Shown in pieces: positions 1 through 45,647 of a stretch of 45,647 nucleotides of DNA. Origin of the DNA: a virus. The position numbers and the translations under genes were made by a program. The stretch lies in the IMG/VR virus record IMGVR_UViG_3300034166_001133, positions 1 to 45,647 of that record; one strand, written 5' to 3'. Positions within the stretch are counted from its first letter, which is position 1. Every line of letters begins with the position of its first letter. Under the pieces are notes generated by a model. That model was not told where the DNA came from and searched no databases. It worked only from the letters and a program-made list of their open reading frames with translations.

Positions 1-136
1 CCCCGACGCCGTCGACTACGCACGCCGCCGCATCATCGAGATCAAGTTCACCGGGTACGCCAAGCCCGCTCCGTACCACCTTGCACAGCTCAACTGGTAC
101 CAGTACCAGATGTCGCTGCAGACCGGTGGCGCAGAG
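1..136. repeat. Terminal direct repeat, left copy (circular overlap)
   Basis: Bases 1-136 match 45512-45647 except at position 10 (C here, G at 45521), a silent change in an Ala codon; 126 bases from 11 to 136 are identical. The repeat lies inside a gene that continues in frame across the join, so it is best read as an assembly overlap of a circular or circularly permuted molecule, not as a biological terminal repeat. Confidence 0.93.
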
Positions 137-412
137 TGGGAAGGCGAGATGGTCCTACTCGACAAGTACGGCAAGGAGCCTAAGCGCTTCCTTATCCCGT
201 TCCCCGACGCCGAGCGCGTCGCAGAGCTTACGGCTCGCGCCGAGGGTATGATCGGCCCTATACCCCCCGGGGGTATGTGCGAGAACCGCGCACAGGCCAC
301 CACCAAGGCCCGCTACTACGACCGTGACACCCCGTGCGGCCAGCGCACCGAGATCAGCTGCCCGTACGCCGACACCTGTTTCCCACCAGAGGAGGACGAC
401 TTTGGCCTCTAG
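1..412 (+). CDS. Cas4/RecB-like Fe-S exonuclease, C-terminal part (gene crosses the circular junction)
   Basis: This is the C-terminal 136 residues of a gene that starts at 45222; the joined protein is 233 residues. Just inside this segment are the Asp of a PD motif (D99 of the joined protein) and E110-x-K112, the PD-(D/E)xK nuclease signature. Near the end lie C209-x7-C217-x5-C223, which with C34 in the other segment fit the four-cysteine Fe-S layout of Cas4 and AddB-type nucleases. Family knowledge suggests 5'-3' single-strand or end-processing exonuclease activity in recombination or replication. It overlaps the start of the mIHF-like gene by 11 bases. The Fe-S call is inferred from cysteine spacing, which is wider than the classical CxxCx5C. 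Confidence 0.85.
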   Translation, partial: PDAVDYARRRIIEIKFTGYAKPAPYHLAQLNWYQYQMSLQTGGAEWEGEMVLLDKYGKEPKRFLIPFPDAERVAELTARAEGMIGPIPPGGMCENRAQATTKARYYDRDTPCGQRTEISCPYADTCFPPEEDDFGL

Positions 413-755
413 CGCAATCGACGAACAGCGTATGTCCGCCCTTGCGCACGCTAACGAGATCCGCCGCTTCCGCTCGAAGCTCAAGTCCGCGTGGCGTCTT
501 ATGGAGGAGCACGAGGTCTCCGAAGTCGTCGCAATGGTCGTGGGCGCACCGACCGAGTGGACGCGTTCGTGGCGCATATCCGCGCTGCTGCGGTGTATCC
601 CCAACTGGGGCGAGGTTGCGGTTGCTAAGCGCCTTCGCCAGCTGGGGATCTCCCCGCAGGTCAACCTCTCCGACTTGACGCCGGGGCAACGCCTCGGGCT
701 TGTTGAGCTGCTCGCACCACAGCTGCTCACAGGTGATGCCGCACAAGAACGTTAA
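402..755 (+). CDS. mIHF-like integration host factor / nucleoid-associated protein
   Basis: This 117-residue protein resembles actinobacterial integration host factor (mIHF). The N-terminal helix is basic (RRFRSKLK, about residues 22-29). A helical core follows with ISALLRCIPNWGEVAVAKRL, matching the family pattern VSALLExLPxVGKVRAxxIM, then LGISP and LTPGQRLGLVELL matching LGxxQRxALLE. mIHF binds and bends duplex DNA in the nucleoid and assists phage integration and supercoiling control. The TTG start at 402 is chosen because AGAGGAGG sits 6 bases upstream; ATG 432 is an alternative. The gene overlaps the nuclease end. No integrase is present, so a role in replication, packaging or host takeover is more likely than integration (inference). 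Confidence 0.82.
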   Translation: MASSAIDEQRMSALAHANEIRRFRSKLKSAWRLMEEHEVSEVVAMVVGAPTEWTRSWRISALLRCIPNWGEVAVAKRLRQLGISPQVNLSDLTPGQRLGLVELLAPQLLTGDAAQER

Positions 756-924
756 ACGCCACCACCTCCAAGGCGTCGTAACGCGCGACAGCGCCGACGG
801 CGTCTGGACAATCTGGCAAAGCTGGCGCCACTGGCGCTTCGGACGCATTGCCCCGGAGCACGTATGGCTCCGCGATTACGTCCCACGACCCCGCGATAAC
901 CCTAAAGGCCAAGCGAGGTCGTGA
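736..924 (+). CDS. Small basic protein, function unknown
   Basis: The gene encodes 62 residues from ATG 736, overlapping the end of the mIHF-like gene by 20 bases. The product is rich in Trp, Arg and His (IWQSWRHWRFGRIAPEHVW). I recognise no family. Support comes from tight packing between two same-strand genes and from ending exactly where the next gene begins. The ribosome-binding site is weak, so translational coupling is likely. Confidence 0.5.
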   Translation: MPHKNVKRHHLQGVVTRDSADGVWTIWQSWRHWRFGRIAPEHVWLRDYVPRPRDNPKGQARS

Positions 925-1134
925 TTGCCGCCTGATATCTACCCCGCCGACAGGGCGTGCTTGTACTGCGGTACACCGTTGTCGATCCACTTTGACGGGT
1001 ACCAGTGTTTGCACTGTAAGCACACCCACAAGACCCGGCCGCTCAACGAGCTAGTACGCAAGGTTCGTACCTCCACCCACACAGCGGAGCGGCTGTCCCA
1101 GCTCCCCAAGTTTGAGGACCCCGTCTATGAGTGA
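925..1134 (+). CDS. Small zinc-ribbon protein
   Basis: A 69-residue product begins at TTG 925, directly after the previous stop, with GAGG at 914-917 as a likely ribosome-binding site. C12-x2-C15 and C28-x2-C31 form a compact four-cysteine zinc ribbon in the N-terminal half; the C-terminal half is a charged helix-like stretch. No enzymatic motif is visible. Its position directly before the RuvC-like resolvase suggests a DNA- or RNA-binding accessory role, which is inference. It overlaps the next gene by 8 bases. Confidence 0.65.
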   Translation: MPPDIYPADRACLYCGTPLSIHFDGYQCLHCKHTHKTRPLNELVRKVRTSTHTAERLSQLPKFEDPVYE

Positions 1135-1729
1135 GACTGTGGAGCTTGCGCTGGGTCTTGACCCGTCGACCAAGCTAATCGGCTTTGCGTTTGTCGACCT
1201 TGCCAACGGTGACATACGGTGGCACGGCATCCTCAAGATCAACGAGGCAGACGGCGGCTGGCGCGACCAGCAGATCTCCAAGCAAATGTCCCTGCTGAAA
1301 GACACGCTCAACGCGAAGTCCGAGGCCGACGGCGTCAACTACAAGTGCCGCGTCGTGGGCATCGAGCGAATGTTCCTTGGTATAAACGCCAAAACCGCCA
1401 TGGAGCTGTCGTACGTGGCGGGCGCCGTACACCAAGCAACACGCGCAGTATTCCCGCAAATCGAAATCTTCCGCTTCCTCCCGCCGGACTGGCGCGAAAA
1501 GTGCGGCCTAGAGCGCAACTCCTCCAAGGCCGCGCTGGCCGAGCGCGCAGTAGAGCTGGGGGCCGAACCCACTACACCACAAGACGAAATTGACGCCATC
1601 CTCATTGCCATCGCCGCACGGGGCTCACACAAGTCCCAGCCACCCGCAACCCGAAAGCGCAAGCCCGCTTCCGACAGGCCAAAGCCAGCGAGAAGTCGCT
1701 CGCGCGTGGTTCGCGCGCAAGGGGCTTGA
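1127..1729 (+). CDS. RuvC-like Holliday junction resolvase (RNase H fold)
   Basis: This 200-residue protein has the RuvC acidic set: D12 in LGLDPST, E80 in VVGIERMFLG, and D153/D156 in PQDEIDAILIA. The segment NAKTAMELSYVAGAV after E80 matches the helix that follows the catalytic Glu in RuvC. Such enzymes cut four-way DNA junctions or branched replication intermediates before packaging. ATG 1127 is chosen because GAGG sits at 1114-1117 and the D12 strand starts right after it. The last 30 or so residues are a basic Pro/Arg/Ser tail that overlaps a stretch also open in the primase frame. Confidence 0.85.
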   Translation: MSETVELALGLDPSTKLIGFAFVDLANGDIRWHGILKINEADGGWRDQQISKQMSLLKDTLNAKSEADGVNYKCRVVGIERMFLGINAKTAMELSYVAGAVHQATRAVFPQIEIFRFLPPDWREKCGLERNSSKAALAERAVELGAEPTTPQDEIDAILIAIAARGSHKSQPPATRKRKPASDRPKPARSRSRVVRAQGA

Positions 1730-1730
1730 T

Positions 1731-2663
1731 ATGGACCTCGCCCTTGAGGCGGGGGTCAGGTACACGGTACCCGGACCACGTTTGTGGTTCGACTTTGACC
1801 ACCCAGACGGGGCGACCGCGCGTCGTTATATCGAGCCCTACCGTGAGATCGTTAAAGACGACAAGGGGCACCGTTTCTGGGAGGTCGGTTCCAAGGCCAA
1901 GGGTTCCCTGTGGTTCCCTATCAACGAGCACGAGACCGACCGCCACGTTCTGCTGCTGTGCGAAGGGGAGACCGACGCACTCGCGGCAGTTCAGTCCAAA
2001 TGCCCGTACGTCGTTGCGTGCGTGCCGGGCGCGTCTATGACGTCCGCGTCGCTCAACACGTTTTGCGACCGGTACGACTACGACGGCGTGATCTGCGCTT
2101 TCGACAACGACGACGCCGGGAACAAGGGCGCGCAAATCGTGCGCGGGTACCTTGACACCGACAAGTACGAGCTTCAGCGTCTGCTGCCACCGCCCGGTCG
2201 CGACCTCAAAGACTGGCTCAAGGGTGACCAGCCGCGCGTGCAGGAAGCCGACTGGGGCAAGATTGCCCTGTCGTTGACAGACCTTCCGTCGTACGTGACT
2301 CCGTCTGCCAAGCCTGAGTCGATACCACTCAGGTCCTTTCGGCGCCCCATACGGGGCGACAAACCAGACCTGCTTGCCGTGTGGTCTCGTATCTGCCCAC
2401 CGCTCCCGAAGCGCCCCGCCCGCCACGCGAGCGAGGGCCGTGAGCTTCACGAGGCGTTCTGCCCACTCCACGACGACGGCCGCAACCCCGGCGCGTGGGT
2501 CGGTGAGGACCGCTGGGGCTGTTGGGTGTGCGGTATTGAGTCCGCCGACGTCTACGAGCTTGTGGCGTGGACGCGGGGGATCGTTCCGACACACGCCAAG
2601 CTTCGGGGTCAGGACTTTGCCCGTGCGCGGGATATGGCGCGGGTGATCGCTGGCGACCTATGA
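1731..2663 (+). CDS. TOPRIM primase-like protein with C-terminal CHC2-type zinc finger
   Basis: From ATG 1731 (AAGGGG at 1719-1724) the product is 310 residues. E78 in CEGETDAL and D125-N-D127-D128 in AFDNDDAG form a TOPRIM catalytic site. At the C-terminus C244-x2-H247 and C264-x2-C267 resemble the CHC2 zinc ribbon of DnaG-type primases, here placed after the TOPRIM domain instead of at the N-terminus. A polymerase-like (RNAP-fold) domain is not obvious. The frame stays open upstream to ATG 1590, and upstream residues REVARAWFARKGLDMDLAL look like the helix that often precedes this TOPRIM type, so the true start may be earlier. It probably makes primers with the next gene, whose ATG overlaps this stop. 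Confidence 0.8.
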   Translation: MDLALEAGVRYTVPGPRLWFDFDHPDGATARRYIEPYREIVKDDKGHRFWEVGSKAKGSLWFPINEHETDRHVLLLCEGETDALAAVQSKCPYVVACVPGASMTSASLNTFCDRYDYDGVICAFDNDDAGNKGAQIVRGYLDTDKYELQRLLPPPGRDLKDWLKGDQPRVQEADWGKIALSLTDLPSYVTPSAKPESIPLRSFRRPIRGDKPDLLAVWSRICPPLPKRPARHASEGRELHEAFCPLHDDGRNPGAWVGEDRWGCWVCGIESADVYELVAWTRGIVPTHAKLRGQDFARARDMARVIAGDL

Positions 2664-4015
2664 GCGAAGAACTCCCGACAATTGCCCAGAGCACTGTGCA
2701 GAACCTTGTGGTGCCCGACCACGGGTGGATTCGCGACTACGTCGACACCTACACTGGCCACGTTGAGGTACCGGCCGAAGCGTTCGCCGGTACTGCCTAC
2801 ACGCTGTTGTCGTCGGTTGTCGGCTGGAAGTCGTACCTCCAGTGGGCCGACGCAACCGAACCGCTCACGCTGTACACGGCGCTGATCGGTGCGTCTGCAA
2901 CCGCGCACAAAACGACGTCGCTGTCGATTGCCGAGCGCATCGGCCGTGACGCCAATGTGCAGTACCTACACCACTGTGGTGTAAGCCTCGACGACGAGGA
3001 CACTGACAACCTTGTTAAGGTCATTACCGGCGGTCATATGTCGCAGGCTCGGCTGCTCGACCTGCTGGGACCCAAGGACGCTGATCAGGCGTACGCGTGG
3101 GAGAAGGCCGGTGCGGTTCCACCCTGCCACCTTCTGGTCTGGGACGAACTCAAGGACCTGCTTGTGCAGGACAAGGGCTATAGCTTCCTCGGTGAGACCC
3201 GGCAGATGCTGCTGCGCATCTACGGAGGGTTCCAGCCGGGCTCTCAGACGCGCACCAACTACGTGCGTCCGGGGCGCTGCTCGATGGCGATGATGGGCAC
3301 AATCACCCTTGCCACGTGGAGCGACCAGCTTGGTGAAGAAGCGGTGTCGAGCGGGATGATGGGTCGACTGCTTGCGATCCCCTACGGCAAGCCGCCGCAC
3401 TGGGTGCCGCTGCCGTCGCCAATCAACGAGGAACGACGCCGCCACTTGGTGGACTGGCTCGTGGAGCTGGGGAACGTACCGTCAAAAAGTTGGGGACCGG
3501 TGCAACTGGACTCCGATGCTGCTGATTACTGGGTGGCGTGGTACACGGCACACAAGAACGAGATTGCGCGGCTTGAGACCCACGACGCCGTACAGGCAGC
3601 GGCGCAGGCCGCGCTGTTCGGTCGCTATCAGGCAACCGCGCTTAAATTCGCAGGGGTCCAGACGGTAAGCCGCTGGAACCCCGGCGACGGAGTACCTCGG
3701 GTACTCGTTGACGCGGACACGCTCAAAAGCGCGTGTGCGTATATCGACCACGTAATGCGGTTCTCGGTTCCCGTCGCAACTGAAGCGTTGGAGGACCGTG
3801 AGTACCGGCATCAGCGCCGTGTTACCGACTACGTGGCAGCCAACGGTCCGGTCAGCTTCACCGACCTGCAGCGTGCGGTGCGTACGCGTGGGATCACGGC
3901 TGACCGGTTCCGACGGCTTGTTGAGCTTCTCCACGACGAAGGGCAGCTGACCTTGTCGCGCCAGACGCGCGGCTCCCGTGAGGTCCTGCTCGTGAGCGCT
4001 GCCGAGCCTGAATGA
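2660..4015 (+). CDS. DUF3987-like P-loop ATPase/helicase-type replication protein with C-terminal winged helix
   Basis: This 451-residue protein follows the primase with an ATGA overlap. It carries a degenerate P-loop GASATAHKTTS at residues 77-87, a Walker B-like LLVWDELKDLL about 90 residues later, and SGMMGRLLAIPY, which looks like an arginine-finger/sensor region. This arrangement is typical of DUF3987 proteins found beside phage and plasmid primases. The last 70 or so residues (RVTDYVAANGPVSFTDLQRA...) look like a winged-helix DNA-binding domain. It probably acts as a replicative helicase or primase partner; helicase activity is inferred, as classical SF4 motifs are not clear. Confidence 0.7.
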   Translation: MSEELPTIAQSTVQNLVVPDHGWIRDYVDTYTGHVEVPAEAFAGTAYTLLSSVVGWKSYLQWADATEPLTLYTALIGASATAHKTTSLSIAERIGRDANVQYLHHCGVSLDDEDTDNLVKVITGGHMSQARLLDLLGPKDADQAYAWEKAGAVPPCHLLVWDELKDLLVQDKGYSFLGETRQMLLRIYGGFQPGSQTRTNYVRPGRCSMAMMGTITLATWSDQLGEEAVSSGMMGRLLAIPYGKPPHWVPLPSPINEERRRHLVDWLVELGNVPSKSWGPVQLDSDAADYWVAWYTAHKNEIARLETHDAVQAAAQAALFGRYQATALKFAGVQTVSRWNPGDGVPRVLVDADTLKSACAYIDHVMRFSVPVATEALEDREYRHQRRVTDYVAANGPVSFTDLQRAVRTRGITADRFRRLVELLHDEGQLTLSRQTRGSREVLLVSAAEPE

Positions 4016-4176
4016 ACGACCAACACAACATCAACGTCTACCACGAGGCCGTACGCCTCGCCGTCGTTGCCCTCCGCGACATATCGCAGTGGGACAGCGT
4101 CGACGTTGTGGACATTCGCAAGTACGCAACCTACGCAATCGAACACGTTGAGCGCCTGCTCAGGGAGGACAGGTGA
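4012..4176 (+). CDS. Small acidic helical protein, function unknown
   Basis: The gene encodes 54 residues from ATG 4012, overlapping the previous stop as ATGA and ending 4 bases inside the next gene. The sequence is mostly helix-forming (EAVRLAVVALRDIS, YAIEHVERLLRED). No domain is recognised. The double overlap with neighbours is the main evidence that it is translated. Confidence 0.6.
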   Translation: MNDQHNINVYHEAVRLAVVALRDISQWDSVDVVDIRKYATYAIEHVERLLREDR

Positions 4177-4514
4177 AGCTCCACCTCGTTGTTGACCACG
4201 TGTCGGTGTTCCGCGCCCCGCTGCCGGGCATCGGTCGCCTGAGCAGCCTCGCGTCCGAGCGCTGCCAAAGCGAGATCGCGAACGCCCAGTACGTCGACTC
4301 TGGCGGCAACGAGCGCTGGGAAGACGTTGACGTTGTAGAGCTTGTCCACGACGTAAAGGAGGAACTTGCCGACGCGTTTGCGTACTTGTGCGCTATCGCG
4401 TGGCGAACACACGACACCCGCTGGATCGGAACATTCGGCCAACTTGGCCTGCTGTTCGAACAGATCGAACGGCTCGCCGGAGAGGACACACCCGTTGACA
4501 ACGCCCATCCCTAG
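4173..4514 (+). CDS. Hypothetical protein, weakly MazG-like helical segment
   Basis: A 113-residue product starts at GTG 4173 with GGGAGG at 4162-4167. Residues around VHDVKEELADAFAYLCAIAW resemble the helix of MazG/all-alpha NTP pyrophosphohydrolases (EELADVLxYLxxLA), but the second metal-binding EExxD helix is not evident, so this is only a suggestion. The gene sits in a run of tightly overlapping plus-strand genes after the replication genes. Function is unknown. Confidence 0.6.
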   Translation: MKLHLVVDHVSVFRAPLPGIGRLSSLASERCQSEIANAQYVDSGGNERWEDVDVVELVHDVKEELADAFAYLCAIAWRTHDTRWIGTFGQLGLLFEQIERLAGEDTPVDNAHP

Positions 4515-4878
4515 GGAAGACGTACTCCCCCGCGCGCTGGAGCTTGCGCACGACTACCTGCAGGAGTGCTACGACCACCTGCCGCTCCACGTTCACGAAC
4601 ACAGTGTGGCGCTGGCCTACGCGGGCTTGCGCCCGTCAGAAGCGCCGCCTCAGATCGACCCAAGCAACCCCAAGGCCCACGCTGCGTGGGTGCTAAGCAC
4701 CTGCCTGTTCCTCCGAATGATGTACCCCAACCCACTTCGCGCCGCTGGGCAGCCCCTGTACGACTTCCTTGAGCAGCTGGAAATGGATGCGCCCGGCGAT
4801 TGGGCACACACTCACAACAAGGTGATTGAGGTTATTCGCGAGCACGGGCACGAAATCGACGATCTCAGGAACCTTTGA
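4495..4878 (+). CDS. Hypothetical protein
   Basis: This gene encodes 127 residues from TTG 4495, chosen because AGAGGA lies just upstream and the overlap with the preceding gene is then only 20 bases. The product is helical and neutral to acidic, with several Trp, His and Tyr residues. No family is recognised. It is the last gene before a promoter-like sequence and a strong hairpin. Confidence 0.6.
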   Translation: MTTPIPREDVLPRALELAHDYLQECYDHLPLHVHEHSVALAYAGLRPSEAPPQIDPSNPKAHAAWVLSTCLFLRMMYPNPLRAAGQPLYDFLEQLEMDAPGDWAHTHNKVIEVIREHGHEIDDLRNL

Positions 4879-4903
4879 CTCCTTTCTAAAGGTCTGATAG
4901 TTA
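4875..4903 (+). promoter_or_regulatory. Sigma70-like promoter candidate
   Basis: TTGACT at 4875-4880 is followed after exactly 17 bases by TAGTTA at 4898-4903. It overlaps the stop of the upstream gene and faces the Rpf-like gene. Transcription would start near 4910, just before the hairpin at 4923-4956. The call is from consensus and spacing only. Confidence 0.45.
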
Positions 4904-4922
4904 TTAGTACGCGGGATGGGAC

Positions 4923-4956
4923 GGGGTCCCCGGTGAGTGGTGTCACCGGGGACCCC
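4923..4956 (+). terminator. Perfect 14-bp hairpin (terminator or leader stem)
   Basis: GGGGTCCCCGGTGA (4923-4936) pairs perfectly with TCACCGGGGACCCC (4943-4956) around a 6-base loop. No U-tract follows, so it may be a Rho-independent-like terminator without a tail, or a protective 5' stem on the Rpf transcript. Confidence 0.6.
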
Positions 4957-4999
4957 ACGTGTTTACGCCCGCAAAACCCCTCACAGGAGGTAACTCCCC

Positions 5000-5440
5000 G
5001 TGAAACGCATACTTCCCGGGCTGGCAATCCTACTCACCGGATTCTTCGGCCTCTACTTTGCAACCGCTGACGCAAAGCCCTGTCAGTACCACCGTGGCGA
5101 CGGAAAGGCCAAGTGCCTGAAGCACCGCGCGTTGCAGCAGTATCCCAGCGCCCCGACGTGGAAGGACTTTAAGTCTCGGGCCACGGCTTACGAGTACACC
5201 ACGCTCCGCCGGATCGCCGTCTGTGAAATGGGCGGCTCCGGCAAGGGCGAGCCGTGGGACGTCAAGTGGGGTGTTTTGTACAGCACCTACAGCTCAGCGT
5301 TTGGTATCTGGAACGGTAACTTCGCCTACACGTCTCAGGCCACCGGCTACAAGTGGCCGACCTCCAACAAGGCGGAGGAGGCATTCCACGCCTTGTCACT
5401 TGCCCGGCGCTACGGGTTCTCAGCGTGGGGGTGCTTCTAG
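5000..5440 (+). CDS. Secreted Rpf-like transglycosylase (lysozyme-fold)
   Basis: This 146-residue protein has a signal peptide (MKR, then a hydrophobic run to ATADA, likely cleaved before K26). The mature domain has IAVCEMGG with E76 in the position of the Rpf catalytic Glu, an aromatic/Gly segment YSSAFGIW matching the Rpf GYYGGLQF region, and a terminal FSAWGCF like the Rpf WGAWPVC ending. C75 and C145 could pair. Rpf proteins cleave peptidoglycan and wake dormant actinobacteria. GTG 5000 is set by AGGAGG at 4985-4990. It is separate from the lysis cassette and has its own promoter candidate. Whether it acts in lysis, superinfection control or host resuscitation is not determined. Confidence 0.72.
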   Translation: MKRILPGLAILLTGFFGLYFATADAKPCQYHRGDGKAKCLKHRALQQYPSAPTWKDFKSRATAYEYTTLRRIAVCEMGGSGKGEPWDVKWGVLYSTYSSAFGIWNGNFAYTSQATGYKWPTSNKAEEAFHALSLARRYGFSAWGCF

Positions 5441-5676
5441 TGGCCTTCCGTAAGCCGCGACCGGTGTCCGACATTGCCCCGGGCAGCACCCTTTACGACA
5501 CGCTCCGGGCTGGGATTCTTGCAAAGCCGGAACAGAACGACGGCGTGGTCTACCAGTCGGGGCGCTTTGTAATGGCCAACGACTGGATCACGCTCTACGA
5601 CAGCGTGGAATCAGCAAAGGAGATCTTCGACGACGCGGTGGAGTACTTCTCGCAGCCGTCGTGGTCTGTCAAGTAG
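5440..5676 (+). CDS. Small hypothetical protein
   Basis: The gene encodes 78 residues from GTG 5440, overlapping the last base of the Rpf-like gene's stop. It ends with acidic and aromatic segments (AKEIFDDAVEYFSQPSW). No signal peptide or known domain is seen. It is the last plus-strand gene before the convergent terminator and is probably co-transcribed with the Rpf-like gene. Confidence 0.6.
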   Translation: MAFRKPRPVSDIAPGSTLYDTLRAGILAKPEQNDGVVYQSGRFVMANDWITLYDSVESAKEIFDDAVEYFSQPSWSVK

Positions 5677-5792
5677 TTGTCACGCGCAGCGGACGGTCGC
5701 CTTACGGGTTACGACATGGGGACCCGTTCTGAATAAATAACTTCCGAGCACGCCGAGTCCTTCTTTCCCTTTCTGGTCAAGCGGCGGCACTA

Positions 5793-5830
5793 GGGGGAGG
5801 AACCCAACCGGGTTCCTCCCCCCTTTTTTT
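5793..5830 (+). terminator. Rho-independent terminator at the convergence of the two arms
   Basis: GGGGGAGGAACCC (5793-5805) pairs perfectly with GGGTTCCTCCCCC (5810-5822) around the loop AACC, followed by seven T residues (5824-5830). It terminates the plus-strand arm. The last minus-strand gene stops inside the same T-run; on that strand the stem lacks a U-tract, so termination there is less certain. Confidence 0.92.
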
Positions 5831-6224
5831 ACCTATAGCGCGAGGTGCGCTCGCGAATTGCGGGCGGCTGAGGGACAAACTGCTTGCCCGACTTTGTGCC
5901 CTTGCGTTTGGCGGCGCTGGTCTTGGCGTAGTCCTTGTCGCTCAGCGCCTCAATAGCGCGGCTTGGCAGGTACCGCTCACCAGTTGCGCGTGGCCCCTGC
6001 GTGGAGGGCTTGCCCGACTTTGTGCGCCACTCCTCGCGGGTCCACTTCGACAGCGAAGCCTGTTTGGCGGTCTTGGGGCCGGAGTAACCACCGCCCGCCT
6101 TCTTGTACTCCGCAGCCAGAAGCTGGGCCTTGCGGGCACTCCACTGGCCGGGGCGTCCGCCCCTGTTGCCCGCCTTAATGCGCTTGAGAATCCTCTGGCG
6201 AAGCTCCGGGTCGGTGTATGCCAC
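5829..6224 (-). CDS. DUF5872-like small basic protein
   Basis: This 131-residue, strongly basic protein starts at GTG 6224 (VAYTDPELRQRILKRIKAG). It carries GGRPGQWSARKAQLLAAEY, SLSKWTREEWRTKSGKPS and ATGERYLPSRAIEAL, which I recall as the conserved core of DUF5872, a family in environmental phages, some large DNA viruses and other genomes. Function is unknown; the composition suggests nucleic-acid contact. The start overlaps the upstream stop as TAGTG. It is the last gene of the minus arm. Confidence 0.7.
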   Translation of the reverse strand: MAYTDPELRQRILKRIKAGNRGGRPGQWSARKAQLLAAEYKKAGGGYSGPKTAKQASLSKWTREEWRTKSGKPSTQGPRATGERYLPSRAIEALSDKDYAKTSAAKRKGTKSGKQFVPQPPAIRERTSRYR

Positions 6225-6544
6225 TAGCTTGACTCCAGCTGGCGCAACGGCGCAGGAGTTCCTGTGACCGGCAACGCGCCACCCGCAGCGTGGTCCGGCA
6301 ACATAATCACCAAGGGAACCTTGTCGCCGGTCTGCTCGATCTGCTGCTTGGGCTTCCCGGCCCACTGTTCCAGAACGTCCTTAGCAACCCGGTACCTCAG
6401 CTCCGGGTCGTAGTCCGCAATCCCGAGCGTCTGCATTTCCTCGGGGCTGGGTTCTGGCAGCAGCGTGCCCTTGAGGATTGCGTCCACAACCTCGAACGCG
6501 CCCTCCACCCGCTTTTCGAACTTCTCGGTCGACTTCTCGCTCAC
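6224..6544 (-). CDS. Hypothetical protein, possibly small-terminase-like
   Basis: The 106-residue product starts at GTG 6544, overlapping the upstream stop. The segment DPELRYRVAKDVLEQWAGKPKQ resembles the helix-and-GKP pattern often seen in proteins near phage terminases, and no other small terminase candidate is evident in the window. It lies far from TerL (at 34 kb) in linear terms, at the other end of the same arm. The terminase link is weak inference. Confidence 0.6.
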   Translation of the reverse strand: MSEKSTEKFEKRVEGAFEVVDAILKGTLLPEPSPEEMQTLGIADYDPELRYRVAKDVLEQWAGKPKQQIEQTGDKVPLVIMLPDHAAGGALPVTGTPAPLRQLESS

Positions 6545-7647
6545 TTGCCCCTCTTGACCTTTGGCGCCTTGCTTTTCACGGGCACGCCCATACGCGCAAG
6601 CCCTTCAAGGCGACGCTTTTCGCGGTAGGCCGCTGCCTTGCGCTCCTCTCTTGCGATATACGCTCGCGCCGCCCTCTTGTTGCCCGTGATTGCTACTGCA
6701 TCTCCCAGCCGCCCCTCCGCGCGGTCCACCGGAATGCCTGCAGCCTCGGCAGGATCGCTTGCGCCAATCGCGCCGACTACAGCCCCGACAGGGCCGAGCA
6801 CGCGTGCGGCTTTACCGACCCCCCTGACAAGCCTGCGCGCTGCCGACTCATCGCTCGCCCGCGTAAGGCCAAGCCCCGAATGGCCGCGCTTCACGGCCTC
6901 GTCGCTCCTGCGCTTTCCGGCAGCGTCACGCAGCCCCGACGCCATCGCTTCCTTGCCGCTTTTGCTGTAGCCGGGCGGCCGCTCCTTGCCGTCAACGCCG
7001 GTGTGCTTCTCGGTCATAAGGTGCCTTTTCAGGCCCTGTACGTCGCGTGCCGCTTTGAGCTTCTTTTGTGCGCGGCCGCGTCGGTCCTCGTTAACCGGCT
7101 CGGGGGAGGAGTCGCCGTCGTAGACCTCGCGCACCTCCCTGCCCCGATCGTCGCGCTGGTTTGGGTCAATACCCTTCGGCATATTGTCGGCGCTTTCGCG
7201 CCGCTGGGGCATTCCGTCTTCACGGCCCCCCAGCACCCGCTCTGCGTTGCGATCAGGAGGACGCCCAGCACGATCAAACTTGTCCTTGACGGTCGCTCGC
7301 TGCTGCATCTGTGACACGCCGCTTGCGGGTCCAAGGCGGCCGCCAAACGGCTTTGTCACCTTCATCCCACCCATACCGAACGAACCAGTAGCCTGTCGCT
7401 TCACCGATTCCTTGACGCGCCTGTGCTTTGACCGGCGCTGGATATCGGCGATGATCCCCTTGCTGCCGCCCTCACCGCGTGGGGTGTCCGGCCCGCTTTC
7501 GGCCCTCGCGTATTCGTCGCGCTGCTTGCCTAGTTCAATACGCTTTTTGGCCTGATCGGTAGTCGCCCCACCACCGGTCTTTAGGCCGCGCTTGACGGCA
7601 GGGACCGGCGCCTTTGCTTTGGGCTTGTCCTTCCCGCCCTTAGCCAT
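6541..7647 (-). CDS. Basic Arg/Lys/Gly-rich protein with a hydrophobic segment, probable virion protein
   Basis: This 368-residue protein starts at ATG 7647. It is rich in Lys, Arg, Gly and Pro throughout, with low-complexity charged repeats, and has one glycine-rich hydrophobic stretch, ARVLGPVGAVVGAIGAS, in the second half that could enter a membrane. It follows the lysis genes in the late arm. No family is recognised; a DNA-associated internal virion or ejection protein is possible. Confidence 0.6.
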   Translation of the reverse strand: MAKGGKDKPKAKAPVPAVKRGLKTGGGATTDQAKKRIELGKQRDEYARAESGPDTPRGEGGSKGIIADIQRRSKHRRVKESVKRQATGSFGMGGMKVTKPFGGRLGPASGVSQMQQRATVKDKFDRAGRPPDRNAERVLGGREDGMPQRRESADNMPKGIDPNQRDDRGREVREVYDGDSSPEPVNEDRRGRAQKKLKAARDVQGLKRHLMTEKHTGVDGKERPPGYSKSGKEAMASGLRDAAGKRRSDEAVKRGHSGLGLTRASDESAARRLVRGVGKAARVLGPVGAVVGAIGASDPAEAAGIPVDRAEGRLGDAVAITGNKRAARAYIAREERKAAAYREKRRLEGLARMGVPVKSKAPKVKRGK

Positions 7648-7862
7648 TACTCAGGCTCCACCTGTGGGTCACGGCTTGCCACCCACACCTGAAACGAGCG
7701 GCTGATTGTCACCGCTACGGCAGATACCGCGGCGGTGACAAGGGCGGCAACATTCGTCTCGCCATTCGCCACCGCCTCCACAACCGCGTCCACCGCCGAC
7801 CCGACAAAAAGCACCCCCAGCATCACCGTGGAAGGACCCACGGGAACCTTGTAGAACTTCAC
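7647..7862 (-). CDS. Small membrane protein, probable holin
   Basis: A 71-residue product begins at GTG 7862 with GGAGG just upstream, overlapping the amidase stop. It has two predicted membrane spans, about residues 12-31 (VMLGVLFVGSAVDAVVEAV) and 38-58 (AALVTAAVSAVAVTISRSF), and a short acidic tail, the usual layout of a small class II holin. It follows directly after the amidase gene, as expected for a lysis cassette. The sequence alone does not separate holin from antiholin. Confidence 0.65.
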   Translation of the reverse strand: MKFYKVPVGPSTVMLGVLFVGSAVDAVVEAVANGETNVAALVTAAVSAVAVTISRSFQVWVASRDPQVEPE

Positions 7863-8458
7863 TTGATCCTCCCCATCTTCTTCAGTACCTGCTTTGCGCT
7901 CTTGACGCCGAACCCCGCCTTGCGCAGGCGCTGGTACACCGAGGGCTTCTTGGCCTTTGCGGGGTAGATCGGCTGCGGCTTGGGCGGGGTGGCAGTGATC
8001 ACCCGGTACAGGGCGTTGCCGGGGCAGCTCGTGGAGAACCCGTCGCGGTGCCCCTTGTAGCCGCCTGCCTTAAGGTACGCACGCAGCCAGCCCAGCGACT
8101 CCACAGCCGCAGGCGTGGGGGCGTGGTCGTCGTAGGACCCGGCAAACGAGACCGACGGCTCCGCGTTGTGGCCCGGGCAGTGCGCCCCAACCACGCCGTA
8201 GCCACGGCCCTCGTAGATACGCCCGCTCGGCATGATCACGTAGTGGTAGCCGATGTCGCTCCAACCGCGGGTGTTCTGGTGAAAGCTCTGAATACTGCGC
8301 ATCACCGCAGCCTCGGTGTCCACCGTTGCCTGCGCCGACGGCTCTGTGCCTTCGGTGTGGTGCACCCACAGGGTGCCCCCGGTGCGCCACTTTGCGGGCT
8401 GCGGTACGTTCTTCGGGCGGTTCGCGCCCCAACGCTTGCGGGGGATAATTCGACTCAC
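7859..8458 (-). CDS. N-acetylmuramoyl-L-alanine amidase (PGRP/Amidase_2 endolysin)
   Basis: This 199-residue endolysin cleaves the amide bond between muramic acid and the stem peptide. It shows the Amidase_2 pattern: VHHTEG (H33/H34, Zn ligand), GYHYVIMPSGRIYEGRG, GAHCPGHN, then GHRDGFSTSCPGNALYR with the second His and the Cys zinc ligands. The GTG start at 8458 is set by TAGGAGAA upstream; longer frames lack this. The C-terminal 40 or so residues are basic (KAKKPSVYQRLRKAGF...) and may bind the wall. Small membrane genes flank it on both sides. Confidence 0.9.
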   Translation of the reverse strand: MSRIIPRKRWGANRPKNVPQPAKWRTGGTLWVHHTEGTEPSAQATVDTEAAVMRSIQSFHQNTRGWSDIGYHYVIMPSGRIYEGRGYGVVGAHCPGHNAEPSVSFAGSYDDHAPTPAAVESLGWLRAYLKAGGYKGHRDGFSTSCPGNALYRVITATPPKPQPIYPAKAKKPSVYQRLRKAGFGVKSAKQVLKKMGRIK

Positions 8459-8466
8459 GTGTTCTC

Positions 8467-8712
8467 CTAGCGACTGTTCAGCAGCACAAGCAGAATTGTA
8501 GGTACCGAGCCCGCAATAAAGGCGCTCAGGAGCCGAATCCACTCTGCTCGCAGCAGGGTGCTGTTGCTCTTGCTGCTGGTGTTCTGCGTCTCGATTGCGT
8601 TGGCAAGTCGGTCGAGCCTTGTGTACAGCTGCTCAAACTGCTTTTCCACTCGCGCAAGGTCACGTTCGTAAACGTGCCAGTCGACGTAGCTGGGGTTTAT
8701 TGTGCTTGACAC
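8467..8712 (-). CDS. Small coiled-coil protein with C-terminal membrane anchor (holin-like)
   Basis: The 81-residue product starts at GTG 8712. A charged amphipathic helix, about residues 14-42 (YERDLARVEKQFEQLYTRLDRL), precedes one C-terminal transmembrane segment, about 58-78 (WIRLLSAFIAGSVPTILLVLL). This layout matches single-span phage hemolysin/holin-type proteins. It lies between the virion hydrolase and the amidase, so it is probably part of the lysis cassette, as a second holin or holin regulator. Confidence 0.62.
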   Translation of the reverse strand: MSSTINPSYVDWHVYERDLARVEKQFEQLYTRLDRLANAIETQNTSSKSNSTLLRAEWIRLLSAFIAGSVPTILLVLLNSR

Positions 8713-8716
8713 TTTT

Positions 8717-9868
8717 CTACCGGGGTCGTCTGATGGCTAGATACGAAGGGCGTGCTTTCACGATCTGAACGCGACCGCCGGTCTGGGGGGCTTCGATCAC
8801 CTGACCGTTTCCAAGGTACATCTGAACGTGCCCCGTGCTCGGGAACAACAAGTCACCCGGCTGCGCGTTCTTGATACCCGCAACCGGAAGTCCCACCTTG
8901 ATCTGCCCGTACGTAGTGCGCGGCAAATTGACACCGGCTTTTGCCCACGCGTGCTGGACGAGCGAGGAGCAGTCGAAACCGACGGTGTTGGCGCCCTGCG
9001 CGAAGCCGCGCGTCGGCCCCGTCGGCGTACCGCCACCCCACGAGTACGGTGTACCGATCCAGCGCTGAGCGCCACGGATTGCCGCGGTGGCCCCCCGGGT
9101 CGCTCCAAGGCCAACCGACTGGTCGGTGGGGACCGCGCCGGTGCCTACCTGACGCACGGTTTCGGTTGCCGCAGTCTGGCCACTTCGTAGATTTGACAAC
9201 AGCGCGTTCTTGATCATCTCGAACTGACCGTCGTTGCGCACAAACGTCCGGTTGCTCACCGCAGCGCGCGAGCGGTCGGAGTACGCCTTGATCGCGGCAA
9301 TCGTGTCCGCGGACAACGGGGCGCCAACCCTCTGCAGGCTGTTTGCCGCGGAGCCGTAGGCGCCCGGCATCTGGCCTGTAACAGCTCCCACCGGGTTTGC
9401 CCCGGGGTCTACCGCGCCTCCCACTGCGCCACGCCTTTGCCCCTTGACCGCGGCGTTGGGGTTACCACCCAGCTCTTGGTAGAAGCGACGAACCGCTGCT
9501 GGCCACCCGGCATTGCCTCCGGCGTCGTTCGCCGCGCGAGGGGGTGCCCACGTGGCACCGATTGCGTTGATCGTGTCCTTGCCGTCGTAATACGAACCTT
9601 GCCCGGTGCGCGTAAGGTCGCGCCCCATACGCTCCAGCACCTCGCGCGGGCCGGAGAACCGCTTGGCGCTCATGTACCCAAACGGGTTTGCGAGACCGGA
9701 CCCGGCCTTACCGAAGCTGGTTTCGATACCGCTTACGGCAACAAGGAACCGGGGGTCAATCCCGTACTTGTTGCCCACTTGCACGAAGTCGTTTGAAAAC
9801 CGCGCGAGCGGCGACCCCTTACGCTGGAGGTAGCTTGCGATCTGCTGAGACAGGGGCTGCTCAGGCAT
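8717..9868 (-). CDS. Two-domain peptidoglycan hydrolase: lysozyme-like plus NlpC/P60
   Basis: This 383-residue protein has an N-terminal lysozyme/transglycosylase-like domain (about 25-150; GIDPRFLVAVSGIETSFG with E49 as candidate catalytic Glu). A Gly/Ala-rich linker follows, then an NlpC/P60 endopeptidase (about 265-383) with C300 in FDCSSLVQHAW and H347 in STGHVQMYLG. Such proteins ride in the virion and open the cell wall during DNA entry by cutting both glycan and peptide. It overlaps the 1562-residue internal protein upstream by 8 bases, which supports a virion role over free endolysin. Confidence 0.88.
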   Translation of the reverse strand: MPEQPLSQQIASYLQRKGSPLARFSNDFVQVGNKYGIDPRFLVAVSGIETSFGKAGSGLANPFGYMSAKRFSGPREVLERMGRDLTRTGQGSYYDGKDTINAIGATWAPPRAANDAGGNAGWPAAVRRFYQELGGNPNAAVKGQRRGAVGGAVDPGANPVGAVTGQMPGAYGSAANSLQRVGAPLSADTIAAIKAYSDRSRAAVSNRTFVRNDGQFEMIKNALLSNLRSGQTAATETVRQVGTGAVPTDQSVGLGATRGATAAIRGAQRWIGTPYSWGGGTPTGPTRGFAQGANTVGFDCSSLVQHAWAKAGVNLPRTTYGQIKVGLPVAGIKNAQPGDLLFPSTGHVQMYLGNGQVIEAPQTGGRVQIVKARPSYLAIRRPR

Positions 9869-12800
9869 TCTCCCTCCTTGACTGCTCGCGTGCGATCAGG
9901 CGGTTCTGCAAGAAGCCCTCGCGGCCGAAGTCCCAGCGCCGCTTCCTGTCGGTACTCTTTTCCTTTTCGCTGTCGAACGTGCCAAGCGGCACACCGAGGT
10001 AACCAAGCGGCGGCTCAAAGTTGCCGATTCGCAGCTTGTCGCGTCCGCTCTTGTTCTTTGCAGGCGGCTGGTACAGCGGATCGCTGCCACGCATCCCAAG
10101 CCTGTCCAGCACAAGGTCGATAGTCGAGGCGGAGTCGTAAGGCGTGCGGCCCATCGACACCACGTCGCGCAGCTGGGCAATACCGGGAACCATCTGCAGC
10201 ACCGACTCCACCACGTTGCCCTTGTTGGACCTGCTCTCCAGCTGCCCGGTGATCTTGTTGTAGGTCTGGGCGGACTTGCCGTAAGCGGTAACGGAGCCGT
10301 CCGCACCCGTGGGAGCCGTGAAGTCGCGGTCTCCAAAGGTCTGGCGACCGCCGAAGAACCCGATAGCGCCCTGCAGCGGCGGCGCCATCTGCCCACCGAG
10401 GGAGGCAACCATCTCTACCGCCGCGCGGTTCCAGCTGGAGTCCTTGGTGCCAAGCGGCAGCAGCGGCTCCAGAACCGACTGGAACGGGTTAAGGCCCGAC
10501 GTCCGCAGCGAAATACCGTCGGTGAGCTCAATACGCCCCTGCTCCCACCACGGGAGGTAGCTGCGGTCGCCCTGAAGCTCACTGCCGATCTGGCCCGCCA
10601 TTGCCATAATCTCGGCGCGGATTGGGCTGCGGAACGGAAGACCAAACAGCCACGTGTTGATCACCTTCATCCACGAGTAGAACGGAAGCGCGCGCCGCAC
10701 GAACTGGCGTTCAACTTTCCCAAGGTTGCGGTAGTCGCCCATCCAGCGCTCCATCTCACGCACGGCCTCAACCTTGAGGTAGTCCGGGGCGTTGGCAATT
10801 GCCTCCAGCATCTCCACGTCGTTTGCGCGGCGCCTCGCTCCGCGGCTCTTGGTGACGTCGGTAAACAGTCCCTCGTCCTTGAGGATCTTGCGCACCGCGT
10901 GGATATACGCGGCCTTGCGAAATGTTCCCTCAATAGCGGCGTTAATCTCGTAGCCGCGCTCCACGGTGTTGAAAAACGCCTTCGTCAGCTTGGTCTTGCC
11001 GACCGGTCCACTGTCGCCGGGGATGCCGGTTTGGTCGTACGCCTGAGAGGCGAATCCGTCGCCGTACACCCGGTACGGCACTGCGCTGTCACCGATCTGG
11101 CGTGCCAGTCGAATCGAGTACGCGTCGAAGCCCGTGTAGAAGCCGTAGAACACGGTGTTGCCAATAAAGTTGTTGATGTACCAACGGGGGGCAAGCGCGA
11201 GGATTCCACCTCGCCACATCTGCATAATGTTGTCGTACAAGCGCCCAACACCCGAGGGGTTCGACCACGCGTACGTCAGGCGGTCTCCGAACTCCTTGGG
11301 GAAGAGGTAGACCTGCTCGTTGTCGCCAATCGCGTCAATTTCCCGTACAAGCGTCTTCCCTTCCAGACCCTCGTCCCCGGGCTTCCAACCCCTAAGCCAC
11401 ACGTCGGCCTTGTTAAACGACGCAACGGGAACAGCAACCCACTTGCTCTTGTCCATCGAGCGGGCAGTGCGGCCGGTGTAAACCTTCGGCTCGCGGACGT
11501 TCTCTTCCTTGCCGTTGAGTGGGTTGCGCACCGTACGCGCTTCTGTCGCTGCCCAGTGAAGAGCCTCCTGCAGAAACTCGCGGTTGGACACCGCCTTCAG
11601 GAGGCTGGTGCCTGTGACGATCAACTCGCGCGGGTCCAACGAGTACCGGAGTCCCTTGGCAAGCGTGCCGGACGTCCTTTGCACTCCACGCTCCGGGGCC
11701 ACCGGTGACGTTGTCGCCCGCTTGCCCTTGTCCAGCAGGCTCTGACCGGCGTACCCCGAGGCGTTGCGGTGCTCGATATACGCGCCGGGAAGGATCTCCA
11801 CCCTCGACAGCAGCTCCGGTGCGTTCCACAGGTCGCGCAGCTTGCGGTCGCTCTTGAGCCTGCGGGTCAGTGCGTCAAGGTCAACGTACCCGCTCTTGGT
11901 GAGGGGCAGCTTGCCGTTCAGCATCTTTTCGATGCCCTCGGAAATCACCTTCTGCGAGAAGCCCCCGCGGCTCAGCTCCTTTGCTGCCGCGCTTATGTCC
12001 ACAAGCCCAAGCTCGATCAGACGGCGGACCACAAGCTTCTCGGAGCTAACGGACCCGCGCGGCTCTCCGTACTCAAGGAACTCCACAACCGCCTGACGGG
12101 ACCCGGGGCTCAGGCTGCTGTTGTCGAGCGCACGGGCTACCGCCTGCGGCACAACAGCGCGAAGGCGCTCAACGGACTGTCCGCCGCGGCGCTCCGGTCG
12201 CTCAGCACGCGGGAGGTCAAAGCGCTCCGGCCCGTCGCCAACGCCCGGGTCGTCTCCGCCCCTGACCACCGCAGTACGTGTCACACCGAAGGTGCGACCG
12301 TCCTTTCCGGTGACGTTTCCTTCTTCCACCTTCGAGGGCAGGCGCGAGACGCGGCCGTCGGCGTCCTGACGGTTGAACCACAGCTTCGCCGGGACCTGCG
12401 CACGCTCAACAATGTCGCCGCGGCGCCTGTTCTTGCCGAGTACCTCGGGAACCTCACCGTCAGCAGAGCGCACCCACTTGGTGGAGTTACCGTCAGTGTC
12501 ACGCACGCGGAACGCCACAACCGTGTCCTGCTCGGCCACCGGGCGCTCGCGACGCTCGCCCTGACGCAGCGCCTGTATCTCGCGCGACGCGCTGCGCACC
12601 TCGTCGGGGGTTGCCCTGCGACCCTTTGTGGTCCGCAACCCCCCCGCCTCAACGCGACGCAGGTACTCGATTTGCTGCTCCGGGGTACGGGCGGCACGGA
12701 ACCCTTCGGCAAACTTTGTCTGCGCCAAGAAATCGTACGCAAGCTGGCCAGTGGCCTCACCGCCGACCTGCTCCTCTCGGACAATCTCACGCAGCCGCCC

Positions 12801-14549
12801 GGCAGCAGCCTGCGCGGCCCCGGGGCGTGCGGTGACTTCGCCGCCGCGCACCATACGCATAAACGTTTCGGGCACCATCGCCCGGATTGACTCGGTGCCC
12901 TCGCCGCCGTACCGGAAGGCCCGCGCACCACCAGCGAGGATTCTCTGGCTGATCGTCTCGCGCTCGCGCCGGATATCGCGCGTTTCGTTCTCGTCAAGGT
13001 CGTACAGGTCGTACTGGCGGAGATTGTCGGCGTAGCGACGCCCAGTCTCCACAACACGACGGACTGCCTGAACCTTCGAAGAGTTCCCCTGCAGGGTCAC
13101 AAGCTCGTCAGGAAGCTCCTGCAAATACCGCACGTTCTGCTCAGCGTCTTCGAGCGACCGGCTGTCGATCTCTGGGTCGCGCTTAAGGCGCTCAAGCTCA
13201 ATCGTTGCGGTGCGCACAGCGTTGTCGCGTGCCTGCTGGGGGCTTAGGTCACGGCGACCGCCCAGCAGGCCCTCAATGTGCAGCGTTGCGGCCACCTTGG
13301 CAAGCGGGTCCTTGCGAACCTCTTTGCTCTTGAGCGCTTCGTTGAGATCGCCCACGCCTGCGGCAATCGAGCGGTCGGACATTACGTCGCGCGCCCTACG
13401 GTCGGCGGCGTTGACCACACGGGCTGCAAGTCGCTTGTCCGACAAGCCACGGGTGACCTTGTTTGACTGAACCGCCTTGTCGGTAAGCGCGATCAGGGGC
13501 TTCTGCAGTGCGCGGGCCAAAGGCGTGCGGGCAAGGTTCCGCTGGGGAACCGAGACAGTGCCCTCGGTAAACACATTGTTGCCGCTCATTCCGCGCGCGG
13601 CTGCGAGCTCCTCCAGCCCCGGTAGCGAGACGGTGTTGTCAATGACGCGGTCGGGGCGCTGGCGTGCAGCGAGCTTGGTGCTGTTGGCAAGACCGCTGTA
13701 GCGGGCCACGCGCTTCTTGCCCGCGGCGTAATCGGCGGAAAGCTTTGCGTCCCCGAGCTCGTCCAGCAGGAGGTTCATATCTACACGGGCGCCACCTGCA
13801 CGGCGTGCCTGCTGCACCACGCGCGGGTTGTTGACGACCTTGTTGACCTTGCGGCGGCCCGCCTTGGACGCAACCGACGCGCCCTTGACCAATGCGCCAC
13901 CACCGAGTGACGCAATGGCTGCGACGTCGAGGCCCATAAGCGCCCCGTCCTCGTACAGGGGCTTAAAGTCACCAGTCAGCACACGTCCCCAGTTGGAGCC
14001 GCTCTGCTTCAGGGTGTCCCACGTTGCACCGGCCAAACGCGACACGCCCGCCGAGGCTGACCGTCGGGCGAGGTCGCCACCGGTCCCGGGAATCAGGCCG
14101 ATGCTGCCGCCGTACGTGGCCTGCGCCATCGTCTTGGTGACGTCGTATGCGCCGGGGATGATCCCAAGCGCAATGTCCTTTACGTCACCAGCAACATTCC
14201 CAAGGAAACCCAGAACCGAGTAACCCTCGTCCTCCTTGGGCTTCGGCTTGTTGCGCATTGCCGGTCCCGAAAACGACCAGTCGAGATCGTCCTTGGGCAG
14301 TTTTGCACCGGCGGGCGCGTATCCCAGACGGTCAAGCGCCGTGCTCCACTCCGACGTACTGCGGGGTGCTCCGCGGGTTGGGGTAAGCACCGGGCGCTGG
14401 GCACCGGCACGCGCAGGCCCGCGGCCCGGCACAGGGCGCCGAGCCTTCGGGCGCGGCGGCGTGGGGCGGCCAACCGGGCGAAGGACCGGCTTTTCAACCC
14501 CATAGCGGGCGTCAACTGCCGCCTTCCAGCTGTCGGGTGCGACGGGCAA
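9861..14549 (-). CDS. Large internal virion protein (DNA ejection complex candidate)
   Basis: At 1562 residues this is by far the largest gene. It starts at TTG 14549. The N-terminus is Pro/Arg-rich, followed by glycine-rich hydrophobic stretches (VLGFLGNVAGDVKDIALGII; LMGLDVAAIASLGGGALV). A long charged, coiled-coil-like central part comes next, then a distinctive segment WRGGILALAPRWYINNFIGN after mid-length, and an Arg-rich end. Size and position, between tail hub genes and the wall-cutting enzyme, match podoviral internal virion or ejectosome proteins. No catalytic domain is recognised. The assignment rests on context and composition. Confidence 0.72.
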   Translation of the reverse strand: MPVAPDSWKAAVDARYGVEKPVLRPVGRPTPPRPKARRPVPGRGPARAGAQRPVLTPTRGAPRSTSEWSTALDRLGYAPAGAKLPKDDLDWSFSGPAMRNKPKPKEDEGYSVLGFLGNVAGDVKDIALGIIPGAYDVTKTMAQATYGGSIGLIPGTGGDLARRSASAGVSRLAGATWDTLKQSGSNWGRVLTGDFKPLYEDGALMGLDVAAIASLGGGALVKGASVASKAGRRKVNKVVNNPRVVQQARRAGGARVDMNLLLDELGDAKLSADYAAGKKRVARYSGLANSTKLAARQRPDRVIDNTVSLPGLEELAAARGMSGNNVFTEGTVSVPQRNLARTPLARALQKPLIALTDKAVQSNKVTRGLSDKRLAARVVNAADRRARDVMSDRSIAAGVGDLNEALKSKEVRKDPLAKVAATLHIEGLLGGRRDLSPQQARDNAVRTATIELERLKRDPEIDSRSLEDAEQNVRYLQELPDELVTLQGNSSKVQAVRRVVETGRRYADNLRQYDLYDLDENETRDIRRERETISQRILAGGARAFRYGGEGTESIRAMVPETFMRMVRGGEVTARPGAAQAAAGRLREIVREEQVGGEATGQLAYDFLAQTKFAEGFRAARTPEQQIEYLRRVEAGGLRTTKGRRATPDEVRSASREIQALRQGERRERPVAEQDTVVAFRVRDTDGNSTKWVRSADGEVPEVLGKNRRRGDIVERAQVPAKLWFNRQDADGRVSRLPSKVEEGNVTGKDGRTFGVTRTAVVRGGDDPGVGDGPERFDLPRAERPERRGGQSVERLRAVVPQAVARALDNSSLSPGSRQAVVEFLEYGEPRGSVSSEKLVVRRLIELGLVDISAAAKELSRGGFSQKVISEGIEKMLNGKLPLTKSGYVDLDALTRRLKSDRKLRDLWNAPELLSRVEILPGAYIEHRNASGYAGQSLLDKGKRATTSPVAPERGVQRTSGTLAKGLRYSLDPRELIVTGTSLLKAVSNREFLQEALHWAATEARTVRNPLNGKEENVREPKVYTGRTARSMDKSKWVAVPVASFNKADVWLRGWKPGDEGLEGKTLVREIDAIGDNEQVYLFPKEFGDRLTYAWSNPSGVGRLYDNIMQMWRGGILALAPRWYINNFIGNTVFYGFYTGFDAYSIRLARQIGDSAVPYRVYGDGFASQAYDQTGIPGDSGPVGKTKLTKAFFNTVERGYEINAAIEGTFRKAAYIHAVRKILKDEGLFTDVTKSRGARRRANDVEMLEAIANAPDYLKVEAVREMERWMGDYRNLGKVERQFVRRALPFYSWMKVINTWLFGLPFRSPIRAEIMAMAGQIGSELQGDRSYLPWWEQGRIELTDGISLRTSGLNPFQSVLEPLLPLGTKDSSWNRAAVEMVASLGGQMAPPLQGAIGFFGGRQTFGDRDFTAPTGADGSVTAYGKSAQTYNKITGQLESRSNKGNVVESVLQMVPGIAQLRDVVSMGRTPYDSASTIDLVLDRLGMRGSDPLYQPPAKNKSGRDKLRIGNFEPPLGYLGVPLGTFDSEKEKSTDRKRRWDFGREGFLQNRLIAREQSRRENA

Positions 14550-15794
14550 CTACAGGCCCCGAATCGCCCTACGCAAGATCGGGGCGGCTTTCTTTCGGCC
14601 CCCAAGGGCACCCTCAACGAACAGAATTGCGTCTGCTTCCGACATCTGAAGCTGGTTCTTTGCAATCGTAAGCCACTGGCGAACGCCAACAACCTTCTCG
14701 TTCGGGTTGCTGCTTCCCAGCAGGTCGGCACCAGCCTTAATCGTACCGGGGGCGCCGAACAGCTTGGCGCCGAACTCGTTAACGCCCGGCTTGCCCTGCA
14801 GGAACGCCTGCCAGTTCTTGACGTTGAACTCGCGAAGCTTTTGTGACCCCTTAGCCGCAGCCTGCTGACGGGCCGCTTGGATTCGCGCACCGTTAATACG
14901 CCACTGGTTGGCGATCTGGTTTGCGCTGATCTGCCGACGCGTGTTGTTGGTCTGCGTCGTGTTCTGGATCGAGGTCTGGTTGTCCTGATCGTTGTTGTAC
15001 ATACCGGTCAGCGCCTGAACCACGGCCCGGCTGTTCTGGCCCTGCACACCCGCCAGCGCTCCGATCAGGCGCTGCTGCGCGGAGTACGTCTGGGCGTCTG
15101 CCCCAATCTGGGCAATATCCTTCTTGCCCTCAATGTCCATCACCGCCTCGGTCAGGGCGGTTTCGTACTTGGTCTTCTTCTCGTTGTACAGCGCCGGGAT
15201 CTGCGACGTGTAATAGTCGTAATTCTTGAGCTGCCCGGTAATCGCGTCAAGGCGGTTGAGGTTGTTGGTCCTGCCCGTCAGGGCTGCAAGCGACTGGATC
15301 GCCTGCGACTGCTCGCGCTGAGAGGCGCTCTGGGCGTTGCTCAGCGCCTGATTCGGGTCCGCAACAGCGCCCCCCGCACCGGCGCCGCTCGCCGATGCCA
15401 CCGTCGGGGCGTTCTGCCCTACCGGCGGTGCACCGATCTCGCGCATACGGTTCTGGTACGCGGTGTCTGCCTGCTCACGCGAGTTGTAGATGCTCTGCAG
15501 CGAGCTTTCCAGCAGCTTGCGCACGTCTCCCGCGTACGCCTGATGCGCGGTTGAGGCAGAGTCCTGCTTCTTGTTGTAGGCGTCAACGTACGGCTTGATC
15601 CCGAGCGGGTCGTTGTCGGTGGGCTTGTCGTTGAGGGACGGCGCCTTGGGCGGGGTAACAACCCACCGCTTTGCGGTCTTCTTCTTCTTGCCCTTGCCCG
15701 TAGTAACCGTCTTTTGGGCAACGGTGTAACCCTCGCCGTAAATCGACTTGAGCTTTTCCGGGTCCGGGTTAAAGCGGTACGTGTAGTCAGCCAC
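14550..15794 (-). CDS. Coiled-coil/Gln-rich internal virion protein candidate
   Basis: The 414-residue product starts at GTG 15794 and ends one base before the start of the 1562-residue gene. It has a basic N-terminal patch (KGKKKKTAKR) and a long Gln/Asn/Ala-rich helical middle (AQSASQREQSQAIQSLAAL, NNDQDNQTSIQNTTQTNN) typical of internal head or ejection proteins. The C-terminal 90 residues are compact and mixed. No named family is recognised. Confidence 0.7.
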   Translation of the reverse strand: MADYTYRFNPDPEKLKSIYGEGYTVAQKTVTTGKGKKKKTAKRWVVTPPKAPSLNDKPTDNDPLGIKPYVDAYNKKQDSASTAHQAYAGDVRKLLESSLQSIYNSREQADTAYQNRMREIGAPPVGQNAPTVASASGAGAGGAVADPNQALSNAQSASQREQSQAIQSLAALTGRTNNLNRLDAITGQLKNYDYYTSQIPALYNEKKTKYETALTEAVMDIEGKKDIAQIGADAQTYSAQQRLIGALAGVQGQNSRAVVQALTGMYNNDQDNQTSIQNTTQTNNTRRQISANQIANQWRINGARIQAARQQAAAKGSQKLREFNVKNWQAFLQGKPGVNEFGAKLFGAPGTIKAGADLLGSSNPNEKVVGVRQWLTIAKNQLQMSEADAILFVEGALGGRKKAAPILRRAIRGL

Positions 15795-15800
15795 AGTCTT

Positions 15801-16520
15801 CTACTTTCTTACGGCGAACCAAGCGCCATCACGCTTGAAAACGGAAAACTTGGACTTGTCAAGTTTCGGAGCGTCCTTGCCCGTCCAAGGGCCAATCCAC
15901 CCCTGATCCTTGGCTTTTTGCTGCAGCTTGGAAAGGGGCTTGTTTGAGCCCGACGGTGCGGGCTCCGTGGGCTCCGTGGGCTCCGTCGGCTCCGTCTTCT
16001 CAGGCGGAGGTGGCGGGTTCTCCTTGAGGTAGTCCACCTCTTCGCCGTACAACGTTTCAAGCGCGTTGTAAAGCCCCTCCTGCTCGCCGAGCTTGTCTCC
16101 CTCAAGCTTTCGCAGGTCTGTGGCGTACTGGGTTATCACCTGATTTGCCTCGCGCGAAAGACGGCCGAGAGCGTCGCCTACGTTCTTGTCGCGGAAGGAC
16201 GAAAACATCATCCCCCGCGCGTTTGCGGCGTTGTCCGCCCCCTTGACAGCCTGTGTCTCGCGGTCGCCCAAACGCGTGTCCTCGCGGTAGATCGCGTCGG
16301 TCTCGACTTCTGGAGTGTTGGGGTTGTCGCCGGTCTTGTAGTTACCCAAGCCCACAAGACCCAGCTTGGCGCTTGCGCCGCGCGACTTGATCAGGTCTTG
16401 GTATTTGGCAGGGAGCGCGTCGTAGCTGCGCGTGATCTGGTCCACCCTCGTCTGGGTACCAGTACGAATGCGACCCTTGATCGAGTCCGGCACTACAATT
16501 TTGCTTAGATCAAACGCCAT
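15801..16520 (-). CDS. Virion-associated protein with Pro/Glu/Thr linker
   Basis: The gene encodes 239 residues from ATG 16520. A helical N-terminal part is followed by PPPPPEK and a (TEP)n linker encoded by a short tandem repeat, then a 50-residue C-terminal module (WIGPWTGKDAPKLDKSKFSVFKRDG). It lies between the second collar protein and the internal virion proteins. No family is recognised. Confidence 0.68.
   Translation of the reverse strand: MAFDLSKIVVPDSIKGRIRTGTQTRVDQITRSYDALPAKYQDLIKSRGASAKLGLVGLGNYKTGDNPNTPEVETDAIYREDTRLGDRETQAVKGADNAANARGMMFSSFRDKNVGDALGRLSREANQVITQYATDLRKLEGDKLGEQEGLYNALETLYGEEVDYLKENPPPPPEKTEPTEPTEPTEPAPSGSNKPLSKLQQKAKDQGWIGPWTGKDAPKLDKSKFSVFKRDGAWFAVRK
15961..15996 (-). 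repeat. Four 9-bp tandem repeats coding a Thr-Glu-Pro linker
   Basis: Four units (GGCTCCGTG twice, then GGCTCCGTC twice on the plus strand) sit inside the 15801-16520 gene and encode repeated TEP in frame. Units differ only at the last base. Such 9-bp repeats can change copy number without shifting frame. Confidence 0.9.
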
Positions 16521-16522
16521 TT

Positions 16523-17185
16523 CTAGGTCCTGATGATGTAGTTAAGGACGATATACGGCTGCATATTGCTGTGCGAAGCCCCGCCACCAGCGTTCTGGGT
16601 AGCGCCGCCGTGTGAGTGAGAGTTAACCGTGTGGGAGTGGGAGTCAACGTCGTACCAGTTAAACCCCGAACCCGCAGTGGCAGGCACCAGAAATGACGTG
16701 CCTGCTGCGGCACCAGCAGCGGTTCCATGAAAACGCGGCTGAGCAGAGTTGGTTCCCGGACTTTCGTTGTTAATCCCGTGGGAGTGTGCGGGTATCTGTG
16801 TTGTGTCAAGCGTTACGGTGGCAGCGCCGGACGGTGCGTTCAGCGTGGTGTAGCCAGTTCCGTAGCCCACCGGCACACGCCCCTGTAGGTCAGGCAGACG
16901 GAACTTGAGGGTGTCGACGGGGGCGCCGTACTTGGTCTGCAGCAGTGCGTACAGCGCCGGGTAGGTGTCCTTGTAGACGTCCTGCCCGTTGCACAGCAGC
17001 CACCCGTCCGGGGCCGTCTCGGCGGCAAATGGCGCGACCACCCCGGTCGGCACCGTGGAGGACGCGTTGGTGGAGGCGCTCAGAAGGTCCGCGTGCTGCG
17101 TCCGCAAAATCGCGCGGAACAGGTCCGAACGCACAAACGCCTCAATCGAACTGGCGTCGCCGGGGGTCGGCGTGCTCTCGCTCAC
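16523..17185 (-). CDS. Phage tail collar domain protein (second copy)
   Basis: This 220-residue protein contains the collar signature: PDGWLLCNGQDVYKDTYPAL, then FRLPDLQGRVPVGYGTG, then HSHG-rich loops and an ending YIVLNYIIRT. The fold is common at receptor-binding fibre tips and in MdpB-like proteins; it probably binds the host surface. It overlaps the tail hub gene by 4 bases (GTG start at 17185). A longer collar protein is encoded at 29685-30863. Confidence 0.83.
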   Translation of the reverse strand: MSESTPTPGDASSIEAFVRSDLFRAILRTQHADLLSASTNASSTVPTGVVAPFAAETAPDGWLLCNGQDVYKDTYPALYALLQTKYGAPVDTLKFRLPDLQGRVPVGYGTGYTTLNAPSGAATVTLDTTQIPAHSHGINNESPGTNSAQPRFHGTAAGAAAGTSFLVPATAGSGFNWYDVDSHSHTVNSHSHGGATQNAGGGASHSNMQPYIVLNYIIRT

Positions 17186-19437
17186 GTGCGCCTGCGCGAA
17201 TCACGGAAGTTCAGCACCGCCTCCTGCACCTCAATCTTCTTGCAGGTGGCAGCAGTGGTGTTTGTCTTGAGCCGAAGCTGGTGGGTGCGCCCAGAGCGGG
17301 CCACCCGGTACCGGTTGCGGTTGACCGCGTCGGTCGTATCTGAGCTAACGGTGCCCACCGTTACCGGGGTCTCCCCCGCGGCCGGTGGCCTGAGCCCCTC
17401 GGTCTGGGCCACCTTGACGTCGAGCGTCGTGGCGCTGGCCACGGTGTCGTGCACGTTGGTCACTACCGACAGGTCCACAAGCCGCGCGTCACCGTCAAGC
17501 CCCGCGGCCTCGGCAAGGCCCAGCGAGGTCCACGTCTCCAGCTGAGGCGCGGTGCCGTTGCCGTCTACAGGGCTTGCGGCCGCCACCGTCTGCGAGTCGC
17601 GGTTGGTGATCTTGCTGCCGGTGATTGCAGGCGCAAGGTCGCCGATCTTGCCGTCAGATTCGCCGACAAACAGCAGCGCCTCTACCTCCCCCGGCACGCG
17701 CGCGGAGTGGTAGGCCTTGGCGGGAATGTTGCTGAACCGGCTGACCCACTCGCCCCCGGCAAGGTCGTACGCCAGCGTGCGCTGAGTCGGGTTGTCCACG
17801 TCCGGGCCGACCTTGGCGCCGGTGGTCCCCGCGTTGTTCAAGCCCCCAACGGTCACAATCAAGTGGTTGGCGACGACGCCCAGCACGCAGTAGCTTGTCC
17901 CCTGCTGCCAGCCGTTCATCAGCGCCTGCCACTCGCGCTCGATCTTGTTGCGCACAAGCGACTGGACCCGGCCGCCCGCGAAGGAGAACACCCCGTCCTC
18001 GCCCGCCCAGAATGGCGTGCTCTCTACCGTGATTGCCGCCCGGCGGTCAATGCAGCCGACTCCCGACTGGATCAGCGACTGCTCGAAGGTCGGGTAGGTG
18101 CCGTAGATCCCGTGCACCGCCGAGCGCTTGAGAACCAGAAGCGGACCCGGCGAGCTAAGGATCGCAACCACCGGGTCTCCGTCGTAGGACGTCGGCACGT
18201 CAATGAAGTCCAAAAGCCAGTTGTCAAACGACGCCTTGGCGAGCACCGTAGACACGTCGTAGGGGTACACCTCGCCGGGCGGCAGCGCCGGGTTCCAGTT
18301 GGGCGGTGCGACGTAAACCCGGTTCGGGTGATACTTGACGCCGGTGCCCCACAGTGAACCCTTGTGCACGCACGCGTCGCTCCACGTCGGCGACGACAGG
18401 ATCTGGTAGGGACCCTTGGTAGTCGTTGCGGTAACGGAGGTGCCGGTAAACGAAGCCGTGCCGATACCGCCGCCGCCACCTGCGCTAGAAAAACTCATTG
18501 GCGCAGAAGCGAGGGTCATTGTGGTGGGTACGTTGGCGACCGGGCTACCAGTGCCAAAGTTCGAAATGCTCCTGAGCTTCCACAGGTCGCCATCCTTGTA
18601 CAGGATTGCCGCCCGCCCGCTATAAGGCATCAGGCTGTCGGACCAATTGGTGCCAAAGCCGTTGGCGGTCGCCGTAACGCCGCTTGGAGAACCTGTCGTG
18701 GTTGTGGTGGTGACGGTAGCCGTACCGTCGTTGTAGATCATCTGGCAGGGCCAGCTTCCTGCCGTCGCGCCGGAGTTGTAAATCTTGCCCGATGCGTAGG
18801 AGGAGGCTGGTGCAGAAATGTGGGTGATGTCCTCAACCGTTGCACTAGTCGTCGTTGCCCCGGGGAGAACGCGCGCCCACGTAGCAATCACACCTCCCAG
18901 CACAATCGGCATATAGCTACCAGCCGCAGGCGCGCTGGAAAAGGTAACGCTGCCGCCGATGGTGACCGTGGCTTGGTTCTGGGTATAAGCCAGCGTGGGG
19001 GGCGTCGCGTCCGTAACCGAAAAACCACCGTTCGGGATTCCCGAATAACGCAGAATCGGAGTGACCCCGTCCGCGTAGCAAAAGATCACCTCGTCCCGGT
19101 AAACGCAACGGGGGATCGGCGACTGGGCACGCGCCGGGGCGCCAAGGTCTACGGAGACGCCAGAGCCGACGTTGAGCCACACCGACCCGTCTGCCATCGA
19201 GGCAACCGTGCGCACGGCGTTAGCGCGGTTGAACTGCGCACGCATCACGCCGACGGGGGTACCGGAGGCCGGAGCGCCGTAGGCGTTTTCGTACGCCCAG
19301 CCCTGCCGCTGCTGCATCGCCCCGCGGTAGAACGTGGCGTCTTGGGCGTAAGACATCGCCTCGCCCTTGATGAAAGTAGCGGGAACGTCTGTGACAAGAC
19401 CACCGGAACCGGGCCGGAAGATGATCTTGCCGCGCAC
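17182..19437 (-). CDS. Podoviral tail hub/nozzle-type protein
   Basis: This 751-residue, beta-rich protein starts at GTG 19437. The N-terminus (GKIIFRPGSGGLVTDVPATF, then GEAMSYAQDATFYRGAMQQR) matches the opening of tail hub proteins such as tail tubular B and P22 gp10-like factors. The rest is rich in Gly, Ser, Thr and Val with repeated WxxG patterns, suggesting a beta-propeller or ring. It directly follows the duplicated adaptor gene, the expected order adaptor then nozzle. Assignment is by family pattern and context. Confidence 0.75.
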   Translation of the reverse strand: MRGKIIFRPGSGGLVTDVPATFIKGEAMSYAQDATFYRGAMQQRQGWAYENAYGAPASGTPVGVMRAQFNRANAVRTVASMADGSVWLNVGSGVSVDLGAPARAQSPIPRCVYRDEVIFCYADGVTPILRYSGIPNGGFSVTDATPPTLAYTQNQATVTIGGSVTFSSAPAAGSYMPIVLGGVIATWARVLPGATTTSATVEDITHISAPASSYASGKIYNSGATAGSWPCQMIYNDGTATVTTTTTTGSPSGVTATANGFGTNWSDSLMPYSGRAAILYKDGDLWKLRSISNFGTGSPVANVPTTMTLASAPMSFSSAGGGGGIGTASFTGTSVTATTTKGPYQILSSPTWSDACVHKGSLWGTGVKYHPNRVYVAPPNWNPALPPGEVYPYDVSTVLAKASFDNWLLDFIDVPTSYDGDPVVAILSSPGPLLVLKRSAVHGIYGTYPTFEQSLIQSGVGCIDRRAAITVESTPFWAGEDGVFSFAGGRVQSLVRNKIEREWQALMNGWQQGTSYCVLGVVANHLIVTVGGLNNAGTTGAKVGPDVDNPTQRTLAYDLAGGEWVSRFSNIPAKAYHSARVPGEVEALLFVGESDGKIGDLAPAITGSKITNRDSQTVAAASPVDGNGTAPQLETWTSLGLAEAAGLDGDARLVDLSVVTNVHDTVASATTLDVKVAQTEGLRPPAAGETPVTVGTVSSDTTDAVNRNRYRVARSGRTHQLRLKTNTTAATCKKIEVQEAVLNFRDSRRRT

Positions 19438-20858
19438 TAGAAGTACCAGTCCTGAGCGTAGGAACCCGGCAGGTCTGCCGAGAACCGGGGGGACTGGAGC
19501 CGAAGCTCGGGGAACTTGGCGGCAGCACGCGACTCACGCAGCAGCTTCAGCCCCGCCTGACCACGCGCTTCCAGCAGTTGCCCCTTCTGCACAGCGTTGC
19601 CGTCAGCGCTTTGGTACAACACACGCGCAGCGGCAAGCGGCACCAGCACCTCATTGACCCACTGCTCAGGCACAAGCGGAACGTCGCTGTCGGCGCTCAG
19701 GTTCCCAACGCCAACGATGTAGTACAGGCCCAGCTTGTACGCCTCAGCAGGGGCGGGCCAGAACCGGATCTTGCCGTCCCAGATCGCAAAGGCAGCCGGG
19801 ACGTCGTTGGTCTCCCCGTCCTGCGTCGACTTGGTAAGCGACTCAAGGTCGGGCCAGCTCATCGGCTCAAGCGGCGAGCTGTTGGAGATTGAGTCGTTGA
19901 CAATACGCAGGATCTGCCGGATACCGGTGACCCCAAGCGCCGACGCGATACCGGAAATGTTGTAGGTGCCCTCACCTTGCTGCAGCTGGATCTGGCCCTC
20001 GCGCTCCAGAAAGTCCCAATCGTCCGGGGTATCAAGGATCGACCGGTAAACCTGATTCAGGGCGTCCTTTGCCCGTTCCTTGTTGTAGGCAATCCACGGA
20101 GGCTGGTCGCACTCGTAACAGACACGCTGCACAAGATCGAGGAACGTGCCCTTGGTGCCCTGCAGGCCCGCGGGCAGCAACAGCTTTGCCGGGGTCGGGT
20201 GTTGCACCGGCGGGCTGAACACCATCGGCCCAGTCGAGAACTGTTCGTACGCCTTGGCGTACATAGCCTCGTTGTTGTTGGCCTCGCTGACGGCGTCGCT
20301 GCCCGACTCCTGACGCAGCAGAATCGCCGCCGCAGCGGGCACCAGCAGCCTGTGGCGCCAACCGATTGGCACCAGCGGCGTGTCGCCGTTGTTCACAAGC
20401 TCGCTGGGCTGCTGCATCACTACTGCGGTTGCGGTGTACGCCGACTGCGGCTTTGGCCAGATCTCGACCTGAGACCGGGCGTACGTAGTCCACAGGTGCG
20501 GGACACCCGCAGCAAGTGACAGGTTCAGCTGCTTGATTGCCCAGAAGTCCTCCCACCGGGCGTAGTGCCCGGGGTAGGCCCCCGCGGGGCCACCGAAGTT
20601 GATGGCCAGCACGTCAGTGATCGCCGACACACCCACCGCCGTTGCCACGTCGGCGTAGCTGTAGGTGTCGTCGTTTACCGTCAGGGTCAGCGTTCCCTGC
20701 TTGACAAGAAATGACCACTGGGGACCTGAATCACACAGGCTCAGGTACGCCTCATTCACCGCCTCTTTGGCGCGCGCAACGTCAGCTGCGACGTTGGGGT
20801 CGCGTTGCGCCGCGTAGAGCGTGCGGGTATAGAGGTCCTGAAAATCCCCAGTGGCCAA
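19437..20858 (-). CDS. Tail adaptor / tail-tubular-A-like protein, internally duplicated
   Basis: The 473-residue protein consists of two homologous halves. Half one has DFQDLYTRTLY, ARAKEAVNEAYLSLCD and PLVPIGWRHRLLVPAAAAILL; half two has TFLDLVQRVCY, ERAKDALNQVYRSILD and PLVPEQWVNEVLVPLAAARVL. Each half resembles podoviral head-tail adaptors that bind the portal and hold the tail hub. A single-domain adaptor of this type is about 200 residues, so this looks like a fused tandem duplication. TTG start at 20858; it meets the tail hub gene end to start. Confidence 0.78.
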   Translation of the reverse strand: MATGDFQDLYTRTLYAAQRDPNVAADVARAKEAVNEAYLSLCDSGPQWSFLVKQGTLTLTVNDDTYSYADVATAVGVSAITDVLAINFGGPAGAYPGHYARWEDFWAIKQLNLSLAAGVPHLWTTYARSQVEIWPKPQSAYTATAVVMQQPSELVNNGDTPLVPIGWRHRLLVPAAAAILLRQESGSDAVSEANNNEAMYAKAYEQFSTGPMVFSPPVQHPTPAKLLLPAGLQGTKGTFLDLVQRVCYECDQPPWIAYNKERAKDALNQVYRSILDTPDDWDFLEREGQIQLQQGEGTYNISGIASALGVTGIRQILRIVNDSISNSSPLEPMSWPDLESLTKSTQDGETNDVPAAFAIWDGKIRFWPAPAEAYKLGLYYIVGVGNLSADSDVPLVPEQWVNEVLVPLAAARVLYQSADGNAVQKGQLLEARGQAGLKLLRESRAAAKFPELRLQSPRFSADLPGSYAQDWYF

Positions 20859-20861
20859 CTT

Positions 20862-21731
20862 TTAGCCCTCCGACGGCGGCTTGTGCTCGCCGAGGCCGTA
20901 GGTCTTACGCAGGGAGTCGGAGTTCTTGTACTTGAGCATCTTGGCCATGGCCCGCAGCGACCAGTCGCTCAGGTTCGCGCTACCGGACTTCTTGTGAGTG
21001 GCGATGTACTTCTTCTTGAAGCTCTGGAACTCCTTACCCGTAAGGGTCACGTGGTGGGGTGACTTCGCGCCGCCCTGCACCATCTCCCCGGTCTTGCTCG
21101 GGTCACGGCGCGGGTCGCCGTACATCTTGAGCGCCTTGCCCAGTACGGTGTTCGACTTGGCGTTCTTCTGGTCTACGGTGTAGTCGCGCTTGCGGGGGGT
21201 GACGGCACGCGTGGTGCTGCCCTTGGTGTTGCCCCTGCCAGCCACGGCGGGAGCGTTGCTTGCGGGCGTAGAACCGCTACCACTGCCGGAACCACTGCCG
21301 ACTCCCGGCGCTTGCGGCGTGCCCCCACGTCCACTCCTTGGCTTGAGGTCGTCGTCGGTCCAGCCCATCTGACGGGCGCGGGCAATCTCCTTCTCGCGCT
21401 GGGCGGCCTGCCCCTTGATCCGGTCGATGATCGGCCCCTGCGCCATACGCGCCTTGCGGCGCTGGTCCGCGGTTCCGCTTGCGGCAAGGCGCCGCTGCTC
21501 AGCAAGCTGGTCCTTGTTGGTCTGGATTGCGCCACGAAGGTGCCCCACCCGGGCACGCTGTCGCTGGGCGGTCGTCGGCTTCTTCGGGCTAGGCGAACCG
21601 GCCGAGACCATCGGGAACATTGGTGCCTTGCCACCGCGGTCTCCCGCGCGCGGCTTTTGGGGGGGCTCTGGGGGTTCCGGCGGCCGCGGGCGGCGGAGCC
21701 CGGGGTTGGTCATGTTAGAGCCGTAGGGCAT
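20862..21731 (-). CDS. Basic Pro/Ser/Gly-rich structural protein
   Basis: This 289-residue product starts at ATG 21731. It has a proline-rich N-terminus (RPRPPEPPEPPQKP), a basic helical stretch, a (GS)n run of about five units, and a conserved-looking C-terminal 100 residues (TLTGKEFQSFKKKYIATHKK, LSDWSLRAMAKMLKYKN). Charge and location in the late arm suggest an internal head or DNA-contacting role. No family is recognised. Confidence 0.65.
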   Translation of the reverse strand: MPYGSNMTNPGLRRPRPPEPPEPPQKPRAGDRGGKAPMFPMVSAGSPSPKKPTTAQRQRARVGHLRGAIQTNKDQLAEQRRLAASGTADQRRKARMAQGPIIDRIKGQAAQREKEIARARQMGWTDDDLKPRSGRGGTPQAPGVGSGSGSGSGSTPASNAPAVAGRGNTKGSTTRAVTPRKRDYTVDQKNAKSNTVLGKALKMYGDPRRDPSKTGEMVQGGAKSPHHVTLTGKEFQSFKKKYIATHKKSGSANLSDWSLRAMAKMLKYKNSDSLRKTYGLGEHKPPSEG

Positions 21732-22207
21732 TACTTGCTACCTCCTGCCCCACTGGGCACGATGATTTTGTCCTTGATACCCGTGCGCTGCTTCCAGCCG
21801 CGCACAAACTTCTCCGCCATCTCGGCGTTCTTTTCCTGCTCAGCTTCTGACAGTTGCTCCTGACGTCGGCGGATCGTTTCCGCCACTGCCCGGTCCATAC
21901 GCTCAGGGTTTCGGCGGCGCCACGTGTCAAAGCGGCCCATCTGCCACACCACGCGCTCGTCGGGCTCCCCGATAATGGGGTCTCCCGTCTCGGGGTCCCG
22001 GGCGCGGAAGGCGATCATCCACGCGCCACCCTGCGCAAACTCGGCCTGAACCCAGCGCGCAACGCCTAGCTGCTTGGTCTCAACGTGACACACCAGACGG
22101 CAGGCGCTGTCGTACTGCTTGACGCGCTCGGTGATCTTGTGGGTGTCGTCAGCAACGAACATCCACTTGTCCGTCAGAATCCCCGGTACTTCGTCTCCGA
22201 GCCTCAC
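21731..22207 (-). CDS. Hypothetical protein of the late arm
   Basis: The gene encodes 158 residues from GTG 22207. The middle has a Trp- and charge-rich domain (GVARWVQAEFAQGGAWMIAF, WQMGRFDTWRRRNPERMD) followed by a charged helix (RRRQEQLSEAEQEKNAEMAEKF). It shares a base with the next gene's start. No family is recognised; a head-completion or connector role is possible from position alone. Confidence 0.65.
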   Translation of the reverse strand: MRLGDEVPGILTDKWMFVADDTHKITERVKQYDSACRLVCHVETKQLGVARWVQAEFAQGGAWMIAFRARDPETGDPIIGEPDERVVWQMGRFDTWRRRNPERMDRAVAETIRRRQEQLSEAEQEKNAEMAEKFVRGWKQRTGIKDKIIVPSGAGGSK

Positions 22208-22209
22208 CT

Positions 22210-22524
22210 CTAACGGCCGGTGCGCTGGCGCTTCATCATTGCTGCAAGGTTCTTCGCGTCCTGCAGGCGGCCCATCTGGACTTCGCGCTCAGCAAGGCCA
22301 CGGGGGGGCATCCCCGAAGCCTTGCTGGGGACCTTGGACTTGTTCTTCATATAACCGGCAACAGCGTCGGCCATCTTCTTTTTGTTGGCCGGGCTCACGC
22401 CGCTCTTGGCCTTCGCCTCGGAAAAGGCCGCCAGCTTTTCCTTAGCGACCGCGTCGTTGTCAACGTACTCGTGCTTCTTTTGCATTCCGGTGGTCATTCC
22501 GACACCGGTTTTCCCGTACTCCAC
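22210..22524 (-). CDS. Small Lys/Met-rich protein
   Basis: The 104-residue product starts at GTG 22524, immediately after the upstream stop; an ATG ten residues in (MTTGMQKK) is an alternative start. It is rich in Lys, Ala and Met and predicted to be mainly helical. No family is recognised. Confidence 0.6.
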   Translation of the reverse strand: MEYGKTGVGMTTGMQKKHEYVDNDAVAKEKLAAFSEAKAKSGVSPANKKKMADAVAGYMKNKSKVPSKASGMPPRGLAEREVQMGRLQDAKNLAAMMKRQRTGR

Positions 22525-22911
22525 TTAAACAGCCTTTCCGCGCAATTGTGCGCTGCGCTTCCGCGCTAAAGCAGCAATGCTGCGGACCTGCTGCTCGTTT
22601 TGGGGAACCGGCTGCCCCCACGCGTTTGCCGTAAGGGCGTATCGCGTAGGCTCACCGTTTGGCTTCTTCAGCGGCGGGATCTTCGAGCGGCCGTAAAACC
22701 GGCTCGCCCAGCTGACCCACCGCTTCTTGTCCGCGGGTGACGCGGACTCGTAGTTCTTAACGCCCGGCTTCAGGTTCGCCCCTTCGGAGCGCTTGAACGC
22801 CGCGCGCCCAGCAGCCGTCAGACCCCCACTGGGGTCTTTGAGGCGGGGAGCACCCGAACGGGGGGCCGGTCGCCCGGACCCCCCGTTCTTTGAGTACCTA
22901 CTGGCCGCCAA
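22525..22911 (-). CDS. DUF6321-like small basic protein
   Basis: This is a 128-residue basic protein. The core GGLTAAGRAAFKRSEGANLKPGV, then PADKKRWVSWASRFYG, matches what I recall of DUF6321, a small domain of unknown function seen in phages and other viruses. The TTG start at 22911 gives a 14-base overlap with the upstream gene; the frame is open further upstream to 22947. It sits just downstream of the capsid genes. Confidence 0.65.
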   Translation of the reverse strand: MAASRYSKNGGSGRPAPRSGAPRLKDPSGGLTAAGRAAFKRSEGANLKPGVKNYESASPADKKRWVSWASRFYGRSKIPPLKKPNGEPTRYALTANAWGQPVPQNEQQVRSIAALARKRSAQLRGKAV

Positions 22912-23218
22912 CCGTGACGTCCAGCGTGTAGTTGGTGACCGAACCACCGCTCGTGAACTGGGTAGCAGTCGCCGTGAACAGCTTGATCTTGCTGTTCGTG
23001 TCGTCCCACACCGGGAACGACACAGCCGAGCCGGTCGTTGCAGGACCGTGGAACTGAATCCAGCGGATCTTGCTCAGACCAAACTCTCCGGGCGTGATCG
23101 CGAAGCCGCCAGTGTCGTAAGTGCCCGACAGCGTAATACGCCGACGGACCACGCGCTCACGACCAAGGAACGCCACACGGTCCACGCCGAGGATAGATTC
23201 TGACGTGGTGACAGCCAT
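22898..23218 (-). CDS. Small beta-rich protein after the capsid gene (decoration or head-fibre candidate)
   Basis: The 106-residue product starts at ATG 23218, overlapping the last base of the capsid stop. It is beta-rich and Ser/Thr/Gly-rich (ITLSGTYDTGGFAITPGEFG, GSAVSFPVWDD). Position directly downstream of the capsid gene suits a decoration protein, but no family is recognised. Confidence 0.68.
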   Translation of the reverse strand: MAVTTSESILGVDRVAFLGRERVVRRRITLSGTYDTGGFAITPGEFGLSKIRWIQFHGPATTGSAVSFPVWDDTNSKIKLFTATATQFTSGGSVTNYTLDVTVGGQ

Positions 23219-24492
23219 TAGACGCCCAGCTCCTCAAGGTCGTCAATGCGCCCGTGCATACGCGGGTGCTCGGTAACCAGAGTCATCATGCCGGTCAGGT
23301 GCGACTGGACCTTGGCCTTGTAGCCGCTGGTCGCAGGCACGTAACGCCACATGCTGCCGTCCATGTTCTGGAACTGGAACGTCCCACGCTCCTGATACTT
23401 CGGAACGCGGTAGGCAAACGACGGCTTGTGAATCAGGAACAGGTTGTTGTGGGGGCAGTGGATGTCGCCGTAAAGCGGCACACCAAAGATCTCCAGCTCC
23501 GGCCAACCCGTGTCCATCTTCTGGTAGCCCTGATAGCGCACGGCGGGCTGAAGCTGCTCGCCGTAGGCCGACCACACACCGAGGTTCGAGAAGAAGCAGT
23601 GGTTGGAGTCAATCGGGGCCTTACCCGTACGCCGGTTCATCTCGTTGATCAGCTGCAGGATCACGTCAAGCGTGACCGGACGCAGGGTGCCACCATTGTC
23701 AATGACGTTGGACTTCCAGAAGTACCCGATACCGGCCGCGGTGCGGTCGAGGGTCAGGTACGTGTTGCTCTCCGAGATAGCCGACATCACGCCCTGAAAC
23801 TCACGGCTGGTGAACGCGCCACCCGAACCGTAGGCGTTGCCCGAACGCACAATCACACCAGCGGAGGTCACGCTCGAAGCGTCTCCGACCACCGTGATCT
23901 CGTTGTTCGAACGGTTGATGTTGCTGATCGTCAGGCCAGTAGCCTGCGAAGCGCCGGTGGTGCCGTGCACCACGTCGATCTTGAGGCCGTTCTCCTCAAG
24001 CCAGTTGAACCGGTCACGGTCAATCTGGCTGGAGGTGGTGGCGTCAAGGGTGATCACCTGCGAAGCAACCGAGGCGCAGTTGGCCAGCTTGGCCGTACCG
24101 TCGCCCCACGTCTGGCGCACCACGTCACGGCGGACGGTGCGCACGAGGTCGTCGAGCTTGTGCTGGACGACCGGCAGAGCAGCCGCGTCACGTCCGTTAA
24201 GCAGGTCGATCTCGTCGAGGGTGAACTCCACGGTGGCCGCAATACGCTTGAGGCCAATCTCAGCCTCGTCGTACTTGGGGTCACCGGCGTCGGGGAAAGT
24301 GCCGCCCTCGTCAATGTTGCTGATACCGAGGGAACGGCCGATAAGGAACTTGATAAAGGTCTTGCGACCCTTAACGTCCTTGCTGGACTTCTGGATGTAC
24401 GAATACAGGGAGCCAGTCTCGGTCTCAAGCTCGTCGTTGAGCCCGGGCTCCCACGTGTCGTACGCCAGATCGTTAAGCGTAGCGAGTGACAA
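23218..24492 (-). CDS. Major capsid protein
   Basis: This 424-residue protein forms the head shell. Support comes from position right after the scaffold, length, and a typical capsid N-terminal region (LYSYIQKSSKDVKGRKTFIKF) and C-terminal domain (GVPLYGDIHCPHNNLFLIHKP, near-terminal Met/Arg-rich end). The TTG start at 24492 is set by GAGGT at 24501-24497 on the minus strand, five bases upstream. It is preceded by a 167-base leader filled by two RNA hairpins. Capsid call is by synteny and pattern, with an HK97-type fold assumed. Confidence 0.85.
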   Translation of the reverse strand: MSLATLNDLAYDTWEPGLNDELETETGSLYSYIQKSSKDVKGRKTFIKFLIGRSLGISNIDEGGTFPDAGDPKYDEAEIGLKRIAATVEFTLDEIDLLNGRDAAALPVVQHKLDDLVRTVRRDVVRQTWGDGTAKLANCASVASQVITLDATTSSQIDRDRFNWLEENGLKIDVVHGTTGASQATGLTISNINRSNNEITVVGDASSVTSAGVIVRSGNAYGSGGAFTSREFQGVMSAISESNTYLTLDRTAAGIGYFWKSNVIDNGGTLRPVTLDVILQLINEMNRRTGKAPIDSNHCFFSNLGVWSAYGEQLQPAVRYQGYQKMDTGWPELEIFGVPLYGDIHCPHNNLFLIHKPSFAYRVPKYQERGTFQFQNMDGSMWRYVPATSGYKAKVQSHLTGMMTLVTEHPRMHGRIDDLEELGV

Positions 24493-24504
24493 ATTTACCT
24501 CAAA

Positions 24505-24594
24505 GGTTGGTGAGAAACGGGGTTACTAGGCGACAGAAACCCTCTAGGGGTGAATATGTTTTCTGCCACCGAACCGCGCCGTCTCTCACCAACC
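24505..24594 (-). promoter_or_regulatory. Nested RNA hairpin in the capsid leader
   Basis: On the minus-strand transcript 24594-24579 pairs with 24520-24505 (16 pairs), 24575-24572 with 24524-24521 (4), and 24570-24560 with 24539-24529 (11), with a small apical stem near 24550-24540. All three non-Watson-Crick positions (24516/24583, 24531/24568, 24533/24566) are G-U pairs on the minus strand and A/C clashes on the plus strand. The 3' arm ends 3 bases before the capsid ribosome-binding site. Confidence 0.75.
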
Positions 24595-24608
24595 GAAGAG
24601 GCATCGCC

Positions 24609-24660
24609 GCGCGTATTACTTTGGGAACCGTACCGCAATCGGTACTTTCCCGTTACGCGC
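24609..24660 (-). promoter_or_regulatory. Second hairpin, overlapping the scaffold stop codon
   Basis: Three nested Watson-Crick stems: 24609-24615 with 24654-24660 (7 bp), 24623-24627 with 24647-24651 (5 bp), and GTACCG/CGGTAC at 24630-24635/24640-24645 (6 bp, loop CAAT). No U-tract follows on the minus strand, so it is more likely a processing, stability or attenuation element than a classical terminator. Confidence 0.6.
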
Positions 24661-25451
24661 TACTCGTTAGGAATCCCAAGCCTTTCTGCGGTCCTAGCGA
24701 GTGCCGACTGAATACCGCGACCCGGAGGGGCGTCACCGGGCACGCCCGAGGGGGGTGCCGACGTCATTGGCCCAGAGTTGGTCGACGTTGCTGCGCGTGC
24801 CATACGCTTCTGGTACATCGACTCAATCTGGTTCCACGTGCTGTTCATCAGCTGGGGAATCTCGTCGAGGTCGACCTGCTGGTTCTGCAGGCGCGAGATC
24901 GCCGACTCCCACAGGAACGCCTTTTCCGACTCCTCAAGACCGTTGTCGTTCGACACACGGTCCAGCTGCCCCTGCAGGTCTGACACCAAACGCTCGGTCT
25001 GAAGCTGCTGCTGCATCTGCTCGCGCTCGCGGGCAAGCTCCTGCTGCATATCTGCACGCCACACGTCGCGAAGCTGGTACGGGTCAACCCCACCGGAATC
25101 AGCGCCGTAGTTGGTGTAGTCCTCGTACTGGCTGTCGTCCTCGTAGTACTGCTGGTCGACGTACCCGGCGAACGGGTCGTCGCGCTCGGCGCGGATCTGG
25201 TCACGAAGGGACATCAGCTCTGAAAGCGACTCGTCGTCGCCAAGGTGGCCCCAGCGACGGAGCGCCTGCTCAAGCGTTGCCTCGTGGGAATCAGCAGCAG
25301 TCAGCTCCGACACCCAGTCAACGTACTGCCGCACCTCGTACGGGTTCAGCTCATTGGGGTCGATACCGGCCTTCTCCCACGCTTCCCACGAAGCGCCGGA
25401 AACCCCCTCGCCCCCGTCGGGGGCATCGCCAGAAAGTTCCTCAGTTGACAA
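24660..25451 (-). CDS. Scaffolding protein
   Basis: This 263-residue, acidic, Gln/Glu/Asp-rich protein lies between portal and capsid genes. It is mostly helical with a coiled-coil middle (LAREREQMQQQLQTERLVSDLQ) and a Pro/Gly-rich patch before a short C-terminal helix (IQSALARTAERLGIP), which is often the capsid-binding element in scaffolds. It guides prohead assembly and is then removed. TTG start at 25451. The call is from composition and order, not from a domain hit. Confidence 0.8.
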   Translation of the reverse strand: MSTEELSGDAPDGGEGVSGASWEAWEKAGIDPNELNPYEVRQYVDWVSELTAADSHEATLEQALRRWGHLGDDESLSELMSLRDQIRAERDDPFAGYVDQQYYEDDSQYEDYTNYGADSGGVDPYQLRDVWRADMQQELAREREQMQQQLQTERLVSDLQGQLDRVSNDNGLEESEKAFLWESAISRLQNQQVDLDEIPQLMNSTWNQIESMYQKRMARAATSTNSGPMTSAPPSGVPGDAPPGRGIQSALARTAERLGIPNE

Positions 25452-25454
25452 GAA

Positions 25455-25727
25455 CTACTCCTCGTTGTCTTCGTTATCGACGGGATCGTCGGCCTCGTCG
25501 TCCCACACAAGGTCGATGTTTCCCGGCGCCGGGGCAACCGGCGGCTTGAGTGCAGGTGCCACAAGATCCGGCTCGGGGACAAGATCCACCCCAAGCCGTT
25601 CCACGTTGCGGCGCACCTCGGCGCGAGAGATCACGCCGTACTCACGCAACATAAGCAGGGCCTTGGTGTCCCTCTCGAAACCCGGGGGGAACACCTGCTC
25701 TGGTTTACTGCTGCTGTTCGTCGCCAC
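25455..25727 (-). CDS. Small acidic-tailed protein between portal and scaffold
   Basis: The 90-residue product starts at GTG 25727, overlapping the portal end by 23 bases. The N-terminal half has a short helical domain (LLMLREYGVISRAEVRRNVE); the rest is Pro-rich and ends with a very acidic tail (DDEADDPVDNEDNEE). No family is recognised. It could be a head-assembly chaperone, but this is a guess. Confidence 0.62.
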   Translation of the reverse strand: MATNSSSKPEQVFPPGFERDTKALLMLREYGVISRAEVRRNVERLGVDLVPEPDLVAPALKPPVAPAPGNIDLVWDDEADDPVDNEDNEE

Positions 25728-27972
25728 TAGGGGCCTCCTCCTCGGGCTTGTCCTCGGCGTTTACGTTGTCGGGCTCTTCCGCTTCGCCCGGCGGGGGCGC
25801 CTGCTGGGGCTGCTCCGTCGGAGCCATCTGCCCCGCGACCGACAGCGCGTTCTGCTGAATACGCTGGAGGTGGGCGTTGTGGTGCTCGCGCAGCGCCTGC
25901 TTGACAAGCGGGTGAAGCTTGTCGTACCCCTCGCTAAGCAGCACCTGCTCCATAGCGATGATGTGCTCGGGGTCCTTGTCGAAGTACTCCGGCATCGGGA
26001 TCTCCACCCCGACGTCTGCAAGCGTCGGAGGACGGATACCGCGCATTGCCAGCTCTTGCGGGCCGTACTGGCTTGCAATCTGGCCGAAGCGGGTGATCAG
26101 GCTGTTCAGCTCGTGCCACTTAAGGTCAGCGTCCTGACGGGCGCCAAGCGCCAGCATTTCCGAACTCTCCCGCTTCTGGCGCTGCTCCTGCGCGCGCTCG
26201 TGGCGGAGGATGTCGTCGACGTTGCCTTCAATCAGCTGCGTGGACCACGGCTTGATATCCACACCGCCGTACTGGGCCATCATCATTACCGTCTGCAACT
26301 GGGCAGCCCGCATCTTGGGGGTAATCGAGCCGGTGACCTTGAACCTGTTGTTACCGCGCAGGTGCGACCCCATAAACGCCAACAGGTCCGACGAATCGTC
26401 AAGGCCCGGCAGGGTAATCATTCGCGGCATCTGGAAACGGTCGCCGACCTCCTTGAGAGCGCGCGAGACGCCCCACTCCATCACGCTGACAAACTCCGCA
26501 GCGGTGGCGCTCAGGTTCTGCTCGTTCTGCTGGATCAGGGTGTTAAGGGACACCGCTGCCTCGATACCACGCCCCGGCGCCTGACCACGCGAGGCGTCGT
26601 GCATCGTTGCAATCTCCGCCATCGTGCCCTTAAGCCACTCAAGGTGGTTGTTCAGCACCGCCGACGGCTCGCTCGGCGTGGTCATAAAGCGCGGCTCGGG
26701 GTAGCCGCCGTGCACCTGCACAACGCCTTCCTCGTTGTAGACCGACTTGCTCCGCAGAGCGCCTGCGGCAACCACGAGCGGCGGGCGGGCAACACGGTCA
26801 AGCCACTCACCGACCTGAGAAAGCGTGCGGTTCCAACGCACCTGCACAGGCGACAGCTCGTCAGCCGTTCCGCGGCAGCGCATATAGTGCCCGCCGTCGG
26901 GCTTGGGCGTGTACGGACGGTAAGGAAGCTCGTCCTCGTCCCACGGCTCTACGACGTACGGGTCACCGGCAGCGGCGTCCAGCCACTTGCAGTGCAGACC
27001 CTTGGGGAAGTCCCCCGACGGACCTGACGGCAGAATGAACGCCTCGTGGACCAGCAGCGCGTCCTTGTGGGAGAAGTTGCGGACCTCGCCGTCTTCTTCC
27101 TCAAGCTGGACGTTGCCGGGAAGCTGGGCCGTCTCGCCAAGGCCAAACTTCTTTTCGCCAAGCGTTTCCTGCGACCGCTTGAGCATATCCTGCACCGGGC
27201 GACCGGCTTCACGCTCAACGCTGTCGCGGTGCTGCACGCGTGACTCGATAATCCAGCGGCAGTCTTCCCAGCGCGTCGTAATAGGGTCGACCGAAAGCGC
27301 GCCCGGCCTTACGACGCGGAAACCAACGTCGCCTTGGTAGCTGGTGATCTGCTTCCACAGCTGCTGGCCGAGGGGGTCCTGCAGCTTGAGAGCTGTCAGC
27401 TGGTTGGGGTCGTTGATCGGGTTGCCCTCGGCGTCGAGGTACAGCTCAACCCGGCCGCCCTTGAACCGGTCAAACACCACGTTGAGGAACGAGATACCGT
27501 CGATCTCTGCCGTAAGGCACAGCTGGCGGAACACGTGGTCAAGCTCCCAGCAACCGGTTCCCCACTGCGACTCAACAAACCGGGTGGCAAGCCGCGCGGC
27601 GTCCACCGTTTCCTGATCGTTGGAGTTAGGGATCACCGTAAACGGCGGCCGCTGGAACGTGAGGGTGGCAACGCGGCCGTCGATAAACGGGCGCATGATG
27701 TTCACGGTGTCGCGGCGGCGGCCACTGGGGAGCCGGTCAACAGGCGACAACGTACGGACGTTGTTGCCGACCACGCGGAGGTACTGCTCGCCGCGGTACA
27801 TCAGGCGGTTACGCTGCCAACGGGTCCGCTCGCGGCGCTGGATCTCCTTGCCGCTCTGGTAAAGCTCCGTCAGCTTTGCGCCGAGGGACTGCTTGCGCTT
27901 GGCCTCGCCGCGGTACAACGCGGCGTAGCGGCCAATCTCAGACTCCTGCCCGGGTGTGATCTCGGTACTCAA
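25705..27972 (-). CDS. Portal protein
   Basis: The 755-residue protein is the dodecameric head vertex through which DNA enters and leaves. It has the features of large podoviral portals: a basic N-terminal helix with RRERTRWQRNRLMYRGEQYL, a DGRVATLTFQRPPFTVIPNS segment, a wing-type region with WEDCRWIIESRVQHRD, and a long helical C-terminal barrel ending in a Gln/Pro/acidic tail. TTG start at 27972 with AAGGAAA upstream. The neighbours, scaffold and capsid downstream, fit. Confidence is high by pattern and synteny. Confidence 0.87.
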   Translation of the reverse strand: MSTEITPGQESEIGRYAALYRGEAKRKQSLGAKLTELYQSGKEIQRRERTRWQRNRLMYRGEQYLRVVGNNVRTLSPVDRLPSGRRRDTVNIMRPFIDGRVATLTFQRPPFTVIPNSNDQETVDAARLATRFVESQWGTGCWELDHVFRQLCLTAEIDGISFLNVVFDRFKGGRVELYLDAEGNPINDPNQLTALKLQDPLGQQLWKQITSYQGDVGFRVVRPGALSVDPITTRWEDCRWIIESRVQHRDSVEREAGRPVQDMLKRSQETLGEKKFGLGETAQLPGNVQLEEEDGEVRNFSHKDALLVHEAFILPSGPSGDFPKGLHCKWLDAAAGDPYVVEPWDEDELPYRPYTPKPDGGHYMRCRGTADELSPVQVRWNRTLSQVGEWLDRVARPPLVVAAGALRSKSVYNEEGVVQVHGGYPEPRFMTTPSEPSAVLNNHLEWLKGTMAEIATMHDASRGQAPGRGIEAAVSLNTLIQQNEQNLSATAAEFVSVMEWGVSRALKEVGDRFQMPRMITLPGLDDSSDLLAFMGSHLRGNNRFKVTGSITPKMRAAQLQTVMMMAQYGGVDIKPWSTQLIEGNVDDILRHERAQEQRQKRESSEMLALGARQDADLKWHELNSLITRFGQIASQYGPQELAMRGIRPPTLADVGVEIPMPEYFDKDPEHIIAMEQVLLSEGYDKLHPLVKQALREHHNAHLQRIQQNALSVAGQMAPTEQPQQAPPPGEAEEPDNVNAEDKPEEEAPSGDEQQQ

Positions 27973-27981
27973 AAGGTTTCC

Positions 27982-28665
27982 TTACGTAACCGTTCCTGTT
28001 GTGTTGCGTCCGGTACCGCTCCCAGCAGAACCCGGTGTGGTGCGCCCGCCACCGTCGGACGAAGTGCCTGCGTTGTCACGTCCTGTTGCCAAAGTCACGG
28101 AGCCCACGGCGGTGCGTCCGCCAGCTCCAACAAACGCTCCGGCGGTGTCACGGCCGTCGCCCAAAGACGGCTGGCTGCCAAAACCGCGATTGGGAAACAG
28201 GGCGTGCAGGGCACTTATCGAAACTACAGCGGCCGAAGTCACAAACGCAACAAAGTCTGTAGCTACGCCTGACGCAGCAGACGCGCCGGGGAACACAACG
28301 CTTGAGTCGTTTGTGCTGTTGTAGGCGCCACCAGCAACAGACGTTTCACACGAAACACCGGACGCTGTGTGACGCGTTGATTCGTAAGCGCTCGACGCCA
28401 CCGACGACTGAGACGGCAGCACGGCAGACGCAGAAACCGTTGTGTCGTACGGCAGGAAGTTCAGGCTGGTAACCACGTGCGACGCAGCAACAGCGGACAG
28501 CGGAACCAGAATTGACGCTGCGGTGTTACTCGAAGCAGCTACTGTCGAGGACGGAACGTACGACGCCCGCTTCTCGGGGGCAGCTGAGGCACCGCTTAAC
28601 CCAGAAACCGTAACGGAAACTTCGTAAACAGCCCCAGAGCTAGTGAGGAGGAGGAGGAGCGTCAC
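27982..28665 (-). CDS. Ser/Ala/Val-rich protein with five 12-residue C-terminal repeats
   Basis: The 227-residue product starts at GTG 28665, four bases after the upstream stop. The first 150 residues are low-complexity, rich in Ser, Ala, Val and Thr. The C-terminus has five 12-residue repeats built on GRxxxG (GDGRDTAG, AGGRTAVG, ATGRDNAG, GGGRTTPG, GTGRNTTG). It sits between fibre/collar genes and the portal, so a fibrous or surface-decorating virion protein is plausible. No family is recognised. Confidence 0.6.
   Translation of the reverse strand: MTLLLLLTSSGAVYEVSVTVSGLSGASAAPEKRASYVPSSTVAASSNTAASILVPLSAVAASHVVTSLNFLPYDTTVSASAVLPSQSSVASSAYESTRHTASGVSCETSVAGGAYNSTNDSSVVFPGASAASGVATDFVAFVTSAAVVSISALHALFPNRGFGSQPSLGDGRDTAGAFVGAGGRTAVGSVTLATGRDNAGTSSDGGGRTTPGSAGSGTGRNTTGTVT
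27995..28174 (-). repeat. Five 36-bp coding tandem repeats
   Basis: Units begin at 27995, 28031, 28067, 28103 and 28139. Each encodes one 12-residue GRxxxG repeat of the 27982-28665 protein. DNA identity between units is moderate, so this is an old or selected protein repeat, not a recent expansion. Confidence 0.8.
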
Positions 28666-28668
28666 GAT

Positions 28669-29685
28669 CTAGGCGGGGCCGATGTCCTCAATCATCATCT
28701 GACGAGCGCCATCAGCGGTCGTCGCTGTTGCGTACGACTGAACGCTGGTGTTGGAGGTATTCGCCTTGAACTGAACCTTGAACGTTTCTGTCGAACCAGA
28801 TGAAGGTGTCTGCACCATGTACACAAGAGTCACCGGTGCAGCGGTACCAGACTGGAGTGTTGCTGGTTCAAGCGACCAATACGCGACAACATTTGAGGAG
28901 CCACGGAGGACGCGGTAACTCATGCCCTGCAAGCCGCCTGCCGGGTAGGGGCGAACATTCAGTGTCAAGCGGAGAATCCTGTCTTTCCCGTAGGTAACAG
29001 AGGAAGAAAGGCCCTCGTCTTGGAAAGTCGTCTGTGATGACGTAAGTATCTGGGTAGAGGTCTTTTCATCCCTCCCCACTAACTGACGGAACGCATACCA
29101 GCCAGTCCCGTCATACGTCAGTTGCTTCTTGGTGTCAGTCTCATAAATCTCCTGCCCCTCAAACGGACTCGCGGGCCGCGTGGTCGAGGTGCAGATGATG
29201 GTGCCGGTCGTGACGGCGGGCCACTGGGTTGCCTGCACGATCTTGGACACGGTGAGCGTAATTGGTGCTTGTGTAGTCGTTCCGTTTCCTGCGTAAACAA
29301 TACCGTTAGACAAGTAGTTATAGGCACGAACCTCATAAGTGTGCGAGCCGGAGGTCGGTACGTCACGATATGTCAGCAAAGCCGGTGCGTTGACATTTGC
29401 CTGAGCAACAACTCCCCAATAGCGCACAAACTCTGCACCGTCTTTCAACAGCGAGATGAATGTGGCTGAACCAGTTGTTGCTCCTGCAACAACCTGCGGC
29501 AGAAAACACCTAATCTCTACAGGCCCTCCGTCGCACACCACGGTCATCGGCGGAACAACTGATGTCGCACTTGTGCCCGGTGAACTGCTGCTGATGGAAA
29601 TACTTGACGTCGTTACCTGCGAGTACCCCAACTCCACCAGCCCGCCGCTCGCGGTCACTACCTGAGTGTCGGTGAGAGAGGTCAT
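28669..29685 (-). CDS. Tail fibre / virion surface protein
   Basis: This 338-residue, Ser/Thr-rich, beta-type protein starts at ATG 29685 with an ATGA overlap. Midway it has TTRPASPFEGQEIYETDTKK, then LTYDGTGWYAF, a short module common in phage fibre and baseplate proteins. The C-terminal half (about 130 residues) looks like a separate beta domain. It forms a cluster with the collar protein and other fibre-type genes. Specific receptor role is inferred. Confidence 0.7.
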   Translation of the reverse strand: MTSLTDTQVVTASGGLVELGYSQVTTSSISISSSSPGTSATSVVPPMTVVCDGGPVEIRCFLPQVVAGATTGSATFISLLKDGAEFVRYWGVVAQANVNAPALLTYRDVPTSGSHTYEVRAYNYLSNGIVYAGNGTTTQAPITLTVSKIVQATQWPAVTTGTIICTSTTRPASPFEGQEIYETDTKKQLTYDGTGWYAFRQLVGRDEKTSTQILTSSQTTFQDEGLSSSVTYGKDRILRLTLNVRPYPAGGLQGMSYRVLRGSSNVVAYWSLEPATLQSGTAAPVTLVYMVQTPSSGSTETFKVQFKANTSNTSVQSYATATTADGARQMMIEDIGPA

Positions 29686-30863
29686 CAGGCTGCCTTCACT
29701 CGGATCGGCGTCGCGCTCATGTAGATGCTGTAGAACGAGGCAGTTCCGCCTATGTTCGCGTTAGTCCAGACAAGCGCAATCGCCTGACTGGCGGCAGTTA
29801 CCGTCCCCCGCTTCTGTGCGCCTAGGACATAACTTGTTGCCGCGCCACCACCAGCGAGCGAGTCTGATGCGTCCCAAGAAGCGGGCGCTGCACTGGCGTA
29901 TGAGATGAAAACTCCCGGCGCTGGTGAGGAGTTGCTCGTCTTGGCGTTTGCGTTGACGCGAGTGATGTAGTCGCCAGCGAGTGGAGCCGTAATCGTCGGA
30001 GAACCGCTCAGGCCGCTGTTGACATAGTTACTTGTTGATCCCGTGGCCGGTGATGAGTAGGTGCCGACCGCGCTGGCGGTGAGCGGAGAACCCCCAACGA
30101 ACTTCCACGGATACGTCCCGGTCGCGTCGTACTGAAGGTCCCACGCAACGCCGTTCGTCGCATCAGCGATGTACGTCACGACGTCACCGAACTGCGGGTT
30201 GGCGGGCAGCGCCGTGACAATCGGGGGGGTGGAGCCGTAGGCAAGGCCCGAGCGCGGGGCGTCGGCGACGGCCCTGATGATGTAGTTGGTGACGAGGAAC
30301 GGGGGAACGACGTTGTGGCGGCTAGCAGCGTTGGCTGCTGCGGAGTTGTTTACCGTGATGCCGGTGCCGACGCCACTTGTCGCCCTGATTTCGTACAGGC
30401 CATGCCCAGTGAAGAGGCTTGCTGGCGCTGCCCCACCGGGGAAATTTCCTCCATAGACACCAAAAGTGTGGCTGTGGCCGGGGTCTGTGATGCCGTGGTT
30501 GTGCGCCGACGTACCTGACTCTGCGCCAGTCAGCAGGTGCGTTTCCTCGCCGCCCCACTGCCCGCGAGTACGCGCCGTCTGCGCGGTGCCACTCGGCGCA
30601 CCTGTGCCGGATGCGTTCAGACCGGTGCCAGTACCCGCACCCATCGGCACACGCCCACGAAGGTCCGGCACGTTGAAGTTTGCGCCCGACCCGCCGTAGG
30701 TGTAACCCAGTACCGAGAACAGTTCGGGATACACGGACGTTGAGTACGAGGTCCCGTCACACAGCAGCCAGCCAGTTGGGGCCGACGCACCTGCATACGC
30801 CTGTAGCGAACCGACCGGGTTCGGGGATACCGCGTTGACAAACTGTGCGCCGAGCAGCGCCAT
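29685..30863 (-). CDS. Phage tail collar domain protein (receptor-binding candidate)
   Basis: The 392-residue protein has an N-terminal collar domain: GSLQAYAGASAPTGWLLCDG, YPELFSVLGYTYGG, NFNVPDLRGRVPMGAGTG and a His-rich HNHGITDPGHSHTF loop, then VPPFLVTNYIIRAV. The C-terminal half (about 210-392) is a different beta domain with SATPIRVKA at the end. This architecture fits a receptor-binding tip. ATG start at 30863. It is related to, but longer than, the 16523-17185 product. Confidence 0.85.
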   Translation of the reverse strand: MALLGAQFVNAVSPNPVGSLQAYAGASAPTGWLLCDGTSYSTSVYPELFSVLGYTYGGSGANFNVPDLRGRVPMGAGTGTGLNASGTGAPSGTAQTARTRGQWGGEETHLLTGAESGTSAHNHGITDPGHSHTFGVYGGNFPGGAAPASLFTGHGLYEIRATSGVGTGITVNNSAAANAASRHNVVPPFLVTNYIIRAVADAPRSGLAYGSTPPIVTALPANPQFGDVVTYIADATNGVAWDLQYDATGTYPWKFVGGSPLTASAVGTYSSPATGSTSNYVNSGLSGSPTITAPLAGDYITRVNANAKTSNSSPAPGVFISYASAAPASWDASDSLAGGGAATSYVLGAQKRGTVTAASQAIALVWTNANIGGTASFYSIYMSATPIRVKAA

Positions 30864-31504
30864 TAGTCGCTCTCCGTGAAGATCGCCACGGTCTGAGTTC
30901 CGCTCGCTGCCTTCGCGTGGACCGCAGCGGTGGGGGAGCGGTCAATCGTGAGCGCCTGCCCCGGCGCGAGCCGGATGCCCTGATTGTCCGTGACGCCCGA
31001 CGCGCCGATCCAGACGTAATCCGACCCGAGGTTCGTAAGGACGATGGTGCGGCGAGTGGCCGACGAAGCGACGATCTGGCCCGAGGTCGTGGTAACCGAG
31101 GCGCTGGTGCTTGCGATGGTCGCGCCGCGCTCGATCACGGCCATCGTTCCGGTGCCAGCGTTCGCGGTGACGGTCCAAGAGCCCGACTGGGTGACGCCAC
31201 CAATCACGTTGGATCCAGCCGGGAGCGACGGCAGCGTGGTGATCGACCCGATGTTCCAAGTGCCGCTCTGGGTCACCGCGCCGATCACGTTGGAGCCAGT
31301 CGGCAGGGATCCGCCGGAAAGCGCCACGGTGACCGTGGCGTTGGAGAGCTTGACCTTCAGACCGTCGGTGTCGGCGTCAACGTGGGTGCGCGAGCCGTCA
31401 GCCGAGTAGGCCAGCTTGACCAACTGCACGTGCCCGGTGCCCGAGTCGTCGGTGGCGACGACCGGGCCGCCGGTCATGGAGTTCAGGGTTACATCGTCTG
31501 CCAC
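30863..31504 (-). CDS. Beta-rich virion protein with VTQSG repeats
   Basis: The gene encodes 213 residues from GTG 31504. Two close copies of a roughly 20-residue motif occur (LPTGSNVIGAVTQSGTWNI and LPAGSNVIGGVTQSGSWTV). The C-terminal domain (RTIVLTNLGSDYVWIGASGV, GIRLAPGQALTI) resembles the 31926-32204 product in its N.G..V.(I/V)G..GVT..(Q/N)GI pattern. It is probably a fibre or head/tail surface protein. Confidence 0.68.
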   Translation of the reverse strand: MADDVTLNSMTGGPVVATDDSGTGHVQLVKLAYSADGSRTHVDADTDGLKVKLSNATVTVALSGGSLPTGSNVIGAVTQSGTWNIGSITTLPSLPAGSNVIGGVTQSGSWTVTANAGTGTMAVIERGATIASTSASVTTTSGQIVASSATRRTIVLTNLGSDYVWIGASGVTDNQGIRLAPGQALTIDRSPTAAVHAKAASGTQTVAIFTESD

Positions 31505-31512
31505 GACGCCCC

Positions 31513-31926
31513 CTAGGTCAGCGTGATGTCGAGGTCACCGGGCTTGAAGATCACGGTGTCGTACTGTGCGACACTGATCGAAGTGCCAAGGTCGGCGTAG
31601 GCAATCAGGTTTCCGCCGGTCGAGGCGTCGCAGATACCCACGTACGTCACCGTTCCCCAGCTGGCAGTAGCCATCGGAAACGTGATCAGATTCGTGTTTG
31701 CGGTTGCCCCACCCGAAGCGGCGTCAAAATTCGACGAGTTGTTGGTCACCGCAACGCGTGCGTAAGACCCACCAGAAGGCTCTCCCGCGGTAGACCCTGT
31801 TGACGAGTCGGACAAGCTCGCGGTCCACAGCCCCACGTAGTAGGTGGCCGGAAGGCTGTAGGCGACGTTGCCAAACAGGTAGCCAACGACCTTGTTCTCA
31901 AAGTAGTCGCTGAAGCCAGAGGGCAT
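31513..31926 (-). CDS. Phage tail-fibre-type small beta protein
   Basis: This 137-residue protein follows a pattern I recognise from many environmental phages: FENKVVGYLFGNVAYSLPAT, YYVGLWTA, GGSYARVAVTNNSSNF, SWGTVTYVGICDA, GGNLIAYADLG, then KPGDLDITL. Members are usually annotated as tail fibre or virion structural proteins; exact function is unknown. ATG start at 31926 shares a base with the upstream stop. Confidence 0.7.
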   Translation of the reverse strand: MPSGFSDYFENKVVGYLFGNVAYSLPATYYVGLWTASLSDSSTGSTAGEPSGGSYARVAVTNNSSNFDAASGGATANTNLITFPMATASWGTVTYVGICDASTGGNLIAYADLGTSISVAQYDTVIFKPGDLDITLT

Positions 31927-32204
31927 TAGCCAGTGACCTCAATCACGCGCACCACCTTGTCGGCGGCGGCGGCAACGGCGTACCACTGGTACTTGGCCGA
32001 CGCGTCGGTCTGGAAGCTCTGCGTAATTTCAAACTTTGCCCCGTCAGCCACAGTGATGCCGTTTGACGTGGTTACACCGGGTCCTCCGACGTACACCGTG
32101 GCACCGGAACCGTTGTGCACCACAAAGCGGCGGCGGTTGTGCGACGCGTTGAACAGCGCTGTTGCGCTGGTTCCTACGGTCACTGTCTTTTGCGAAACAG
32201 GCAC
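31926..32204 (-). CDS. Small beta-barrel-like virion protein
   Basis: The 92-residue product begins at GTG 32204 (TAGTG overlap). It shows the pattern TVTVGTSATALF, RRRFVVHNGSGATVYVGGPG, GITVADGAKFEI, seen in many small phage proteins thought to decorate heads or fibres. The last domain of the adjacent 30863-31504 protein looks like a diverged relative. Confidence 0.68.
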   Translation of the reverse strand: MPVSQKTVTVGTSATALFNASHNRRRFVVHNGSGATVYVGGPGVTTSNGITVADGAKFEITQSFQTDASAKYQWYAVAAAADKVVRVIEVTG

Positions 32205-32515
32205 TACAGCTCCTCGTATTCTTCGCTCAGGCCCGCAAGGTCGTCGTCAAAAGGCATCAGGGAGTCGGGGGCCTCAAGCCACGCCTTGTCCATTTCCGCG
32301 ACAACGTCCGCTGCAACCGTCTCGGTGGGGGAGTCGCCCCACGGACGCTGGACGCGGTCGGAGAGCGACTTCGTCATTTCAATTGAGTCACGGGCAACAC
32401 GCTCGTAGCTTTCCAGCAGGTCCTTGGTCTGCTGGGACTCGACGTACTTCCAAAACGCAAGCACGCCAAACGCCACGGTCACAACCAACAGAATCACTAC
32501 AAGCTCAGCTGTCAT
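32204..32515 (-). CDS. Small single-span membrane protein
   Basis: The 103-residue product has an N-terminal membrane segment (about residues 3-22, AELVVILLVVTVAFGVLAFW) followed by a charged, acidic cytoplasmic-type domain. It overlaps the upstream zinc-finger gene by 11 bases. A holin or spanin-like role is possible but it is far from the lysis genes; function is unknown. Confidence 0.62.
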   Translation of the reverse strand: MTAELVVILLVVTVAFGVLAFWKYVESQQTKDLLESYERVARDSIEMTKSLSDRVQRPWGDSPTETVAADVVAEMDKAWLEAPDSLMPFDDDLAGLSEEYEEL

Positions 32516-32912
32516 TAGACGCCTTCTTACGCGGGGCGGTCTTGCGGGCCGCGGGCCTTGACTCGGCCTTTACAAGGTCAAGCAGCTCCTTCGCGCTCAC
32601 GTAATGCGGCATAGCTCGCTCCTCGGCAAGCTCCGCCTCAAGCTCGTGAATACGGTCCTGAGCGTACGTCAACTGCTTTGCGGAAGAATCGGTGAGGGGG
32701 GCACCCGGTTGCGCCGCCGCGTGGAGGAAGCAAGCCTTGCACGTGAACTTGCGCGCGACCCGTGGGTGCTGAGGGTCAGCACCCGGCCACCTGTCCGGCT
32801 GGCAGTAGTTCCACTCCTCGTGGAAATACGGGCCGTTTTCCTCGCCGGACTTCAGGCACCTGTGGCAGCAGTGCGGAAATACGTGGGGGGAAGAAACCCA
32901 CCGGTCAGCCAA
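32505..32912 (-). CDS. Cysteine-rich zinc-binding protein
   Basis: The 135-residue product starts at TTG 32912 with AAAGGA upstream. Cysteines at about 15, 16, 19, 37, 58 and 61 with nearby His (PHCCHRCLKSG, KFTCKACFLHA) suggest one or two zinc sites. A coiled coil (QDRIHELEAELAEERA) and a basic tail (ARKTAPRKKA) follow. It lies immediately downstream of TerL. No family is recognised; a DNA-binding packaging or regulatory accessory is possible. Confidence 0.62.
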   Translation of the reverse strand: MADRWVSSPHVFPHCCHRCLKSGEENGPYFHEEWNYCQPDRWPGADPQHPRVARKFTCKACFLHAAAQPGAPLTDSSAKQLTYAQDRIHELEAELAEERAMPHYVSAKELLDLVKAESRPAARKTAPRKKASNDS

Positions 32913-32964
32913 CTTGAAGCGTCCTTTGTTGCCGTGATTGGGTATTTTGTACGTTGGTCACACG

Positions 32965-34377
32965 CTACACGTCGATCCCGAGGAGATTGTACGAGTTGCT
33001 CGGCTGCTCGTAGCGCTCTCTCTCGTATTTGTCGATCTCGTCAGGCGTAAGCGGCTTCGTGATCCACGGGTATTCCTGCTCCTTGGGCTTTTCTTCCGGC
33101 AGCGGGGCTGCCATCAGCGCGTACCCGAGCGCGTCGAACAGGTGGTCGTTTTCCTTGTGGAACGACTCCTTGGGATCCTGCCCGGTGTTGCTGCGGTTCT
33201 CGGCGTACCGAAGACTGACCACCGAGTTCCACGTGCGCCGCGCCCGTCGGCAAAACTGGATTGCCGGGACGGACCCGTCCTTAGTGGCAAGACGTGTGCT
33301 CAGGAGCTTCCCGAGACGCAGCGCGCGGGTGCTGGGCTCACGGGTGCTGGGCTGGATTCCGTAGAGACCGAGGTCGCCGTACTCTTCGACGTAGCTCCGG
33401 CCCCGGAGACCCTGTACCTGATTACCCGCCGGGTCACCCCAGCGCTGAATACGGTTGGGGTCAAGCTTGAAGTGCTTGTAGATCGCGCGGATCTGGGCGG
33501 CGTGCCAGTTGGGCATCTGCTCCTTGGCCTCGTGCTCCGCGAACACGACAATCGGCTCTTCGCCGCTGGGGTGCACCGCGTACCAGACGATTGCCGTCGG
33601 GTTGCGGTACCCAAAGTCCCACCCCTCGTAGATCAGGTGGTCCTTTGTCGGCTCCCAGTCGTCAATCACGTGGGTGTTCTCGTCGGCCATCGTGAACACC
33701 TGCCCCTCGAACGCGGTCCACGAACCTTGGATATACCGCTCGCGCCACACCGCCGGGTAGTCGGCAAGCAGCGAGTCGAGGTAGTCCTTGGGGAGGTGGG
33801 TGTTCTCCGTAGTCGGGGCGTGGAAGTGCTCAAACCCGTCACGGTGTGACTGGACGAAGTTGCGGCGAATCCAGCCACTGGCACCCGGGTTTGTGGTGAT
33901 CCACAGCCGACGGGGGCTCTTGTAGCGCAGACGGCCCAGAAGGGTCTGGTAGATCTCGTCCGGTACCTCGGACCCCTCGTCGACGTACATCCAGCTGTAT
34001 TCCGCGGAACGCAGCTTCATTTCGTCGTCAAGGCCGGTAAACAGGATCTCGGACCCGTTGCCCAGTTTCATAATCTGGGTGCGCTGGTTGAAGTCCAGCA
34101 CGTACGGCTTCTTACGCAGCTGCATCTGGTCCATCTGCTGCCAGAAGGTTCGCTGTGTCGTGGTCTCCAAGTCCTTAAACCGGAGACGCCCGATCATCCC
34201 GAAGCTGCCGGGGTACCGGAGTGCGTGGTAGATCGCCTCACGGCACCCGCACAGCGACTTACCGGAACCAAAGCCGCCGGAGTACAGGCGGAACTTTGCC
34301 TCGGACCGGTGGAACCTGTCCTGAGCCGGAAGTGGCGTGTAGCCGTCTTGCGAAAGGTCAAGTACGTCGTCGCTCAC
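32965..34377 (-). CDS. terL: Terminase large subunit
   Basis: The 470-residue packaging motor has an N-terminal ATPase with Walker A GGFGSGKS (residues 34-41) and Walker B WMYVDE (D133, E134), and a coupling TTNPGASG at about 161-168. The C-terminal RNase H-fold nuclease starts at EGWDFGY (D254) and ends near KENDHLFDALGYAL. It cuts concatemers and pumps DNA through the portal using ATP. GTG start at 34377. It heads the minus-strand arm next to the divergent non-coding region. No clear small subunit adjoins it. Confidence 0.93.
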   Translation of the reverse strand: MSDDVLDLSQDGYTPLPAQDRFHRSEAKFRLYSGGFGSGKSLCGCREAIYHALRYPGSFGMIGRLRFKDLETTTQRTFWQQMDQMQLRKKPYVLDFNQRTQIMKLGNGSEILFTGLDDEMKLRSAEYSWMYVDEGSEVPDEIYQTLLGRLRYKSPRRLWITTNPGASGWIRRNFVQSHRDGFEHFHAPTTENTHLPKDYLDSLLADYPAVWRERYIQGSWTAFEGQVFTMADENTHVIDDWEPTKDHLIYEGWDFGYRNPTAIVWYAVHPSGEEPIVVFAEHEAKEQMPNWHAAQIRAIYKHFKLDPNRIQRWGDPAGNQVQGLRGRSYVEEYGDLGLYGIQPSTREPSTRALRLGKLLSTRLATKDGSVPAIQFCRRARRTWNSVVSLRYAENRSNTGQDPKESFHKENDHLFDALGYALMAAPLPEEKPKEQEYPWITKPLTPDEIDKYERERYEQPSNSYNLLGIDV

Positions 34378-34512
34378 GTACTGGCTACTTTAAGCCCCCG
34401 CTACAAGCGTTTTGGCAACTTGTTCCTGTCTACGGCGTTGCACGGCCGCTTGGAGCGAGGGCACAAGGGTTCTAGTAGTCCTGAAAAAATTGGCTAGGGA
34501 ACCTAGTCCGGT

Positions 34513-34548
34513 GTCTCAAAAAACTGGGACAACGTCTCGCGAAACTGG
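34513..34548. repeat. Direct repeat GTCTCnnnnAAACTGG-type, 21-bp period (operator candidate)
   Basis: GTCTCAAAAAACTGG (34513-34527) and GTCTCGCGAAACTGG (34534-34548) are spaced exactly 21 bp, two helical turns, so a dimeric regulator could bind the same DNA face. A TATAAC (34577-34582) lies 29 bases downstream on the plus strand. Confidence 0.55.
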
Positions 34549-34580
34549 CTTACCCTAGCCGCGTGCAGCCGCTACATATA

Positions 34581-34625
34581 ACTTGGGACCCGGGGCCTGA
34601 TCCGGGCTACCCCCGGTCCCAAAGT
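34581..34625. other. Long hairpin in the divergent region
   Basis: ACTTGGGACC plus GGGG (34581-34595, one bulged C at 34591) pairs with CCCC, GGTCCC and AAGT (34611-34625, one bulged A at 34621), giving about 14 pairs around a 15-base loop. No U-tract is present on either side. It could be an insulating terminator between arms, an origin or packaging element, or a leader structure. Confidence 0.55.
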
Positions 34626-34687
34626 CAACGTAGCGCGCAACAAACACCGCCGGGTTGCGTCACACTGGTTCGCCTGTATCGCTGATT

Positions 34688-34706
34688 CCCGTTTCCGGTA
34701 AACGGG
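34688..34706. other. Short perfect hairpin
   Basis: CCCGTTT (34688-34694) pairs with AAACGGG (34700-34706) around CCGGT. TTTC follows on the plus strand. It may be a weak terminator or a protein site. Confidence 0.4.
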
Positions 34707-34719
34707 TTTCTGTGTGCTG

Positions 34720-34906
34720 AGTTGCCAGCAACGCGGCGGCTTCTCACGACGGTTAATGGTCACCGTGGTACTGGTCTCCCAGCACAACGTCTCCTCGGTG
34801 CCGTGTACTACGCCTACCTAGTTGCCACGGTGGTTGCTGCGCGTGTCCAGCACCACTCCCACTACGTCCTCGTCCTCCTGTGCCTAGCCGCTTGACTCAG
34901 TTGCCA
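34720..34906 (+). repeat. Three AGTTGCCA octamers
   Basis: AGTTGCCA occurs at 34720-34727, 34820-34827 and 34899-34906, all on the plus strand within 187 bases of non-coding DNA. The spacings are 100 and 79 bases. They may be binding sites for a phage or host regulator. Confidence 0.4.
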
Positions 34907-34927
34907 CGCAACAGCCACGGAGTCAAG
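34891..34927. repeat. Inverted repeat CTTGACTC/GAGTCAAG
   Basis: Perfect 8-bp arms at 34891-34898 and 34920-34927 are separated by 21 bases. The left arm contains a -35-like TTGACT and one AGTTGCCA octamer starts inside it. This looks like an operator upstream of the plus-strand arm. Confidence 0.45.
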
Positions 34928-34968
34928 TACCCCGCTTGACACCGCGGCTGTCACGTGGCGTCGCTTTA

Positions 34969-34985
34969 GGTGCCGCTTCGGCACC
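34969..34985 (+). promoter_or_regulatory. Leader hairpin just upstream of the first plus-arm gene
   Basis: GGTGCCG (34969-34975) pairs with CGGCACC (34979-34985) around CTT. The CAGGAGAA ribosome-binding site of the 35010 gene follows ten bases later. It is probably a 5' mRNA stem. Confidence 0.5.
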
Positions 34986-35009
34986 AACACCTACACAGGA
35001 GAACGCACC

Positions 35010-35258
35010 GTGATCACCACCGAAGTCGTACAGAGCCGCATCGCCCTGTGGGAGCAGTTCACTCCCGAGTCCACTTCGCTTCACGCGCGCATATACCGCA
35101 CGCACCTCGCAGACGCGGTCTCCTACGTCGTTCTCGCGTCCTACAAGCCCATGCAGGTGCTCCAGCAGGAGCGTAACCGCCGAGACGGCGGCTCCCGCGC
35201 AGACTGGGCCAAGCGCGCCCGTCGCGCGTACTCGCACTCCAACCCCAAGGGATGGTGA
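35010..35258 (+). CDS. First gene of the plus arm, small basic protein
   Basis: The 82-residue product starts at GTG 35010 with CAGGAGAA at 34995-35002. The N-terminal half is helical (RIALWEQFTPESTSLHARIY); the C-terminal third is very basic (QERNRRDGGSRADWAKRARRAY). No family is recognised. As the first gene after the divergent control region it is probably expressed early. Confidence 0.65.
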   Translation: MITTEVVQSRIALWEQFTPESTSLHARIYRTHLADAVSYVVLASYKPMQVLQQERNRRDGGSRADWAKRARRAYSHSNPKGW

Positions 35259-35263
35259 CCACC

Positions 35264-35557
35264 GTGTCCCGCATCACTGTTCGCTTCGGCGACGCTTACC
35301 TCAACTTCGGTTTCGACCGAGCGTTCAACGGCTACTGGGGCGACATCGTGCCGCGCCACGACAACCCCGACGAACTGCCGAGCCACGAGTTCCCCGACGG
35401 GTACCCGCTCAACATCGCGGCCTCGCTGGAGCCGATCCTCGCCTCCTTCGAGGCCGCTGGCTACCGGATCCCCGCCACGGCCATCATCGCGCTGCGCGGC
35501 GCTGGCCACTCGTGGGGCGACCAGATCCTGTTCACCCCCGACGGAAAGAAGGTGTAG
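35264..35557 (+). CDS. Small protein, paralogue of the 38835-39125 product
   Basis: The 97-residue product is chosen to start at GTG 35264 because VSRITVRFGDA then aligns with MSRITVHFPDA of the protein at 38835-39125. Shared residues continue through YWGDIV, NPDELPSHEFP, GYPL, AAGYRIPATAI. ATG 35252 is an alternative start. The family is unknown to me; Trp/Gly/Asp-rich conserved positions suggest a folded domain. Confidence 0.65.
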   Translation: MSRITVRFGDAYLNFGFDRAFNGYWGDIVPRHDNPDELPSHEFPDGYPLNIAASLEPILASFEAAGYRIPATAIIALRGAGHSWGDQILFTPDGKKV

Positions 35558-35559
35558 AC

Positions 35560-35796
35560 GTGGGCGTTATCGAACACATCGAGCGCAACTGGGTCCTGTA
35601 CCTGACCGCGTTCCTCGTCACCGGCGCCATCGTGGTGTGGGGCCTCATGTTCTACGAGTGGGCGAACCTGCCCACGTGCCAGACGGTGGCCGAGTACAGC
35701 ACGGGGCTTGAGCGCCCCGAAGGCTCGCGCTACCGCGAGACCGTGGGGGACCTTCGGTACGACTGCCGAGTCCCCAAGTACCTGCCCACCCGATAG
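35560..35796 (+). CDS. Small single-span membrane protein
   Basis: The 78-residue product starts at GTG 35560 with AAGAAGG upstream. Residues about 11-32 (WVLYLTAFLVTGAIVVWGLMF) form one membrane span; the C-terminal part has two Cys (PTCQTV, YDCRVP) that would face outside if N-in. Function is unknown; early expression suggests a host-envelope or exclusion role (inference). Confidence 0.65.
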   Translation: MGVIEHIERNWVLYLTAFLVTGAIVVWGLMFYEWANLPTCQTVAEYSTGLERPEGSRYRETVGDLRYDCRVPKYLPTR

Positions 35797-35845
35797 CGCA
35801 ATTCACAACCCAGCGTCTCCTAAATCAAAAGCGAAAGGAAACACC

Positions 35846-36181
35846 GTGTCCGTTATCGCTCCTGAGTGGCGTCTCGTATCCTTCGACGCGCCCGAGCGGC
35901 TCGGCCCCAACGCGACGTGGCTCACCCCGGGCGTGCCCGTGTGGTGCGCCCGTATCGACCCCGCGTTCACGGCTGGCCGAAGTTGGTTCGTGATCTCGCG
36001 CCGTGGCGACCACGAGTTCACCCTCCGGGTGCCGAGCTCCTTCCTCGCCGAGGCGGGCATGGAGCTGCACGACGCCGCTGCCCCGGACGCCTCGATACTC
36101 GGCGACCTGTCGCACCTGTACGCCAAGTCCTGCGAGATGCTGTACGACCACCTCCTCGCCAAGTACGGAACGGAGTCCTGA
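35846..36181 (+). CDS. Hypothetical protein
   Basis: The 111-residue product starts at GTG 35846 with GAAAGGAAA at 35833-35841. It combines a beta-type N-terminal part (EWRLVSFDAPERLG, WFVISRRGDHEFTLRVP) with a helical end (LGDLSHLYAKSCEMLYDHLL). The N-terminal part loosely resembles a small beta-barrel, but no family is recognised. Confidence 0.62.
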   Translation: MSVIAPEWRLVSFDAPERLGPNATWLTPGVPVWCARIDPAFTAGRSWFVISRRGDHEFTLRVPSSFLAEAGMELHDAAAPDASILGDLSHLYAKSCEMLYDHLLAKYGTES

Positions 36182-36183
36182 GC

Positions 36184-37218
36184 ATGAACGACGCCCTGAC
36201 GTGGCCCGACCCCGCGGACCTTCCGGTCCCGGGGTGCGCTCACTTCGACGAGCGCGGCCCCGACCCCTGCGAGCCCGCATCGGCCTCGCTCCCCTACGTG
36301 GGCAACGCGGTGACCCCGCTCGACGTCGTCGACGACTACGGCTGGATCCAGTGCCCGTGCGCCGACGCTACCGCGTGGCGCCACCCCGCGCACGACTGCC
36401 CGCACTGCCTCGGCTACGGCGTCCTCGTCGCGCTGTCCGACGACGACCTCCAGCCGAAACTATGCGAGAACTGCGCCGGAGAGATCGACGACCGTGGATA
36501 CGTCGACGACACGCTCGGCGACTGCCCCACCTGCCTCGGCACCGGCCACGAGTTCGCGCGTCCCCGCCTCAGTTACGAGGAGTTCCGGGAGTGGGAGCGA
36601 CAGGAAGCGATCCTCTCCTACCAGCGTGCCGCCTACGCGGCGCAGGTCGCGCTCTACCTCCACACCGTCGAGGCCGACGGACTCCTGCCCCCGGCCGACC
36701 TCCCGCCATCCCAAGGCAAGTGGCAGTTGCGCACCATCGTTCTGGAGTCGGAAGAGCGACGCCCCTGCGGCCACTGCAAGGACGGCCTCGCCCGGGTCAA
36801 CGGCGCCCTCCAGCGCTGCACCACCTGCAAAGCCACCGGCTCCCTGCCAGTCGCCACAGGGACGTGGCTCTGCGAAGTCGACGTCAACTCCGCGTACTAC
36901 GAGCACGACCGCGACGGAAAACTCCACTCCGAGCCTGCCCTCGACCACTGGCGCGCCGCCCCCGGCTGGACTCTGCGCTTCGGCAAGCACTCCCCGCGGT
37001 ACCTGCCGACCGAGCGCTACGTACCGTTCCATCGCAACGACGCAGTCCGCGTCCGCCCGCGTCGCCCGCACACCATCGCGGGCGTGCCCACCGCCGTGCC
37101 TGCTCGCGCTAACCGCACCAGCGACGGCGTCGTCCACCCCGTCGAGCGCTGGCGCGACGACGAGTACGAGTACTACGCGAGCGGCGACTCCCTACTCCGT
37201 GCCCTGACCGCCCTGTAA
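36184..37218 (+). CDS. DnaJ-type cysteine-rich (CxxCxGxG) protein without J domain
   Basis: This 344-residue protein contains CxxC motifs in DnaJ-zinc-finger style: CPCADATA, CPHCLGYG, CENCAGEI, CPTCLGTG, then CGHCKDGLA and CTTCKATG about 80 residues later. No J-domain HPD is present in a proper context. The C-terminal 130 residues are acidic/aromatic (EVDVNSAYYEHDRDGKLHS) and may be a separate domain. DnaJ zinc domains bind unfolded protein; such phage proteins may be chaperone-like or simply zinc-structured nucleic-acid binders. ATG 36184 lies just after the previous stop. Confidence 0.68.
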   Translation: MNDALTWPDPADLPVPGCAHFDERGPDPCEPASASLPYVGNAVTPLDVVDDYGWIQCPCADATAWRHPAHDCPHCLGYGVLVALSDDDLQPKLCENCAGEIDDRGYVDDTLGDCPTCLGTGHEFARPRLSYEEFREWERQEAILSYQRAAYAAQVALYLHTVEADGLLPPADLPPSQGKWQLRTIVLESEERRPCGHCKDGLARVNGALQRCTTCKATGSLPVATGTWLCEVDVNSAYYEHDRDGKLHSEPALDHWRAAPGWTLRFGKHSPRYLPTERYVPFHRNDAVRVRPRRPHTIAGVPTAVPARANRTSDGVVHPVERWRDDEYEYYASGDSLLRALTAL

Positions 37219-37310
37219 TACAGCGACCACGCATCTCAGCAGCCAGCATCCCCGCTCGTTGAGCGGTAAACCCAACACCGAGGCTTAACGGCCAGACAAG
37301 GACGTGCACA

Positions 37311-37679
37311 GTGTCGGACTTCGACGACAACGACTGGGTCCACCCCGACGTTCTGCCCGACTGGTCCGACATCCACGACAACGTGCTGTCGGAAGCCCGT
37401 CGCACCGCAGCGTCAATCTACGACCGCACCACACCACCCCACGAGCTCGTCCACCCCGACGGCCCAAAGGGGCTTAAGGTCGGAGGCGAGCACATCGGCG
37501 CCGCCGACTTCATGCGTAAAGTCGGATTCGACGCGCGCTTCATCGTCATGACCACCACGTGGCTTGACGAGTACCGAAGCACCGTCGAGCGGCTAGTTCA
37601 CGTGTACATCGCGGAAGTCGTGTCTTCACTCGAAGCCCTGCGCTCCGCCGAAAACGAGGAGATCACCTACGATGGCTGA
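37311..37679 (+). CDS. Hypothetical acidic protein upstream of SSB
   Basis: The 122-residue product starts at GTG 37311 with AAGGACG upstream. It is acidic, with helical segments (DIHDNVLSEARRTAASIYD, VERLVHVYIAEVVSSLEAL). It overlaps the SSB start by 8 bases and is probably co-translated with it. No family is recognised. Confidence 0.62.
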   Translation: MSDFDDNDWVHPDVLPDWSDIHDNVLSEARRTAASIYDRTTPPHELVHPDGPKGLKVGGEHIGAADFMRKVGFDARFIVMTTTWLDEYRSTVERLVHVYIAEVVSSLEALRSAENEEITYDG

Positions 37680-38088
37680 CCTCAACCGAGTTTCCATTAC
37701 CGCCCGCGTCACGATGGAGCCCGAGCTCCGCGAGACCCGCGCGGGTACCCCGCTTGTCAACCTCCGCGTGTGCGTCAACGACGCCATCAAGAAGGACGAC
37801 GGCTCGTGGGACCAGAAGCCGAACTACATCAACGTCACCAAGTTCGGCCCCGACGCCCCCAACATCGCGCGCTCCGTCACCGTCGGCTCCCCGCTGGCAA
37901 TCGACGGGCGCCTCTCGTGGCGTGAGTGGACGACCGACGCTGGCGTCAAGGGTCAGGCCCTCGACGTCGTCGCCGACAACGTCCACTTCATCGACACCAA
38001 GGAGCAGGCCGAGGCCCGCCGCTCCGGCCGCGGTCACACAGCCACGTCGCACGTCGAGTCGGACACGCGCGACGAAGTGCCTTTCTAG
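37672..38088 (+). CDS. ssb: Single-stranded DNA-binding protein
   Basis: The 138-residue protein has an OB-fold SSB pattern: NRVSITARVTMEPELRETRAG, then TPLVNLRVCVND, YINVTKFGPDA and a GSPLAIDGRLSWREWTT strand, ending in an acidic tip DEVPF like the bacterial SSB tail (DDxPF) that recruits partner proteins. It coats single-stranded DNA during replication and recombination. The conserved tip suggests it can recruit host SSB-interacting proteins, which fits the absence of a phage polymerase. Confidence 0.9.
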   Translation: MADLNRVSITARVTMEPELRETRAGTPLVNLRVCVNDAIKKDDGSWDQKPNYINVTKFGPDAPNIARSVTVGSPLAIDGRLSWREWTTDAGVKGQALDVVADNVHFIDTKEQAEARRSGRGHTATSHVESDTRDEVPF

Positions 38089-38150
38089 AGGGCCACCGGC
38101 ACGTCCGACCCGTAGTGGTAGCTACGGACATAAACACCACCCACGCAACA

Positions 38151-38181
38151 GCAACGGCCCCCAACCCTCGGGGGCCGTTGC
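38151..38181 (+). terminator. Perfect 12-bp hairpin after ssb
   Basis: GCAACGGCCCCC (38151-38162) pairs with GGGGGCCGTTGC (38170-38181) around a 7-base loop. No clear T-run follows. It also overlaps the proposed start of the next small gene, so it could either terminate the ssb transcript or hide that start. A second small hairpin, CCGTAG/CTACGG, lies at 38110-38127. Confidence 0.65.
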
Positions 38182-38369
38182 TCGTTGCCGACTGGGGCTC
38201 ATGGCCCCCACACCTCAAGTTCACCAACCACCGCTATCACGAGATAGCCACAAACCGGCGCTTCCATACGCGACGCCAGATCCGCAAGGCCGCACAAGGA
38301 CGCGGCTTCGTGCTGCACTACCTCAACCACCACGGACGCTACGTCCCCTACCGCTGGTACCGCCCTTGA
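38178..38369 (+). CDS. Small His/Arg-rich protein
   Basis: From TTG 38178 the product is 63 residues (LLVADWGSWPPHLKFTNHRY...), very basic and aromatic. The start is uncertain because it lies within the 3' arm of the hairpin; the frame is open upstream to the ssb end. Support is the TTGA overlap with the next gene's start. No family is recognised. Confidence 0.45.
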   Translation: MLVADWGSWPPHLKFTNHRYHEIATNRRFHTRRQIRKAAQGRGFVLHYLNHHGRYVPYRWYRP

Positions 38370-38626
38370 CCAACGCTGCCCTCCACTCGACCTCCATCGA
38401 CGACCACGTGCACCTGTGCCCGCGCTGCGACTCCTCGCACTTCGTCGACTACAACGCACCGCCCGAGCTCACCCGCCGCGCCGTCGCCTGCGGGGTATAC
38501 CCCCCGGCCCTCTCACGCTTCGACAACGAGACCGACATCTGCTCCCACTGCGGCACAGAGGAAGCCCTACAGGACTACGCACACCTGCCACTCACGGGTC
38601 CCAGCGACTGGCCACTGGTCCCATGA
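38366..38626 (+). CDS. Small zinc-ribbon protein
   Basis: The 86-residue product starts at TTG 38366 overlapping the previous stop. C18-x2-C21 and C59-x2-C62 form a zinc-ribbon pair separated by about 37 residues. It ends with an ATGA overlap into the next gene. Function is unknown; probably nucleic-acid or protein binding. Confidence 0.6.
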   Translation: MTNAALHSTSIDDHVHLCPRCDSSHFVDYNAPPELTRRAVACGVYPPALSRFDNETDICSHCGTEEALQDYAHLPLTGPSDWPLVP

Positions 38627-38838
38627 GCCGCCCACCACGACCCACAGGTATCTACTACCTCGACACCCAGCACAACGTCGCGCACGCCTGTATGAGCGAC
38701 CAGCTACTCGTGATCGACTGGGACTCCCTGACCGAAGACGAGGCACGCCAAATCGACGCGTACCCCGACGATCTACCGGCGGTGCTCCGCGCCGTCTGCA
38801 TACGCAGCGGCCTCATCAACCCCGACATGCTCCCATGA
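38623..38838 (+). CDS. Small hypothetical protein
   Basis: The 71-residue product runs from ATG 38623 to an ATGA overlap with the following gene. It is acidic with a short helical part (LTEDEARQIDAYPDDLPAVLRAV). No family is recognised. Overlapping starts on both sides support translation. Confidence 0.6.
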   Translation: MSRPPRPTGIYYLDTQHNVAHACMSDQLLVIDWDSLTEDEARQIDAYPDDLPAVLRAVCIRSGLINPDMLP

Positions 38839-39125
38839 GCCGAATAACCGTGCACTTCCCAGACGCCAGTTGCATCCTCGGCTGGCACGAATTCACGATC
38901 GGCAAGATCCACGTCAAAGGATGGTGGGGGGACATCGTCCACACCACCAACCCCGAGGGACTTCCCACTGCGGAGTTCCCGGGACACTACCCGCACCGAC
39001 TCTACCCCGACCTCGAAACACTCGTCGACTACTTCCGAGACGCCGGGTACGACATCCCAATCAACGCCATCAACGCAGTCGCTGACGCGACAGACCGCTC
39101 CACCGAAAAGGAGTTCTTCGCGTAA
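38835..39125 (+). CDS. Small protein, paralogue of the 35264-35557 product
   Basis: The 96-residue product (MSRITVHFPDASCILGWHEF) shares a clear pattern with the 35264-35557 protein: SRITV.F.DA, WGDIV, NP..LP..EFP, .YP, then AGY.IP..AI. It directly precedes the gap before the AAA+/VWA pair. The family function is not recognised. Confidence 0.65.
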   Translation: MSRITVHFPDASCILGWHEFTIGKIHVKGWWGDIVHTTNPEGLPTAEFPGHYPHRLYPDLETLVDYFRDAGYDIPINAINAVADATDRSTEKEFFA

Positions 39126-39218
39126 CAGCACCACCCGCAACACGTTCCTGTTTCCCGGCTTCTCCGTTTCAGGAGTTGCTGGCGCACCAGCCCATCCCGA
39201 CCAAGGACACCACACACC

Positions 39219-39914
39219 GTGAGCATCACCATCGACCAGTGGGACCTCGCCGAGAAGTGCATCGGCAACATGCGACGCGTTCTCCTCTACGGCCCTCCCG
39301 GCACTGGCAAGACCTACTCCGCCATGCACGCCAACCGCACCTTCGAAACCCCGCTCTACACCAACACCCTCACAGAAGAGACCCCTGCGTCCGAGCTTCG
39401 CGGCCACTTCGTCATGAACGACGGCTCGTACAGCTGGATGCACGGCCCTGCTATCCGTAGCTGGCTCGACGGTGCCCGGTACGTCCTCAACGAGCTGGAC
39501 CGCGCAAGCGGCGACTGCCACTCGTTCTGCTACGCCGTGCTCGACGACCTCGCGTCCGCACAGCTCACCCTGCCCACCGGCGAGACCGTCAAGCCCGCCG
39601 ACAACACCACCTTCGTCGTCACGATGAACGGCACCGAGTCCGACCTGCCTGAGGCCCTGATCGACCGTATGGACGGCATCATCAAGATCACGCGTCCCCA
39701 CCCAGCCGCGATCGCCGCACTGCCCGACGACCTTCAGGTGATCGCCACTGAGGCCACGTCCGCCGACGACTCGAACGTCCGCACCAGTATCCGCAAGTGG
39801 TTCGCCTTCGCCGAGGCACGCAACAACATGGACGTCGTTCACGCTTGCGTCGCCGTCTTCGGCGAGCGCGCGCAGGACATCATCACCGCCTACGAGCTCA
39901 AGGCACGCCTCTAA
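39219..39914 (+). CDS. MoxR-type AAA+ ATPase
   Basis: This 231-residue ATPase has Walker A GPPGTGKT (25-32), Walker B VLNELDRAS (E92, D94), a sensor 1-like FVVTMNGTE and LPEALIDRMDGIIKI, which matches the MoxR/CobS/RavA-type sensor 2 approach with its arginine. It is short, close to a bare AAA+ module. MoxR-type ATPases form hexamers and work with VWA-domain partners to remodel or activate target proteins. The next gene is such a partner and their stop and start share a base, so they are surely co-translated. GTG start at 39219. Confidence 0.85.
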   Translation: MSITIDQWDLAEKCIGNMRRVLLYGPPGTGKTYSAMHANRTFETPLYTNTLTEETPASELRGHFVMNDGSYSWMHGPAIRSWLDGARYVLNELDRASGDCHSFCYAVLDDLASAQLTLPTGETVKPADNTTFVVTMNGTESDLPEALIDRMDGIIKITRPHPAAIAALPDDLQVIATEATSADDSNVRTSIRKWFAFAEARNNMDVVHACVAVFGERAQDIITAYELKARL

Positions 39915-41263
39915 TGGGATTCAGCGCTCTTCCCAACTCGTTTTCCACGGGCGAGCGCAACTGGACCGCAGCCCGTGGCAACGAATCGGCCGACTTCACC
40001 ACCCGCACGGTCCACGCACCGACCGACCTGTCACCACGCAGCACATACGCCCGTACTCACGCCAACGCAACGGTCGCGATCGGCCACGACACCCTTGCGG
40101 AGTTCTCCCGAGAAGCCGACATCCCATACGACGTCTGCACCGCGACCGACTACGGCCGCATCTCAAGCGCGTTGCAGCAGACATACGCTGCCGCCGAGGA
40201 CGGGGTCTGGGACACCTACGAGGAGGAATACGACGACTCCACGACCATACCCCACTACAAGGCTCTCGCCCTCGACCCCGGCCGCCGCCTCCCCGACGGA
40301 GCCATCGAGTTCTACGAGTCCACCGACGACATCCTCGCCGCCTACGCCATCGCCGCAAAGTCCTGCATCGGCGGACCCTCCGACGACTGGGTGACCTTCA
40401 ACACCGCTCTCAGCAAGCGCATCCCCGACGACTCTCCCGACGCAAAGCGACGCAACCTCTTTCGCACCGCAGTGCAACAGGCCGTCCGCGCAGCTGCGTC
40501 AGCCATCGTTGGCGACTACGACGAGCACCCCACCCACGAGTCACTTTCCGACGTTAAGGAGCCGGAAACCACGGAACGCGCCGCCACTGCGGCGTGGTAC
40601 TTCCTTCAGCAATACCTCAACCGCGACGACGACGCAGGCGAGCTTTACCCGCGCGACGAGAGACTCGCCGACGACTCATGGGACGACTGCGACGAATCTG
40701 AGTGGTGCAACATGCACTTCAGGTACCCGACGCTCGTCCTCCCGCAGTCTCCCAAGCTTCGCCGACGCGCGTGGCGTATGTCGGACGAAGGGGCTCTGAT
40801 CCGTTCACCACACCGCATGTGCTCCGACGGCCGCGTATTCGGCTCAGTACGCCGCAAGGCCGACTCCGGCAGCGTGATCATCGACACGTCCGGCTCGATG
40901 CACCTCAGCTCCGACGACATCGACGAGATCATGACCGCACTTCCCGGCGTCACCGTCGCAACGTACTGCTCCGACGGTGACCACGACGGAGAGCTCCGCA
41001 TCGTGGCACGCAAGGGCCGCCGCGCAGGGAAAGACGACCTTACCGACCGCAACTGGGGCGGCAACGGCGTTGACGGCCCCGCACTGCGCTGGCTCGCAAA
41101 GCAGCCCGCACCGCGCTACTGGGTGTGCGACGGCGTCGTCACCGGCATCTACGACAACACGAGCCCCAACCTACGCACGGAGTGTGACCGCTTGACACGC
41201 AGATACGACATCACCCGCATTCACAGCATCCACCACCTTCGCGACATGTTCGGCAACAGCTGA
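39914..41263 (+). CDS. VWA-domain protein, partner of the MoxR-type ATPase
   Basis: The 449-residue protein ends in a VWA domain (about 318-449). DTSGS (D324, S326, S328) is the MIDAS metal-binding motif, with GGNGVDGPALRWL as the probable third MIDAS element and YWVCDGVVTG as the aspartate strand. The N-terminal 300 residues are acidic and helical, with no family recognised; they may bind the target or the ATPase. Known parallels are RavA-ViaA, CbbQ-CbbO and CobS-CobT. It shares a base with the ATPase stop codon. The client protein in this phage is unknown. Confidence 0.82.
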   Translation: MGFSALPNSFSTGERNWTAARGNESADFTTRTVHAPTDLSPRSTYARTHANATVAIGHDTLAEFSREADIPYDVCTATDYGRISSALQQTYAAAEDGVWDTYEEEYDDSTTIPHYKALALDPGRRLPDGAIEFYESTDDILAAYAIAAKSCIGGPSDDWVTFNTALSKRIPDDSPDAKRRNLFRTAVQQAVRAAASAIVGDYDEHPTHESLSDVKEPETTERAATAAWYFLQQYLNRDDDAGELYPRDERLADDSWDDCDESEWCNMHFRYPTLVLPQSPKLRRRAWRMSDEGALIRSPHRMCSDGRVFGSVRRKADSGSVIIDTSGSMHLSSDDIDEIMTALPGVTVATYCSDGDHDGELRIVARKGRRAGKDDLTDRNWGGNGVDGPALRWLAKQPAPRYWVCDGVVTGIYDNTSPNLRTECDRLTRRYDITRIHSIHHLRDMFGNS

Positions 41264-41303
41264 TCGCTCTCGTCGAAACCATAGTCTGCGCCCTCATAAT
41301 CAC

Positions 41304-41492
41304 GTGGTACATCCGGCACGCCCGCAACCAATAGCCCCCGGCGACACGGTCAGGTTCGTCCGCAACTCACAATGGCGCTTCGCCGTTGTCAAACGGGTCG
41401 GCACCAAATACCTGCACGTGTCGCTCGCGGGTTACACAACCAAAGTTCCCATCAAAGACGCAACCATCTGGAGGCCACCCAGTGGACCCTGA
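41304..41492 (+). CDS. Small beta-type (SH3/KOW-like) protein
   Basis: The 62-residue product from GTG 41304 has GDTVRFVRNSQWRFAVVKRV and KYLHVSLAGYTTKVPI, a pattern that looks like a small SH3 or KOW-type barrel. The start is not well supported by a ribosome-binding site. It overlaps the next gene by 11 bases. Function is unknown. Confidence 0.5.
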   Translation: MVHPARPQPIAPGDTVRFVRNSQWRFAVVKRVGTKYLHVSLAGYTTKVPIKDATIWRPPSGP

Positions 41493-41760
41493 CCGCCCTG
41501 CCATAACGCTGCGCATCCACGCGCCGCAAGACCTCATCGACAGGCACGGAGACGACGTCATCAACCCCGTCATCACCGTAGACCTCGACACCGGCACCCT
41601 CACGTACTCGCCCGACGCCGACGACGCACCCGTCAACCTCGCCATAGACGCCGACACCATCGCCACCGTCGGCACCGTGCTTCTCTGGTGCCTCAAGCTC
41701 CGCCTTGAACAGAAGCTCGACCTGCCCAGCCCTGCACACGCCACCATGGAGCTCTTCTAG
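41482..41760 (+). CDS. Small hypothetical protein
   Basis: The 92-residue product starts at GTG 41482 with GGAGG at 41470-41474. It is acidic, with a beta-type middle (VITVDLDTGTLTYSPDADDA) and a helical end (VGTVLLWCLKLRLEQKLDL). No family is recognised. Confidence 0.62.
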   Translation: MDPDRPAITLRIHAPQDLIDRHGDDVINPVITVDLDTGTLTYSPDADDAPVNLAIDADTIATVGTVLLWCLKLRLEQKLDLPSPAHATMELF

Positions 41761-41762
41761 CG

Positions 41763-42350
41763 ATGACACACTCCCAGCTCGGCGAGGACAGCGTCCAGAT
41801 GGTCCGTGATGCTGCCGCGCTGATCAACGACCCCACCATCGACGACCGCACCGCCACGTTCGCGCGAAGCGCCCTTACGTTCGCCGCCAAGGTCTTCGAG
41901 TACACCACCACCCACCGTGAGGCGACCGCCACCATCGTCGCCGCGGAACCTCTCCCCACGCCGACACCCCACCCGCGCACGCGGGTGCTCGACCCCCGGC
42001 GTATCCGGTACCGACAGAACGGTGCACCGTCGCTTCGCGTAGCTCCCGAGGAGTACGTAACGCGCGAAGCTATCGACGCATCACTGGAGTGGTACGTCAA
42101 CGCCCCGAGCGGCGCTCAGCTCCACTCGGAGTGGGGCCGCCGAGCTGACTGCTTCCTCGTCGCCGCCATGCTCATCGAGAACGGCCAAACCGCGACGCCC
42201 GACCTCGTTGCAGAGTACACCGGGCTTCAGACCAACAACGCGTCCACGATGCTCAACGACCTCGTCGTTCACGACGTCCTCCGCCGCGTGCTGCGCAACG
42301 GCCGCGTCCACTTCGAACTCTCCAACTGGACCAAGGAGGCTCTGTCATGA
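41763..42350 (+). CDS. Probable winged-helix DNA-binding protein
   Basis: The 195-residue product starts at ATG 41763. The C-terminal third (FLVAAMLIENGQTATPDLVA, EYTGLQTNNASTMLNDLVVH, DVLRRVLRNGRVHFEL) has the helix-turn-helix plus wing layout of MarR/replication-initiator-type winged helices. The N-terminal half is helical with a Pro/Thr linker. It is the best candidate in the window for a transcription regulator or origin-binding protein; the TGCACAA cluster lies 1 kb downstream. Function is inferred. Confidence 0.6.
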   Translation: MTHSQLGEDSVQMVRDAAALINDPTIDDRTATFARSALTFAAKVFEYTTTHREATATIVAAEPLPTPTPHPRTRVLDPRRIRYRQNGAPSLRVAPEEYVTREAIDASLEWYVNAPSGAQLHSEWGRRADCFLVAAMLIENGQTATPDLVAEYTGLQTNNASTMLNDLVVHDVLRRVLRNGRVHFELSNWTKEALS

Positions 42351-42745
42351 GATACCCGTCCCGCTCACACCGCGCCAAGGTCGCCGTGACCGTCGAGATC
42401 CTCGTCCCCGAGACCGACAACCTTCACGTCTGCGAGAGGATCTCCGGCGACTGGACCCGCAACCACTACGCGCGCCTTGCGCTTAACCGCGCCCTCGGGC
42501 TGACCGCGCACGACAGCGGCCCGTCCCTCGACCAGTACGAGGTAGTCCGCGCTTACCGGTCGAAGCACATCGAAGCCGGACTCCCGCTTGCAGGCGTGAC
42601 GCTAACGCCTGAAACGACCCACATCGCCACCACTTCCGGTACCGAGGATCACGACGCTGTTTCAGCAGAGTCCACCGATCCCTCAGACTCCGACTCCGAC
42701 GATGCCGTGGTCGACATCGGACGCTGGGACTTCGTCGTGGCCTGA
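42347..42745 (+). CDS. Hypothetical protein with acidic Ser-rich tail
   Basis: The 132-residue product starts at ATG 42347 (ATGA overlap). The N-terminal 85 residues look folded (VAVTVEILVPETDNLHVCER); the tail is acidic and Ser-rich (STDPSDSDSDDAVVD). Its last 97 bases are also the antisense coding end of the HNH gene. No family is recognised. Confidence 0.6.
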   Translation: MRYPSRSHRAKVAVTVEILVPETDNLHVCERISGDWTRNHYARLALNRALGLTAHDSGPSLDQYEVVRAYRSKHIEAGLPLAGVTLTPETTHIATTSGTEDHDAVSAESTDPSDSDSDDAVVDIGRWDFVVA

Positions 42746-43176
42746 CGGCCCAAGTCCACTGGCATCTCGCCAGCGATACGACGGGCGCGGTTTCGTTGGG
42801 CCACAAGCCCTTCGAGCCGCGCCCGCGTGTCGGCGAGGAGCTCCTCGTCAAACTTGCTGCGGTTGCAGTCTCGACACGCCGTAACCAGATTCCCCGCCGT
42901 GTCAGCCCCACCAGCCGAGTGCGCCACAATGTGATCGGCCTCCAGCTTAACCCCGTCCTCAACCGACGATTTTCCGCAGTACACGCAGCGGAACTCATCA
43001 CGCGCAAAAATTACCCACTCCTTGCGCCTGCGCCTCTTCCCACGGCGCGTGTAATCCCGCCGCTGCGCCGGTCGGTCAGACAAGGACGCGCGCGCTGGTG
43101 TTCCGCCGCCCGCGTCAGACGACGCCGCGCACAACATTGCGCGTTCTTGCACGCGATTGCACACCGAATTGTGCAT
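42649..43176 (-). CDS. HNH endonuclease
   Basis: The 175-residue protein, on the minus strand inside the plus arm, has an HNH core: C64-x2-C67, LEADHIVAHS (D81, H82), N96 in GNLVTAC, then C101-x2-C104 and NRSK. A basic patch (RRGKRRRRK, about 45-53) precedes it. HNH enzymes nick or cut DNA as homing, packaging-associated or defence nucleases. ATG 43176 is set by GGAGGA seven bases upstream; the frame is open further to 43230. An AT-rich promoter-like stretch with TATAAA twice lies upstream. Lone opposite orientation suggests a mobile acquisition. Confidence 0.85.
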   Translation of the reverse strand: MHNSVCNRVQERAMLCAASSDAGGGTPARASLSDRPAQRRDYTRRGKRRRRKEWVIFARDEFRCVYCGKSSVEDGVKLEADHIVAHSAGGADTAGNLVTACRDCNRSKFDEELLADTRARLEGLVAQRNRARRIAGEMPVDLGRQATTKSQRPMSTTASSESESEGSVDSAETAS

Positions 43177-43374
43177 CCAAACTCCTCCGTTTACCCTGCT
43201 ATTTATACCTTTTATACCAACGTTGTGCATATTGCACTACCGACCCTACCCCTATTCGCCAAACCTATCCGTGAGGAGAGGCCCTGCACAATTTGCACAA
43301 CTTGCACAACGCGCGGAATTGCCCTGCAAAGCCCACACTTTCCAAGTGCACCCCCCCGCACAACGGGTGCACAA
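43128..43374. repeat. TGCACAA motif cluster with AT-rich stretch (origin or operator candidate)
   Basis: Six exact TGCACAA motifs occur on either strand (43169-43175 and 43223-43229 reversed; 43285-43291, 43294-43300, 43303-43309, 43368-43374), plus CGCACAA at 43128-43134 and 43357-43363 and TTGCAC at 43147, 43157 and 43232. Three are in tandem at exactly 9-bp steps. The stretch 43198-43240 is notably AT-rich for this genome. The region spans the HNH 5' end and the divergent gap to 43421. Confidence 0.7.
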
Positions 43375-43420
43375 CTACCACAGCGACGGGGGCCGTGCTA
43401 GCCTCCCGGGGGGCCTTGCT

Positions 43421-43735
43421 ATGAGCGACCACCTAGACGCGTTACAGCGTGCGTTTTCCGCCACGCCCGAACCCGCCAGCACACCGCACCTCGGCGCCTC
43501 TGCGCTGTCCGACACCAAGCGGGCGCTGGACGACGCACGCGGGCAACTCACCGTGCTGCGCAAACAGCCCGACTTGACCTCGGCCCACGCCAAGCAACTT
43601 GCAGCTTGTGCGCAGTCGCTGCGTCGCTGCGCCCACTCACTGGAGCGGCTCGCTGCGGGCGTCGAGGACCACGTGACCAACGGCGTGTCGCTGTGGACCG
43701 GAACCGCAGGTCACGAGCAACCGGTGCTGCTGTGA
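43421..43735 (+). CDS. Small helical protein
   Basis: The 104-residue product starts at ATG 43421 behind a run of G (43408-43413) that could act as ribosome-binding site. Residues about 30-88 form long charged/Ala-rich helices (LSDTKRALDDARGQLTVLRK, SLRRCAHSLERLAAG). No family is recognised. It is first in a four-gene run into the Fe-S nuclease. Confidence 0.62.
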   Translation: MSDHLDALQRAFSATPEPASTPHLGASALSDTKRALDDARGQLTVLRKQPDLTSAHAKQLAACAQSLRRCAHSLERLAAGVEDHVTNGVSLWTGTAGHEQPVLL

Positions 43736-44070
43736 GTCACGACACGATCACCCGGTACTGGCAAGAGACCGACGAGGACTACGTGACGCCGTGCTACGAC
43801 GTTGTGGAGTGGGCCAACTGGCTCAGCGGCCACGACGCGGTTGTCGCCGTAACGCGCTTGGACTCGCCCGACCCGGACACCTCCGACCACGCGTTGGTCT
43901 CCACCGTCTTTGTCGGCACTCAGCCGGACGCGCTCGCCCGACCGCCGCGCGTCTACGAGACCATAACGTTCGTTGGCCACACGGTGGTGTCGCGCAAGCT
44001 CTCGTCGTCACGCCACGACGCGCTGCTGGTCCACGACGAACAGGTCGACCGCGTCACCCGGCTTCAATGA
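43732..44070 (+). CDS. Hypothetical protein
   Basis: The 112-residue product starts at GTG 43732 overlapping the previous stop (GTGA). It has an aromatic/acidic N-terminus (ITRYWQETDEDYVTPCYDVV) and a beta-type middle (DHALVSTVFVGTQPDAL, YETITFVGHTVVS). No family is recognised. Confidence 0.62.
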   Translation: MSHDTITRYWQETDEDYVTPCYDVVEWANWLSGHDAVVAVTRLDSPDPDTSDHALVSTVFVGTQPDALARPPRVYETITFVGHTVVSRKLSSSRHDALLVHDEQVDRVTRLQ

Positions 44071-44411
44071 CCTACTACGCGCGCGGGGCCTTGATCTCCG
44101 ACGTGCAACCACCCCACTCACAGTGGGACGCTTTCGGCATTTACGGTGACCACTCGGCGTACTGGCTAAGCCGTGAGCCGTGCTTTACACCCACCCAACT
44201 GGAGGAATTAGACCTTGAGTACATCCCCGAACACTCCCTCCCCTTCTGCCTCTCACACTCCGCCGTACTCCGCATCCGACGTGGTCGACCCGATCAACCT
44301 GCCGGGCGCAGTACACCCAGCCCCCGACGTTCCGTCCGCCACCCCACCCGCGCTCGCACCCAGCTCCCTGCCCGCACCCACTCAGGGCTCACACGAGCTG
44401 GCAACTACTAA
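44067..44411 (+). CDS. Small protein overlapping the next gene by 197 bases
   Basis: The 114-residue frame begins at ATG 44067 (ATGA overlap). The first 60 residues look like real protein (GALISDVQPPHSQWDAFGIY); the remainder, in the overlap, becomes Arg/Pro/Ser-rich and may be non-selected. The start is well supported by coupling. The long overlap with a Shine-Dalgarno-led gene in another frame is unusual. Confidence 0.5.
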   Translation: MTYYARGALISDVQPPHSQWDAFGIYGDHSAYWLSREPCFTPTQLEELDLEYIPEHSLPFCLSHSAVLRIRRGRPDQPAGRSTPSPRRSVRHPTRARTQLPARTHSGLTRAGNY

Positions 44412-45069
44412 CTACGACGACGGCTTCTCCGACTCGGTTCCGTTTCAGGCGCTCAACCTGCGCATCAACCGCAGCAAGGGTGTGTACCTGCTCGAAGGCG
44501 ACGCCGATGAGCGCTCCGAGGTCTTCCTCATTCCGCGCGGCTCCGCACCGGCAAAGTCCTACTACGGCCTGCCCTACGACCCCAAGACTCCCCACGAGGC
44601 AAGCTGCTCCTCGCCCGACGGTAAGCTTGGTTACGGGTGGATCGACGCCGGTGACCAGACCGACGTTCGCGCCCGCTCGTGCGTCAGCTGCCCGCGCCGT
44701 GGCTACGGCGCCGGTACCTGCGACGACCTCCAGACGCTGCTTGCGTACGATGTCGGCAAGCACACACCCGTGCTTGTGACCTTCAAGAACGCCGAAATCA
44801 ACCCGCGCCGCGGCGTGTTCACGCTCGCCGTCAACCGTATGCGCACGCTCGGCCTGCGTCCGACCGACTCGGTCTTCCGCCTTACGTTCGGCAAGGCCGA
44901 CGGCCCCTACTACAACGTGCAGATCGACGTTCTGCCCATCGCCGACGCGGGCCTCCCGGCCGACAAGGTCGCTGAGATCTCCGCGCTGCTGGACAATTGC
45001 TGGACGCCCTACCGCGACGGCATCGCGGCCGACGCCGCACAGATTCACGCCTCACTGACTGGTGAGTAA
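44215..45069 (+). CDS. Hypothetical protein, Pro/Ser N-terminus plus cysteine-containing domain
   Basis: The 284-residue product starts at TTG 44215 with GGAGG at 44201-44205. The first 70 residues are low-complexity Pro/Ser/Ala. The rest looks folded, with SCVSCPRRGYGAGTC as a possible metal site and a beta-type half (HTPVLVTFKNAEINPRRGVF, SVFRLTFGKADGPYYNVQID). It lies just upstream of the Fe-S nuclease and may be a recombination or single-strand-binding partner (inference from position). Confidence 0.68.
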   Translation: MSTSPNTPSPSASHTPPYSASDVVDPINLPGAVHPAPDVPSATPPALAPSSLPAPTQGSHELATTNYDDGFSDSVPFQALNLRINRSKGVYLLEGDADERSEVFLIPRGSAPAKSYYGLPYDPKTPHEASCSSPDGKLGYGWIDAGDQTDVRARSCVSCPRRGYGAGTCDDLQTLLAYDVGKHTPVLVTFKNAEINPRRGVFTLAVNRMRTLGLRPTDSVFRLTFGKADGPYYNVQIDVLPIADAGLPADKVAEISALLDNCWTPYRDGIAADAAQIHASLTGE

Positions 45070-45127
45070 CACCACCTTGTACGGCCTTGCGCTCATCGCG
45101 CTTGGCTTCGCGGTGTTGTGGGTTTAA
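45062..45127 (+). CDS. Possible 21-residue membrane peptide
   Basis: GTG 45062 overlaps the end of the previous gene and encodes MSNTTLYGLALIALGFAVLWV, one membrane span and nothing else. Coupling and composition support it; length and lack of a ribosome-binding site argue caution. A similar hydrophobic peptide without a proper start lies at 41260-41331. Confidence 0.35.
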   Translation: MSNTTLYGLALIALGFAVLWV

Positions 45128-45221
45128 GCGCCGCGCTTGCAACGGACACCACTAACTGGTACTAAACCGCCAATGTCTGTCACCGGCGGCACGTACCCCC
45201 ACCCGAAGGTATTGGTCACCC

Positions 45222-45647
45222 ATGACGACAACCCTGCTCCCGGTACTGGACGACCCACTGGCTAGCACCAAGGAATGGACCCCGCCGACCGGGGAGCTTC
45301 GCCCCTCGATGCTGGGCGCGTGCGCCCGGTACTCGTGGAACGAAGTACGCATCCCGGCCGAAGAGAGAGTCGTTGGCCCCATTGGCCGCGAGGTCATGTT
45401 CTACTCCGGCCACGCTGCCGAAGAAAAGTTCATCGAGCTTGCCTACACCATCAACGGCGAGCTTCTGCTGCACGGTCAGGAGCTGTACAACGGCTACGGC
45501 GGCGTGTGCCACCCCGACGCGGTCGACTACGCACGCCGCCGCATCATCGAGATCAAGTTCACCGGGTACGCCAAGCCCGCTCCGTACCACCTTGCACAGC
45601 TCAACTGGTACCAGTACCAGATGTCGCTGCAGACCGGTGGCGCAGAG
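45222..45647 (+). CDS. Cas4/RecB-like Fe-S exonuclease, N-terminal part (continues at position 2)
   Basis: ATG 45222 begins the 233-residue nuclease whose C-terminal part occupies positions 2-412. This segment holds C34 in SMLGACARYSW (candidate first Fe-S cysteine), SGHAAEEKF as motif I-like helix, and GGVCHPDAVDY with the PD motif, then EIK. The last 136 bases duplicate the window start. GAAGGT at 45205-45210 is a possible ribosome-binding site. Confidence 0.87.
   Translation, partial: MTTTLLPVLDDPLASTKEWTPPTGELRPSMLGACARYSWNEVRIPAEERVVGPIGREVMFYSGHAAEEKFIELAYTINGELLLHGQELYNGYGGVCHPDAVDYARRRIIEIKFTGYAKPAPYHLAQLNWYQYQMSLQTGGAE
45512..45647. repeat. Terminal direct repeat, right copy
   Basis: This stretch is the right copy of bases 1-136 (one mismatch at 45521). 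It marks the join of a circular map of about 45511 bases. Confidence 0.93.

Follow-up and report, generated by a model that had tools for sequence, protein, structure and literature searches.

Structured RNA between a putative scaffold gene and the capsid gene

On the minus strand of the window (the whole 45,647-nt stretch of viral DNA analyzed here), a gene for the major capsid protein is preceded by a putative scaffold gene, whose 263-aa product had no match in a family search (Table 1). The 167-nt gap between the two genes was found to be structured end to end. From 5' to 3' on the minus strand, it comprises hairpin 1, whose first base in the window is the final one of the scaffold stop codon, a short linker (GGCGAUG in the window, 24608-24602), and the hairpin that was reported first, referred to below as hairpin 2.

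For hairpin 2, the first-pass annotation had described nested stems of 16, 4, and 11 pairs in the minus-strand RNA (24594-24505), and both the pairing and the coordinates proved exact, with a folding energy of -48.8 kcal/mol and a z score of -7.7 in a calculation that leaves out cotranscriptional folding, ribosomes, and host temperature. None of 200 dinucleotide shuffles folded equally well, while the plus-strand reading of the same stretch was weaker (-41.4 kcal/mol; z, -5.1). As annotated, three bases (TTT) separate the end of the 3' arm at 24505 from GAGG (24501-24498) of the capsid gene, which starts with TTG at 24492, and all three non-Watson-Crick positions are G-U pairs on the minus strand, two of them in the apical stem and the third in the main stem. 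Folding of the minus-strand region from 24660 to 24480, which had been proposed as a check, gave a z score of -8.8. Moreover, when 1,518 minus-strand segments of 110 nt were scanned on a grid set so that one segment contained the whole element, the lowest z score of all (-7.7) belonged to the segment starting at 24604.

The hairpin itself is real; the anti-Shine-Dalgarno stem, hairpin 1, the linker, and the bulge core had been overlooked, and it is these parts that tell most about the mechanism. The strand UGCCUC pairs with GAGGUA, which places the capsid ribosome-binding site within the structure, at the foot of the hairpin; a 3 × 3 internal loop lies between this Shine-Dalgarno stem and the main stem.

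TABLE 1 Features of the scaffold-capsid region, in 5'-to-3' order on the minus strand
Feature	Position in window	Strand	Remarks
Putative scaffold gene	24660..25451	-	263 aa; named by position and by the first-pass annotation
Hairpin 1	24609..24660	-	Sequence variable, present in every relative; z, -2.0 to -9.2 (eight sequences)
Linker GGCG(A/G)UG, within GCGGCGRUG	24602..24608	-	In 9/9 sequences; A to G once
Anti-Shine-Dalgarno strand UGCCUC	24598..24603	-	CCUC invariant across relatives
Main stem, 5' arm	24579..24594	-	16 bp; 12-17 bp among relatives
Bulge CGC, 3 nt (YGC in relatives)	24576..24578	-	Center of ACGG-YGC-GGUU/AACC-CCGU core
Inner stem GGUU, 5' arm	24572..24575	-	Fold and relatives' sequences
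Apical stem-loop	24525..24571	-	Seven sequences, z of -2.6 to -3.8 for each
Inner stem AACC, 3' arm	24521..24524	-	Fold and relatives' sequences
Main stem, 3' arm	24505..24520	-	Pairs with 24579..24594
Capsid Shine-Dalgarno GAGGUA	24496..24501	-	Pairs with 24598-24603
Major capsid protein gene	23218..24492	-	TTG start; phrog_14242 major head protein, E 1.4e-43

Conservation and covariation among relatives

To gather relatives, IMG/VR and prokaryote genome contigs were searched for the capsid. Ten contigs carried the element directly before a homologous capsid gene, namely, L001 to L008 and L029 from IMG/VR and L030 from a metagenome-assembled genome (MAG). L001 and L008 were identical to the window, and L002 differed in hairpin 1 only; the comparison set thus held nine sequences, window included, all of them metagenomic, of which seven were closely related and two (L006 and L029) were distant. 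Capsid identity ranged from approximately 100% down to 66% (L006) and 62% (L029). Contigs of this phage group, including L030 (RFSE01000151.1), were binned in a MAG labeled Proteobacteria, and the nearest cultured capsids to the group are those of actinobacterial phages. In cultured phages whose capsids are distant (20-25% identity; Arthrobacter, Cellulosimicrobium, and Microbacterium), the gap before the capsid gene is just a few tens of bases and contains no such structure.

Every relative, folded alone, gave the same architecture as its minimum-energy fold, and the motifs GCGGCG(A/G)UG, CCUC, ACGG-YGC-GGUU, (A/U)ACC-CCGU, and GAGG were common to all of them. The first-pass annotation had suggested a covariance model and a search of relatives for compensatory changes upstream of capsid genes. 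Built from the seven close relatives, the model recovered the held-out L029 at an E value of 1.2e-8 and L006 at 2.1e-6, both matches sitting immediately upstream of the capsid genes. The search returned a single place per record, and matches on the opposite strand were the same palindrome in reverse. The many loose DNA-pattern matches across IMG/VR, those in the same contigs excepted, were dismissed as chance; they had no flanking stem and lay mostly in coding regions.

The 12 main-stem pairs common to the group were kept in 96 of 96 cases (eight sequences), against 43-62 of 96 for registers shifted by 1-4 nt; these counts come from a manual alignment anchored at the bulge, the automatic MAFFT alignment having misplaced L006 and L029. 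Counted outwards from the bulge, both sides had changed at positions 6 (A-U to U-A), 8 (A-U to G-C), 9 (G-C to A-U), and 12 (G-C to A-U) and, just beyond the common pairs, at position 13 in L029 (U-A to G-C). The only stem break was a C-A in L007. The observed covariation score was reached by 1 of 10,000 column shuffles, which ignore phylogeny, although the compensatory changes are spread over different sequence groups. Neither of the outcomes that the first-pass annotation had named as counting against it, i.e., uncompensated broken stems in homologous leaders or a stability no better than that of dinucleotide shuffles, was observed. Its broader proposal of an RNA-level control element on the capsid transcript is supported by the compensatory changes and the conserved sequestration of the Shine-Dalgarno sequence, and we are highly confident that the RNA is real and under selection.

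Conservation was distributed unevenly along the element. Hairpin 1 and the apical part could not be aligned across the group, and each of them beat most shuffles; the apical part, at 34-68 nt, defied alignment between distant relatives and yet was always folded. The core ACGG-YGC-GGUU/AACC-CCGU was nearly invariant, with UACC replacing AACC in L005, L007, and L030. Identity at the third positions of conserved codons was 43-49% in distant relatives, whereas the core, linker, and CCUC hardly varied. Although the apical part varies twofold in length, the spacing from the core to the Shine-Dalgarno sequence on the 3' strand stays at 16-19 bases. A near-invariant core kept at this spacing is what would be expected if the helix carried a recognized site and were not conserved for its own sake. 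For the linker GGCGRUG, candidate pairing partners were sought by eye in the bulge, apical loop, and start region; these pairings were discarded, none being kept across relatives.

The preference of the G-U pairs for one strand had been taken as a mark of selection on the transcript, which held in part. The sense strand folded more strongly than the antisense strand in eight of the nine sequences, L003 being the exception, and the main stems of the relatives contained nine G-U pairs versus one A-C; however, most of this excess is one inherited wobble, so the strand bias by itself is modest evidence. Both observations speak against a DNA-level palindrome (for packaging, recombination, or protein binding), a terminator, or a mobile repeat. 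This is a set of explanations that would account for an inverted repeat present on both strands and that we regard as scarcely credible; it is further opposed by the single copy per genome, always in the same place. With regard to an intrinsic terminator, no T-run follows the stem on the minus strand, and no minus-strand terminator-like site was found at the element.

Ribosome access and probable control of capsid synthesis

Pairing of CCUC with GAGG was present in all nine sequences, and the capsid Shine-Dalgarno sequence had an unpaired probability of about 0-0.07 in the computed ensemble. Opening it would cost 5.5-13.4 kcal/mol across the nine sequences, compared with 1.4-4.2 kcal/mol for eight of the nine other genes of the phage with a recognizable Shine-Dalgarno sequence and 8.6 kcal/mol for the ninth. 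The capsid start codons are also weak, being TTG in all compared sequences except L006 (ATT) and L029 (ATG). In L006, the ATT at the homologous capsid start (3001-3003) follows AAGGAGG; either the start codon is a rare one or the sequence contains an error. Since capsid protein is needed in large amounts, a permanently closed ribosome-binding site would need an opening step, which is a point against the operator reading given below.

One candidate for such a step is the translation of a small open reading frame (ORF) from the (A/G)UG of the linker, which would bring a ribosome onto CCUC and so release the Shine-Dalgarno sequence of the capsid gene. This (A/G)UG is conserved just ahead of CCUC, and the ORF in the window ends at a UGA that overlaps the Shine-Dalgarno sequence. 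However, 19, 20, or 22 nt separate the (A/G)UG from the core, and the frame is therefore not preserved; the encoded peptides vary in both length and sequence, and no Shine-Dalgarno sequence precedes the (A/G)UG. We therefore consider a translated leader highly unlikely, and leader-peptide control was set aside, no conserved reading frame or peptide being found among the relatives.

Taken together, the element probably represents a conserved RNA that controls the timing or strength of capsid synthesis in this environmental phage group, and it is plausible that it sets how much capsid is made relative to scaffold, the purpose put forward in the first-pass annotation. Our preferred reading, which we give an even chance of being correct, is a translational operator. 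It would keep the Shine-Dalgarno sequence of the capsid gene closed, and a putative trans factor would read its bulge core. In the ground state, the CCUC strand would pair with the capsid Shine-Dalgarno sequence at the foot of the long stable stem and thereby exclude the ribosome. The scaffold ribosome is expected to halt upstream, at the start of hairpin 1, leaving hairpin 2 unopened, so that capsid translation would be uncoupled from scaffold translation. The bulge core would be the most likely binding site of the trans factor, which could come from the host or be a phage product such as the capsid or scaffold protein. Binding might either lock the closed form, as feedback repression by unassembled capsid or scaffold protein, or open it, in the way that Com activates Mu mom. 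The fold, its covariation, the sequestration of the Shine-Dalgarno sequence, the constrained core, and the occurrence of one copy per genome at a fixed place are all supported computationally, while, within the operator reading, we infer which factor binds and in which direction it regulates. A more specific version is tentative and rather unlikely: the late mRNA of a tailed DNA phage would carry a dedicated bulged operator to which the phage's own capsid or scaffold protein binds, so that the capsid ribosome-binding site is closed or opened.

The main rival to an operator is processing by RNase III or another double-strand nuclease, which would cut the helix, remove the 5' arm together with CCUC, free the Shine-Dalgarno sequence, and yield a separate capsid mRNA. 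A near-continuous helix of more than 20 pairs, a length compatible with RNase III, exists in every relative; moreover, the site lies between two genes whose products are wanted in different amounts, and cleavage would supply the opening step that the sequestered Shine-Dalgarno sequence requires. The core's sequence constraint could also serve a nuclease. RNase III, however, has no need of an invariant 3-nt bulge core, and conservation of the core far exceeds that of the surrounding helix, leaving this processing model as a doubtful possibility. Cleavage might instead fall within GGCGRUG, after which the scaffold mRNA would be shielded at its 3' end by hairpin 1 and the capsid mRNA at its 5' end by hairpin 2. 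Such a role in stability and segmentation fits a conserved linker between two stable hairpins in all relatives. The linker is not A/U-rich, unlike typical RNase E sites, and stability alone requires neither an invariant CCUC opposite the Shine-Dalgarno sequence nor a constrained bulge; we thus judge it quite improbable.

Known RNAs and other structured regions of the window

No Rfam 15 family matched the whole window at gathering cutoffs or four of the relatives at E values up to 1, and the element region at E values up to 10 gave chance-level matches only (best E value, 0.21, far below the gathering score). In agreement with the first-pass annotation, which knew of no such case, no capsid leader of this form was found described in the open-access literature, which was the scope of the survey. 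In the main text of two large-scale comparisons of structured RNAs (PMC8040213 and PMC2864571), capsid is not mentioned. The element was filed as a new family among Shine-Dalgarno-sequestering leaders, given that neither Rfam nor the open-access literature provided a match: the type of leader is known, whereas the gene context and the recognition-like core are new.

Four known phage systems come closest to the element. The MS2/R17 coat-protein operator is a bulged hairpin of approximately 19 nt at a ribosome-binding site of an RNA-phage mRNA, with constrained nucleotides around a single bulged A, and it controls the replicase rather than the coat gene. The present element is likewise a bulged hairpin at a phage mRNA ribosome-binding site with strongly constrained bulge surroundings, but MS2 is an RNA phage, whereas here the element precedes the capsid gene, the bulge has 3 nt, and binding of capsid protein is putative. 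In the com-mom leader of phage Mu, a stem conceals the ribosome-binding site of a late gene, the translation of which is activated by the phage protein Com. The two share a DNA-phage late gene with its ribosome-binding site within a stem, protein control being putative here; they differ in gene and RNA, and no Com-like protein was seen among the genes scanned.

In addition, the leaders of lambda N and T7 early genes carry a long double-stranded stem directly before the ribosome-binding site and are controlled by RNase III. The long stem immediately before a phage ribosome-binding site is a shared feature, but those are early genes, we know of no invariant bulge core in their leaders, and RNase III cleavage of the present element is putative. 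The scaffolding protein of P22 regulates its own gene posttranscriptionally; a posttranscriptional balance of scaffold and capsid in a DNA phage, putative in our case, is the point of likeness, and to our knowledge no comparable RNA structure is known from P22.

Tailed phages make hundreds of capsid subunits, in the right proportion to scaffold, from one late mRNA, and this ratio is usually ascribed to ribosome-binding-site strength, coupling, or the ends of transcripts. With its nearly invariant, recognition-like core, a conserved RNA by which the capsid ribosome-binding site is closed would be a dedicated control point for this ratio, and it may supply a compact RNA-protein switch. If the operator is bound by capsid or scaffold protein, it would be a DNA-phage counterpart of the MS2 coat operator, through which the amount of unassembled head protein would govern capsid synthesis.

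Other structured regions were observed on the minus strand of the window. An apparently noncoding region at 34380-34760, immediately ahead of the terminase gene, shows partial conservation among relatives. The late operon may thus have another structured leader here, since the region includes the probable stem CGCUCYAAGCG ... CGCUUGNAGCG, located no more than about 90 nt from the start of the terminase gene. A further stem, 18 pairs long without a break, G-U included (GCCACGUGACAGCCGCGG/CCGUGGCUGUUGCGUGGC; z, -5.2), occurs at 34870-34990 in the stretch of ∼600 nt upstream of the terminase gene and is kept in the near-identical relative G007, while it was not seen in G001 and G002. Finally, a strong fold (z, -4.7) was located at 7635-7760, around the gap after the endolysin gene.

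Follow-up and report, generated by a model that had tools for sequence, protein, structure and literature searches.

A phage MoxR-type AAA+ ATPase paired with a VWA adaptor resembles NorQ-NorD and carries a likely zincin-like domain that has probably lost its active site

Two overlapping genes lie on the plus strand of a 45,647-base virus record (the window, that is, the whole stretch of DNA analysed), and we asked what kind of machine their products form and on which protein it might act. The first-pass annotation had described a bare AAA+ protein and a 449-aa protein whose reading frames share one base, and this description was borne out, since the ATG of the second gene shares one base with the TAA stop of the first.

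39219-39914, plus strand: AAA+ gene, GTG start, 231 aa, a bare MoxR-type AAA+ module
39914-41263, plus strand: VWA adaptor gene, ATG start, 449 aa

The ATPase matched Pfam AAA_5 (2.4e-16), and a profile search matched the adaptor, over its C-terminal half and in register, to PHROG 33218 (1.3e-26). These two matches, together with a gene order and strand that were kept in all 66 loci where both genes were visible, the ATPase always lying upstream, indicate that the pair is not a product of chance. The two ends of the window (1-136 and 45512-45647) agree with one mismatch, the matching ends thus indicating that the genome is probably complete and circularly assembled; end-matching records of this kind may be classed as linear despite their probable completeness. 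Terminase and major capsid protein had only distant relatives among sequenced phages. Those of the capsid protein came, in the phage collection, solely from Arthrobacter, Microbacterium and Cellulosimicrobium phages, which makes an actinobacterial host likely and agrees with the actinophage origin assumed in the first-pass annotation.

We then looked for relatives of the pair. A peptide-pattern search of IMG/VR returned no close relatives of either protein, and none of the adaptor were found in GTDB genomes. Likewise, tblastn of the adaptor against INPHARED (50,697 phage records) gave no match, its C-terminal half gave only chance-level rows at E values up to 10, and a search of seven phage records with PHROG 33218 was empty. 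The Fizzles and Viktualia rows were inspected and dropped as chance-level tblastn matches. The family was reached solely by searching IMG/VR with a degenerate DNA pattern that encodes the WV..DG..VTG motif; this gave 116 stretches, 83 of them encoding adaptor relatives. ATPase and adaptor genes were spaced by no more than 30 bases in 64 of the 66 loci with both genes visible, while 16 of the remaining 17 loci, in which no ATPase was visible, were cut off at the 5' end. The last of these (L032:232-2743) has a tandem pair of adaptor genes at the start of a 115-kb contig, with the contig end 5' of them. One of the two loci with a gap of more than 30 bases is the nearest non-sister relative, L124, where a 135-aa frame lies between ATPase and adaptor (L124:2108-2515). 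PHROG 33218, for which no function is listed, was matched by the window adaptor and by all 43 non-redundant adaptors. A WhiB gene cluster was present in 27 loci (one member checked by Pfam), and on the basis of these WhiB genes many of the family loci are probable actinophages.

We next examined whether the ATPase has the parts of a working motor.

39291-39314, plus strand: Walker A GPPGTGKT, residues 25-32 (G25, G28, G30 and K31 invariant in 35 relatives)
39396-39449, plus strand: segment ELRGHFVMNDGSYSWMHGP, presumed by position to correspond to the helix-2 insert of NorQ (35 relatives all have G62 and G76)
39480-39500, plus strand: Walker B YVLNELD, with Glu92 kept and Asp replaced by Asn (sequence and alignment)

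In NorQ, the helix-2 insert (H2i) is the loop that holds the NorD finger (PMC13036017). The phage AAA+ module is complete, as Walker A, catalytic Glu, sensor 1, arginine finger and sensor 2 were all found. Across the 35 aligned ATPase relatives, there is little or no variation in Walker A and the catalytic Glu, and none at N137 (sensor 1), R150 (arginine finger) and R192 (sensor-2 arginine). Both Walker motifs had initially been called intact; this held for Walker A and for catalytic Glu92 but not for the Walker B aspartate, and an asparagine also occupies this position in the sister phage L129 and in L124, L023 and L083. With this replacement, the ATPase activity of the phage protein is not certain.

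When the ATPase profile was compared to the PDB, midasin came first, scoring higher over several stretches, with several AAA+ modules matched, and the best matches with a single AAA+ module were NorQ (2.2e-15) and CbbQ (1.3e-13), with CobS at 9e-6. This placement comes from PDB profile scores and suggests that the phage ATPase is nearer in sequence to NorQ/CbbQ than to CobS. Three parallels had been named at the outset, and by sequence they rank differently: the CbbQ of CbbQ-CbbO is close, the CobS of CobS-CobT is far and the RavA of RavA-ViaA was absent among the best 60 PDB chains listed. These scores also bear on the possibility that the pair is a cobaltochelatase, that is, a CobS-CobT that would join the host CobN and raise cobalamin output. 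A role of viral cobST in cobalamin output has been proposed for haloarchaeal tailed viruses and cyanophages (PMC8651126), and the phage ATPase does match cobS-labelled genes of cyanophages (PHROG 249, 1.6e-17; tblastn, 6e-9). However, CobS is outscored by NorQ (9e-6 versus 2e-15) and by CbbQ as well, no CobT Pfam family was found for the window adaptor at E values up to 10 or for any of the 43 relatives at 0.01, and no ribonucleotide reductase was seen in the part of the window genes that was scanned. We therefore regard a cobaltochelatase as very improbable.

We then turned to the C-terminal half of the adaptor.

40673-40858, plus strand: putative finger-like extension, residues 254-315, before the VWA core (conserved residues; within the alignment to 9qh6_G)
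40859-41260, plus strand: VWA domain, residues 316-449 (pLDDT mostly >90; structural matches)
40883-40897, plus strand: MIDAS DTSGS, residues 324-328 (D324, S326 and S328 invariant in 43 relatives)

Pfam did not detect a VWA domain in the window adaptor, and the sequence profile of the adaptor gave only chance-level rows against the PDB. We nevertheless assign a VWA domain because the MIDAS residues, the match to PHROG 33218, the family alignment and the fold all point to it, and the C-terminal VWA domain with an intact DxSxS MIDAS motif proposed earlier is thus confirmed. The MIDAS stretch reads IIDTSGSM, and D406 is also invariant in the 43 relatives, as is Asn384, which stands where many VWA domains have the MIDAS threonine. 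An AlphaFold2 model, made with the 43-sequence alignment, had high confidence over residues 316-449. Foldseek with the VWA model returned the NorD VWA domain of the NorQ-NorD complex (9qh6_G) at 3.4e-4, the sole match below 0.001. In the VIA ranking, two NorQ-NorD VWA chains led with Z-scores of 9.9 and 8.9, while other VWA domains reached 7.6 or less; for 9qh6_G (Z 9.9), 153 residues of the model of residues 254-449 were aligned with an rmsd of 3.8. CbbO, CobT and RavA were not among the structural matches listed for the adaptor, which is not evidence of their absence. Together, Pfam AAA_5, the NorQ/CbbQ profile matches and the structural match to the NorD VWA domain support the original view of the phage genes as a MoxR-type AAA+/VWA pair.

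The alignment to 9qh6_G starts at adaptor residue 254, ahead of the VWA core. The region so covered, residues 254-315, has invariant G293, R301 and D305 and nearly invariant W264, R307 and F309 in the family alignment. From this alignment range, rather than from a residue-by-residue correspondence, we infer that residues 254-315 are the counterpart of the NorD finger, which comprises NorD residues 403-448 and enters the ring, the NorD C terminus touching the post-sensor-1 loop (PMC13036017). A structural comparison of the window adaptor to BFVD matched, among others, DUF7192 proteins, and in mycobacteriophage DuncansLeg an AAA-ATPase lies near a DUF7192 protein (L002:2156-4567); DUF7192 may be a degenerate VWA partner.

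The 300 residues at the N terminus of the adaptor had been said to resemble nothing recognisable, a statement that no longer applies to the first approximately 105 of them, which appear zincin-like with the active site lost.

39914-40228, plus strand: likely zincin-like domain, residues 1-105 (AF2 pLDDT of about 80, strands then helices; BlaR1 and PprI matches; HExxH in the family)
40058-40072, plus strand: HANAT, a degenerate zinc motif in place of the HExxH found in relatives (family alignment)
40229-40672, plus strand: linker, residues 106-253 (pLDDT mostly <60, poorly predicted; the fastest-diverging part)

An HExxH motif stands at one aligned place near the N terminus in 25 of the 43 non-redundant relatives, compared to 0.93 sequences expected from shuffles, and it is followed in the family by a helix with a conserved glutamate (EE-RVN). 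At the level of sequence, HExxH with a downstream glutamate is the pattern of a zincin with Glu as the third ligand. Residues 1-106 folded alone gave three strands and three helices with a mean pLDDT of 79.7. When this domain was compared by VIA to 25 chains, the best match was the BlaR1 zinc metalloprotease domain (Z 5.9 over 102 aligned residues), followed by PprI (Z 4.8 over 97); these two Z-scores are below the level that VIA calls safe. BlaR1 and PprI are HExxH proteins. Foldseek with the N-terminal domain alone gave no significant match. The fold alone is insufficient as proof, but since the family HExxH motif and the fold agree, residues 1-105 are likely zincin-like.

In the window adaptor itself the HExxH motif is absent, being replaced by HANAT, and the sister phage L129 has IANLT at this place, suggesting that the N-terminal domain of the window adaptor is probably a pseudo-enzyme whose zincin active site has been lost. 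In a tree built from the finger and VWA columns, the state of the motif changes six times, at least two of these changes falling across well-supported branches. As intact and lost motifs are both found on either side of the deepest supported split, the simplest reading is that catalysis has probably been lost more than once in the adaptor family. With peptidase sites both intact and broken in a single family, it could be tested directly whether cutting or remodelling is the essential function. These data also bear on the idea that the adaptor is an active metalloprotease, with the ring feeding substrates to the zincin domain in the manner of an ATP-dependent protease. The 25 relatives with HExxH and the downstream glutamate would fit an active gluzincin, and a cyanophage partner that has HExxH is annotated as a peptidase, but with HANAT in the window and IANLT in its sister, the zinc ligands and the catalytic glutamate are missing. 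Active proteolysis may thus apply to relatives, and for the window phage we consider it the least probable of the readings weighed here.

We next compared the pair to that of the sister phage L129, which keeps both genes and whose terminase and major capsid protein are 86 and 87% identical, respectively, to those of the window. The ATPase is 79% identical between the two phages and the adaptor only 43%, with 33% identity in the linker and 46 to 50% elsewhere in the adaptor. The ATPase had a dN/dS ratio of about 0.2 and the adaptor one of 0.46, calculated with synonymous sites near saturation, and the ratio stayed below 1 throughout. A conserved motor with a fast-changing adaptor would fit a changing target. 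The same contrast (43 versus 79%) is what would be expected if the pair acted in phage-host or phage-phage conflict, for instance by disarming a host defence complex, and MoxR/VWA pairs are known from bacterial conflict systems (PMC7159879). Nonetheless, the adaptor had no match in PADLOC, where parts of the ATPase matched IetA and TRIP13 only weakly, and the dN/dS values below 1 likewise speak against a role in conflict, which we judge improbable.

We then considered the place of the pair in the genome.

37672-38088, plus strand: SSB gene, 1.1 kb upstream of the pair, early/replication block
1.1-4.0 kb, past the joined ends, plus strand: RuvC-like and primase genes, on the same strand as the pair
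42649-43230, minus strand: HNH endonuclease gene, on the opposite strand, interrupting the early block

Near the start of the early block, positions 36184-37219 encode a protein with several CxxC pairs, possibly zinc binding, for which the frame scanned gave no PHROG match. As the pair is part of the early/replication block and follows the SSB gene at a distance of 1.1 kb, we weakly favour a protein of replication or of the host over a virion protein as the target. This setting is directly relevant to the possibility that the pair is a virion-assembly chaperone, in which the ring would remodel a structural protein of the tail or head. In the window, it is the minus strand that carries the head, tail and terminase genes recognised, while the pair stands in the plus-strand block by the SSB gene, and a similarly built pair of the cyanophage P-HM1 sits among replication and recombination genes (gp44-gp47); the gene place in these two phages mildly favours a role in the replication phase. 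In contrast, in four relatives (L023, L058, L083 and L107) the pair directly precedes the terminase genes, a position that would be in keeping with a role in packaging or in the virion. Such a role has precedents. In Acidianus two-tailed virus (ATV), p618 is part of the virion and binds virion proteins as well as the VWA protein p892 (PMC4124505), and a virion role has also been proposed for jumbo phages with a metallopeptidase-bearing VWA partner (PMC7824862). The adaptor, at 43% identity to its sister, does not track the conserved head proteins (87% for the major capsid protein and 86% for terminase), although tail proteins diverge as fast as the adaptor does. On balance, a virion-assembly chaperone appears unlikely, albeit with a real chance of being correct.

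A remodelling machine, as originally suggested, remains the best inference for the phage pair, and we put the probability that it is an ATP-driven remodelling complex working like NorQ-NorD and CbbQ-CbbO at roughly 0.6. In such a complex, six ATPase subunits would form a ring, the adaptor finger would enter the pore, and the adaptor C terminus would contact the opposite side of the ring. Through rounds of ATP binding, the VWA part would then turn relative to the N-terminal part, so that the linker would be stretched and a protein bound to the adaptor pulled open; for NorQ-NorD, too, the proposed action is a twist by which the linker of NorD is stretched (PMC13036017). The N-terminal domain, presumably descended from a zincin metallopeptidase, would here most likely be the target-binding arm, since its active site is gone in the window phage, while many relatives may still cut with it. 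More tentatively, and with somewhat less than even odds, the NorQ-type ring and its zincin-VWA adaptor may define a large unnamed phage family in which several lineages, including that of the window, made the peptidase a non-cutting target-binding arm and so converted a cutting machine into one that, during replication, solely remodels a protein of the phage or the host.

Finally, we compared the phage pair to known systems. With NorQ-NorD, which acts in iron insertion into cNOR in Paracoccus denitrificans and Jhaorihella thermophila, it shares a small NorQ-type AAA+ module and a partner whose VWA domain is C-terminal and follows a conserved extension, NorD being the best structural match of the VWA half. 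Unlike NorD, the phage adaptor has a likely zincin-like N-terminal domain, and identity between the VWA domains is about 10%. Neither cNOR (nitric oxide reductase) nor rubisco was recognised in the part of the window genes scanned. With the rubisco activase CbbQ-CbbO, the shared feature is the ATPase profile match (1.3e-13); there the ring works with a VWA adaptor, whereas the ring of the phage protein is presumed. RavA differs from the phage ATPase in having C-terminal LARA and triple-helical domains (PMC4124505), the 231-aa phage protein consisting of the AAA+ module only.

Viral pairs of related design fall at various distances from that of the window. In the ATV p618/p892 and halovirus HVTV-1/Hardycor1 pairs, a virus-encoded AAA+ protein likewise stands beside or near a vWA-MIDAS protein, but these are archaeal viruses with much larger proteins, and the ATV pair has been assigned to virion tail development. 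ATSV F518 was rejected as an AAA-VWA relative, its neighbour E355 lacking a MIDAS motif. A two-subunit MoxR chaperonin has been described in Bacillus phage 0305phi8-36 (PMC2147016). In Microbacterium phage Big4, a distantly similar AAA-ATPase directly precedes rIIA-like and rIIB-like genes (L006:5653-10075), and no VWA partner was seen. Closer in architecture are the pairs of MoxR and metallopeptidase-vWA proteins that Iyer and colleagues reported in group 2.2 jumbo phages (PMC7824862); going by the published description, an AAA+ protein there adjoins a protein with an N-terminal metallopeptidase and a C-terminal vWA domain, while in the window the peptidase motif is lost and the genome is only 45.6 kb. 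Also close in architecture are the pairs of the cyanophage P-HM1 and of the actinophages Cantare (Brevibacterium phage, gp55/56) and Hanem (Gordonia phage, gp71/72), in which an AAA+ protein adjoins a partner with an HExxH around residues 55-84, an ED-R motif further downstream and, at the C terminus, a VWA domain with a DxSxS MIDAS. These adaptors are longer (581 to 741 aa) and have kept HExxH intact, the gene order is reversed in P-HM1, and the VWA proteins showed no BLAST-level similarity to the three partners.

The names given to these proteins vary: the Cantare partner is unnamed beside an AAA-ATPase, the Hanem partner is called an AAA ATPase domain protein, and the P-HM1 "peptidase" beside "CobS" (L150:4347-7726) has both HExxH and the VWA MIDAS, so that its annotation is partial. 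Phage MoxR-VWA pairs are thus scattered under the names CobS, peptidase, AAA-ATPase and unknown function, and no experiments on such pairs from tailed phages were found in the literature searched. The architecture of an AAA+ protein with an HExxH-VWA partner is already known from cyanophages, two actinophages and the published jumbo phages. What is new here is the family itself, which unites at least 83 uncultivated phage fragments under one architecture whose mechanism has a solved model in NorQ-NorD. Also new are the relation of this family to NorQ-NorD, the identity that is now probable for the N-terminal domain, and the loss of the active site of that domain in the lineage of the window.

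Follow-up and report, generated by a model that had tools for sequence, protein, structure and literature searches.

Gene neighbourhood of the box cluster

The window, by which we mean the whole stretch of DNA that was analysed, comprised all 45,647 bases of the virus record IMGVR_UViG_3300034166_001133. Since the record coded for a replication set as well as for terminase, major head and tail proteins, it was assigned to a tailed phage. Its two ends (1-136 and 45512-45647) carried a repeat of about 136 bases with one mismatch as read by eye, an exact end repeat being absent. Thus, the record was probably a complete circle that had been cut inside a Cas4-like gene. No close named relative of the phage was found: among named phages there was no nucleotide match to the cluster region, no protein match to the conserved protein P0003, and a single match to the DUF3987 protein at 30% (Mae-JY09).

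A cluster of short boxes headed the replication operon of this phage. As the initial annotation had stated, it was situated between divergent genes, with an HNH endonuclease gene on the minus strand and a gene for a 104-aa protein on the plus strand from 43421. The relevant genes and features were the following.

41763-42350, plus strand: winged-helix-like gene pointed out by the initial annotation, not conserved with the arrays
42649-43176, minus strand: HNH endonuclease gene, 175 aa from the ATG at 43176
43137-43174, plus strand: outer-left array of four TTGYRC boxes at 43137, 43147, 43157 and 43169 (steps of 10-10-12)
43180-43239, no strand: AT-rich stretch (37/60 A/T), candidate unwinding region
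43223-43237, plus strand: inner-left pair, TTGTGC at 43223 and TTGCAC at 43232, 9 bp apart
43285-43309, minus strand: inner-right array, GCACAA at 43286, 43295 and 43304 (steps of 9-9), facing the left array
43347-43374, minus strand: outer-right array, a degenerate GTGCAC at 43347 and GCACAA at 43358 and 43369
43376-43404, plus strand: promoter-like element of the rightward operon, GTG[CA]TA[TG]C preceded by an ACAG-like element (by eye)
43421-43735, plus strand: 104-aa protein, function not assigned, first gene of the rightward operon
44215-45069, plus strand: conserved protein P0003, 64% identity to the relative G001 over the alignment
45222-45647, running on at 2-412, plus strand: Cas4/RecB-like nuclease, split by the record end
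1136-1729, plus strand: RuvC-like resolvase
1731-2663, plus strand: TOPRIM primase-like protein
2660-4015, plus strand: DUF3987 putative helicase, candidate initiator
3779-4012, plus strand: predicted winged helix at the C-terminus of the DUF3987 protein, candidate reader of the boxes

Number and order of the boxes

The cluster was initially described through the heptamer TGCACAA, with six exact and two one-mismatch copies. The six exact copies were recovered at 43169 and 43223 on the minus strand and at 43285, 43294, 43303 and 43368 on the plus strand, and three of them (43285, 43294 and 43303) were indeed in tandem at exactly 9 bp. On the other hand, four one-mismatch copies rather than two were present in 43128-43374 (43128, 43158, 43233 and 43357). 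The whole window contained 11 exact copies against 5.73 +/- 2.39 in 100 dinucleotide shuffles, two of which reached 11. With up to one mismatch allowed, there were 10 copies in 43128-43374 where 0.75 would be expected at the window's own density. A matrix derived from the arrays gave nine sites in the best 300 bp, against at most six in each of 200 first-order Markov genomes; for G001 the corresponding values were 12 and at most seven.

The cluster was larger and more ordered than the initial annotation described. The six-base boxes TTGYRC and, in the opposite orientation, GYRCAA revealed more boxes and their order than the heptamer, which is accordingly not the best unit. With these boxes, the region contained 14 in the window, 14 in G001 and 12 in a second relative, L305, where 0.92, 1.05 and 1.68 were expected from the density of each sequence. 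Hence the motif was far less frequent elsewhere in the genome, whether judged by shuffles, Markov genomes or box counts. The plan of the window was 4 + 2 boxes facing 3 + 3; among these twelve, the box at 43347 was degenerate. The inner-right array was the previously noted TGCACAA tandem, that is, the same box as TTGYRC in the opposite orientation. A search of both strands gave a single occurrence of the four-box left pattern in the window and a single one in G001.

The AT-rich stretch reported beside the cluster was also found, with 37 of the 60 bases from 43180 being A or T. This was near the genome maximum; eight other 60-bp windows of the genome reached the same value, and the best listed ones were all at a single place close to 16495. 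The AT maximum itself fell in the cluster in G001 and in the 12.4 kb of L305 that were analysed. The stretch was off centre, lying between the outer-left and inner-left boxes, and it also contained degenerate TTATAC boxes 9 bp apart.

The boxes were located in the intergenic region and in the 5' end of the HNH frame. The most likely HNH start was 43176, with GGAGGAG ahead of it (by eye), and with this start the left array overlapped the 5' end of the frame. It could be supposed that the cluster arose by chance, by slippage or as tandem units of the HNH coding frame, especially as the 9-bp TGCACAA tandems of viral contigs were for the most part coding repeats. However, the spacings of 10 were out of frame and thus did not correspond to repeated codons, the spacing was kept though the sequence between the boxes changed, and the density was never reached by the Markov genomes. 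Facing arrays also recurred in unrelated phages, as described below. This explanation is strongly disfavoured, and we give it next to no chance of being correct.

Conservation in two relatives

Two relatives of the phage had the cluster. G001 (L002; 46,111 bases) was found via the P0003 protein, and L305, a 30,941-base contig of the MAG Proteobacteria bacterium isolate WB4_2_1501, via the Cas4-like protein. In both, the cluster was still flanked by the HNH gene to its left and by the 104-aa gene to its right, so that it was present in close relatives together with its conserved flanking genes. Accordingly, neither of the two refuting conditions named in the initial annotation (equal motif density elsewhere, absence from such relatives) held. 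Their replication proteins had 64-86% identity to those of the window, and the 104-aa protein was 44-51% identical across the relatives (both by tblastn).

The left array was spaced 10-10-12 in all three phages, while the bases inside and between the boxes varied. Similarly, the 9-9 spacing was kept in both relatives, with a degenerate third box in L305. The outer-right spacing was 11 plus the degenerate box in the window, 12-10 in G001 and 12-11 in L305, the relatives having full sets of three boxes. On the inner left, G001 and L305 had one exact box, compared to two in the window, the second box being inexact in both relatives. A 28-bp block over the 9-9 array (43283-43310) was identical between the window and G001. 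Among the exact matches shared by these genomes it ranked joint fifth in length, with four longer and two equal; according to an overall view, rather than one match by match, the four longer ones were in stretches with called genes.

Beyond these relatives, when P0003 was searched against 387 genomes from the phylum of G004, G004 alone matched. The TGCACAA cluster was absent from the HNH relatives L053-L057, and such an array was absent from the two regions checked in Mae-JY09. Elsewhere in the early region of the window, at 39219-41263, an AAA (MoxR-like) ATPase gene was followed by a second conserved gene, von Willebrand A-like by eye, and this pair was kept in both G001 and L305.

Short tandem arrays in other viral sequences

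We considered TGCACAA as a universal iteron and rejected this idea. The 9-bp triple was present in 50 viral stretches, mostly as coding repeats, and the control heptamer TGCAACA, which has the same dinucleotides, formed 9-bp arrays in at least 120 viral stretches. Arrays outside ORFs of 100 aa numbered six of 50 for TGCACAA and seven of the 80 analysed (of at least 120) for TGCAACA. Short tandem heptamers are thus common in phages.

The neighbours of the arrays were viewed for a hand-picked part of the loci, and we claim no rate from them. Among the matches listed, TGCACAA arrays came directly after AAA_25 helicases in L007, L123 and L130 and directly after D5/DUF5906 helicases in L023 and L045, and others were near integrases, terminases and portal genes. 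The heptamer alone proves nothing, and it is the facing layout that carries the argument. In L007, L123 and L130, the boxes after AAA_25 were mostly divergent rather than facing and surrounded an apparent hairpin. In L202 (893-2377), a 9-bp TGCAACA array was 45 bp behind a DnaB-like gene (by eye), so short arrays adjacent to helicases were not limited to one word. In enterobacterial P88-like prophages (L067:6460; about 40 of 80 among the matches listed), TGCACAATAGTGCACAAATTTGCACAA was repeated in 10-bp steps just outside the portal gene, and P884B11 had a TGCACAATAGTGCACAAATTTGCACAA array near the record end. The arrays of L107, L108 and L122/L140 were beside apparent tyrosine integrase genes and were possibly arm sites.

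A packaging, attachment or partition site would be in line with the arrays close to P88-family portal genes (about 41 of 80 among the matches listed, by eye) and close to the integrase-like genes of L107, L108 and L122/L140 (by eye). In the window, however, the terminase large subunit gene was about 9 kb distant, and no integrase or ParA/ParB-like family was found among the proteins scanned, which covered part of the ORFs. We therefore consider such a site very improbable at this locus.

The facing layout in unrelated phages

The four-box left pattern was found in three stretches of IMG/VR, namely G001, L310 and L311, and the reversed-box control gave no match there. L310 (contig G391, GC 0.32) and L311 (contig G392, GC 0.43) belonged to phages unrelated to the window. 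In L310 the spacing was 10-10-11-12 facing 12-10-10, and in L311 it was 10-10-12 facing 9-9; in both cases the facing array was outside the query. A further example, L045, had been fetched for its 9-9 array alone and showed 10-11 facing 9-9 and 11-11. Its array began 8 bp past the stop of a 916-aa DUF5906 primase-helicase.

We also counted facing pairs in 319 sequences (3.05 Mb), a redundant set in which many sequences had been chosen for such motifs. There were 17 facing pairs, reducing to six phages (the window, G001, L305, L310, L311 and L045), and three permuted control boxes gave none in the same sequences. Because of the way in which the sequences were chosen, single arrays were enriched by design, whereas the facing arrangement was unselected. 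Two divergent pairs were seen, in L006 and L039, within low-complexity repeats.

The helicase genes of these phages differed. In G392, the helicase was a DUF927 primase-helicase of 953 aa, encoded a long way from the boxes. In G391, the gene next to the array (486 aa) had a PHROG match of unassigned function and no Pfam match, and appeared D5-like by eye. The models DUF3987, DUF5906, D5_N, VapE and AAA_25 matched neither G391 nor G392.

Candidate initiator

DUF3987 is described as a predicted replicative helicase family (PMC5862659), and the primase of PICMI satellites is also marked by DUF3987 according to PMC10803314. In our phages, the DUF3987 protein was 80-84% identical across the window, G001 and L305, and its C-terminus was almost invariant. 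The full-length structural model was poor (pLDDT 42.4), and for this reason the C-terminal domain alone was used; it was confidently predicted to be a winged helix (pLDDT 85.6). This predicted domain had weak PDB matches to winged helices (best E 0.005), as well as weak matches to winged-helix regulators and to phage primase/helicase models. The DUF3987 helicase (2660-4015) is the likely initiator and a candidate binder of the boxes. Its gene was about 4.8 kb further along the circle from the cluster.

Another binder, the winged-helix-like protein at 41763-42350, had been proposed in the initial annotation. A homologue of 30% identity was present in L305, but G001 kept the arrays without any homologue (tblastn), and this candidate was rejected.

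A proposed replication origin

Taken together, we think it probable that the cluster is the phage's replication origin and that it follows the construction of SaPI/PICI and P4 satellite origins. The early reading as iterons with an unwinding region is thus favoured by the evidence, with a different protein as the binder. In the proposed mechanism, two sets of boxes face each other (TTGYRC on the left, GYRCAA on the right), about six per side including the degenerate one, around the AT-rich stretch. An AAA+ helicase encoded by the phage itself, the DUF3987 protein being the most likely one, would read the boxes via its C-terminal winged helix and assemble there as two oppositely oriented rings. 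These rings could then melt the AT-rich DNA and start two forks, with priming possibly performed by the TOPRIM protein encoded beside the helicase.

GC skew, suggested earlier as a way to locate the origin, did not provide decisive evidence. The third-position skew of co-oriented genes did differ between the left and the right of the cluster (p=0.0008 in the window, 0.019 in G001 and 0.030 in L305). Nevertheless, the change was gradual, a clean switch point was absent, and no opposite terminus was seen in the skew. As to the bias itself, the early plus-strand genes at 35252-42745 were strongly C-rich at third positions; this faded gradually rightward (43421-5440) and was absent from the structural genes.

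Several known systems can be compared with this arrangement. For SaPIs, PMC7581432 describes a Rep that binds iterons through its C-terminal domain and relates DUF927 to SaPIbov1 Rep, and PMC9894130 describes origins at which repeats in opposite orientation load two head-to-head helicases. According to PMC6092414, an AT-rich region with an iteron set on either side is a constant feature of PICI origins. The window was similar in having several short iterons in two sets, the comparison being one of published layouts rather than of the SaPI box or its spacing. The two sets were likewise in opposite orientations with an AT-rich region between them, though its position away from the exact centre of the arrays speaks against the origin reading. 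SaPIs and PICIs encode a helicase with a DNA-binding C-terminal domain, and here there was a DUF3987 match with a predicted winged helix. In contrast to these satellites, the window represented a full-size tailed phage with a DUF3987 helicase, a separate TOPRIM primase and the box TTGYRC. Its site headed an operon between divergent genes instead of being immediately 3' of the helicase gene, which also counts against an origin. So do the Mae-JY09 regions without such an array, the helicase models that matched neither G391 nor G392, and the frequency of short tandem heptamers in phages. The L045 array was placed immediately 3' of its helicase gene, as in SaPI/PICI.

The P4 annotation gives type 1 repeats of 8 bp in both orientations, with steps of 9 bp in crr and 10-11 bp at ori; the steps of 9 and 10 in the window match these. 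The P4 alpha protein binds the repeats, whose sequence differs from the window box. Moreover, the P4 sites are divided between ori and crr, which are separated by about 4.7 kb, and alpha fuses primase and helicase, unlike the situation in the window. In lambda-type origins, the iterons of the O protein are next to an AT-rich region, as they were here. The boxes of the window were mostly intergenic and in two facing sets, not inside an initiator gene, whereas lambda iterons sit inside a replication gene (PMC11447400). For SCCmec, PMC7581432 describes a putative origin in which the C-terminal domain of the D5-type helicase Cch2 binds short direct repeats beside its gene. These differ from the window in being AAGTG iterons, three only, directly downstream of the gene. 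The window boxes shared CACA with the DnaA-box consensus TTWTNCACA, and no exact TTWTNCACA was found by eye. In the open-licence literature, we found no description of this box or layout in a tailed phage.

Possible regulation at the same site

The region also had features of a double promoter. The promoter-like elements came from inspecting the three-way alignment of the window, G001 and L305 by eye; a consensus promoter scan found none. In this alignment, the box at 43223 was close to the -35 of what may plausibly be a leftward promoter, itself probably within the AT-rich stretch, and the box at 43369 was just upstream of the conserved rightward promoter-like element. Such elements make regulation possible, so the region could be an operator, alone or together with an origin.

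As an operator alone, the boxes would be bound cooperatively by a phage regulator that controls the divergent promoters of the HNH gene and the replication operon, which the region separates. Since TTGCACAA itself forms a short inverted repeat (TTG-CA-CAA), it could be bound by small dimers, and one box in G001 was the perfect palindrome TTGTACAA. However, about 65-90 bp separated the 9-9 array from the rightward promoter-like element downstream of it, an AT maximum is not needed by an operator, and the layout of 4+2 facing 3+3 recurred in unrelated phages with other neighbours. In addition, no regulator conserved in the window, G001 and L305 was found, the 41763-42350 gene being missing in G001. 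We thus regard an operator alone as unlikely.

A combination of both functions has a better case, since the origin layout and the promoter-like elements are within the same 300 bp. The initiator would then repress its own operon via the same boxes, and initiators of the iteron type often autoregulate. The distance of 4.8 kb along the circle to the helicase gene argues against it. We find the combination plausible, though on balance rather less probable than its absence. It overlaps the origin reading, and the confidences therefore do not sum to one.

Implications for phage replication

Six phage contigs that differed widely in GC showed the facing layout with matching spacings. This suggests that self-loading double-helicase origins exist in ordinary tailed phages too. 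We further propose, tentatively and with slightly less than even confidence, that one geometric origin code is common to tailed phages and satellites. In this code, about six boxes per side (four at 10-10-12 and two at 9, facing three at 9-9 and three at 10-12) would fit one helicase ring per side. The spacing may remain constant while the box (TTGYRC, TTGTAC) and the helicase family (DUF3987, DUF5906, DUF927, D5-like) vary. If the origin reading is true, it offers a sequence rule for finding where uncultured phages begin replication, and the DUF3987 helicase becomes an initiator open to testing. If the geometric code is true as well, the origins of many uncultured phages would be findable by geometry alone.
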